Part shown: piece after piece, positions 1-35,584 of the stretch | How positions within the stretch are numbered: the first letter of the stretch is position 1 | Layout of the letters: every line of letters starts with the position of its first letter | DNA from: Chthonomonadales bacterium | Lineage (GTDB): Bacteria > Armatimonadota > Chthonomonadetes > Chthonomonadales > CAJBBX01 | NCBI GenBank assembly: GCA_027459625.1 | Contig: DAIDHP010000041.1 | Coordinates: forward strand, 1 to 35,584 | Length of the DNA: 35,584 nucleotides | Direction: 5' to 3' | Translations under genes and position numbers: made by a program | The notes under the pieces: model-generated | What the model was told of the DNA's origin: nothing | The model's input: only the letters and a program-made list of their open reading frames with translations | The model's database searches: none

Positions 1-305
1 TATGAAACCGAAAAATATAAAACTATCACTTATTCTTTCTCTGTCGTCCTCCGCTCCTCTGCGTGCTCTGCGTTGTGTTTTTAAACGGCTCAACGCGGAG
101 AACGCTGAGGCGCGGAGAAACGCTGAGTATTTGTATTTTAGGATTATCGGCTTTCCGTGTTTCTTTTTTCATCATGCACAAGCTCGCAAAATACGAAAAC
201 ATTTCCTCTATATTGGTCGTTCTCTGCGTTTCTCCGCTCCTCTGCGTGCTCTGCGTTGTGCCGTTATCAGCCGTTATCTGCGTGCTCTGCGTTGTGCCTT
301 TATCA
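1..305. repeat. Dispersed CTCTGCGT-type repeats, no gene
   Basis: No credible gene is seen here. The stretch holds several variants of a purine/pyrimidine-biased repeat built on CTCTGCGTGCTCTGCGTTG. One copy at about 48-76 is followed by an imperfect inverted copy at about 90-116 (CAACGCGGAGAACGCTGAGG...), which would form a ~27-bp stem around a short loop. Further direct copies lie at about 222-258 and 278-299. Open frames here have the low-complexity composition of the repeat and are rejected as genes. Similar AACGCAGAGAACGC-type repeats occur between genes in many environmental genomes; their function is unknown. Confidence 0.7.
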
Positions 306-1226
306 TTAAATTACATCCGCGAACTTCCGCTCCATGCGCTTGAAGGCGAAGGCGCCTATCACAAACGCCGCAACGGCGCACCCCGCCGACCACGCCACGT
401 ACCCCAAGGGCAGCTTGCCCACCCCTAGCAGCGACCAGCGAAACGCCTCCAGCAGCCCCGAGAGCGGATTCAGCATGAAAATGTACCGCATCTTCCCGGG
501 AACCGCGCTCACGGAGTACGCCACAGGGCTCGCGTACATCAGGAACGGAATCAGCACCGGTATGATGTAATTCACATCACGGTAACGCACCATTACGGCG
601 GACGCTAGGAACGCCAAGCCCATTGCGAACATCAAATCAATTAGAAGCCATAACGGGACCAACAGAATGCCCATATGCAATGCGACATGATTTTGGTACA
701 TCAGGAAAAACATCATCCCCATCGCCACGCAGAAATCAACCACAGCGGCGAAGAGGGTGGAGAGCGGCAGGATGAGTCGCGGGAAATAGACCTTGGAAAC
801 CAACTGGCTATTCGCCACGAGGCTTCCGGAGCCTTTGTTCAGGCAGGAGGAGAAGGCGTTCCACGCCAGCAGCCCCGCATAGGAGAAAATGAAATAGGGC
901 ACGCCATCGCTTGGCATCTTGGCGACCTTCCCGAAGACGAAGGTGAAGATGCCCGCCGCCAGCAGGGGCTGCAAAATCACCCAGATAACACCAAGGGCGG
1001 TCTGGCGATAGCGCAGCTTGATGTCGCGCACCCCGAGAGTGACGAGAAGGTCACGGTAATGCCACAGGTCCGGGATATTCAGAAATTGCCATCCCGCAGA
1101 GGGTCGGATGACGAGGTGCGGCTTTTCGTCGCTGTCGATAAGCTCCGGCAGCTCCCGCTCTTCTGCGCGCGCCGCCGTCTCTTCCGACGCGGGAATTGTA
1201 TCGATCGCGTTTTCCATCTCTTGCAA
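306..1226 (-). CDS. Polysaccharide ABC transporter permease (ABC-2 / TagG-KpsM-Wzm type)
   Basis: Inner-membrane permease expected to export a lipid-linked polysaccharide together with a Wzt/TagH-type ATPase. About 306 residues, normal for the family. After a ~50-residue charged cytoplasmic N-terminus comes the amphipathic segment with 'YRDLLVTLGVRDIKLRYRQT', then 'LGVIWVILQPLL' leading into the first membrane segment, which is the classic ABC-2 polysaccharide permease signature. Six hydrophobic segments follow and 'RYRDVNYI' lies before the last pair. The start is either TTG at 1226, with AAAGGAAG about 9 nt upstream, or ATG at 1217, which has a poorer spacing; I keep the TTG. No ATPase gene follows in this window: downstream is only repeat DNA. 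It is isolated between two repeat-rich stretches but lies on the same strand as the exosortase genes upstream. Exported substrate not determinable. Confidence 0.88.
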   Translation of the reverse strand: MQEMENAIDTIPASEETAARAEERELPELIDSDEKPHLVIRPSAGWQFLNIPDLWHYRDLLVTLGVRDIKLRYRQTALGVIWVILQPLLAAGIFTFVFGKVAKMPSDGVPYFIFSYAGLLAWNAFSSCLNKGSGSLVANSQLVSKVYFPRLILPLSTLFAAVVDFCVAMGMMFFLMYQNHVALHMGILLVPLWLLIDLMFAMGLAFLASAVMVRYRDVNYIIPVLIPFLMYASPVAYSVSAVPGKMRYIFMLNPLSGLLEAFRWSLLGVGKLPLGYVAWSAGCAVAAFVIGAFAFKRMERKFADVI

Positions 1227-1747
1227 GTGCGTTTACTTCCTTTACTACCTCATGTCGTGAATAGTTGTTCCATGTTTAAGGTACAGCGTGGAAAAGGTTT
1301 GTGCAATGGCGGGTAAAAGCAAAGGAAGGAAGGCTCAACACAGAGAACGCGGAGGCGCAGAGAAATGATCACCACAGAGAACACAGAGTGCACAGAGAAA
1401 GGCCATGTATAGTTTTGGATTTTCAAGTTATACAAAATGGTGCGTGGAACGAAGTTGTTTATGAAAACCAATAATCCAAACTCTAATAAACTCTGCGGTC
1501 CTCTGCTCCTCAGCGTGCTCTGCGTTGAGCCGTTAATAGTTGTTTCCGATCCCCGACACCCAAGCCATCCATCCTGTCCATCCTTGTATCCCTTAATCGT
1601 GTTCAGAACCCAAAACCCGCCATTCCCGCTGCTTTTTCGGTTGGCGGGGCGTGCCCGGTCACTTCGTTCCCGGCTCGGCTTGGGATTCCCCCATCCTGTC
1701 CATCCTTGAATCCTTTAATCGTGTTCAGACCCCAACGCCTTTTCCCA
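1227..1747. repeat. Repeat-rich intergenic region
   Basis: No gene is supported. It contains two repeat families. The first is the CTCTGCGT type, as an inverted-orientation copy at about 1333-1400 and a forward copy at about 1493-1533. The second is a phrase beginning CATCCTGTCCATCCTTG and continuing into a TTTAATCGTGTTCAGA-like end, present at about 1569-1611 and 1692-1730 as two near-identical direct copies roughly 120 bp apart. Short open frames across it are repeat-derived. Confidence 0.65.
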
Positions 1748-2398
1748 TCACTGGTTTGGTCGCACCGCCACCACGGGCAGTACGGAGGAGGATAGCGCGA
1801 GGGAGTGCCGCATTACATCATCGGCGAATTTCATCCCTTTCCCGAGGGTGCAACTGTCCTCGGGAATCATAATTCGCACAAAGAGGGAGTTGTTTTGCTC
1901 CGGTTGAACCATCTTATGCAGCTTGTACATCACGGTGTTGATTGCGTTGTGCGGCAAATCCGAGCGGAAATCCCCCACCCACCAGTAGATCACCCTGGTC
2001 TTTTGATTCCCCAGGGTCGCATCGAATTCACTGCACTGATACCCGTCCACATGAGTGATTATAATATCGCTCAGCGACCATCCCTGCGCCGGAAAACAGA
2101 CTTTGGGCTTGTGGAAGGAACTCGGAGTGGAGCCGGTCAGGAGCAGCAACTGTACGGCATCCCCCGAGGGCAGCGCATAGGTGCGGTCCGTCATGATTGC
2201 GTTAGGGATGATTTTGCGGGTCACGGCGCTTTCCGGTCTCTCCTCTATCATGCGCCACATGCCGATTTGCCTGGGGAAGGCGTCCACCGGCACCACGTGC
2301 GTGCTTCCGAGCTTAAGCCTGCCGAAGGCGTAACTAGCCGCGATCACCGGCAAGGTCATCATCAGGGCGATTATCGGGAGAATCTTGTCTTTTCGCAT
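1748..2398 (-). CDS. epsI: EpsI family protein (exosortase-associated, DUF3485)
   Basis: EpsI-type protein, 216 residues, with a single N-terminal membrane segment (residues ~6-25) and a periplasmic domain. The family hallmark is clear: HKPKVCFPAQGW at residues 96-107, matching the H-x-P-E-V-C-Y-P-x-x-G-W pattern of EpsI/DUF3485, plus the later 'VIYWWVGD' strand. EpsI domains are found next to, or fused to, exosortases in exopolysaccharide loci; their exact activity is not established. The start ATG overlaps the 3' end of the exosortase gene by 28 nt and is preceded by GGAAGGAAAATGGG, so the two are probably translated from one message. Downstream lies repeat DNA and then the ABC permease on the same strand. 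Confidence 0.88.
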   Translation of the reverse strand: MRKDKILPIIALMMTLPVIAASYAFGRLKLGSTHVVPVDAFPRQIGMWRMIEERPESAVTRKIIPNAIMTDRTYALPSGDAVQLLLLTGSTPSSFHKPKVCFPAQGWSLSDIIITHVDGYQCSEFDATLGNQKTRVIYWWVGDFRSDLPHNAINTVMYKLHKMVQPEQNNSLFVRIMIPEDSCTLGKGMKFADDVMRHSLALSSSVLPVVAVRPNQ

Positions 2399-3267
2399 CC
2401 CATTTTCCTTCCGAGCCAGACGAAGAGAACAAAGGCGATCACCACCACTACAACCTCGGCGGGATCGTGCGCCATCTCGAAAGCGCGATTGCCGAAAAGA
2501 TCGGTCACCGCCACCAACCCCGCTATTCTCACGATGTTCGCCACGAGGGCGATGGGAAACGCCGCAAGGGTAAATAGCGCCGTTTTGCCGATGCGCATCC
2601 GGTAAAAATAGGCGTAAAGCAGAGCGAAGGCGATGAACGCCTCGGTTTTTTGAAAGCCGCTGCAGACATTCGCCACCTCAAGCGTATGCCCCGGAATGCT
2701 GATGATATTCCCCATTTGGATCACCGGTATCCCCACAATCTGCGCAAGCAAAACCGCGCCGTTTGTGCTTTGCATCTGCAGCCATTGGTTGAGAGGATCC
2801 ACCAATTGCGAGGGAAGCCCCCCGGCGAATAGGAGGAACCAGATCGGGAACCGGATCACCCTCCAAAGGTCGGAGCCGTGCGTTATCAACACCGTCCCCG
2901 CTATCACCGGGATAAGGGTCCACTCCCCCAGGCATTTGATACGAAGGTGCCATGACACAGCTTCAATCAGCAATCCAACGCCTATAAGGACTAATCCCAC
3001 GGGCTTTGGGCTTTTTCGCGCTTCGGCGATGGAATCCCTTAGGAGCCATAGGAGAGCGATTGAGATGGGAAAGATGAAAACCCCCTGCGCCCGGCTATCG
3101 TCGGTGAACCAGAGTTCCGCCGATTCGCGAATGACGGGGAGATAGAGGATCACCAGACTTAAAACGAATAGTTTGGAAGCCCAATTCCACCTTCCAATGG
3201 CGCGCAACACTTCCCGCAAGGTAACCCTGGTATCGTTCTCTTCATTTTTTCGCACCACATTTTCCAT
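2371..3267 (-). CDS. xrt: Exosortase (PEP-CTERM sorting transpeptidase)
   Basis: Integral membrane cysteine protease/transpeptidase of the exosortase/archaeosortase family, expected to process PEP-CTERM proteins at the cytoplasmic membrane. About 298 residues with eight or so hydrophobic segments. The three catalytic residues are present in the right order: Cys202 in EVANVCSGF (family EVAxxCSGx), Arg247 in ANIVRI and His267 in AHDPAE. I chose the ATG at 3267 because AGGAACC lies just upstream; the longer frame to 3321 adds a non-conserved tail. Substrates are at hand in this window: the two PEP-CTERM proteins at 11606 and 13007. It is followed by overlapping epsI. Its exosortase subtype cannot be assigned without profile searches. 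Confidence 0.92.
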   Translation of the reverse strand: MENVVRKNEENDTRVTLREVLRAIGRWNWASKLFVLSLVILYLPVIRESAELWFTDDSRAQGVFIFPISIALLWLLRDSIAEARKSPKPVGLVLIGVGLLIEAVSWHLRIKCLGEWTLIPVIAGTVLITHGSDLWRVIRFPIWFLLFAGGLPSQLVDPLNQWLQMQSTNGAVLLAQIVGIPVIQMGNIISIPGHTLEVANVCSGFQKTEAFIAFALLYAYFYRMRIGKTALFTLAAFPIALVANIVRIAGLVAVTDLFGNRAFEMAHDPAEVVVVVIAFVLFVWLGRKMGCEKTRFSR

Positions 3268-3305
3268 AAAGGTTCCTATAAAACCGACGGATGACCGGCG
3301 ATGGG

Positions 3306-3383
3306 CCCCCAACGATCTCATCTAACGCAAAGTCGCAATGTCGCAAAGACGCCAAGAAAGGAGACTGGACCCCCAACGATCTC
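3306..3383. repeat. 14-bp direct repeat flanking an AAAGTCGCAA-type insert
   Basis: CCCCCAACGATCTC occurs at 3306-3319 and again at 3370-3383. The DNA between them carries the phrase CGCAAAGTCGCAATGTCGC followed by AAAGACGCCAAGAAAGG, which resembles common dispersed intergenic repeats. This could be the footprint of a small insertion with its target duplication, or coincidence. Confidence 0.4.
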
Positions 3384-3406
3384 CTAACCTGCCAGCCTTT
3401 GGCATG

Positions 3407-3858
3407 TTAATTATTCTTGGATGCTCGGATATCCTTGAGCCGGATCCAAAGATGAAGGTCATCATCCTTCAGCTCTATGAAACCCTGACGCATGTAAAAT
3501 CTCTTCAGGCGATCGGACTTGGCGATGATATCCATGGCGTAGCAGCCAATCCTTTCGGAAAACTCCAGCGCAATTTCGTAAACCTCCGCCAGAAGCTGAG
3601 GACCGACGATGCGCATTCTTTGATATTCCACACTCACCGCCAGTCTGCCAATATGTATCACAGGAATTGGAAATCGCGGCGGACTTTGATCGGAAACCGC
3701 AGCATTCGGAGCCACAGACCCTGTGGATATGGCACATAGCCCATTACTTTTGAAGGCTCCTGCAGCGGACAAGCCACATATGTTCGGGTGATCCCCTGCC
3801 TGGCATGCCTTTCCGCGAAGCGCCGAAGATATGTGTTTAACGCATCCTCCCCGCAGTC
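3407..3858 (-). pseudogene. Decayed GNAT acetyltransferase (TacT-like), frameshifted and N-terminally truncated
   Basis: Remnant of a GNAT N-acetyltransferase resembling the TacT/AtaT toxin group. The N-terminal part is read in one frame: from codon GAC at 3858, residues [18 protein letters not shown], then 'GITRTYVA' and 'KVMGY'. The rest is in another frame: 'ISTGSVAPNAA', 'FPIPVIHIGRLAV' and the C-terminal 'FYMRQGF...HLWIRLKDI'. Restoring a single T between 3735 and 3736 would join the two as VMGYCAISTGSV, exactly the family pattern. The first ~20 family residues are also missing; the fragment runs into the end of the epimerase gene. The acetyl-CoA loop, normally Q-x-x-G-x-G, reads Q-R-M-R-I-V-G, so it is degenerate too. 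Almost certainly inactive; no antitoxin (ribbon-helix-helix) gene is visible beside it. Confidence 0.75.
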
Positions 3859-4913
3859 TTTTCCCGTCTCCCGTCTTTGGTCCCCCGTCGCATTTCCCCG
3901 CTCTCCCGTCCATAATACTCCCTGTACCATTCCACAAATCGCTGAATACCGACTTCCATTGGGGTGGACGGGCAAAATCCCGTGTCGCGAATCAGGTCCT
4001 CCACATCCGCGCAGGTTTCCGGAACATCCCCGGGCTGCATGGGGAGCATGTTGCAATTCGCCCGCTCTCCCAGAGCCTGTTCGAGCGCCTCAATGAAGCG
4101 CAGCAGTTCCACGGGGTGATTATTACCGATATTGTATACTCGATACGGCGCCGAACTGGAGGCGGGGTCGGGGTTATCTCCGGACCATAGCGGATCGCCT
4201 GCGGGGATTCGGTACAGTGTCCGGACGATCCCCTCCACGATATCGTCCACATAGGTGAAATCCCTTTTCATTTTTCCATGGTTGTACACATCAATCGGCT
4301 TGCCATCCAGAATCGCTTTCGTAAAAAGAAAGAGAGCCATATCGGGGCGGCCCCAAGGCCCGTAGACGGTGAAAAATCTAAGCCCCGTGGTTGGCAGTCG
4401 GAAGAGATGGCTGTAGGTGTGCGCCATCAGTTCATTCGCTTTTTTGGAGGCGGCGTAGAGGCTCAGGGGGTGATCGACGTTATCGTGTGTGGAAAACGGC
4501 GCGGAGGTGTTGGCTCCGTATACGGAGCTGGAGGAGGCGTACACCAGATGCCGGACATCGCACCGCCTGCACCCCTCCAAAATGTTGCCGAACCCGACGA
4601 TATTGCTGTTGATGTACGCTTGCGGGTTTTGCAGGGAGTAACGCACCCCCGCTTGAGCGGCAAGGTTCACCACGTATTCGGGGCGGATATCGGCGAACAA
4701 CGCCTCCACTCCGTCGGTTTCGGCGATATCCCATCTGTAAAACCGAAAATCAGGTTCGCTTTTCAGCATGCAGAGCCGCGACTCTTTGAGGGACACATCG
4801 TAATAATCGTTCAGATTATCGACTCCGATGACCTCCTCCCCTAGGTCCAGAAGTCTCTTGCACAGATGATATCCGATGAACCCCGCCGCGCCCGTCACCA
4901 TTACCCTCGCCAC
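3837..4913 (-). CDS. NAD-dependent epimerase, UDP-glucuronate 4-epimerase-like
   Basis: Short-chain dehydrogenase-type nucleotide-sugar epimerase, about 358 residues, likely making UDP-galacturonate for the polysaccharide. N-terminal Rossmann motif GAAGFIG (residues 8-14), '[13 protein letters not shown]' typical of CapI/GAE enzymes, the 'AAQAGVRYS' segment, catalytic serine region YASSSSVYG (125-133) and Y153-x-x-x-K157 in YAASKKANE. '[15 protein letters not shown]' is also characteristic of the UDP-glucuronate 4-epimerase group. Start: GTG at 4913 with AAGGAGAC six to seven bases upstream; the longer frame to 5036 has no such site. The last ~22 residues, rich in Arg/Gly/Glu after 'YREYYG', look like read-through into decayed DNA and overlap the GNAT remnant. 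First gene of the minus-strand block, divergent from the sugar transferase. Confidence 0.9.
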
Positions 4914-5504
4914 GATAAGTCTCCTTCCGCAAATAGCAGGAACCAAAGATCGAATATCTTTTCCTGTCTTCGTTCTCCCGTGTCCCCTCATTTGATATAT
5001 GCAGAGAAGTATCGGTTCGTGCAATCCCGCCGACAAAATCCCTGAGAATGAAAGAAAAGCCTGCCTCCGATTTTTTCATAGGTATCACACGGATATCGCA
5101 GCGAAAGAAAATTGCACAAACCGTTCGCTTATTGCATTTGAATATTAAGTCGAGGAGGCTTTGCTCGACACGGAACGCAATGGCGCGGTGATGCATAAGG
5201 ATCGTCATCCTTGAAATCCAACGAAGGACGATGGACGGGCTATTGTGGATGGCGGGGATAGAACTGATTTGTATTTCGGGTAAATTGCAAAATTCGAAGA
5301 TGGGCTAAGATCGCTCGTGTCACGATAGCCGTAACACCTGAACAGCGAATTTTACAATTACCCGACCAGTTTTCTCATATTTTCCTAAATGTTTAGCGAT
5401 AAGGATGTAGCATTCGCACACTGAAGCTTACCGCCATGAACGGAGTTCGACAAACACTAGGAGTTAATGTACGCCTTAACGCTTAAACGATTGGGAGAGA
5501 AACC
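4914..5504. other. Divergent intergenic region between epimerase and sugar transferase
   Basis: 591 nt without a supported gene. It must hold promoters for both transcription units, but no strong sigma-70 site stands out by eye. It contains one copy of the dispersed TAATTGCAAAATTC inverted-arm element (5277-5364). An open frame on the minus strand (to 5208) is arginine/glycine-rich read-through of the epimerase 5' region and is not accepted as a gene. Confidence 0.6.
5277..5364. repeat. TAATTGCAAAATTC inverted-arm element, copy A
   Basis: Left arm 5277-5296 (CGGGTAAATTGCAAAATTCG) and right arm 5346-5364 (CGAATTTTACAATTACCCG) are reverse complements apart from one bulge and one mismatch (about 18 pairs). 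The ~49-nt interior includes TCGTG-T-CACGA and GGCTA/TAGCC, so it could fold further. One of six copies in the window; lies 141 nt upstream of the sugar transferase start. Confidence 0.85.
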
Positions 5505-6278
5505 ATGCCGAGAATCACAACACCGTTTTTCATTCGGACTCTTTCCGAGGACAATGGACAAGCCATGGATATGATGAGTCTCGCTCCCAAATCAGCTCAA
5601 ATCGGGGGTCGAGATGTTGAAATGGTAACTGAATCCGCTCATCGCATTGCCTCGGCATCGAAAACAAAACGCAAACCGATCTATGAATTTTTCAAAAGAA
5701 TCCTTGATGTCCTTATCGCCCTTGCGGCATTCGTCATCGCTTCCCCCATTTATCTGTGGGTGATACTGAAAATGCGCAAGCAAGATCCCGGTCCGATTTT
5801 CTATTATCACACCCGACTGGGGAGGAACGGCAAGGAGTTCAAGTGTTACAAATTCAGAACCATGGTTCCGGACGCCGAGGACATCCTGAAGAAGAGACCT
5901 GAGCTGATGAAGGAGTTCACCGAGGGATACAAACTGAAAAACGATCCCCGGATAACGCCTCTGGGGCAATACCTGCGTAAAACAAGTCTGGACGAGTTGC
6001 CTCAATTTTACAATATCCTTCGCGGAGAGATGAGCTTCATCGGTCCAAGACCGGTGGTGCCACCGGAAATTGAAAGATACGGTGAGCACAAACGAAAACT
6101 ATTGAGCGTGAAACCGGGGCTTAGCGGAATGTGGCAGGCATATGGCAGAAGCAGCACCACCTATCAGGAGAGGATAGAACTGGACATGATCTACATCGAC
6201 CATCGGTCGCTATGGCTTGACGCGAAACTTGCTTACATGACCGTATTGGCTGTGTTGGCGAAAAGAGGAGCTTGCTAA
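5505..6278 (+). CDS. Priming sugar-phosphate transferase (bacterial sugar transferase)
   Basis: Polyprenyl-phosphate sugar phosphotransferase (PF02397 family) that loads the first sugar-1-phosphate onto undecaprenyl phosphate to start repeat-unit assembly. 257 residues: a short variable N-terminus, 'FFKRILDVLIALAAFVIASP' (residues ~62-81) as the membrane-inserted hairpin, 'GPIFYYHTRLGRNGKEF' and KFRTMVPDAE at ~116-125, then DELPQFYNILRGEMSFIGPRP and 'PGLSGMWQAYGRS', all core signatures. It lacks the multi-pass N-terminal domain of full-length WbaP/WcaJ enzymes, so it is the short PglC-like form. ATG at 5505 has GGGAGA six bases upstream. First gene of the plus-strand EPS block; sugar specificity is unknown. 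Confidence 0.93.
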   Translation: MPRITTPFFIRTLSEDNGQAMDMMSLAPKSAQIGGRDVEMVTESAHRIASASKTKRKPIYEFFKRILDVLIALAAFVIASPIYLWVILKMRKQDPGPIFYYHTRLGRNGKEFKCYKFRTMVPDAEDILKKRPELMKEFTEGYKLKNDPRITPLGQYLRKTSLDELPQFYNILRGEMSFIGPRPVVPPEIERYGEHKRKLLSVKPGLSGMWQAYGRSSTTYQERIELDMIYIDHRSLWLDAKLAYMTVLAVLAKRGAC

Positions 6279-6616
6279 TAGATATCCCGCCGGGAACGGC
6301 CAATTCTGAATACGATTTGAATCCCTCGGTTCTCGCACACGACTCCATGCCTGGCAAGCGAATTATGCATTCGCCTCGTAACGACCGAAAGGGAGGCGCC
6401 GGAAATCAGAGGAGTCACCATACCGATTTTCATGTCAGGATTGATCTGCAAACCGGGAATAATCCAGCATAAGGCGAACTGGCGATAGGATGATTCGAAT
6501 TTCCCGTCATTCGTTCGGAGGAATTTCACCGAAATACGCCATGCGTCCCTAGGATTACCCTGATGCGGGATAAAAACCGCGACAGACCCATTTCGGTCAA
6601 AGAGGAATTTTCACAT
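6279..6616. other. Intergenic leader before the BY-kinase gene
   Basis: About 338 nt with no supported gene. No terminator and no strong promoter seen. It has a segment GATAGGATGATTCGAATTTC at 6486-6505 that loosely resembles the start of the PEP-CTERM leader (GATAGGATTACTCGAGTTC); with no further similarity downstream this may be chance. Confidence 0.4.
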
Positions 6617-8824
6617 ATGGATCAGTACGATTACGCTTTGCCGCAAAAAGACGTCACCATCAAGGACATTCTGGTTATCACCTGGCGCTATAAATTCCTG
6701 ATCATTCTTATGATGGCGTCGTGCGTTTATTTGTCTTATTACGCCACAAAACACATGAAACCGAAATGGCAGGCGAATGCGCAGATGGTGGTCATTCAGA
6801 GAGGGGGGAATTCGGGCAATAACACCTTCGACCCCTCCAATCCCTCCTCCCCTCTCATAGAGACACCGGACACACAGGTCACCATGATGGAGAGCGACGG
6901 GATGGCCATACGCACCATCAACCTCCTGAAAAACGAAGCGCTCGCCGCCGGCGAACCCACAAGCTCCGTCACTTACACCGTGCCTTCGATCGAAAGCGCC
7001 TTGACGGTGGACAACCCAAGGGGAACGAACATTCTGAACGTGAGCATGATAGCCAACAACCCTGACGAGGCGGCGAAACTGGCAAACACCGTGTGCGATG
7101 CGATGGTGGCGTGGAAAACGGAGATCGCTCAATCCAGCATTCAAACCTATATCTCCACTCTGAAAAGCCGAACCGATCAGGCGAAGAAGGCGATGGACGC
7201 GGTGGAGCAAAAGGAGCTGCAGTTTAAAAACACGCATCATCTTGTGGATCTCTCCTCCCAGACGGAGGCGGAGTTAAAACGATTCCAAACGCAGCAGCAA
7301 AACGTGGATCAACTGCAGCAGCAGGTGGCTGCGCAGCAAGCTCTCGCCGATTCCCAGGAGCAGCAACTGAAATCGATCGACGCCTCCATTATGACCGGCA
7401 CAGGCATCCGGGACGATACTTTGGTGGCGGCGTTGCAAACCAAGCTGAACGATCTGGAGATGCAGAGGGTGCAGGCGGCTCAGAAATACACGGAGGCTTA
7501 TCCCGGCATTCTGCCCGATTTGGATCAGCAGATTGCGGACGTGAAAACCCGTCTGCACGACGCGATCCAAAACACACTGAACAACCAGCAGGGCTCCCTG
7601 CAAACCCAGGGAGCCCTGCTGGATAACTACAACAACGCCGAAACCACCCTGATATCGCTTCAAGCGCAGCTAAACGCCGCAGTTCATCAAAAGGCTCTCT
7701 TTAAAAAAGCCACCATGCATATTCCGGCTATCACCATGGATTACGCGCAACTCTCCCAGGCTTCCGACCTGGCAAAGACGCAATACGCTGCGGCGAAGGG
7801 GCTGCTGGATTCCGCGCGCTTCGATCTGGGCAAGGTGGGCCCGAACGTGCAGGTCATGCAGCAGGCGGTTCCATCCCTCACTCCGGTCAGCCCCAATGTG
7901 AAAAAGATCATGATGATAGGCACCTTGGTGGGGATATTCCTCTGCTTCGGTCTTATACTCATCCTGGAGCAGAGCGACAAAAGACTGCGCAGCATCGATG
8001 ACGTGCTGGGAATGCTGAACGGACCTGTGGTTGGAACGATGCCGAAACTCAAAGGTAGCCAGATCAGGAGAATCTCCAAGGGGGATATCCCGCCGGAGGT
8101 CACCGAATCCTGCAGCCTTACCCGTGCGCATCTCGGATTGGCTCTCCGGAAACATCATGGGCCGGACTCCCTCGAAAACAGGGTGTTCCTCTTCACAAGC
8201 GCGATGAAGGGGGAGGGCAAATCCATGATCGCCTTCTCGATGGCGCAGTCCTTCGCTAGATCGGGCAAAACCGTGATACTGGTGGACGCCGACATCCGCC
8301 GGCCCTCACAGAACAAACTTTTCAACACCGAGGAGCCGATCGGTTTGGCAAACGTGATCGAAGGGGATGTCACCCTGGATCAGGCGTTGGTGTCCACGGA
8401 TATCCCGCAGCTTACCGTGCTGCACAGCGGATCATCCCAGAGAAACCCCTCCGAGTTGCTCTCTCAGAAGAAGATGGGGGAGATAATCGTCGCATTGCGA
8501 AAAGAGGCGGAGATCGTCATTATCGATTCCCCGGCATGCTCCGTGGTCGCGGACGCTTTGTTCCTCGCGCCTCTCACCGATACCATCTTCTATATCATTG
8601 GAATGGGAACCATCCACGAGGATATCCTGAAGGATATCGCAGCGGAGCTGGGGGCGACCACAGCCTCCATGTTCTTTTTCGTCAACAGGGCGGCTGGACG
8701 GGTGCACACGGGATACGGTTCGAGTTACTATTACTACTATAGCGGCATCGGTTCGAATCGCAATGGGAAACAAGGGATTACCGCCCTGCCCGCGCCGCAG
8801 GAGAATGAGGAGAGCGCCAAATGA
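6617..8824 (+). CDS. Wzz-type chain-length protein fused to BY-kinase (tyrosine autokinase)
   Basis: Inner-membrane polysaccharide co-polymerase with a cytoplasmic bacterial tyrosine kinase (Wzc-like), controlling chain length and export with the downstream Wza-like protein. About 735 residues. Wzz domain: first membrane segment near residues 30-50, a long periplasmic coiled coil rich in Gln and Lys (~170-360), then a second membrane segment after 'VSPNVKKIMMIG'. Kinase: Walker A AMKGEGKS (~528-536), Walker A' VILVDADIRRP (~553) and Walker B-like EIVIIDSP. The C-terminal autophosphorylation cluster is GYGSSYYYYYSG, with five consecutive tyrosines. ATG at 6617 is preferred (GAGGAA nine bases upstream); an in-frame ATG at 6563 is possible. 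It overlaps the next gene by ATGA, indicating translational coupling. Confidence 0.93.
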   Translation: MDQYDYALPQKDVTIKDILVITWRYKFLIILMMASCVYLSYYATKHMKPKWQANAQMVVIQRGGNSGNNTFDPSNPSSPLIETPDTQVTMMESDGMAIRTINLLKNEALAAGEPTSSVTYTVPSIESALTVDNPRGTNILNVSMIANNPDEAAKLANTVCDAMVAWKTEIAQSSIQTYISTLKSRTDQAKKAMDAVEQKELQFKNTHHLVDLSSQTEAELKRFQTQQQNVDQLQQQVAAQQALADSQEQQLKSIDASIMTGTGIRDDTLVAALQTKLNDLEMQRVQAAQKYTEAYPGILPDLDQQIADVKTRLHDAIQNTLNNQQGSLQTQGALLDNYNNAETTLISLQAQLNAAVHQKALFKKATMHIPAITMDYAQLSQASDLAKTQYAAAKGLLDSARFDLGKVGPNVQVMQQAVPSLTPVSPNVKKIMMIGTLVGIFLCFGLILILEQSDKRLRSIDDVLGMLNGPVVGTMPKLKGSQIRRISKGDIPPEVTESCSLTRAHLGLALRKHHGPDSLENRVFLFTSAMKGEGKSMIAFSMAQSFARSGKTVILVDADIRRPSQNKLFNTEEPIGLANVIEGDVTLDQALVSTDIPQLTVLHSGSSQRNPSELLSQKKMGEIIVALRKEAEIVIIDSPACSVVADALFLAPLTDTIFYIIGMGTIHEDILKDIAAELGATTASMFFFVNRAAGRVHTGYGSSYYYYYSGIGSNRNGKQGITALPAPQENEESAK

Positions 8825-10044
8825 AATCCATCCTCTTAATACAGCGTCATTTTGCTCGGATTGTCTTGGCGATTACGCTGATCGCTTTTTTCACCGTCCG
8901 CACCGGAGCCGAACCGCTCGCATCGCAGGCCGCTCCGCTCTCCCTGGATGATCAAACGGGGCCCTATCTGCTCGCCTCGGACGACGTGATCAATATCACC
9001 GTGGTGAATTTCCCCAATCTTTCGGAGACGATTGTGGTGCCGCCGGACGGTAAAATCAGCGTGCCGCTTTTGAAACCCATCGACGTAACGGGTAAAACCA
9101 CATCCGAGGTTCAGGCTATCCTCACACAGGAATGGAGAAAATACGTTATCAATCCATCGGTCACCGTCTCTCTTTCCCAAAAACGCAAGGAGAATATCCT
9201 CGTGTACGGCTACGTGATGACACCCGGCACGGGGGATTTCCGACCGGGAATGCGCGTTCTCGAGGCGATCGCCCAGCAAGGGGGGCCGCTCCCGCAGGCG
9301 GATATGAGCAGGGTCACCATTACGCACCGCAACGGGACGAAACAGACCGTGGACCTGAGCAACCCCGCCATGAAAGGGGGCACTCCGGCGGATGCGCCGC
9401 TCCAAAACGGGGATGTGATCTACATCCCCATAAGCAGGGCGCAGATCACCGTGGTGGGGGAAGTGAACAACCCTGGCAGTTTCGATTACAAGGATGATAT
9501 GAATGTTCTTCAAGCTCTGACGGACGCGGGAGGGGTGAAGGAGAGCGCGGATCTCGCCACGGCGACCCTGCAGCACGATGGGGTGGAAGTTCCGCTGAAC
9601 TTGGACGCCCTTCTCAGACATGGCGATTTCTCCTGGAACAAGAAGCTCTCGGCGGGAGACAAGATCATGGTGCCGGAAATTAAAAACCGAGTGTATGTGT
9701 TCGGCGCGATCGCTCGGCCGGGTTATTATATCTTCAAGCCGGATGACAGGGTGCTGGACGCGTTGAACGGATGCGGCGGCCCGGTGCGCAATGCCGCGAT
9801 GAATAAAATCAACCTTATTCGCATTGATCGCGCCAAGGGTATCGCGAAAGTCACCGTGGTCGACATAGATAAATTCCTGAAAAAGGGCGATATCACCGAG
9901 AACGTTGCGTTGAAACCCGGGGATGTGCTCTATATCCCGGATAAGAAGCACGCATTCGGAATCCAGGACCTCTTCGGATTGCTATCCGGAGTCAATATCA
10001 TCGGGTCCACCTATCGCATCATCACAGGGAACCCTTATTATTGA
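8821..10044 (+). CDS. Polysaccharide export protein with SLBB domains (Wza-like)
   Basis: Periplasmic/outer-membrane export channel protein, 407 residues. N-terminal signal peptide (residues ~1-30, ending near 'VRTGAEP'); no lipobox cysteine is visible, unlike E. coli Wza. Poly_export domain at ~47-130: 'YLLASDDVINITVVNFPNLSE' and 'VVPPDGKISVPLL'. Three SLBB-type repeats follow, each with a 'V.VyG.V..PG.f' strand: ILVYGYVMTPGTG, ITVVGEVNNPGSF and VYVFGAIARPGYY, each followed by 'vLdAl..aGG'. Start ATG overlaps the BY-kinase stop, so kinase and export protein are co-translated, as in Wza-Wzc systems. An inverted-arm element begins eight bases after its stop. Confidence 0.93.
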   Translation: MKSILLIQRHFARIVLAITLIAFFTVRTGAEPLASQAAPLSLDDQTGPYLLASDDVINITVVNFPNLSETIVVPPDGKISVPLLKPIDVTGKTTSEVQAILTQEWRKYVINPSVTVSLSQKRKENILVYGYVMTPGTGDFRPGMRVLEAIAQQGGPLPQADMSRVTITHRNGTKQTVDLSNPAMKGGTPADAPLQNGDVIYIPISRAQITVVGEVNNPGSFDYKDDMNVLQALTDAGGVKESADLATATLQHDGVEVPLNLDALLRHGDFSWNKKLSAGDKIMVPEIKNRVYVFGAIARPGYYIFKPDDRVLDALNGCGGPVRNAAMNKINLIRIDRAKGIAKVTVVDIDKFLKKGDITENVALKPGDVLYIPDKKHAFGIQDLFGLLSGVNIIGSTYRIITGNPYY

Positions 10045-10051
10045 TAGGCAT

Positions 10052-10135
10052 GGCAATTGCGAAGTTCAGGAAATGAGCAACATTTCACTCATCGTTCGCT
10101 TGCGCGGATCTCCGATAATGAATTTTGCAATTGCC
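10052..10135. repeat. TAATTGCAAAATTC inverted-arm element, copy B
   Basis: Left arm 10052-10068 and right arm 10119-10135 pair along all 17 positions if two G-U pairs are allowed; both departures from perfect symmetry are of the G-U type, which fits pairing as RNA of the plus strand. Interior ~50 nt with ATGAG/CTCAT. It starts 8 nt after the export-protein stop. Confidence 0.85.
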
Positions 10136-10309
10136 TGCATTAACGTAAAAACCGGCTCATAACGCCGCATCGTTACGGGGGAGCCCCCTTTGAGGTTCGT
10201 GCGTTTGAGGCATATGGTTCAGGGATGTTACTTTCCCTATGAACAATATTGCACAGTTGCAATGATCACGGTATCTCATTTAAAAGCACTAAAGCACAAG
10301 GCGAATTTC

Positions 10310-11335
10310 ATGATTTCTGACAAAACACTATCCGAAACAACAATCGCTCCGAAGACGAGACGCCAAGCGCAGGCACGATCGGAAAACGCGGGCAAAAGCA
10401 CTGGGCGGAATTTCCCGTTCATTTGGCTAATAATATTGGCAGTTGGCATGCTCATCGGGGCTTTGGTGGCGCGCCAGCATTACAAAGCCAAGGATATCGT
10501 AGTGGCGGTGAATGGGGTCACCATTGACAAACAGGAGCTTTTCCGCCATCTGGAGACGATGGCGGGTCCCAAAGCGGTTCACGACATGGTGAACAACTTG
10601 ATGGAGATACAGTACGCCAGGAAACTCGGCGTCGCGCCAACCGACGCTCAAGTGAACGCCCAATACGATATCCTCTCCAAGGAGCCCGGGTTCGCAAGCA
10701 GCCTTTCGCAGAACTATCAGACTCCGGAAGACGTTAAAACAGCCATTCGAGCCTCCCTTTCACAGATAGCGATTTTGACCAAAGGGGCGAATGCGACGGA
10801 TTCGGAGATGCGCAACTATTATCAGCAAAACATCAAGCCGAATAACCCCCGCGCACGGTTTTACACGCCGGAGACGGTGCGTATCGCTGTGATCGTCACA
10901 AACACTCAGGCGGCGGGGCAAAACGCAATCAAGGCGATGAACAACGGAATGTCCTTCCAGACCGCCGCGAAGAACTTCAGCGTGGATGTCTCCACCAATT
11001 CGAACGGAGGAGTCCTCCCGCTTATTCCCCGAGGCCGAACAAAAGCCGCATCCATACCCGGCTTTGAGTCCGCGATATTCGGGATGAAGATCGGGCAGAT
11101 GATAGGTCCGCGTAAATTCGCGGGAAAATGGTGGATCATCCAATGTATCGATCATCAGGCGGCGGCGGTTGAACCCTTCAACCAGGTGAAGGATGCGTGC
11201 AGGCAGGCGGTTTTGCTTTCCAAGGTGACTAAAAGCGACTTTGAATCCGTGCAGAAGGGGTATGGGGATTTCCAGAAAAACAGCGTGATCCAAGCCTTCT
11301 GGCCGGAGTACAAGGCCGCCGTGACCGTGCAGTAA
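10310..11335 (+). CDS. SurA/PpiC-type peptidyl-prolyl isomerase (EpsD-like)
   Basis: Membrane-anchored periplasmic prolyl isomerase/chaperone, about 341 residues. One membrane segment (FPFIWLIILAVGMLIGALVA, ~35-54) with a short cytoplasmic tail, then a SurA-N-like helical region beginning 'VVAVNGVTIDKQELFRHLE' (~64-82), and a parvulin/rotamase domain (~184-280) with 'GMSFQTAAKNFSVDVSTNSNGGVLPLI' and 'IGQMIGPRKFAGKWWIIQC'. Such isomerases recur in exosortase-linked EPS clusters, where they are thought to help export or fold surface proteins. The ATG at 10310 (AAGGCG upstream) is preferred over an upstream frame to 10190, whose extra 40 residues look non-native. It lies between the Wza-like gene and the PEP-CTERM genes. 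Confidence 0.87.
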   Translation: MISDKTLSETTIAPKTRRQAQARSENAGKSTGRNFPFIWLIILAVGMLIGALVARQHYKAKDIVVAVNGVTIDKQELFRHLETMAGPKAVHDMVNNLMEIQYARKLGVAPTDAQVNAQYDILSKEPGFASSLSQNYQTPEDVKTAIRASLSQIAILTKGANATDSEMRNYYQQNIKPNNPRARFYTPETVRIAVIVTNTQAAGQNAIKAMNNGMSFQTAAKNFSVDVSTNSNGGVLPLIPRGRTKAASIPGFESAIFGMKIGQMIGPRKFAGKWWIIQCIDHQAAAVEPFNQVKDACRQAVLLSKVTKSDFESVQKGYGDFQKNSVIQAFWPEYKAAVTVQ

Positions 11336-11357
11336 AAAATATTTTTCAGGGGTTGTA

Positions 11358-11387
11358 TTGATTACGGATTTCCCTTTGTGATATACT
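11358..11387 (+). promoter_or_regulatory. Sigma-70-like promoter before PEP-CTERM gene 1
   Basis: TTGATT at 11358-11363 and TATACT at 11382-11387 with an 18-nt spacer. It lies 95 nt before the duplicated leader, and the equivalent place before the second PEP-CTERM gene also has a -10-like TATAAT, two bases out of register. Confidence 0.45.
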
Positions 11388-11481
11388 TTACAGAGTAATA
11401 ATACAAGAAAAAGCAGGGAAGCATGCTATTTTAACACGGTGGATGCGTTCGGAGTGTGTGCTCCGACCTCCGCGATCTTGA

Positions 11482-11605
11482 AAATCAGGATAGGATTACT
11501 CGAGTTCAATATCCTGTGTCCCGAATTCGGCTTAAGCGGTCTCCATGCCGGATTGTCCATGGGGCGAAGTAGCACTCGATCACATGTTGAACAAAGGAGA
11601 CGAAA
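11482..11605 (+). promoter_or_regulatory. Duplicated 5' leader, copy 1
   Basis: These 124 nt up to the start codon are identical, without a gap, to 12883-13006 before the second PEP-CTERM gene (constant offset 1401), and the identity continues 15 nt into the coding region. Possible structure: CAGGATA (11486-11492) pairs with TATCCTG (11510-11516); CCGAATTCGG (11521-11530) is a perfect palindrome; CCATG pairs with CATGG just after. It ends in the ribosome site AAAGGAG. It may be a cis-acting leader, a regulator target, or simply recently duplicated DNA. Confidence 0.8.
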
Positions 11606-12454
11606 ATGCTGAAAAAGGTTTTAATGGCAGGGGTGTTGTGCGCCATGGGGTTTGTCGCTCTTCTCCCTGTTGCCAATGCGCAATTACCCTATGTTTACAG
11701 CGCCGCCGGTGTATTGGGCTTGAACAATACCGGCGTTGAGGCGCAAGGCAGCACGGATACCAATTATACTTTCTCCAACAGTCTGGGATTTAGCGGATTT
11801 ACTAATTTTACTAATCCTTACGTGACCGAGCTTGTCAACGGTTCAGGTAATACCATATTTCCGGGCAACGCATGGTTGCCTGATAATAACACTTCCAAAT
11901 GGATATCGCCTCAAGCAAACTACTCCCCTGCCGGTTATGATCCATCCGGTTTTTATCTTTTTCAGACAACGTTTAACAATCCAAATTTTAGCAATAGTTA
12001 CAACATTACCGGTAACTGGGCCACGGATAACCTAGGCGTCGGCATCTATTTGAACGGACAACTGGTTTCAGGCACTAGCATGTTGCCAGCTTCTTATAAC
12101 AATCAATCTTTAGCTCCAACCAACGACAGCTTGCCCTCTTCCAGTGATATTCAATCGTGGTTTGACAGTTTGACATCGAGCCAGCAACTGAACTATTTCC
12201 AAACACCAACAAGTTTCAGCATTCCCTCAACAACCGGATTCATAAAGGGTGGGAATACTCTCGATTTCCTAGTATACAATGCAATCGGCTCATCCTACAA
12301 TCCTGCGGGGTTAAATGTGAACTTCGCCGTTACTTCGAATAGCGCATTGCCCGTACCCGAGCCCATTTTCTTCCAGCTTGGCACTCTGCTGCTATGCGCC
12401 GGCGGGCTGGCTCTGTTCCGCAGAGCGCATGCTGGGAAAGGCGTTCCCGCCTGA
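11606..12454 (+). CDS. PEP-CTERM sorting-domain surface protein 1
   Basis: Secreted protein of 282 residues and likely exosortase substrate. Signal peptide MLKKVLMAGVLCAMGFVALL with cleavage near 'ANA-Q' (~26). The mature part is rich in Asn, Ser, Thr, Tyr and Gly, typical of extracellular beta-sandwich proteins, with a conserved core 'ITGNWATDN.GVGIYLNG' shared with its neighbour. The C-terminus has the full sorting signal: VPEP, then a hydrophobic stretch beginning FFQLGTLLLCAGG, then a basic FRRAH tail. The 'FFQLG' and the Cys inside the membrane stretch are shared with the second protein and differ from the usual 'STLALLGLG'. AAAGGAG precedes the ATG. No enzymatic domain is recognised; a role in biofilm or matrix is inferred from the family. 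Confidence 0.92.
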   Translation: MLKKVLMAGVLCAMGFVALLPVANAQLPYVYSAAGVLGLNNTGVEAQGSTDTNYTFSNSLGFSGFTNFTNPYVTELVNGSGNTIFPGNAWLPDNNTSKWISPQANYSPAGYDPSGFYLFQTTFNNPNFSNSYNITGNWATDNLGVGIYLNGQLVSGTSMLPASYNNQSLAPTNDSLPSSSDIQSWFDSLTSSQQLNYFQTPTSFSIPSTTGFIKGGNTLDFLVYNAIGSSYNPAGLNVNFAVTSNSALPVPEPIFFQLGTLLLCAGGLALFRRAHAGKGVPA

Positions 12455-12468
12455 ACGTCTTTTTACGG

Positions 12469-12509
12469 ATCGCCGCTCTCTTCGTGCATAGGGGGCGGCG
12501 ATTTTTTTT
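12469..12509 (+). terminator. Rho-independent terminator after PEP-CTERM gene 1
   Basis: ATCGCCGC (12469-12476) and GCGGCGAT (12495-12502) form a perfect 8-bp stem with a run of eight T directly after it, 15 nt past the stop codon. It makes the second PEP-CTERM gene a separate transcription unit. Confidence 0.85.
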
Positions 12510-12767
12510 CTCCCGCTTGGCTCCTTGTCGCTTATTCCGCCCACCCGGCACGGATACAAATATCCCTTTTAATGATTTCGGATATTTTTTTCAGAAACGC
12601 TGCACTAAACCGGTTTTGATTGTATTTAATGGGTGATATGTCATTCGCAAGCTCAATCCTTCGGGAACCCGCCTAGGTGCGTTCGGGAGCGGGATTTGAG
12701 ACATTTCGAGTGTACGGGAGGAGGTGGTACGAATATTTTTTTCTTCCGTTCGGTGACTTGTCGTTTT

Positions 12768-12790
12768 TGGCATGGATTTTGCAGTATAAT
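12768..12790 (+). promoter_or_regulatory. Sigma-54-like -24/-12 site (with overlapping TATAAT) before PEP-CTERM gene 2
   Basis: TGGCATGGATTTTGCA at 12768-12783 matches the sigma-54 pattern TGGCAYG-N4-TTGCA, with the hallmark GG-N10-GC spacing. Immediately downstream TATAAT (12785-12790) could instead be a sigma-70 -10 box, though no good -35 lies 16-18 nt upstream of it. PEP-CTERM genes are under RpoN and PrsK/PrsR control in some bacteria, which makes the match plausible; no such regulators are in this window. Confidence 0.45.
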
Positions 12791-12802
12791 ATATTCGTAG
12801 CA

Positions 12803-12828
12803 TTCGCCTGTTGTTTTCGTCAGGCGAA
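12803..12828 (+). other. Perfect hairpin near the expected transcript start
   Basis: TTCGCCTG (12803-12810) pairs with CAGGCGAA (12821-12828) around a 10-nt loop, followed by CCTTTTAATAG. It would sit at the very 5' end of the PEP-CTERM 2 transcript, as a protective stem, an attenuator-like hairpin or an operator. No counterpart of the same sequence exists before gene 1. Confidence 0.55.
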
Positions 12829-12882
12829 CCTTTTAATAGTTCGGAGGCGCCGAAGAGCATGCGTCGGCGTCAGAGGGTTTTC

Positions 12883-13006
12883 AAATCAGGATAGGATTAC
12901 TCGAGTTCAATATCCTGTGTCCCGAATTCGGCTTAAGCGGTCTCCATGCCGGATTGTCCATGGGGCGAAGTAGCACTCGATCACATGTTGAACAAAGGAG
13001 ACGAAA
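12883..13006 (+). promoter_or_regulatory. Duplicated 5' leader, copy 2
   Basis: Identical to 11482-11605 over its whole length; the sequences upstream of 12883 and 11482 differ, so the boundary is sharp. It carries the same CAGGATA/TATCCTG stem, the CCGAATTCGG palindrome and the AAAGGAG ribosome site. Confidence 0.8.
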
Positions 13007-13813
13007 ATGCTGAAAAAGGTTCTAATGGCCGGAGCGTTGTGCGCGCTCGCTCTCGCCGCCGTGGTGCATCCCGCAATGGCGACAAACACAAACGTCGCAG
13101 GGATGCTAGGGCTGAATAATACAGGAGAGACGTATAGTAACAGTTCATACACACCTGATATACAAGGAAATCAGGATAAAAACTATACGCTACAAACCTT
13201 GGATACATCCTCTTGGACTTGGCAGCTAGTAACCAATCCATATGTCACAGAGCTAAGCCAAGGTCAATTTCCTAGTACATATTGGACTGCATCAGTAAAT
13301 GATGCTCAATGGATTTCACCGCAATCAAACTATACACAAAATAATTCTGATGCGGCTGGTTTCTATTTGTATACCACTCAATTCACACCTACTGCTGGAA
13401 CATATCAAATCACGGGTAATTGGGCGACTGACAATTATGGAGTTGGCGTATACCTTGATGGCGCTTTGATTACCAACAGTGCTATGAATGGATCATACAC
13501 AACTTTGTCAATTAAAGATTTAATTTCCAGTGATTTTACAAAAATTCAAAGTTGGGCGGATGGTCAAAAGCCGCAAGATTTTAGTAAAACGTTCACATAT
13601 TCGTTTGATGCTTCTGGCAATAACCCTCATGATTTGGCATTTTTAGTTTATAACGCATCTGGTTCCGGTGGTAATCCCACAGGCGTTATTGCTAATTTTA
13701 GCGCACAGCCCATCCCCGAGCCGGAGTTCTTCCAGCTCGGCACTCTGCTGGCTTGCGGCGGCTTTCTGGGGCTTTTCCGTAAAATGCGAAAGGCGTCCAA
13801 CAGCTTAGCTTAA
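13007..13813 (+). CDS. PEP-CTERM sorting-domain surface protein 2
   Basis: Secreted protein of 268 residues, paralogous to the preceding gene. Signal peptide MLKKVLMAGALCALALAAVV with cleavage near 'AMA-T'. Core similar to protein 1 ('NPYVTELSQG', 'WISPQSNYTQN', 'ITGNWATDNYGVGVYLDG') and the C-terminal signal IPEPEFFQLGTLLACGGFLGLFRK. The first codons and the sorting signal are GC-rich and closely match gene 1 at DNA level, whereas the interior is AT-rich and diverged, a mosaic pattern. Expected to be exported, processed by the exosortase and held in or released into the exopolysaccharide matrix; the function of the mature part is unknown. Confidence 0.92.
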   Translation: MLKKVLMAGALCALALAAVVHPAMATNTNVAGMLGLNNTGETYSNSSYTPDIQGNQDKNYTLQTLDTSSWTWQLVTNPYVTELSQGQFPSTYWTASVNDAQWISPQSNYTQNNSDAAGFYLYTTQFTPTAGTYQITGNWATDNYGVGVYLDGALITNSAMNGSYTTLSIKDLISSDFTKIQSWADGQKPQDFSKTFTYSFDASGNNPHDLAFLVYNASGSGGNPTGVIANFSAQPIPEPEFFQLGTLLACGGFLGLFRKMRKASNSLA

Positions 13814-13841
13814 CCCAAACCCTTTTTTGCATCCTTCTCAT

Positions 13842-13871
13842 CGCCCCTTCGCGCAAAGGGGCGTTTTTTTT
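13842..13871 (+). terminator. Rho-independent terminator after PEP-CTERM gene 2
   Basis: CGCCCCTT (13842-13849) and AAGGGGCG (13856-13863) make a perfect 8-bp stem followed by eight T residues (13864-13871). It closes the EPS/PEP-CTERM block. Confidence 0.88.
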
Positions 13872-14072
13872 GCGAAAGTATTTTTCCCCGCAGTTGCACA
13901 CCGCACCTGTTAATTGTATCTAAATTATGTATTCCCGCCCGGTTCCATGAGAGCCGAAGCCTCATCCATATACGGCGCGAACATTCCTCTGAGTTATATA
14001 GGAATCCAGTCAATACGTAATTTTACATTATCCATAATAACGATAGCTTCGATCTATCTCCGATGAAAGAGG

Positions 14073-14603
14073 ATGCAAGCTTTGTCAACCGAAGACACCC
14101 CTCATATAAAGCATTCAAACGATACCGATCCATTGGCGCTGAAAGACATCCTCGGGCGGGAAAAAAGATGCCAAATCATCCTCGACAAACGACCGGATGA
14201 CGACGGCGCACGAATAGAATTGGCGTGGTGTCTGCTGATGCAGGCGATTCACCGCGAAGGGCAGGAGAGCGTCATCAACAAGGTCGCGCCGCTTATCAAC
14301 ACCCCATTGACGAAGCTCTTCGGAGACGCCCAACAGTTGACCCAGCGCGAATCCCGATGGCTTTTCGCCGAATCCCTGAAGCACTCCTTCGCCGTGAGCA
14401 AACTCAGCTCCAACCCGAAATGCCTCCAGGAAGCGGAAAGATTGAAGGAGCTTATTAAAATATCGGCGGGGGAGGAGGTAATTATGGATGTCGAGGATAT
14501 CAGCGCCAAGGTGATGTCTCAACTCTCGAAGGAGATATCTCGAAGGCCTGCGTATTACCGCTACTGCAGTCACAGACCCCTCAGAAGACATCCCAAAAGA
14601 TGA
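14073..14603 (+). CDS. Hypothetical helical protein
   Basis: Not recognised. 176 residues from the ATG at 14073; a TTG at 14082 giving MSTEDTP, with AAAGAGG at a good distance, is an equally likely start. Predominantly helical: 'ALKDILGREKRCQIILDKRPDDDGARIELAWCLLMQA' resembles a TPR-like helix pair, followed by further amphipathic helices ('RLKELIKISAGEEVIMDVEDISAKVMSQLSKEI'). No signal peptide or membrane segment. The last ~20 residues are Arg/His/Tyr-rich (SRRPAYYRYCSHRPLRRHPK) and may be a frame-altered tail. It ends one base before the convergent UDG gene, with no terminator between them. Confidence 0.6.
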   Translation: MQALSTEDTPHIKHSNDTDPLALKDILGREKRCQIILDKRPDDDGARIELAWCLLMQAIHREGQESVINKVAPLINTPLTKLFGDAQQLTQRESRWLFAESLKHSFAVSKLSSNPKCLQEAERLKELIKISAGEEVIMDVEDISAKVMSQLSKEISRRPAYYRYCSHRPLRRHPKR

Positions 14604-14604
14604 T

Positions 14605-15255
14605 TTAAAACAATTTCGAGGGAGTCTCCCGTTTCACCTGGATCACCTTCATCCGCGCTGCGCCGATATCGTCGATAAGCGAATGCCGAGCCGTTTCAAA
14701 CTCCTCGCCGTGCTGCCGCAGGATATACGCCGGATGCAGCGCCGCCACGATATGCCGGCAATACGGACTGCCATCGAACCATTTCCCGCGCTCTTTCAGC
14801 ATTTTAAAATCCTTGTGAATCAAGGAGTTGGCGGCGGGCGCCCCGAGACAGACGATCACCATCGGCTTGATGATCGTAAGCTGCCGATGCAGCCAATCTC
14901 TGCAGGAATCCAACTCATCCGATTGAGGCGGGCGATTGCGTATCCTCGTATTCTCCACGATACACGCCCGGCACTTCAGCACGTTGCAGATATACACATG
15001 ATTGCGGGTGATGCCGTGCTCCCGCATGCATTCGTCCAGCAACGCCCCTGCGCGCCCCACGAAGGGTCTGCCCGTGGCGTCTTCGTTTTGCCCCGGTCCC
15101 TCGCCTACGAAAACAAGCGGCGCGTTGGGGTTCCCCTCTCCGAAGACAACTTTGTTGCGGGTGAGCGACAGTGAGCAGGACTGGCAGTTCGCCGCCTCCT
15201 CGCTCAGCTGCGCGAGGAGAACACTGTTTTCATCGTTCACATCGGACATCGTCAT
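14605..15255 (-). CDS. Family 4 (Fe-S) uracil-DNA glycosylase
   Basis: Removes uracil from DNA to start base-excision repair. 216 residues. The four iron-sulfur ligands are in family-4 positions: C24-x-x-C27, C95 in NVLKCRA and C118 in DSCRDWL. Active-site motif I is GEGPGQNEDATGRPFVG (51-67) and motif II is LHPAYILR with His174. An extra ~5 residues between C95 and the 'NRPP' turn form a slightly longer loop than usual. The start ATG at 15255 overlaps the HIT gene stop as ATGA, so both are translated from one message; GGGGAGG lies just upstream. Confidence 0.93.
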   Translation of the reverse strand: MTMSDVNDENSVLLAQLSEEAANCQSCSLSLTRNKVVFGEGNPNAPLVFVGEGPGQNEDATGRPFVGRAGALLDECMREHGITRNHVYICNVLKCRACIVENTRIRNRPPQSDELDSCRDWLHRQLTIIKPMVIVCLGAPAANSLIHKDFKMLKERGKWFDGSPYCRHIVAALHPAYILRQHGEEFETARHSLIDDIGAARMKVIQVKRETPSKLF

Positions 15256-15758
15256 TCATCCTCCCCGTTTCCTTCAAACCCAGATAGAATCCCCGCAAGC
15301 TGCCGGTACACGGATTCCAAGCTCTGCGGTATCACCCTCACATCCCCTAACACCGGCATGAAATTCACATCCCCGCTCCATCTGGGAACGATGTGGATGT
15401 GAATATGGTCCGCGATGCCGGCGCCCGCGACTCGCCCCATGTTCACGCCGATATTGAAGCCGTCGGGATGAAACGCCGCCTTTAGGGTGTTCACCGCCCG
15501 GCGCGTGAGGTGCATCATCTCCAAAAGCGCCCCATCCTCGAGATCATCCAGATTGGCGGTATGCTTGTATGGCGACACCATCAGATGCCCGTTGCCGTAG
15601 GGGAAGGCGTTTAATATCACGAAAGCCTTCTCGCCTCGCAGAAGGATGTAGTTTTTCTCGTCGCGGTTCTCCCTCGGTTTGTCGCAAAAGATGCATCCTT
15701 CGGTTTTGTCGGCGTTGGCGATGTACTCCATCCTCCACGGCGCCCATAATCTATCCAT
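15252..15758 (-). CDS. HIT family hydrolase / Ap4A phosphorylase-like
   Basis: Histidine-triad nucleotide hydrolase or transferase, 168 residues. The triad HIHIHIVPRW has His118, His120 and His122. N-terminal 'MDRLWAPWRMEYI' and the zinc-type pair C22-x-x-C25 in GCIFC place it with the Rv2613c-like Ap4A phosphorylase group rather than short Hint proteins. 'NAFPYGNGHLMVSPYKH' is the conserved strand before the triad. Start ATG 15758 has GGGAG a few bases upstream; the longer frame upstream is repeat DNA. Coupled by ATGA to the UDG gene. The palindromic repeat array lies just upstream. Confidence 0.92.
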   Translation of the reverse strand: MDRLWAPWRMEYIANADKTEGCIFCDKPRENRDEKNYILLRGEKAFVILNAFPYGNGHLMVSPYKHTANLDDLEDGALLEMMHLTRRAVNTLKAAFHPDGFNIGVNMGRVAGAGIADHIHIHIVPRWSGDVNFMPVLGDVRVIPQSLESVYRQLAGILSGFEGNGEDE

Positions 15759-15828
15759 AAAATACTCCCTGTGAATATATTCGCGTCCATTCAAACGCGA
15801 TATGAACCAATGCAACGACGTTTTCAAG

Positions 15829-16143
15829 CGCGGCGAATAAATTCGCGCCGGTTGATTTCCGATATGAATGAATCTAACACCACGTTTACGCACGGCGAAT
15901 AAATTCGCGCCTGACAAATACGCGAAATCCACCTCCGTGGATTTCATCAACGCACACCGCCACAACCCGCGTTATGCACGGCGAATAAATTCGCGATTAA
16001 CAAATACGCAAAATCCACATCCGTGGATTAACATCAACGCACACCGCCACAACCCGCATTAAGCACGGCGAATAAATTCGCGATTAACAAATACGCAAAA
16101 TCCACCTCCGTGGATTTCATCAACGCACACCGCCACAACCCGC
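15829..16143. repeat. Tandem array of ~87-bp palindromic units
   Basis: Three tandem units begin with CACGGCGAATAAATTCGCG at 15891, 15977 and 16064 (unit lengths 86, 87 and ~80), preceded by a partial copy from 15829. Each unit holds GCGAAT-AA-ATTCGC (stem with a 2-nt gap) and AAATCCAC-CTCC-GTGGATTT, a perfect 8-bp hairpin in units 1 and 3; unit 2 has CATCC and loses the last pairs. All end in a CACCGCCACAACCCGC phrase. There are no unique spacers of CRISPR size. Open frames on both strands across the array repeat with it and are not genes. Confidence 0.85.
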
Positions 16144-16256
16144 GAAGGCGGGTTTCGTGTTTTCGGCAGATGCGGTTTGAACCGCCGGTGTTGTCATGAC
16201 AGGTTCGTTGTTTGAATACGCCATCATCCAAGTACCGAGTGCGCGGTTTCAACCGC
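16144..16256. repeat. Cluster of short near-perfect palindromes
   Basis: Continuing from the array: AACCCGC-GAAG-GCGGGTT at 16137-16154, GCGGTT-TG-AACCGC at 16172-16185, the perfect palindrome TGTCATGACA at 16192-16201 and GCGGTT-TC-AACCGC at 16243-16256. The last runs into the 3' end of the mug-like gene. The 6-bp arms with a 2-bp centre repeat the design of the GCGAAT-AA-ATTCGC sites in the array. Confidence 0.7.
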
Positions 16257-16767
16257 CGCTCAAATCCAAAACCAAATCTCGCAGCTTTCCATACAAAAAC
16301 AGCCTATCCCTCCCCCAACGATCCGCCCTCCCGCTGGAGCTATGCACCACAAACTGAATCGATTCCCCCAACCGCTCGTCCAACTCCCCCCAGTTATCGG
16401 CATACTCCCCGTGACACATTCGGTATACATCCTTGCCGTTGTAGCAAATCACCCTCGGCGAAAACCGTGTCAGCTTCGCCTTCAACTCCTCGCGATCCCG
16501 TTCGCCGGGCTCGGGGAGAAAGGAGTTATCGGTGGAGATGATCGATTTGTAAATCGCGGTGAGCCCGATTCCGTATCGAAGCGCCTCATGATCCTCCTCC
16601 GCTGTCAATAATCGCGGGGTGAATCCGGATTGGTGCAGAAGCTTCCAGAAGCGATTTCGCGCTCCGGCGTAATAATGACCAATCGCCGCCGCCGCAGGAC
16701 TTGGAGCCGCTCCGACAAATATCACATCCAGGTTTTGCGCCAGGATATCCGGCAGGTAAGGTTCCAT
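16249..16767 (-). CDS. Mug/TDG-like mismatch-specific DNA glycosylase
   Basis: Uracil-DNA glycosylase superfamily protein, 172 residues, expected to act on G:U/G:T-type or deaminated bases. Signature block: 'LDVIFVGAAPSPAAAAIGHYYAGARNRFWKLLHQSGFTPRLLT' (~13-55), closely matching the Mug pattern of motif I followed by G-x-Y-Y-A-x-x-x-N-R-F-W. In E. coli Mug the catalytic Asn is in GINPG; here that site reads GAAPS, so the Asn is absent, as in a subgroup of these proteins. The C-terminal 'FVVHSSSGRADRW' is motif II. Its stop overlaps a palindrome. It precedes the repeat array and lies 21 nt after dapB, so the two may be co-transcribed. Confidence 0.83.
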   Translation of the reverse strand: MEPYLPDILAQNLDVIFVGAAPSPAAAAIGHYYAGARNRFWKLLHQSGFTPRLLTAEEDHEALRYGIGLTAIYKSIISTDNSFLPEPGERDREELKAKLTRFSPRVICYNGKDVYRMCHGEYADNWGELDERLGESIQFVVHSSSGRADRWGRDRLFLYGKLRDLVLDLSGG

Positions 16768-16788
16768 GATGATTTGCGGTTGTCCGTG

Positions 16789-17580
16789 TTAGAGTAGCTT
16801 TTCCAACCCATGCGTTAACCCGACGAGGGTGTGCACCTTGCGGATAGCGAGAATCACTCCGGGCATGAAACTGCGGCGGTCGATGGAATCGTGGCGGATG
16901 ATGAGCGTCTGACCAAGCCCTCCGAAGATGACCTCCTGATGCGCCACGTAACCGCTGAGCCGAACGCTATGGATGTGTACGCCATCCAACTCGCCGCCCC
17001 TGGAGCCGGATATCTTCTCGAAGGCGCCGGATGGGTTCGGTGTGGGCGATTGCTTTCTCGCCTCCGCGATTTTTTGAGCTGTCAGTACCGCTGTGCCGGA
17101 AGGCGCGTCCAGTTTCTTCTCGTGATGGAATTCGATGATCTCCGCATCCGGAAGATACATCGCCGCTTTCGCCGCGAACTCCATCATCAATACCGCGCCG
17201 ATCGCGAAATTCGGAGCGATGAACGCCCCCACTCCGGAATTCTTCGCCAATCGATCCACTTCCTGCAAATCCTGCAAGTTAAGCCCTGTCGTTCCAACCA
17301 CCGGCGAGACTCCGTTTTGCAGCGCGGTGCGAATATTCGGCATCACACAGGAGGGAACGGAGAAATCCACCATGACGTCGGGATGACACGCGAGAATAGC
17401 CTCCTCCACCCCGGAGTGAACGCCCACTCCCCAGCGATTCGATCCCGCCAAAATTCCCGCATCCTCGCCTTCGGCCAATGGGTCCGCGCCGCCGACGAGT
17501 TCCATATCCTCAGCCTCGTTAATGGCGCGCAAAACCTCTCTGCCCATCCGCCCCGCGGCGCCTGAAACCAGTATCTTCAT
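16789..17580 (-). CDS. dapB: 4-hydroxy-tetrahydrodipicolinate reductase
   Basis: NAD(P)H-dependent reductase of the diaminopimelate/lysine pathway, 263 residues. Nucleotide-binding SGAAGRMG (6-13), 'VDFSVPS' (71-77), VGTTGL (95-100), 'APNFAIGAVLMM' (122-133), and the catalytic segment EFHHEKKLDAPSGTA (150-164) with His152 and Lys156. C-terminal 'GVHIHSVRLSGYVAHQEVIFGGLGQTL.IRHDSIDR.SF..G' is also canonical. The ATG at 17580 has GGAGGGAAT just upstream; the longer frame to 17598 is not needed. No other dap gene is adjacent. Confidence 0.96.
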   Translation of the reverse strand: MKILVSGAAGRMGREVLRAINEAEDMELVGGADPLAEGEDAGILAGSNRWGVGVHSGVEEAILACHPDVMVDFSVPSCVMPNIRTALQNGVSPVVGTTGLNLQDLQEVDRLAKNSGVGAFIAPNFAIGAVLMMEFAAKAAMYLPDAEIIEFHHEKKLDAPSGTAVLTAQKIAEARKQSPTPNPSGAFEKISGSRGGELDGVHIHSVRLSGYVAHQEVIFGGLGQTLIIRHDSIDRRSFMPGVILAIRKVHTLVGLTHGLEKLL

Positions 17581-18006
17581 ATTCCCTCCTTGCCCCAAAT
17601 CCGGGTTGTATTCTCGTTCGCCCGTGTATCCTCTCCCCTCGATTGCAAGGGGATTAATGGGGTTTCCAAAACTTGATTCCTATTTTGCAACAAAACACCG
17701 CTTACAGGCAAATCGGACGTCGTAGTCGTCCTCGAAAATGAAAAAAACCTCGTTCGCGTTTCCGGATTCCCGAATCGGCACAGAGTATGTTATCGTAAGG
17801 CGATAATCGGGCGAATTCAACAAATTGTAAGAATGTCATCGCGATGTGGCGTGTTCAAGTCGATAAAACAAGGATTAACCGTGCAGCAATCCTGAAATTA
17901 CATTTCTGTCACATTTCCGTCACACTCTTTTTGCGATAATAGAGGAAAGATTTTACGGAAGTATTAATTTGGTTGAAATGGATCCACATTCAGCAAGGGG
18001 AAGAAA
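17581..18006. other. Divergent intergenic region dapB / ybjN-like
   Basis: 426 nt with no gene. It contains small hairpins such as TTATCG-TAAGG-CGATAA (about 17789-17805) and, near the right end, a Pho-box-like direct repeat with a -10 box (separate entry). No clear promoter is seen for dapB on the minus strand. Confidence 0.55.
17906..17940 (+). promoter_or_regulatory. Pho-box-like direct repeat with -10 box
   Basis: CTGTCAC (17906-17912), a 4-nt gap ATTT, CCGTCAC (17917-17923), an 11-nt gap, then GATAAT (17935-17940). This reproduces the layout of enterobacterial PhoB promoters: two 7-bp CTGTCAT-like repeats in an 11-bp period, replacing the -35 about 10 nt before the -10. No PhoB/PhoR genes are in the window, so the link is inference. 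Confidence 0.5.
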
Positions 18007-18501
18007 ATGGGTATTTGCATCAAACAGCTTGAGGAGATGTTGGAGGATTTGCATCTGTATCATTTTGTGAACGGAACCGACGAAGACCTGTATATCCCGT
18101 TTCAACTGAAAAACGAGAACATTCTCATCCATGTCATGTTGCTTGAAAACGGGAGATTGATAAGATTCGTGGTCTCACCTTTCAAACACCTTATGTACGT
18201 GAAAAACAAGACAAAGGTGTTAGTCAAATGCATGGAACGAAACACGCACATCAAGCTGCTGAAATACTGCTACGATTCCGACACGGACAACATCTGCCTG
18301 GATATCGCCATCCCTTTGGAGGATAACACACTAACCGAAGCTCAGTTGAAGCGCTGCCTCCATTACATGACGAATGTCATCACAAACGAACGAAGCCATT
18401 TCAATTACCTCCTTGAAAACGGCGCATGGCCGGAAACCGACGAAATGCTGGATATCTCTCGAAGCGTCGCCGACCTGTTCCGTAATAGCAACATGGAATA
18501 A
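18007..18501 (+). CDS. YbjN-like / type III secretion chaperone-fold protein
   Basis: Cytoplasmic protein of 164 residues, without signal or membrane segments. The pattern 'L..l...f...dED.YIPFQLKNENILIHVMLLENGRLIRFVV' followed by amphipathic segments ('LVKCMERNTHIKLLKYCYDSDTDNICLDIAIPLEDNTLTEAQLKRCLHYM') is what YbjN-domain proteins, which share the CesT/Tir-chaperone fold, look like; the assignment is by pattern only. GGGGAAG precedes the ATG. It is followed by a terminator and then the flhG-like gene. A role as chaperone or regulator cannot be shown from sequence alone. Confidence 0.6.
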   Translation: MGICIKQLEEMLEDLHLYHFVNGTDEDLYIPFQLKNENILIHVMLLENGRLIRFVVSPFKHLMYVKNKTKVLVKCMERNTHIKLLKYCYDSDTDNICLDIAIPLEDNTLTEAQLKRCLHYMTNVITNERSHFNYLLENGAWPETDEMLDISRSVADLFRNSNME

Positions 18502-18544
18502 TTCAACATGTCTTATCTCCAAACCTCCATGATGAGTTTCACTT

Positions 18545-18570
18545 CCCCCCCGCGAGGGGGGGCTTTTTTT
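18545..18570 (+). terminator. Rho-independent terminator
   Basis: Seven C (18545-18551), loop GCGA, seven G (18556-18562), then C and seven T (18564-18570), 44 nt after the ybjN-like stop. Confidence 0.9.
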
Positions 18571-18654
18571 GCGATAGGGATGGGGCCGTCGGTCTCATTG
18601 AAGCGCTATGATTTCTCTCATTCCATTCCCGCTAATCCCCGTTAATCGCATCGG

Positions 18655-18699
18655 TAAAAATACGGAAGGGTTTTTCCGATAATGATATAAGCGTATAAT
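18655..18699 (+). promoter_or_regulatory. Candidate flhG promoter (sigma-28-like and/or sigma-70 -10)
   Basis: TAAA at 18655-18658 and TCCGATAA at 18675-18682 (16-nt gap) resemble a sigma-28 flagellar promoter (TAAA-N15-GCCGATAA), one base long in the gap and one base off in the -10. A TATAAT at 18694-18699 offers a separate sigma-70 -10 with only a poor TTTTTC at -35. A FliA-family gene lies 3.4 kb downstream. Confidence 0.35.
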
Positions 18700-18738
18700 A
18701 TGAGGTAATATCGGCTATCGGCGGCGGGGAGTTAACGG

Positions 18739-19647
18739 ATGGAAGATCAGGCTCAAGGGCTTCGCGCATTGGCTAGAAAAACAAACACTGGAGCCATACT
18801 GGAACCCTCAAACAGAGCCCAGAGTCCTTCGCACAGAGCGCGCACCATCGCGGTGACCAGCGGTAAAGGGGGAGTCGGCAAAACCAATCTCTGCGCAAAT
18901 CTCGCCTTGACATTGGCGAAAAACGGATTGAGCGTTATCCTTCTGGACGCAGATCTCGGATTGGCGAATGTACATGTGATGCTGGGCTCCAACCCGCGTT
19001 ACACCTTGGAACATGTCTTGCGCGGCGAGAAATCCCTTCAGGATATCCTGCACCCCGGCCCCTTTGGGATACAGGTGATCGGCGGCGGCTCGGGCATCAC
19101 CGAGCTCGCCAATCTTAGCGACGCTCAGAGGGAAAAATTCATCCAAGGACTTGCCTGTCTCGACATGTTGGCGGATATCATCCTCATAGACACCGGAGCC
19201 GGCCTATCCAAAAACGTAATGGGGTTCGTTCTCGCCGCAGAGGAGGTCATCCTCATCACAACCCCGGAGCCGACGGCTATCGCGGATGCCTACGCCACTA
19301 TAAAAGTCGTGTCGCAGGAAAACCCCGACGTGCGGTTCAAGCTTGTGGTGAATATGGCGTCCAGCGAAACGGACGCTTTGCGCACCACCGACCGCCTGCG
19401 CATGGTCACCAAGCAGTTTCTGCACATAGACCTTAAGGCATTTCCCTATATCCCCGCCGATTCCGCCGTGGCGAATGCGATTCGATCACAAAAGCCGTTG
19501 ATGATCGCTCAACCGGGAGCGCCCGCCGCAAAGGCGATTGCCAAAATCGCGCACCAGTTGGGATACGGCGACCGCCCCGCGCGAGGTGCGGAGCGTTTTT
19601 TATCGCATCTGTCACGCTATTTCAAACGTACCGCAGAAGAAGGTTAA
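18739..19647 (+). CDS. flhG: MinD/ParA-like ATPase, FlhG (FleN/YlxH) type
   Basis: SIMIBI-class ATPase, 302 residues, likely setting flagellar number or placement together with FlhF. The N-terminal [12 protein letters not shown] carries the 'DQAxxLR' activation motif typical of FlhG. Deviant Walker [11 protein letters not shown] at 41-50, DADLGLAN (70-77) as switch I region, '[11 protein letters not shown]' as switch II with D in place, and '[17 protein letters not shown]', conserved in FlhG/MinD. A C-terminal helix ('[12 protein letters not shown]') may be the membrane-targeting amphipathic helix. GGGGAG precedes the ATG. FlhF is not in the window; FliA is three genes downstream, with glgA lying between. 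Confidence 0.86.
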
Positions 19648-19683
19648 TCCTTCTTCATTTGTTATATATGAGAGGAGTATCCT

Positions 19684-21159
19684 ATGGCCGCAAAAAAACT
19701 GAAGATACTTATAGTCGCCGCAGAGGTGGCCCCCTTCGCCAAAGTTGGCGGATTGGCTGATGTCGCCGGAGCGCTGCCGAAAGCCTTGCGAGCAATGGGG
19801 CATGATGTCCGCGTCGCCATGCCGTGTTATAAGATGATCGAGGACAATCCGGCATATGATGTCAAGGATGTTCCGCTTGAGTTCACTTTTCAGTTGAACA
19901 ACGAACGCACCGAGCAGGCATACGTTAGACAGACACTGATCGGAGATGATATCCCCGTATATCTCGTGGCGCACAAAACCTTCTTCAAAGAGGCGACGGA
20001 GAGCAAAAAAGTCTATTCCCTGCAACCGGAACCCTATGTCTTTTTCGATCGCGCGGTGATGGAGTTCGTCAGTCGACTTACGCCCCAATGGATTCCGGAC
20101 ATCGTGCATTGCAACGACTGGCATACGGGACTTCTTCCGGTCTATCTGAGTTTGGAGAGCGACAAAAACCCGATATGGGCGAATACGGCTCGCATATTCA
20201 CCATCCACAATCTGGCGTATCAAGGGGAGTTCGACTGGCAAATCCTCTCTTACGCAGGTCTTCCGGAGAGCCTGTTCACCTATGACAAGCTGGAATTTTA
20301 CGGGCAGGTGAGTTTCATGAAAGGCGGATTGATTTTCGCGCACCTTGTGAATACCGTAAGCCAGACATATTCCAAGGAGATACAGACTCCGGAGTATGGT
20401 TGCAGATTGGAGGGATTGCTTCAATATCTGGCTCAACAGGATAAAATATCCGGAATTGTCAACGGTATTGATTACTCTGAGTACGATCCCGCCACCGATC
20501 CCCGCATTCCCGCTAACTTCAGCGCGGAATCGCCTGCGGGAAAAAGCAAGTGCCGAACCGCTTTGCAAAAGGAGTGCGGGTTGCCTTTGAGCAAAACCTC
20601 CGCAGTCATCGGAATCGTATCCCGTTTGGCCGATCAAAAGGGGTTCGATCTGATCAGTCACATCGCGGAGAAGATGATGAACCTCCCATTGCAGCTGGTC
20701 ATCCTCGGCTCCGGCGATCCTGTTTACGAAACCTTCTTCCGCGACTTGGAAAAACGATTCCCCAAAAAGATGAAAGCGTATATCGGTTTCGACGCCGACT
20801 TGGCGCAACGGATATACTCAGGAAGCGATATGTTCCTGATGCCGTCCCGCTTTGAACCCTGTGGATTGGGGCAGCTAATGAGCTTGCGTTACGGCACGAT
20901 ACCCATCGTTCGCGCCACGGGCGGGTTGGCGGATACGATCATGCCGTTCGACCTCAAAACGCATCGTGGAAACGGCTTCTCATTCGTGGATTACAAGGCG
21001 GATACCCTTTTGGAAACCATCGAACTTGCTCTCCGAACTTTCGCGGACAAGGAACAGTGGCAACTGCTGGCGCAAAACGCGATGAATAGCAATTTCTCAT
21101 GGGATAATTCCGCGAGGAAATACGTGGAGTTGTATAAAAACGCCCTGAAACGGATATAA
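19684..21159 (+). CDS. glgA: Glycogen synthase (ADP-glucose type)
   Basis: GT5 glycosyltransferase that extends alpha-1,4-glucan from ADP-glucose; 491 residues, normal for the family. N-terminal 'AAEVAPFAKVGGLADVAGALPKAL' with the K-V-G-G-L ADP-glucose motif (~20-24), 'DIVHCNDWHTGLLP' (~139-152), 'FTIHNLAYQGEF', 'SYAGLPESLFT', and the C-terminal 'SRLADQKGFDL' and SRFEPCGLGQLMSLRYGTIP with the catalytic E-P-C-G-L-G-Q. 'ATGGLADT' is the second glycine loop. AGAGGAG precedes the ATG at 19684, 36 nt after flhG, so co-transcription with it is likely. No other glycogen gene is in the window. Confidence 0.96.
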   Translation: MAAKKLKILIVAAEVAPFAKVGGLADVAGALPKALRAMGHDVRVAMPCYKMIEDNPAYDVKDVPLEFTFQLNNERTEQAYVRQTLIGDDIPVYLVAHKTFFKEATESKKVYSLQPEPYVFFDRAVMEFVSRLTPQWIPDIVHCNDWHTGLLPVYLSLESDKNPIWANTARIFTIHNLAYQGEFDWQILSYAGLPESLFTYDKLEFYGQVSFMKGGLIFAHLVNTVSQTYSKEIQTPEYGCRLEGLLQYLAQQDKISGIVNGIDYSEYDPATDPRIPANFSAESPAGKSKCRTALQKECGLPLSKTSAVIGIVSRLADQKGFDLISHIAEKMMNLPLQLVILGSGDPVYETFFRDLEKRFPKKMKAYIGFDADLAQRIYSGSDMFLMPSRFEPCGLGQLMSLRYGTIPIVRATGGLADTIMPFDLKTHRGNGFSFVDYKADTLLETIELALRTFADKEQWQLLAQNAMNSNFSWDNSARKYVELYKNALKRI

Positions 21160-21291
21160 ATCCTCGGCGTATCCCGCTCCCTCGCTGATAACCGAAAAGA
21201 ATGGCGCATTCAAGGGCGAAATTACGGATTGAATGCGGCGTCATTATTCGGGTAAATTTATTCAGAGCATATAATCAAGGTTTGGTATCTT

Positions 21292-21332
21292 CCGTTATTC
21301 GGATAAATAAGATATCCGCACGGAATAATCGG
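21292..21332. other. Inverted repeat after glgA
   Basis: CCGTTATTC (21292-21300) and GGATA (21301-21305) pair with TATCC (21313-21317) and GGAATAATCGG (21322-21332) to form a stepped stem. No T-run follows, so it is not a standard terminator. It lies in the 300-nt gap between glgA and the small membrane gene, just before inverted-arm element C. Confidence 0.5.
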
Positions 21333-21359
21333 ATATTTGCGGGTTGTTATAATCAAGCA

Positions 21360-21444
21360 GGATAATTGCAATATTCGCATTTCCTAGGTTTCACCATGGG
21401 GAATCGAGCGGAATTAGCCACATTATCCGAATTTTGCAATTACC
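21360..21444. repeat. TAATTGCAAAATTC inverted-arm element, copy C
   Basis: Left arm 21360-21377 (GGATAATTGCAATATTCG) and right arm 21428-21444 (CGAATTTTGCAATTACC) pair at about 16 positions with one bulge and one mismatch; interior 50 nt. Its right end is only 18 nt before the small membrane-protein ATG. Confidence 0.8.
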
Positions 21445-21462
21445 ACAAGTGAAAAATGCGCG

Positions 21463-21753
21463 ATGCAAAACGATTTGTCGCAATTACCAACCATATTGGG
21501 CTCAACCGCCGCATTGATAGTGCTTAGCCTCTCAATGCTGGCGGGAGCGTCCACCATGACAGGTGTTATGCGGTCCATCACCGCCTTTGCGGTGTTCACG
21601 GCGTTCGGCATCGTGTTGCGATATCTCCTTGGGGATTCACCTGGACAATCGACGCAAAAGGGACACAATCAATTGGAACATCCCATTGAACCCGGTTCCA
21701 AGGTTGGCGAGATTATGAATGACAAGGAGGATAACGATAATTTGGCGGCGTGA
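21463..21753 (+). CDS. Small two-segment membrane protein, unknown
   Basis: 96 residues, not recognised. Two hydrophobic segments: 'TAALIVLSLSMLAGAS' (~14-30) and 'SITAFAVFTAFGIVLRYLLG' (~38-57), then a polar C-terminal tail rich in Asp, Glu, Asn and Lys ('SKVGEIMNDKEDNDNLAA'). No clear ribosome site precedes the ATG, which lowers confidence. It stands between glgA and the FliA-like gene and is bracketed by two copies of the dispersed inverted-arm element (C and D). Small membrane proteins sometimes lie between flhG and fliA in motility clusters, but I cannot assign a role. Confidence 0.6.
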   Translation: MQNDLSQLPTILGSTAALIVLSLSMLAGASTMTGVMRSITAFAVFTAFGIVLRYLLGDSPGQSTQKGHNQLEHPIEPGSKVGEIMNDKEDNDNLAA

Positions 21754-21880
21754 GAGATATCAAGGATAATTCATCTCCCTCCGCGAACCCGTTCAGCACA
21801 CCGAAATAGAATGGCGGATGGCGCGAATAGCATGTAATAATCCGCGCCACACTGCCAAAATAGAGTCTGTTAACCATGGA

Positions 21881-21963
21881 GGAAATTGCAAAATTCTGCA
21901 AGGAAGGCGATCATAGAGCTTTTGACGCCATATGAAATGGCTGAATCGTGATTTTTGCAATCG
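21881..21963. repeat. TAATTGCAAAATTC inverted-arm element, copy D (degenerate)
   Basis: Left arm from 21881 (GGAAATTGCAAAATTC) and right arm ending about 21963 (GATTTTTGCAATCGG). Only the ATTGCAAAAT core pairs well (about 10-11 bp); outer positions have drifted. Interior has GGCG/CGCC. Same overall size as the other copies. Confidence 0.6.
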
Positions 21964-21979
21964 GATGCATAAGAAAAAA

Positions 21980-22007
21980 TTAATCCTTTGTACTTCGTAG
22001 GTATAAT
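21980..22007 (+). promoter_or_regulatory. Putative promoter of the FliA-like gene
   Basis: TATAAT at 22002-22007 with TTAATC at 21980-21985 (16-nt spacer). The -10 is perfect, the -35 weak. It lies just after element D and 79 nt before the coding start. Confidence 0.45.
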
Positions 22008-22085
22008 ATCCGTAAAGCTATATCCTGAACGTTCGGTAGATTAGAACAATAGCAAGTATTATTCCCAATTAATGGATAAGCATAC

Positions 22086-22856
22086 ATGGCCGCCGCTAAT
22101 ATAAGTGACGCTTGGAGGAAATACAGAAACAACGGTGATCCTCAGGCGCGAGATGAAATCATCAACCAATACGCCTATCTGGTGAAAATCACAGCCGGGC
22201 GTGTGGTCAGCAATCTTCCCCCTAGCTTGGAACGAGACGATCTGGTAAGCGCGGGGGTTGTGGGACTCATCAAGGCTGTGGATCAATTTGACTTCAACCG
22301 ACAGGTGAAGTTCGAGACATACGCCATAGCTCTCATTCGCGGGGCGATATTGGAAATGCTGCGCGAAGAGGATTGGGTGCCACGGTCCGTGCGCGAGAGA
22401 GTGAAGCTCCTCGAAAAAACCTATCTGCATATGGAAACCAAGCTCGGTCGTCCCCCGACAGAGCTGGAGGTTGCGAATGAACTGCAGATGAACCAGGATG
22501 AATTCTCAAAGCTGCTGGTCGAAACGGGGAGGACATCCCTACTCTCCCTTGACGACATCCTTATCGGTTCCGAAGGCAATGAAAAGCTGCATCTCACGGA
22601 TGTGATCCACGATCAAAACGCAAACCCCTCACTGGAGGTGGAGATGCGGGAGATGAAGCGTTCCCTAGGCGTCGCCATCGACCGATTGCCGGAAAGAGAG
22701 CGATTGGTCATCGCGCTGTACTATTATGAAGGAATGACCTTCAAGGAAATCGGTAAAATTCTATCCATCTCGGAATCAAGAGTTTATCAGTTGCATACTC
22801 AGGCGGTTATTCGAATGAGAGGGTATCTGCAACGTGATGATGGTCTGTTCCATTGA
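22086..22856 (+). CDS. fliA: RNA polymerase sigma factor, FliA/WhiG family
   Basis: Alternative sigma-28-type factor, 256 residues, directing late flagellar or related genes. Region 2: 'YAYLVKITAGRVVSNLPPSLERDDLVSAGVVGLIKAVDQFDFNRQVKFETYAIALIRGAILEMLREEDWVPRSVRER', with the FliA-typical 'FETYA..RIRGA...LR..DWVPRSVR'. Region 3: 'LEKTYLHMETKLGRPPTELEVANELQM', then 'SLLSLDDI'. Region 4 helix-turn-helix: 'LPERERLVIALYYYEGMTFKEIGKILSISESRVYQLHTQAVIRMR'. A weak TGGATAAG precedes the ATG. With FlhG nearby this suggests the organism is motile or uses a derived secretion system, though no structural flagellar genes are in the window and no FlgM is seen. Confidence 0.92.
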   Translation: MAAANISDAWRKYRNNGDPQARDEIINQYAYLVKITAGRVVSNLPPSLERDDLVSAGVVGLIKAVDQFDFNRQVKFETYAIALIRGAILEMLREEDWVPRSVRERVKLLEKTYLHMETKLGRPPTELEVANELQMNQDEFSKLLVETGRTSLLSLDDILIGSEGNEKLHLTDVIHDQNANPSLEVEMREMKRSLGVAIDRLPERERLVIALYYYEGMTFKEIGKILSISESRVYQLHTQAVIRMRGYLQRDDGLFH

Positions 22857-22869
22857 TGAATCGCCTCTT

Positions 22870-22905
22870 GAATATATCGCCATCCCGCTGAGCACGGATA
22901 TATTC
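22870..22905. terminator. AT-rich inverted repeat between convergent genes
   Basis: GAATATAT (22870-22877) pairs perfectly with ATATATTC (22898-22905) around 20 nt. It is the only symmetric element between the convergent fliA and pcm genes and may work as a weak bidirectional terminator; no T-run. Confidence 0.35.
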
Positions 22906-22910
22906 CCGGA

Positions 22911-23594
22911 TTAATCCTGCCTGATCTCCGAATCTCCCTCCGTGTTCCGGAGCGCACCCCATGCATATTTCCCCACAAGAGGCACGAAGACGCATTGCCC
23001 GTAATCATGCGTTGTAATCTCTCCGGTCACGTTTTTTTCCACGCTCATCAGCATTTGCACGGTCTCCTCCCCTACGGGGATCACCATCCTCCCGCCATTG
23101 GCAAGCTGATCAAGAAGCAGGGAGGGGATGTGCGGAGAGGCTGCTGTGACGATGATCCGATCATAGGGTGATTCCTGGGGGTACCCTCCCGAGCCGTCGC
23201 AGACGATCACGCGCACATTGCAATATCCCATGTCAAGAAGTCTCTGATTCGCCTCCTCCGCCAGCTCGGGGATGCGCTCCAAGGAGATCACCCGCTTGCA
23301 AAGTTCGGCTAACACGGCGGTCTGATACCCCGAACCGGTTCCAATTTCAAGCGTTTTTTCATCGCCGGAAAGCTGCAGCAACTCCGTCATGTAGGCAACC
23401 ATGTAAGGCTGGGATATCGTTTGGTTATGCCCAATTGGCTGGGGATGATCCTCATAAGCGCGGCTTCGAAGGGGTTCAGGCACAAATAACTCTCTAGGGA
23501 TGCGGGATATCACATCAAGAACGCGCGAATCATGGACCTGACGCTCAATGATCTGTTTACGCACCATTTCCGCACGTGCATTCTCTTCAGACAT
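22911..23594 (-). CDS. pcm: Protein-L-isoaspartate O-methyltransferase
   Basis: SAM-dependent repair methyltransferase for isoaspartyl residues, about 227 residues. 'REMFVP'-like 'PRELFVPEPLRSRAYEDHPQPIGHNQTISQPYMVAYMTELL' is the substrate-binding block; motif I LEIGTGSGYQTAVLAEL binds SAM; 'VISLERIPELAEEA' and 'YDRIIVTAASPHIPSLLLDQLANGGRMVIPVG' are motifs post-I to III. Start ATG at 23594 is chosen because AAAGGA lies eight bases upstream; longer starts at 23603 and 23618 exist. It follows lysS on the same strand, 57 nt past its stop... in gene order greA-lysS-pcm on the minus strand, so it may be the last gene of that operon. Confidence 0.95.
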   Translation of the reverse strand: MSEENARAEMVRKQIIERQVHDSRVLDVISRIPRELFVPEPLRSRAYEDHPQPIGHNQTISQPYMVAYMTELLQLSGDEKTLEIGTGSGYQTAVLAELCKRVISLERIPELAEEANQRLLDMGYCNVRVIVCDGSGGYPQESPYDRIIVTAASPHIPSLLLDQLANGGRMVIPVGEETVQMLMSVEKNVTGEITTHDYGQCVFVPLVGKYAWGALRNTEGDSEIRQD

Positions 23595-23651
23595 CGCCGA
23601 CATCCTTTCACGGCGCAATCACCCATTGCGACCGCGTGTGGCATTTGTCAC

Positions 23652-25148
23652 CTATTTTTCAGGTCGAAGGAGAGGGAAAAGAATAACCTCACGCAAAGAG
23701 GGGGCGCCTGTTAACAGCGCGGCGAGACGATCCACGCCCACTCCCAAACCACCGGTTGGGGGCATGCCATACTCCAAGGCGCGTAGGTAATCCTCATCCA
23801 TGGGATGCGCCTCCTCGTTCCCCTCCTCCCGTTGTTGAATCTGTTGTTCGAATCTTTCTCGCTGATCCAACGGATCGTTGATTTCCGAAAATGCGTTCCC
23901 AAGCTCCTGCCCCGCCACGTAGATTTCAAAGCGTCGGGTGAGAGAGGGGTTGTCAGGACGCTTCTTCGCCAACGGCGAGGTGTCGAGCGGAAAATCCGTG
24001 ATAAAGGTTGGTTGAATCAGATTGGGTTGGGTGAACCGTTCATGCAGCTTTTCAATGATGCCTCCGATAGTATGCTCGTGTTCATCCTGGATACCCACTC
24101 TTCGAGCGGCGGCTTTGGCGGTCTCCAAAGTCGCGAACTCCTCCTGTTTCACGCCCGCATACTTTTCTATACCCTCCAGCATTGGGATTCGTCTCCAAGG
24201 GCGAGCGGAGAAATCCACCAACTCCTCCCCCTTGCTGGTTACGTGAGTGATTGTCGGCGATCCTTTTACCTGGGTGCAGATAAACGCATACATCTCCTCC
24301 ACCAAATCCATCACATCCTCCAGATTGACGTAAGCCTGATAAAGCTCCATCAAGGTGAACTCAGGATTATGACGGGTGGAGATCCCTTCGTTGCGAAAAA
24401 CCCGGCCGATCTCATACACCTTCTCGAATCCGGCGACGATTAACCGCTTCAAATAGAGTTCGAGGGAGATTCGAAGCTTGAAATCGTAATCCAGCGCATT
24501 ATGATGCGTCTTGAAAGGACGAGCGGCGGCTCCTCCGGCTTCCTGCTGCAGCACAGGGGTCTCCACTTCAAGGAATCCCTTCCCATCAAGAAACCGGCGC
24601 ATCGCCTGAACCACCTTGCATCGTTTCAGAACGAACTCCCGCGCTTCGGGATTCACCAAAAGGTCAACGTAACGCATGCGATGACGCTGCTCGACATCGG
24701 TCATGCTGGAGAAATGCGTCCCGTCTTTTTCCTTCCCGATAGGAAGAACCCTCAGGCATTTCGCCAGCAAAGTGAACTCCGTCAAATGCAGGCTGATCTC
24801 TCCGGTGCGAGTCTTGAAAACCTTGCCCTTGACGCCGACGATATCACCGATATCCGTGTCCTTGAAAAGCTTGTAACTCTCATCCCCCACCTCGTCTCGG
24901 CGGATATAGAGTTGAAGCATCCCGGATTCATCCTTTAAATTGCAAAAAGCCGCCTTTCCCATGATGCGCGGCTGTAAAATCCTTCCAGCTACGGAGACCG
25001 TTAGGCCCTCCAACTGTTCGAACCCATCCAATATCTCCATAACGGAGTGAGTGCGTTCGTACTTTTCAATGCGATAGGGATCCATATCGTTGGCGCGCAA
25101 TGTAGTCAGCTTTTCCAACCGTTGCAATCTTTGATCGTGCTCTTCCAT
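23652..25148 (-). CDS. lysS: Lysine--tRNA ligase (class II)
   Basis: Charges tRNA-Lys; 498 residues, normal for bacterial LysRS-II. N-terminal OB-fold anticodon domain ('VSVAGRILQPRIMGKAAFCNLKDESG.LQLYI'), motif 1 'FLEVETPVLQ', the 'GGAAARPFKTHHNALDYDFKLRISLELYLKRLIVAGFEKVYEIGRVFRNEGISTRHNPEFTLMELYQAY' motif 2 block, and motif 3 GVGVDRLAALL near the C-terminus. 'DEDYLRALEYGMPPTGG' precedes motif 3 as usual. It starts at ATG 25148 (or GTG 25151) within the greA stop codon (TGATG), so greA and lysS are translationally coupled. Confidence 0.97.
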   Translation of the reverse strand: MEEHDQRLQRLEKLTTLRANDMDPYRIEKYERTHSVMEILDGFEQLEGLTVSVAGRILQPRIMGKAAFCNLKDESGMLQLYIRRDEVGDESYKLFKDTDIGDIVGVKGKVFKTRTGEISLHLTEFTLLAKCLRVLPIGKEKDGTHFSSMTDVEQRHRMRYVDLLVNPEAREFVLKRCKVVQAMRRFLDGKGFLEVETPVLQQEAGGAAARPFKTHHNALDYDFKLRISLELYLKRLIVAGFEKVYEIGRVFRNEGISTRHNPEFTLMELYQAYVNLEDVMDLVEEMYAFICTQVKGSPTITHVTSKGEELVDFSARPWRRIPMLEGIEKYAGVKQEEFATLETAKAAARRVGIQDEHEHTIGGIIEKLHERFTQPNLIQPTFITDFPLDTSPLAKKRPDNPSLTRRFEIYVAGQELGNAFSEINDPLDQRERFEQQIQQREEGNEEAHPMDEDYLRALEYGMPPTGGLGVGVDRLAALLTGAPSLREVILFPLLRPEK

Positions 25149-25627
25149 CACTTTCTAATTTTCTCGATTCGATAGCGGATTTTACCATCGGGGATTTTAA
25201 CGTTTACCTCGTCCCCTATTCTTTTTCCGAAAAGTTGCTCCCCGATCGGGGATTCGTCGGATATCTTATCCTCATCCGGATTGGACTCGATGGAACTGAC
25301 CAACGTGAATTCCCATTCCTCTTTTTCATCCAAATCCAAAACGGTCACAATGGAGCCGAGTCCCACGGTGTCAACGGGAATCTCATCCTCCTCCAACACC
25401 TGTGCGCTCTGAATAATGTGCTTCAGATCTTGAATTCTGCCTTCAATGAAGGCCTGTTCGATCTTCGCGTCCTCATATTCGGCGTTTTCCGTCAACTCGC
25501 CGAACTGTTTGGAATCACGAATGCGATCCGCCACCTCTCGGCGTTGGACGGTTCGCAAATGCTCCAGTTCCTTCAAAATCTTTTGATAACCGCCGGAGGT
25601 CAGTACGATACGATGGTCCATATTCAT
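25148..25627 (-). CDS. greA: Transcription elongation factor GreA
   Basis: Cleavage factor that rescues backtracked RNA polymerase, about 159 residues. N-terminal coiled coil 'GGYQKILKELEHLRTVQRREVADRIRDSKQFGELTENAEYEDAKIEQAFIEGRIQDL', whose tip G-E-L-T-E-N-A-E-Y-E carries the acidic residues that enter the secondary channel. C-terminal FKBP-like domain: 'GSIVTVLDLDEKEEWEFTLVSS', 'DESPIGEQLFGKRIGDEV' . Start choice: ATG at 25627, with AGGAG ten bases upstream; in-frame GTG at 25636 and ATG 25621 are alternatives. A strong promoter lies at 25802-25830, giving a ~170-nt 5' leader. Confidence 0.96.
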   Translation of the reverse strand: MNMDHRIVLTSGGYQKILKELEHLRTVQRREVADRIRDSKQFGELTENAEYEDAKIEQAFIEGRIQDLKHIIQSAQVLEEDEIPVDTVGLGSIVTVLDLDEKEEWEFTLVSSIESNPDEDKISDESPIGEQLFGKRIGDEVNVKIPDGKIRYRIEKIRK

Positions 25628-25801
25628 ATGAGCCACTCTCCTAGGAGTTCATTAAGGATATCATCATTTTGGCGCCGCCGCAATCAGCCGGTCACCAAAG
25701 CCGTTCGTCGTATGAGTCCGCATATATTCCACGGCGTTCACATTAAAGTACAATCAAGAAACCCCTCCGGGTAATCTATCCTGTGCTCATGAATGCCGTA
25801 A

Positions 25802-25830
25802 AGTATACCATACCCACTTCGGTTCGTCAA
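25802..25830 (-). promoter_or_regulatory. Strong sigma-70 promoter for greA-lysS
   Basis: On the minus strand: TTGACG (25830-25825), 17-nt spacer, TATACT (25807-25802), with an extended -10 TGG directly before TATACT. It is the best consensus match in the window. Expected transcript start near 25795, about 168 nt upstream of greA. Confidence 0.8.
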
Positions 25831-25840
25831 ACGGATTATC

Positions 25841-25870
25841 TTTACGGTCTTTCAGTTTTATATGGATAAT
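25841..25870 (+). promoter_or_regulatory. Possible promoter for the secreted glycosidase
   Basis: TTTACG (25841-25846) and GATAAT (25865-25870) with an 18-nt spacer on the plus strand, divergent from the greA promoter. Moderate match only; 95 nt before the ATG at 25965. Confidence 0.4.
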
Positions 25871-25964
25871 TTTCTCATTCTCGCGTAAACTTTAAATAAC
25901 GCTTGCGACCTGCACATTCATTGCATCTACAAATATACAAGCGGGAATGAAAGGGGATGCCGAT

Positions 25965-26216
25965 ATGAAACGCATGGATAAAAACGAATCGCTTACCAGA
26001 CGCATATTTATCAAGTCTGTAGCAGCCATCGCCGCCACCATCTCCGCTCCTGATATCGAGCAGGGTGTTTCGTCGAACCCGGAGCAAAAAAACTTGAAGG
26101 GTTTCCAATTCCCCGCCGCACCTCCCGATCTTAAATCGAATGTTCCTCCCGATTTCCCTCGCTTCGTCTTTCCGGAAAGCGATCATCAAGCGCAGCTAAT
26201 CAACGATTACCTCTGA
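25965..26216 (+). CDS. Tat-signal N-terminal part of an interrupted glycosidase
   Basis: 83 residues ending at an in-frame TGA (26214-26216). ATG 25965 has AGGGG upstream; in-frame ATG at 25974 also possible. It begins with a twin-arginine signal: SLTRRIFIKSVAAIAATISAP (T-R-R-I-F-I-K then a hydrophobic stretch), then a Pro-rich linker 'FQFPAAPPDLKSNVPPDFPRFVFPESDHQAQLINDYL'. The same reading frame continues after the TGA without another stop into the 671-residue glycosidase frame, so this is the export signal and linker of that enzyme rather than an independent small protein. Whether the TGA is a mutation, a sequencing error or is read through cannot be decided here. Confidence 0.7.
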   Translation: MKRMDKNESLTRRIFIKSVAAIAATISAPDIEQGVSSNPEQKNLKGFQFPAAPPDLKSNVPPDFPRFVFPESDHQAQLINDYL

Positions 26217-26252
26217 CATTTTTTTATCTCCCGCCTCGGAAATAACAATGTA

Positions 26253-28268
26253 TTGTTCAACAAGGAATATCTCACCCTGGCGGACCTATGGAACTCGGGA
26301 GCGATCGATCCCCAGAGAAATCAATCCATTCAGGAAGTCCATCGGGAGGATATCCTCAGCGCACCGCCCGATGATGAGGGCTATGTTCCGTCTCACCAAC
26401 ACTTCTCGCAAGCCTATGATCATGGCTGGCCGTTCCCTTTGTGGACGCAGTCTGGAAGCGGACCTGACAAAGTGAAGGGGACCACCGTGGGCTGGCACTT
26501 TCAGGATGACGGCCCGGGCTGGGTTTGGGGTTATCTGAAAGGCTGGAAACGTCCGCAATATTACGGCGTCACCGCCACTCACGGATGGGAGACGCATCAT
26601 CTTGAATCGCTGGGCATTGTCGCTAACAAATGGCGCCTGAAATCCACGGGGGAGAACCCATCCTTGACAACACCCGAGGGAATGGAGTGTGACGCCTTTA
26701 ACGCCCCGTTCCTTCAACTGCGTTGGATCCGTTCCGGTGATCCAAAAAACCACGCGGATCCTTACATGGAGTGGATGAGGGAAGTAGACACCTCGTTCGG
26801 AGAGGATCGTCGGGTCTATTTCACCTTGGGAAACGAGGAATGGATTGGAACGGACGGATCGAGACATTCCATCATCACCATGCACCGACATCCCAAATGG
26901 AAAGGTGTCATCAAAAGAATGCGTCTGTGCCTGGCGCCAGGGGAATCCGACGTGGAGTTCAACATCGATTCCTTTTTCACCGTGTACGACACTCGAATGT
27001 CCATCAACAATCCGATATCGATCTTCGCATGCTGGAACTACTTCCGATGGACCGGAGACCTGAATTTCCTAAGAACGGTGATTAATCGGATGCGCTCCGC
27101 TCTACGCTATCAGCAAACGGTCATGGGCGGACTGAAATACAGGCGAATTCGCAACACATGGACGGGGCACGACGGACTCCCCGGATGGAGCCTTAATCAG
27201 GACGGCACTAAAACGATTCATCCGGGTCATGGAATTGGCGATAACTATTGGGATTTACTGCCGTTTGGATGGGACGACATGTACGCCACAAATCAATACC
27301 ATGGAGCCACCCTCATCATGGCGGAACTGGAGGAGTTGATTTCCGAACACCCGGAATGGGAGATTCCCGAAGGTGAAGCCGCGCTCGATTACAAATTTCT
27401 TCGGCGCCATGCGGAACAAGTGAAATCAACCGCCAACAAACTGTTTTGGAACGCTGAGAAAGGTCGTTTCAATGGATGCATCGATCAGCATGACAAGGCG
27501 TACGAATACGGATTTACATTTCTGAACCTGGATTCAATCTGGTACGGTGTCGCTTCCCCCGACCATGCAAGGAATATCATGGATTGGATATCCGGCAAAA
27601 GAATCGTGGAGGGCGACACATCTACTGGCGAGGATATCTATCATTGGCGATTCGCTCCCAGAGCCACCACGCTGCGCAATATCGATTGGTATGGTCAAGG
27701 ATGGACGGATCCAGAGGGTATCCCGTGGGGAGGACAGATTCAGGATGGCGGAGCGGTGCTTGGGTTCAGCTTTTTCGATCTGTGGGCGAGACTGCACGTT
27801 CTTGGCGCCGACGACGCATGGAAAAGATTATCTCGAATTTTGCAATGGCAGGATGAAATCAACGCAACGGGGGGATATCGCGAGTACTACCAAGGCGGCG
27901 AAAAAGGCTCCATGCAAGGATGCGGCACACCGGGAGGCTTGGGAATAGATTGCGAATTTTTCGAAAGCAGTCTGCTGCCCTCCATTCTAGTCTACGGTTT
28001 CATGGGTCTGAACCCGAACGGATTGGAACTTCGCATCCATCCTAATTTGCCTGCTGATCGCTCTCAAATGGGGGTTCGAAATCTGTTATATCACAATTGC
28101 AAACTGGATATTCTGGTGTCGTCAAAATCAATTACGGTCGTGTTAAATGACACCCCCGCCATCCCAATCCGTATCACCCCCCCACAAGGGTTCCGACTGG
28201 CGGATACACGTCGCACGGAATCCTCTTATGAAATTAAGGATATCGGAACGTACCGCTTTGAAATATAG
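26253..28268 (+). CDS. Six-hairpin (alpha/alpha)6 glycoside hydrolase-like protein, downstream of an in-frame TGA
   Basis: Large predicted carbohydrate-active enzyme, same frame as the Tat-signal fragment: the open frame runs from the TGA (26214) to 28268, and the listed start is merely the first TTG. N-terminal beta-type region ('GWHFQDDGPGWVWGYLKGW', 'RMRLCLAPGESDVEFNIDSFFTVYDTR') is followed by helical-hairpin repeats typical of six-hairpin glycosidases ('FACWNYFRWTGDLNFLRTVINRMRSALRYQQTV', 'ADLDDLI..'-like 'MAELEELISEHPEW', 'ADKLFWN'-like 'ANKLFWNAEKGRF'). A C-terminal beta domain ends 'YRFEI'. The GH family is not certain (GH65/GH78/GH95-like by look). Without the upstream Tat signal it would not be exported, and TTG 26253 has no good ribosome site, so it is unlikely to be a separate gene. 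No second lesion is seen. Confidence 0.75.
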   Translation: MFNKEYLTLADLWNSGAIDPQRNQSIQEVHREDILSAPPDDEGYVPSHQHFSQAYDHGWPFPLWTQSGSGPDKVKGTTVGWHFQDDGPGWVWGYLKGWKRPQYYGVTATHGWETHHLESLGIVANKWRLKSTGENPSLTTPEGMECDAFNAPFLQLRWIRSGDPKNHADPYMEWMREVDTSFGEDRRVYFTLGNEEWIGTDGSRHSIITMHRHPKWKGVIKRMRLCLAPGESDVEFNIDSFFTVYDTRMSINNPISIFACWNYFRWTGDLNFLRTVINRMRSALRYQQTVMGGLKYRRIRNTWTGHDGLPGWSLNQDGTKTIHPGHGIGDNYWDLLPFGWDDMYATNQYHGATLIMAELEELISEHPEWEIPEGEAALDYKFLRRHAEQVKSTANKLFWNAEKGRFNGCIDQHDKAYEYGFTFLNLDSIWYGVASPDHARNIMDWISGKRIVEGDTSTGEDIYHWRFAPRATTLRNIDWYGQGWTDPEGIPWGGQIQDGGAVLGFSFFDLWARLHVLGADDAWKRLSRILQWQDEINATGGYREYYQGGEKGSMQGCGTPGGLGIDCEFFESSLLPSILVYGFMGLNPNGLELRIHPNLPADRSQMGVRNLLYHNCKLDILVSSKSITVVLNDTPAIPIRITPPQGFRLADTRRTESSYEIKDIGTYRFEI

Positions 28269-28384
28269 ACATCACATCCACATGGAGGGGAACCGCATCC
28301 CCTCCATGCCTTTCTTCCACACCCTCCAGGGAATGAACCCCGTCACCCTGTCTCCCCATCCGGTATAATAATATGATACTATCG

Positions 28385-28467
28385 GGGATTGCAAACTTAG
28401 CGTTTCATACAACTCATCAAGCATTGGAAATGCGTCGCAACCCTCGTTGTCCGAATTATGCAATCAC
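28385..28467. repeat. TAATTGCAAAATTC inverted-arm element, copy E (degenerate)
   Basis: Left arm GGGATTGCAAACTTAG from 28385 and right arm CGAATTATGCAATCAC (28452-28467). About 11-12 positions pair, with the GATTGCA core best. Interior of ~50 nt includes GCATT-GG-AAATGC. It ends 26 nt before the miaB start. Confidence 0.6.
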
Positions 28468-28493
28468 ACCGTGAATTTTTTTTGGAAAGACCT

Positions 28494-29912
28494 ATGAATA
28501 CGGAAAGACCTTCTTATTATATATACACTTGGGGCTGTCAGATGAATGAAGAGGATTCGGAACAGATAGCCCTGTACATGGCTCAGATGGGTTACGCGCC
28601 AGCATCCGACGTCAGCGAGGCGCAGGTCGTCTTGCTAAATACCTGCTCCGTGCGCCAAAAGCCCGAGGAAAAGGTCTACAGCAAGCTTGGCGAGCTAAAA
28701 GAGCTGAAGGCGGAGAACCCCGATATGATCATCGGTGTCTGCGGATGCATGGCGCAGGTGCAAACCGCGCAGATCAAGCGCCGCGCCCCCTTCGTGGATG
28801 TGGTGATCGGCACGGGCAACCTTTCCGCCATTCCCACCGCCATACGCTCCGTCCAGACATTGAGAGCCAATGGCAATACCGGCGAGAACGGTAACTCATC
28901 ACAATCCAAATCTGGCAAACATCGATACAATACTCTGATCGAAACATCTCTCCCCCCTCGCAAAGGAGCCATCGTAACCGATGTACCTTTGCGTAATCTT
29001 ATGCGACTCCCGAAGCTCAAAGCGCACGTCCCCATCATGTACGGCTGCGATAAGTTTTGCACCTTCTGCATCGTGCCTCACACACGAGGAAGAGAGCGCA
29101 GCCGTCCCACGGAGGACATCCTGAGGGAGATCCGAGGTTTGGCGCATGCGGGAACGCGCGAGATAACGCTCTTGGGGCAAACGGTAAATTCCTATGGCAA
29201 AAACCTCGCCGAAGGAAAAGTCTCCTTCGCACGATTGCTCGAAATGATCAGCGAAATCCCAAGCATCCGGCGCATCCGCTTCACTTCGCCTTACCCGCGC
29301 GACTTCACGGATGAGCTAATTGAGACCATAACGCGGCTGCCGAAGGTCTGTCGTCATGTTCATCTTCCGATTCAGGTGGCGGATGACGAGTTGCTTCAAC
29401 AGATGCACCGTGGATACACCGTGGCGCAGTATCAGGACATCCTGGACAAACTCCGTTCAGCTATCCTTGACATCGCAATCACCACGGACATCATGCTAGG
29501 CTTCCCCGGGGAAACCGACGAACAATATCAAAACACGATGAACTTTGTCGAGCGAACCCGTTTCGACGCCGCATTTATGTTCGCCTACTCCATACGACCC
29601 GGCACCAAGGCGGCGGAAATGCCGAATCAAGTGCCTCATCAGGTCAAAATCGAGCGATTGAATCGGTTGGTGGAGTTACAGAACAGCATTACGTTGGAGA
29701 TAAACCGAAGCCACGTCGGTGAGATCGCGGAGGTTCTAGTGGAAGGCAAAAGCGAGAGGAATTCCGAACGATACACCGGCTTCACCAGCACCTTTAAAAC
29801 CGTGCATTTCCCCGCATACGAGAACCAGATCGGCAAGTTCGCGTCTGTAAAATTGAATGAGGCGCACCTGACCGGATTTATCGGTGAAATCGCTCTCGAA
29901 ACACCATCGTAG
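28494..29912 (+). CDS. miaB: tRNA-2-methylthio-N6-dimethylallyladenosine synthase
   Basis: Radical-SAM methylthiotransferase acting on i6A37 of tRNAs, about 472 residues. The N-terminal UPF0004 domain holds the auxiliary-cluster cysteines Cys15 (TWGCQMNEEDSE), Cys51 (LLNTCSVR) and Cys85 (GVCGCMAQ). Radical SAM motif C185-x-x-x-C189-x-x-C192 in GCDKFCTFCIVPHTRG. 'LLGQTVNSYG' and 'IMLGFPGETDEQY' follow, and a C-terminal TRAM domain ends the protein. 'YTWGCQMNEED' and 'GCDKFCT.CIVP' favour MiaB over RimO or MtaB. ATG 28494 has GGAAAG upstream; a longer frame from 28458 is possible. A Ser/Asn-rich insert near residues 125-145 is variable in the family. Confidence 0.95.
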   Translation: MNTERPSYYIYTWGCQMNEEDSEQIALYMAQMGYAPASDVSEAQVVLLNTCSVRQKPEEKVYSKLGELKELKAENPDMIIGVCGCMAQVQTAQIKRRAPFVDVVIGTGNLSAIPTAIRSVQTLRANGNTGENGNSSQSKSGKHRYNTLIETSLPPRKGAIVTDVPLRNLMRLPKLKAHVPIMYGCDKFCTFCIVPHTRGRERSRPTEDILREIRGLAHAGTREITLLGQTVNSYGKNLAEGKVSFARLLEMISEIPSIRRIRFTSPYPRDFTDELIETITRLPKVCRHVHLPIQVADDELLQQMHRGYTVAQYQDILDKLRSAILDIAITTDIMLGFPGETDEQYQNTMNFVERTRFDAAFMFAYSIRPGTKAAEMPNQVPHQVKIERLNRLVELQNSITLEINRSHVGEIAEVLVEGKSERNSERYTGFTSTFKTVHFPAYENQIGKFASVKLNEAHLTGFIGEIALETPS

Positions 29913-29939
29913 GGGGCGACTTGGCAGCAACCCCCTACG
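29908..29939. terminator. Bidirectional hairpin between convergent miaB and PQQ-repeat genes
   Basis: CGTAGGGGG (29908-29916) and CCCCCTACG (29931-29939) form a perfect 9-bp GC-rich stem over a 14-nt loop; the miaB stop codon lies inside the left arm. No T-run follows on either strand. Sequence resembles the GTAGGGGCGACC-type repeat at the right end of the window, so it may be a repeat recruited as terminator. Confidence 0.5.
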
Positions 29940-29951
29940 TGAATTCGGACA

Positions 29952-31244
29952 TTACGCCTTGATGTCGTAACAGAAGAGGGCGTCCGCGTGCCGAATATAC
30001 AGCTTCCCGTTCAATATGACCGTATGCGCCCAACTGGTGCCTGGCATCATGGGGGTTTGGAATCGACCCTTCAATTGGAAACCGCTTGGGGTGGCTTGTA
30101 TCAATGCCATCACGCCATTTTCATATAGGTAATAGAGATCCCCATCCGCATAAGTCACGTTCGCGGAGCCGCCACCAACCGTTGGAGCTTGCCAAACGAT
30201 TTTTCCGGTATTCCAATTTATGCAGGTGGGCGCGCCGGCGTTTTGCCCCTGACCTCCGTAGAGATAACCGTTCACCAACGCCACACCGCCGTGATGGTTT
30301 TGGAAGATATTCGCGGGAAGGTACCATAACTCCTTGACCGTGAACCCGCCATTTTGAGGAACAATCTGGATCTTCGCGCTGCCGCCATTGTAGGCGGTGG
30401 AATCGAAAACCTCATCCCCCTGCACGAGGGGAGTGTCGATATTGGCGACGTTATTGGCGATCCGGTTGTAGTTCCACAATAACTTTCCGGTGTTCGCGTC
30501 CACGCCGATCAAGCCTCTTCCCACCAACTGCACATACTGCCTCACCCCGCCGATCGTCGCCACCACTGCGGAGGAATACCCCGCACCGTCGGCTCCGTTG
30601 GGTCCCAAGTTTCCCACTGCGCATTTCCAAATCAAATCGCCAGTTTTGGCGTTCAACGCAACCATCATGGCGTCGTTCGCTCCGGGGGTGCAGATGAGCT
30701 TATCACCATCCACCAGCGGGGATTCGCTGTACTTCCACATGGACATCATCTTTCCGCCGAAATCCTTGGCGAAATTCTTGCGCCATATCTCCTTGCCGGT
30801 GGTGGCGTTCAGGCATACTAAGTCCCCGTTCGTCCCTATGGCGTAAGCCATGCCGTTCGCTATAGTGGGGGTGCAACGGGACCCGTCATCATTCGGGGGG
30901 CCAACCAACGCGCTCCAGAGTTTTTGATGTGTCGTCATGCTGAATGCGCTCACATACTGATGTTTCGCTCCTTGAGCATCGGTTAAATCGCCCATGGTGT
31001 AAAACTTGCCGTTGACTATGGATATGCTGGAATAACCAATTCCAAGACCGGTCGCTTTCCAGAGAAGACGAGGTCCCGCTGCGGGCCATGTTTGCAGCAA
31101 ACCCTTTTCGTTGGACATGCTGTCTCGATGCGGCCCGCCGAACTCAGGCCAATTCTCAGTTTTTTGCGCACATGCGATAAGAATTGAAGTGAAGCATAAT
31201 ATTGCGATCAAAAATATGCTTGCACCCCTGCCAATTTGTTTCAT
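29952..31244 (-). CDS. PQQ-repeat beta-propeller lipoprotein
   Basis: Secreted quinoprotein-like beta-propeller, about 430 residues. Signal peptide with lipobox L-I-A-C (…FTSILIACAQ) suggesting a lipoprotein. 'WPEFGGPHRDSMSNEKGLLQTWPAAGPRLLWKATGLGIGYSSISIVNGKFYTMGD' is the typical opening of the 'PQQ-binding-like beta-propeller repeat' proteins. Repeats carry the tryptophan-docking pattern A-x-x-G-x-x-x-W: 'CLNATTGKEIWRKNF', 'ALNAKTGDLIWKCAV', 'GVDANTGKLLWNY', 'CINWNTGKIVWQA'. No dehydrogenase catalytic Asp/Glu pair is obvious, so it is probably a binding or scaffold protein. Start is ATG 31244 or TTG 31259 (AGGAG directly before it). Divergent from the propeller-phosphoesterase gene. Confidence 0.87.
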   Translation of the reverse strand: MKQIGRGASIFLIAILCFTSILIACAQKTENWPEFGGPHRDSMSNEKGLLQTWPAAGPRLLWKATGLGIGYSSISIVNGKFYTMGDLTDAQGAKHQYVSAFSMTTHQKLWSALVGPPNDDGSRCTPTIANGMAYAIGTNGDLVCLNATTGKEIWRKNFAKDFGGKMMSMWKYSESPLVDGDKLICTPGANDAMMVALNAKTGDLIWKCAVGNLGPNGADGAGYSSAVVATIGGVRQYVQLVGRGLIGVDANTGKLLWNYNRIANNVANIDTPLVQGDEVFDSTAYNGGSAKIQIVPQNGGFTVKELWYLPANIFQNHHGGVALVNGYLYGGQGQNAGAPTCINWNTGKIVWQAPTVGGGSANVTYADGDLYYLYENGVMALIQATPSGFQLKGRFQTPMMPGTSWAHTVILNGKLYIRHADALFCYDIKA

Positions 31245-31462
31245 TTTAATGTGATCCAATCTCCTGATCCCCTCTAATGTGTGAAGATAATGGGTGTGGC
31301 GATTTGTATTACCGGCGAATGCGGTTCCGCTCCCGGTGACACGTGCGGATAAGCATGCATATAAAAAGCCTTACTACAATTTACCGTAAAATAATGAGAA
31401 GTGCAAAGACTTTACACCCCGTCATCTTTTCAGTTAGACTTTGAAGGGGAAAGGAGTACGCC

Positions 31463-33757
31463 ATGCGAAGAATATTACGTTTCATGCTTCTTATCGCTAT
31501 TTCAATGATTCCATTGACAATGCGCGCCACGGTTCCCGCCGGGAACCTTCCCGCCGGGGCGATGGGGACAACTAATTTCACTCAAGCGAAGGAATGGGTC
31601 ATCCCAAACGGACGAATTATTCGTCCCACGGGGAAAATCGCCTTCACCGATATCTTCCCTCTGGGGATAACACTTACACCGGATCAGAAACACCTCATCA
31701 TCACCTGCTGCGCAAACGGCAAACAGTATGTGGATGTTTACGCCGCATCCGACCTCGGCAGGGAATCCGCGGAACCGATCAAGGCTGTATTCAACGGAGT
31801 GACGACTTCCAAGGATGGACACACCGTGTGGGTTTGCGGGGGAGGAAATGATTTCGTCTGGAAATATCAGCTTGAAAACGACAGGCTGATCTCGGAGAAG
31901 CCTTTGCGTGCAGCAGGTTTTCCCACCAGTCCCGCCCTATCCCCTGACGGCTCACGCCTTTACGTAACCTGCAATCTGATGCACAAACTCCGCGTCTTTA
32001 ACACGCAAACGGGTGAATTAATTGCGTCAGTCAACACCGGTCTGCTACCCTTCGGAATTGCGATCACTCCCGATGGCGCAAAGGGATACGTCACTAACTG
32101 GGCGTCCAACAGTGTCAGCATTATTGACCTGAAACATCTGAAGGTTATTAAAACCCTTCCAACGGGAGGGTTGCCATGCGATGTCCGAATATCCCCGGAT
32201 GGCAAAACCGTCTGCGTGGCTAACGCCAACACCGACAGCCTCACGTTGATCAGCGTGCCATACAACAAGGTTCTCGCCAATATCCACCTGCATCCTTATC
32301 CTAACTCCCCATACGGGAGCATCCCAAACGGTCTGGTTTTTTCACCAAACGATAGAGCGGTTTTTGTGACTTTGGCGGGCAACAACGCAGTGGCGGAGGT
32401 CTCACTCCACGAAAAGCGAATCATCGGCATGATTCCAACCGCATGGTATCCCACCAATATCGTCATGAACAAAGCGGGGAACACCCTCTACGTCGTCAAC
32501 TCCAAGGGGGCGGGCAGCGGTCCGAATAACGGCAAGCCTCTGTCGGATATGATGCATGGTATCATCCAGAAGATTCCCATCCCCAATCCAACCGCTCTGA
32601 AAAAGATGACTGCGGAAGTTGTACGAATGAATGGATTCCACAACTCCTGGACCAACGGGAACAGAAGCATGGGCGACCTTCCCCATAACATCAAGCATGT
32701 CGTTTTCATCGTGAGGGAGAACCGCACCTACGATCAGGACTTGGGGGATCTTGGATACGCCAATGGAGACCCCAAACTAACCTTCTACGGACAAAATGTC
32801 ACGCCAAACCTGCATGCGTTGGCGAAAAAATACGCCATTTCCGACAATATGTATGGCGATGGCGAGGTGAGCGTTCAAGGGCATCAGTGGACTTTGGGGG
32901 CTCTCTGCCCGGACTACACAGAGAAGACCTGGACAACCCTCTACTCCGGAAGAGGAAGGCAGTTCGACTGGCTCAACCCGCCGTTCAGCTATCCGGTTTT
33001 GGGGTACATGATGGATCATTGCGTACGAAATCATATCAGTTGCCGAATGTACGGCGACGTGGTGCGCCGAGGCGGCGATGGTCTGCCATTGCCTGACCTC
33101 AGAGACAAAATAGATACGCATTACATAGGCTGGAACCTTTCCTATCCCGATAGAAATCGGGCTTTGGAATGGGAAAGGGAGTTCAAAAAAGGGATATTTC
33201 GACAGTTCACCTACATCTGGCTTCCCAACGACCACACCGCCGGGGCCAATCCCAAATACCCCACCCCTCAGGCGATGGTGGCGGATAACGACCACGCCAC
33301 CGGGATGGTCATCCAAACCCTGAGCCATAGCCCGGTATGGAAGAACACGGTGGTGTTCGTCACGGAGGATGATTCGCAGGACGGTCATGACCATGTGGAC
33401 GCTCACCGAAACATCCTGCTGATCGCGGGAGGTATGGTGAAACCCCATGCCATCGCAATGGGGCATCTCTCGTTCGGAAGTATTTACGCCACCATTGAAC
33501 GATTCCTGAAACTTCCGCCTATGAGCCAGTATGACGATCTGGCGGACCCGGTGCATGGGATTTGGATGAAAACCCCCAATCTCACTCCGTACAACGCCAT
33601 TCCGTCGAACTATAAGCTTTCCGAACGCAATCCTTCCGGTACGGAACTGGCTCTGCTCTCGCAAAAATTAAAGCTGGATGAACCGGACGAAAACACCGGC
33701 TCCCTCATGGAGAATATCCTTTGGCAATGCGCGAAAGGGGAGAACAAGGGAAGATAA
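31463..33757 (+). CDS. YncE-type beta-propeller fused to phosphoesterase (alkaline phosphatase superfamily)
   Basis: Secreted two-domain protein of 764 residues. Signal peptide MRRILRFMLLIAISMIPLTM, cleaved near 'MRA-TV'. Residues ~50-350 form a YVTN/YncE propeller: 'ALSPDGSRLYVTCNLMHKLRVFNTQTGELIASVNTG', 'AITPDGAKGYVTNWASNSVSIIDLKHLKVI', 'RISPDGKTVCVANANTDSLTLISV'. From ~410 a phosphoesterase domain starts: 'IKHVVFIVRENRTYDQDLGDL', with 'TPNLHALAKKYAISDNMYGDGEVSVQGH' and the metal-ligand block VFVTEDDSQDGHDHVDAHR near residues 632-650. This matches 'bifunctional YncE family protein/alkaline phosphatase family protein' entries; substrate unknown. GGGGAAAGGAG precedes the ATG. Confidence 0.9.
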   Translation: MRRILRFMLLIAISMIPLTMRATVPAGNLPAGAMGTTNFTQAKEWVIPNGRIIRPTGKIAFTDIFPLGITLTPDQKHLIITCCANGKQYVDVYAASDLGRESAEPIKAVFNGVTTSKDGHTVWVCGGGNDFVWKYQLENDRLISEKPLRAAGFPTSPALSPDGSRLYVTCNLMHKLRVFNTQTGELIASVNTGLLPFGIAITPDGAKGYVTNWASNSVSIIDLKHLKVIKTLPTGGLPCDVRISPDGKTVCVANANTDSLTLISVPYNKVLANIHLHPYPNSPYGSIPNGLVFSPNDRAVFVTLAGNNAVAEVSLHEKRIIGMIPTAWYPTNIVMNKAGNTLYVVNSKGAGSGPNNGKPLSDMMHGIIQKIPIPNPTALKKMTAEVVRMNGFHNSWTNGNRSMGDLPHNIKHVVFIVRENRTYDQDLGDLGYANGDPKLTFYGQNVTPNLHALAKKYAISDNMYGDGEVSVQGHQWTLGALCPDYTEKTWTTLYSGRGRQFDWLNPPFSYPVLGYMMDHCVRNHISCRMYGDVVRRGGDGLPLPDLRDKIDTHYIGWNLSYPDRNRALEWEREFKKGIFRQFTYIWLPNDHTAGANPKYPTPQAMVADNDHATGMVIQTLSHSPVWKNTVVFVTEDDSQDGHDHVDAHRNILLIAGGMVKPHAIAMGHLSFGSIYATIERFLKLPPMSQYDDLADPVHGIWMKTPNLTPYNAIPSNYKLSERNPSGTELALLSQKLKLDEPDENTGSLMENILWQCAKGENKGR

Positions 33758-33784
33758 GCCGTCAGCCATACACCGTAATCAAAA

Positions 33785-33872
33785 CAGGTAATTGCAAAAT
33801 CCAACAAAATGCGGTCGTAAACTTACATTTCAAATGTAAAAAACGCCTGTAACCGATTTTTGCAATTACCTG
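33785..33872. repeat. TAATTGCAAAATTC inverted-arm element, copy F (best preserved)
   Basis: Left arm 33785-33801 (CAGGTAATTGCAAAATC) and right arm 33855-33872 (GATTTTTGCAATTACCTG) pair at 17 positions with a single bulged base. The interior (53 nt) contains a second, nested perfect hairpin TTACATTT-C-AAATGTAA. It starts 28 nt after the phosphoesterase stop. Confidence 0.88.
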
Positions 33873-34080
33873 AATTTTTTTTCGCCCTTCTTCCGTGAGC
33901 GTTAGAGCTTCCATCCCACTTAAAATGTGGTATCTTTTGTTTATTAACTTGCGTACTGGATAATAATTGCATTCATGTTCAGAGATGTGTGTTTCCGGAT
34001 GCGCCTTGGAGTGAGGACATCATTCAAAGAGATGGCTCCTTTTAGGGAAACATTGTCATATTCGGAAAGGACATAAAAAA

Positions 34081-35310
34081 ATCAGATCAGATTTCGAAAG
34101 AACGATCGGCCCTTTTTACGCATTTCGATATCGCAACTTCCGCCTCTTTTTTGTAGGTCAGTTCATCTCCGTTGTTGGCACCTGGATGCAAAACGTCGCC
34201 CAGAGCTGGCTGGTGTATGATCTGACGCATTCCGCCGCCTGGCTCGGCATCGTCGCAGGAGCCACTGCAATACCTTTTCTGCTTACTATTTGGGGCGGAC
34301 AAATCGCTGATCGCTTTTCACGCCGTTATATTCTAATCTGGACTCAAATCCTCTCCATGCTTCTCGCCTTCGTGATGGCGGCTCTTGCGACCAACAGGTG
34401 GATTCTCATTCAGCCTTGGCATATCGCCTTGCTTGCCGCTCTGCTTAGCATCGTCAACGCATTCAATCGTCCTGCTCAGCAGGCTTTCATCACAGATATG
34501 GTGGACGATCGCGCCGCGCTTCCGAACGCCATCGCCCTAAACTCTTTTCGCTTCAACACCGCTCGTTTCCTAGGCCCCGCTCTCGCGGGAATCGCGCTTG
34601 TGAAACTTGGGGTGGCGTACTGTTTTGCGCTGAATGGTATCAGTTTTCTCGCCGTGATTATCTCCCTCAGGATGATGCGCCTCACGGAGACTCCTCACGA
34701 TCTGGAGCGCCCTAATCTTTGGGGGGGATTCCGATACATCTGGCAAAATCACTCAGCACTGCGTGTGATAATCCTGCTCGGATGCGGCAGTATTTTCGCG
34801 TTCTCCGCCTCCACGCTCTATCCTGTCTTCGCTTATCTCTTCCATTCCGGTGCGAAAGGGTATAGCAATATGATGTCCTGTAATGGAGCCGGCGCCGCGA
34901 TTGGCGGATTCGTCGTGGCTGTTTTGGGGAGCGGGTTTTCCAGGGTAGCGGGAATCTATGGCGGCGCAATCCTTTTTTGCGTATCGTTGCTCATCATTGC
35001 GTCTGCGAATCATTTTTACGTGGTGCTCGGCGCTCTCGTCCTCGCAGGGTTCGCTATGATCTTCTTCCAGATCACCGCCAACATTAAAATGCAGGAGGAT
35101 GTTCCCGACGCCCTACGGGGTAGGGTAATGGCGGTATTCACTCTGATTTTCGGCGGATTCATGCCGCTGGGTGGCTTGCTTGCCGGCTTTCTGGCGCAAA
35201 GGTTTGGGGCGGTCCACACCGTGGAGGTGAATAGTTCCATTTGCCTCATCGCCATTCTTGTGACTTACCTATGGAGCCTCATTGAACGACGGGAAAACAA
35301 GATCGCATAA
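34081..35310 (+). CDS. MFS transporter (EntS/MFS_3 type) with non-canonical start
   Basis: Twelve-segment major facilitator, probably a drug/enterobactin-exporter-like protein. The first ATG is at 34186, but the frame is open back to 34015 and the codons before 34186 encode the conserved N-terminus of the family: 'FYAFRYRNFRLFFVGQFIS' then 'VVGTWMQNVAQSWLVYDLT'. No ATG, GTG or TTG occurs in this frame upstream. GGAAAGGA at 34064-34071 sits at a fitting distance from ATC at 34081, giving a 409-residue protein, the usual family length. 'GGQIADRFSRR' (motif A) follows the second segment, and 'NAFNRPAQQAFITDMV' is typical. If translation starts at 34186 the protein loses half of the first membrane segment (374 residues). 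Confidence 0.8.
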   Translation: MRSDFERTIGPFYAFRYRNFRLFFVGQFISVVGTWMQNVAQSWLVYDLTHSAAWLGIVAGATAIPFLLTIWGGQIADRFSRRYILIWTQILSMLLAFVMAALATNRWILIQPWHIALLAALLSIVNAFNRPAQQAFITDMVDDRAALPNAIALNSFRFNTARFLGPALAGIALVKLGVAYCFALNGISFLAVIISLRMMRLTETPHDLERPNLWGGFRYIWQNHSALRVIILLGCGSIFAFSASTLYPVFAYLFHSGAKGYSNMMSCNGAGAAIGGFVVAVLGSGFSRVAGIYGGAILFCVSLLIIASANHFYVVLGALVLAGFAMIFFQITANIKMQEDVPDALRGRVMAVFTLIFGGFMPLGGLLAGFLAQRFGAVHTVEVNSSICLIAILVTYLWSLIERRENKIA

Positions 35311-35379
35311 ACACGCATGCTTATCAATTCCTCTCCATAACTCCAAGCAAGAATACATTAATCAAAAACCCGCACATCC

Positions 35380-35584
35380 CATCGTAAGGGAGCCCCTACG
35401 CGGATGCCCGAAGGGTAGCGATCTATTCAACAGGATAAAGTGAATCATACGGCGCGGGCGGAGCGGAAATTACAACCTGACGCGCATGTTCGGTGGATGT
35501 TTCGTTATCGAAACGTTGCGGGCGGAAATGTAGGGGCGACCCTTGTGGTCGCCCGAAGGGTAGCGATCTATTCAACATCCCGTA
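35380..35584. repeat. 27-bp direct repeat and GTAGGGGCGACC-type hairpins
   Basis: A 27-bp segment starting GCCCGAAGGGTAGCGATC is present at 35406-35432 and identically at 35551-35577. Each copy is preceded by a GC-rich hairpin: GTAAGGGAGCCCCTAC near 35384-35399 and GGCGACC-CTTGT-GGTCGCC at 35535-35553. The GTAGGGGCGACC phrase is a familiar dispersed intergenic repeat in several phyla. No gene is seen from 35311 to the window end. Confidence 0.7.

Follow-up and report, generated by a model that had tools for sequence, protein, structure and literature searches.

A sigma-54 promoter has been described for PEP-CTERM genes, with a reported restriction to Proteobacteria among the species discussed (Haft et al. 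2006; PMC1569441). Bacterial paralogues such as RF1/RF2 are known to undergo partial gene conversion (PMC4530459), and long-lasting concerted evolution has been reported in prokaryotes (PMC6053082). Here, we analyzed a stretch of 35,584 nucleotides (hereafter the window; positions 1 to 35,584 of contig DAIDHP010000041.1, assembly GCA_027459625.1) from a Chthonomonadales bacterium of the phylum Armatimonadota, in which two tandem PEP-CTERM genes share a 139-bp identical tract over their leaders and first codons. We attribute this identity, with a probability of roughly 0.8, to recent gene conversion, or an equivalent ectopic recombination, between old neighboring paralogues.

The two genes are open reading frames on the forward strand, gene 1 at 11606–12454 (282 amino acids, C-terminus PEPIFFQLGTLLLCAGGLALFRR) and gene 2 at 13007–13813 (268 amino acids, C-terminus PEPEFFQLGTLLACGGFLGLFRK). 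Both C-termini carry a Pro-Glu-Pro motif followed by a hydrophobic stretch and then by arginines. Neither gene has a match in Pfam or NCBIfam, and no curated model fits them directly; they are assigned as sorting substrates by context, since the same window encodes an exosortase (2371–3321, minus strand; PF09721, E = 4e-50) and an EpsI-like protein (1748–2398, minus strand). The two proteins are 45% identical by BLASTP. A third family member is located on contig 25 (L037:4391-5158), and this gene and gene 1 are the only close paralogues of gene 2 in the genome. The coding identity of the contig 25 gene to gene 1 is 51%, a distance much like that of gene 2. When GTDB genomes were searched with an alignment of the three paralogues, a single distant relative was recovered, too far removed for its leader to be compared. 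A candidate intrinsic terminator follows gene 1 (12467–12512, forward strand; a pattern match with a 15-pair stem and then a T run), and each gene is therefore probably transcribed on its own.

A preliminary description of this DNA had reported a perfect 139-bp duplication between strongly differing flanks, and direct comparison bears out both statements. Positions 11482–11620 match positions 12883–13021 of the same strand at 139/139 bases. Each copy consists of 124 nt of noncoding leader, including the ribosome site (AAAGGAGA), and codons 1–5 of its gene; the second copy is placed relative to gene 2 exactly as the first is to gene 1, so that both are in register with the start codon. Immediately upstream, matches fall to 17/32 over the nearest 32 bases and to 56/200 over 200 bases, and downstream to 36/60, the identity ending sharply on either side. 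The coding regions of genes 1 and 2 are 54% identical. An identity of 139 bases cannot be due to chance. The copies form direct repeats spaced 1401 bp apart, and against a background of 800 kb of the same genome, fetched by region, exact repeats of this length are rare: the only other one of at least 100 bp is a local repeat of 119 bp with a spacing of 240 bp.

Repeats of other kinds were also observed. A tandem array at 15886–16143 of the window is composed of 86-bp units that are about 92–94% identical and contain GGCGAATAAATTCGCG palindromes, and diverged dispersed intergenic repeats (CCGGTCACTTCGTTCCCGG... and CTCCGCG.../NAENAE-type) are common to the window (1–300 and 1463–1741) and contig 25 (L037:3550-6000). 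On contig 19, a noncoding direct repeat of 133 bp (L108:1471-1603 and 4237-4369; 97% identical) flanks a transposase-like ORF within a PEP-CTERM cluster. It was considered as a parallel to the tract and was rejected, being noncoding and arranged around that ORF rather than placed at a gene start. A mobile-element origin of the 139-bp tract was rejected as well, because the tract exists in only two copies, each in the same register relative to its start codon.

The age of the gene pair can be compared with that of the tract through synonymous sites. Outside the tract, four-fold degenerate sites of genes 1 and 2 match at 8 of 46 positions (the first five and last 45 codons being left out), which is the chance level. 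Such saturation indicates that the gene pair is old and that the tract is far younger. Inside the tract, codons 2–5, which lie within the signal peptide, are identical, and the next conserved codons past it already differ synonymously (TTA/CTA, GCA/GCC, and GGG/GGA). The locus thus shows two marks of gene conversion, a sharp-edged identity within diverged paralogues and a synonymous divergence far greater outside than inside. A second region of raised synonymous identity is found at the 3' ends, where positions 12340–12420 of gene 1 and 13699–13779 of gene 2 (both forward strand) are 77% identical. Here four-fold sites match at 9/14, compared with 8/46 elsewhere, and a similar split of the sites (9/13 vs. 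10/49) gives P = 0.0015 (Fisher's exact test). The same ends show no raised identity to the contig 25 gene, with 0/12 and 4/14 four-fold sites matching. This 3' excess, which rests on 14 sites, suggests that a similar but older exchange may have taken place at the other end of the genes.

If the leader were a regulatory element shared by many PEP-CTERM genes, as the preliminary description had envisaged, further copies would be expected. The leader is found at the two genes and nowhere else in their own genome. It is absent from 290 further genomes of the phylum, where only 22-base matches were obtained, as expected by chance, and no further copy was recovered from 60 relatives, phages, plasmids, and viral contigs; a single distinct leader sequence is represented across the collections searched. 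Furthermore, the leaders of comparable PEP-CTERM paralogues diverge freely within the same genome. The leader of the contig 25 paralogue, which begins AAATCAGGA, aligns globally with the tract at the level of shuffled sequences; a faint similarity between the two is borderline (P = 0.054), and homology was rejected. For two PEP-CTERM genes arranged in tandem on contig 19, coding identity is 80% and 58/69 four-fold sites are identical, whereas the leaders are at the shuffled level. What the preliminary description had named as evidence against a shared leader RNA is thus observed in large part. Selection on leaders strong enough to keep the tract invariant should recur in other paralogues, and it does so neither on contig 25 nor on contig 19, which argues for copying.

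Gene conversion is thus favored by the sharp-edged 139/139 identity, the saturated synonymous sites outside it, the occurrence of the leader nowhere else, and the free divergence of other PEP-CTERM leaders. Of the two readings offered in the preliminary description, conversion or strong selection on a leader RNA, the former is favored by the sharp edges and the four-fold sites, and the latter is left with neither another copy nor a folding signal. In the proposed event, the leader and ribosome site of one gene, together with its first five codons, would have overwritten those of its neighbor, in one direction or the other, through RecA-type recombination across short residual homology, such as that of the first codons (MLKKVLMAG), which resemble each other in the two genes. 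Judged from sequence, the exchange was most likely non-reciprocal, that is, conversion rather than crossover-type integration. Such an event is ordinary in kind, and we infer it from one genome, no relative having an orthologous pair in which the leaders before the exchange could be seen.

Strong purifying selection, acting on a leader RNA common to both genes (e.g., a riboswitch, a thermosensor, or a small-RNA target), could also keep two leaders identical. The tract does run from the leader to codon 5, and its span over the leader, ribosome site, and start is a point against conversion, as function could matter there; the borderline similarity of the contig 25 leader leans the same way. The 5' end of the leader can form a stable hairpin, CAGGATA...TATCCTG (11486–11516, and also 12887–12917; forward strand), with z = −2.24 when taken alone, and DNA palindromes are slightly over-represented in the tract (6-mers, 5 vs. 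1.8 expected, P = 0.03; 8-mers, P = 0.01). Among three pairings named beforehand, this hairpin is the one that finds support, with a pair probability of about 0.97 in the isolated leader that drops to about 0.15 in the longer gene 1 leader; for the self-folding of CCGAATTCGG and for CCATG/CATGG, the letters are there but the predicted pairing probability is below 0.1. However, neither the full leader (z = −0.86) nor its 124 noncoding nucleotides (z = 0.02) gain any advantage in folding over shuffled sequence, and Rfam, searched with the leader at curated and permissive thresholds, returned nothing relevant. Neither the lack of another copy in the genome or phylum nor the diverged leader of the contig 25 paralogue agrees with selection of this kind. 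Known structured leaders also allow changes in loops and spacers, and 124 invariant noncoding bases next to saturated coding sequence would be an extreme case. We therefore consider such selection an unlikely cause of the identity. It is somewhat harder still to accept a regulatory RNA module specific to this lineage, spread between two differently promoted surface-protein genes and co-regulating their translation, or a recombination switch between the two proteins formed by the paired leaders.

A related proposal is that the copying was itself functional, bringing the same translation control under another promoter, or that the repeats constitute a switch in which deletion of the 1401-bp unit would place gene 2 behind the promoter of gene 1. 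Genes 1 and 2 differ in promoter and a terminator lies in between, and perfect 139-bp direct repeats at this spacing are a plausible substrate for RecA. Nevertheless, any recent conversion tract would look alike, the rearranged version was not seen, and there is neither a sign of a recombinase nor any such repeat at the starts of the other PEP-CTERM genes examined, which leaves this proposal very improbable. An assembly artefact, in which repeat collapse gave rise to the identity of the copies or to their order, might be suspected in a draft genome of 114 contigs that is 96.55% complete, all the more as 139 bp is close to common k-mer lengths. Yet both copies are within one contig and have unique flanks. 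De Bruijn assembly merges only identical k-mers, so that real differences normally survive, and an incorrectly resolved repeat would have its partners exchanged, not its copies made identical. An artefact is accordingly hardly credible. A further point against the preferred reading, recent gene conversion, is that identical leaders might still bring some benefit, given that the two genes differ in promoter. None of the observations made here calls for a regulatory effect of the leader.

The element common to many PEP-CTERM genes in this genome is a predicted sigma-54 promoter and not the 139-bp leader. Upstream of gene 2, TTGGCATGGATTTTGCAGT (12767–12785, forward strand) is a perfect pattern match with a position weight matrix (PWM) score of 27.3, and among 1.6 million positions scanned there is one site this good. 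The pattern TGGCAYG-N4-WTGCA (i.e., TTGGCATG-N4-(A/T)TGCA) has 29 matches genome-wide (the site at 12767–12785 and 28 others, L075–L103), compared with one for the reversed control. About half of the 29 are followed by a PEP-CTERM reading frame, and others lie ahead of, e.g., a sugar transferase, a response regulator, and some exopolysaccharide-type genes. The pattern is also enriched in a same-genus relative (21 vs. 0) and in several other relatives. The contig 25 gene has a weaker site (PWM score 13.1), and its promoter region matches that of gene 2 with a score of 42, which was reached by 0 of 500 shuffles. No sigma-54 site was found upstream of gene 1, where the best PWM score, 0.4, is at background level; a possible sigma-70-type promoter (11358–11387, forward strand; TTGATT-18-TATACT with TG before the second hexamer) comes from a consensus scan and is no better than shuffles. 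The best match to the PrsR family (TIGR02915) is a sigma-54 activator of the NtrC/AtoC type on contig 19 (L110:3860-5071; 403 amino acids), with 386 bits, below the cut-off of 502.6; it scores higher against the AtoC and NtrC models than against PrsR. It matches positions 1–374 of the 445 in the PrsR model and may be without the C-terminal DNA-binding part. Beside this activator lie a sigma-54 promoter and a histidine kinase of the GAF/PAS type. For the regulation of these genes, the sigma-54 promoter is a better lead than the shared leader.

The genomic setting was compared with one genome of the same genus, in which synteny extends from 14063 rightward at 85–92% identity. To the left of 14063, that genome carries a different exopolysaccharide locus, including a glycosyltransferase and a chain-length determinant, and has no PEP-CTERM pair; the replacement of this part by an unrelated locus resembles a serotype island. 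The gene pair thus occupies the border of a variable exopolysaccharide island, which is replaced in the one close relative. The findings suggest that, in surface-protein genes of such an island, the ends are exchanged and the middle parts diverge. More generally, perfect conservation of noncoding DNA between paralogues is not in itself a sign of a regulatory RNA, and comparison with other paralogous pairs in the same genome can separate recent conversion from selection.

Among known systems, the riboswitches and leaders of Rfam are resembled in that the leader here directly precedes the ribosome site; the locus differs from them in that it matches no family, does not stand out in folding energy, and has no second occurrence. 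The regulon described with PrsK/PrsR (Haft et al. 2006; PMC1569441) is resembled in other respects: PEP-CTERM genes occur singly, have long upstream regions, and possess a −24(GG)/−12(GC) sigma-54 site, and an exosortase and EpsI are encoded in the window. The 139-bp leader is no part of that regulon. The likeness is to RF1/RF2 conversion (PMC4530459) and to concerted evolution in prokaryotes (PMC6053082) with regard to the tract itself, a short stretch of near-identity between otherwise diverged paralogues of one genome, the difference from conversion of the RF1/RF2 type being that the tract here is made up mostly of noncoding leader, followed by five codons.

Follow-up and report, generated by a model that had tools for sequence, protein, structure and literature searches.

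The dispersed elements in the 35,584-nt stretch of Chthonomonadales DNA analysed here (the window; contig DAIDHP010000041.1) are, with a probability of about 95%, copies of a MITE. This non-autonomous DNA transposon of 89 bp is presumably moved in trans by the transposase of an IS1182-family insertion sequence with the same ends. The original prediction, made from the window alone, had regarded their uniform size and seemingly unrelated interiors as odd for a simple MITE; this view is overturned by homologous interiors, 4-bp target-site duplications, empty sites and an IS1182-type relative with the same ends. Its sequence, host and copy number make the family new, while its kind is already known.

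The MITE accounts for a conspicuous repeat that makes up ~0.5% of the genome's DNA. The analysis names the transposase family behind this repeat, and a profile is supplied for annotation and masking. Old copies of a single MITE can pass for unrelated sequences with matching arms; the wider surprise of the result is low.

Copies in the Window

All six predicted copies were recovered as profile matches within ~4 bp of the expected places. Their inverted arms and intergenic siting were confirmed, as was their length, given before as 83-88 bp and measured here as 87-89 bp. The old copy at 5278-5364 (plus strand; nhmmer score of 53.2 bits; interior z of 7.5) has its TIRs at ~5278-5296 and 5346-5364. 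Directly past the stop of a polysaccharide-export gene (8821-10044) lies an old, diverged copy at 10050-10137 (plus strand; 36.9 bits; interior z of 4.4), and the copy at 21359-21446 (minus strand; 54.5 bits; interior z of 6.7) is placed after glgA (19684-21159). Two copies are degenerate: the one at 21879-21967 (plus strand; 44.9 bits; interior z of 5.2), placed before a sigma-factor gene (22086), at its right end, and the one at 28382-28470 (minus strand; 45.1 bits; interior z of 4.5), placed before miaB. The copy at 33785-33872 (plus strand; 32.1 bits; interior z of 4.0) combines well-preserved arms with a diverged interior.

The earlier view that the interiors are unrelated did not hold: all six can be aligned, in a single orientation, to the same conserved interior. 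Against a profile built exclusively from copies outside the window, the interiors reached z values of 4.0-7.5 on one strand only, and none of the 500 shuffles made per interior attained the respective score. Because all six beat every shuffle on a single strand, we conclude that the supposedly unrelated interiors are diverged homologues, which seem unrelated because the window copies are old and diverged.

Rfam and tRNA scans of the window returned no match, and comparison with phage records gave no real match. At 15886-16144 of the window, three 87-bp units with 91% similarity to each other follow in tandem in intergenic DNA.

Family Size, Consensus and Spread

In the 4.55-Mb draft genome, the arm core TTGCAAAATTCG has 215 matches when up to one mismatch is allowed, compared with 21 for the reversed control pattern, and inverted arm pairs in 0.83 Mb pile up at a single spacing, with zero control pairs. 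Inverted pairs no commoner than expected, the outcome named beforehand as speaking against a family, were thus not what was found. That the pairs arise by chance in AT-rich DNA, a reading favoured by the AT-rich arms and by nothing more, is practically out of the question given these counts, the one favoured spacing and the homologous interiors. A real dispersed family outside Rfam was borne out.

Stretches amounting to 1.97 Mb of the 4.55-Mb draft genome were covered. In 1.61 Mb, an iterated profile search with a limit of E < 1e-3 revealed 85 copies, or ~50 per Mb outside the window, from which a whole-genome number of about 230 copies is extrapolated. The covariance-model search of the genome and its relatives, as proposed with the prediction, found at least 136 copies in each of the two members of the genus. 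The family's other genera gave zero copies, and the order as a whole contributed a few weak matches.

The consensus of the element is GGTAATTGCAAAATTCaGAAAATGAGGCTaAtATCGCTCaTtTCAcGCTtGatGAAAnacCTGAAAagCGAATTTTGCAATTACC; with the outer bases GA...TG added, the unit is 89 bp long and has the ends GAGGTAATTGCAAAATTC...GAATTTTGCAATTACCTG, corresponding to TIRs of ~18 bp (GAGGTAATTGCAAAATTC / CAGGTAATTGCAAAATTC). It is devoid of an ORF, and its copies form a single alignable family, with young copies elsewhere in the genome having identical or near-identical interiors on either strand.

Adjoining pairs of MITE copies were seen at locus L046 (72-271 and 1349-1543), and both pairs are also present in MAS4.bin79 (JAJZOL01), the uncultured-bacterium MAG used as comparison genome of the same genus. 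A ~41-bp element at L088:1588-1628, consisting of two diverged TIRs with scarcely any interior, is perhaps a minimal deletion form.

Target Duplications and Empty Sites

The flanks of the copies carry a 4-bp direct repeat (z of 8.3). Among the 30 copies scoring above 60 bits, 18 show an exact 4-bp target duplication, with 0.2 expected, and this number falls to 1-2 per class among older, lower-scoring copies. Comparison of orthologous flanks between this genome and MAS4.bin79 revealed, as the prediction had suggested looking for in relatives, empty sites for high-scoring copies in both directions; the gap at most of these sites is exactly -4, and for the rest it lies between -2 and -6. Nearly all low-scoring copies are common to both genomes. 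Transposition spans a long period and continued after the split of the two lineages.

The exact duplications and clean empty sites also bear on a rival proposal, in which the elements are REP/BIME-type palindromes mobilised by a transposase of the Y1 (TnpA-REP) type and which the two Y1_Tnp genes of the genome would favour. Y1 transposons are not known to make a target duplication. Since both ends of the element additionally match a DDE-type IS, REP/BIME-type palindromes are a highly improbable explanation.

Palindromic target sites have been reported for some IS1182 members (IS1272, PMC5678879); at the MITE sites, palindromy was not in excess.

A Probable IS1182-Type Partner

Through orphan ends in the genome, two decayed insertion sequences were located that bear the MITE TIR on both sides, one of ~1.43 kb (L207, 4966-6392) and an internally deleted one of ~0.98 kb (L209, 8168-9152). 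A third decayed IS, of 1398 bp, is located in MAS4.bin79 (L175, 38-1435), and its ends GAGGT...ACCTG are the MITE's own asymmetric ends. Its reading frame holds a TAG stop and the frame of the copy in this genome is likewise broken; stops or frameshifts interrupt these IS copies in both genomes, and an intact transposase copy was not detected. A perfect 4-bp duplication was not seen at the IS copies themselves, and no convincing paired TIRs at IS scale were detected in the first 1.6 Mb and the MAS4.bin79 loci.

The IS protein matches DUF772 (E of 5e-11) as well as IS5/IS1182 NCBIfam models, the latter with scores under the curated cut-offs, and the transposase, with DUF772 plus DDE, is of the IS1182 family. 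The best tblastn matches, with 35-40% identity, are plasmid-borne and annotated as 'IS1182 family' and 'IS1182-like element ISUnCu17'. These named elements end in GAGCCTCTTGCAAAA with the duplication ATGA and in GAGGCTCTTGCAGAA with the duplication TGGT, and the TIR and 4-bp duplication of the MITE agree with them (ISUnCu17 and the pBHB element). Searches of this genome with the families DDE_Tnp_1_4 (PF13701) and DDE_Tnp_1 (PF01609) gave no match because its IS copies are decayed.

Over its left ~65 nt, the MITE consensus resembles the left end of the IS, with 0-4 of 1000 shuffles doing as well against the two long copies; the match between MITE interior and IS is modest. At the IS right end, the match to the MITE stops at the TIR. 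With the left part matching and the right end sharing the TIR only, the most fitting interpretation is that the MITE arose from an IS1182-family element by internal deletion. It is presumably the transposase of this IS, rather than a related one, that moves the MITE in trans; insertion of the MITE makes a 4-bp target-site duplication. The true partner may instead be another IS of this family that has died out or is missing from the assembly.

As a candidate partner, the IS on contig C156 of MAS4.bin79 was rejected, its ends being different (CCTTAATCCTCG). At L162:5059-6911, MAS4.bin79 has an insertion sequence whose ends are perfect over 20 bp (CCTTAATCCTCGATTAAAAA) and whose open frame of 570 aa matches DDE_Tnp_1_4.

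Fate of the Copies after Insertion

For the 11 copies common to both genomes, a divergence of 12.7% was determined, compared with 12.0% for the adjoining intergenic DNA (p of 0.6) and 7.6% for their coding flank. Common copies diverging like intergenic DNA give no sign of selection keeping the stem; decay after insertion is neutral, and the long stem is simply the pair of transposase recognition ends. The original prediction had instead suggested that conservation acts on the long stem, perhaps together with a fixed loop length. An element of this kind, structured as RNA or DNA and under selection, such as a 3'-UTR processing or termination element, could explain the strong folds of single sequences (z of -4.8 and -6.1) and the double changes at paired sites, observed for 18 pairs compared with 11.7 in column shuffles. 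However, the common copies show no slowdown, and their single arm changes break 11 pairs and restore 9; RNAalifold yielded no consensus structure for the family, 15% of the arm cells are unpaired, and an Rfam match is missing. The modest excess of double changes can stem from the relatedness of the copies and from the existence of subfamilies whose TIR variants match.

Using gene calls from a simple home-made codon model with approximate start positions, 103 of the 107 copies that could be placed were intergenic. Their orientation in gaps between tandem genes is random (35 same, 37 opposite), arguing against a strand preference, and copies are not in excess between convergent genes. Together with the homology of the interiors, these data largely refute the structured element, which we rate as very unlikely, and nothing in the tests performed here supports a general RNA role. 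It is very unlikely that some copies near stops or starts were co-opted to act at the transcript level, serving as an RNase III site, a terminator or a 5'-UTR hairpin and switching between the two mutually exclusive hairpins of the interior.

Comparison with Known Elements

Among known MITEs, the ISMac2-derived IS1182-type elements of Methanosarcina acetivorans described by Kamoun et al. are 160 and 169 bp long, the 160-bp form having 4-bp direct repeats and 14 copies (PMC3852290). Like the MITE described here, they are short, ORF-less and share TIRs with an IS1182-family element, whereas the present one is 89 bp long, has ~230 copies, differs in sequence and resides in an uncultured bacterial genus. 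ISUnCu17 (Aeromonas caviae) and the pBHB-plasmid IS have in common with it the end motif GAG..CTTGCAAAA and the 4-bp duplication, and their transposases are 35-40% identical to that of the relative found here; unlike the MITE, they are autonomous, transposase-encoding elements of ~1.4-1.5 kb. ERIC, Correia, Nezha, Chunjie and further bacterial MITEs differ from it in sequence and rely on other partner transposases. They resemble it in being mostly intergenic, AT-rich, palindromic and of high copy number, with foldable transcripts (PMC10969869).

In other genera of the order, short elements with the ends GAGGTAATTGCAAAAGTC and different interiors were observed at L189, L191, L194 and L197 (~1501-1640), two of them with the 4-bp duplications ACTA and ATAG; these probably represent distinct MITEs that belong to the same IS1182 group. 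A near-perfect hairpin of 49 bp at L190:1501-1549 shares its ends with these elements and has inserted into the palindrome TAACACTT...AAGTGTTA.
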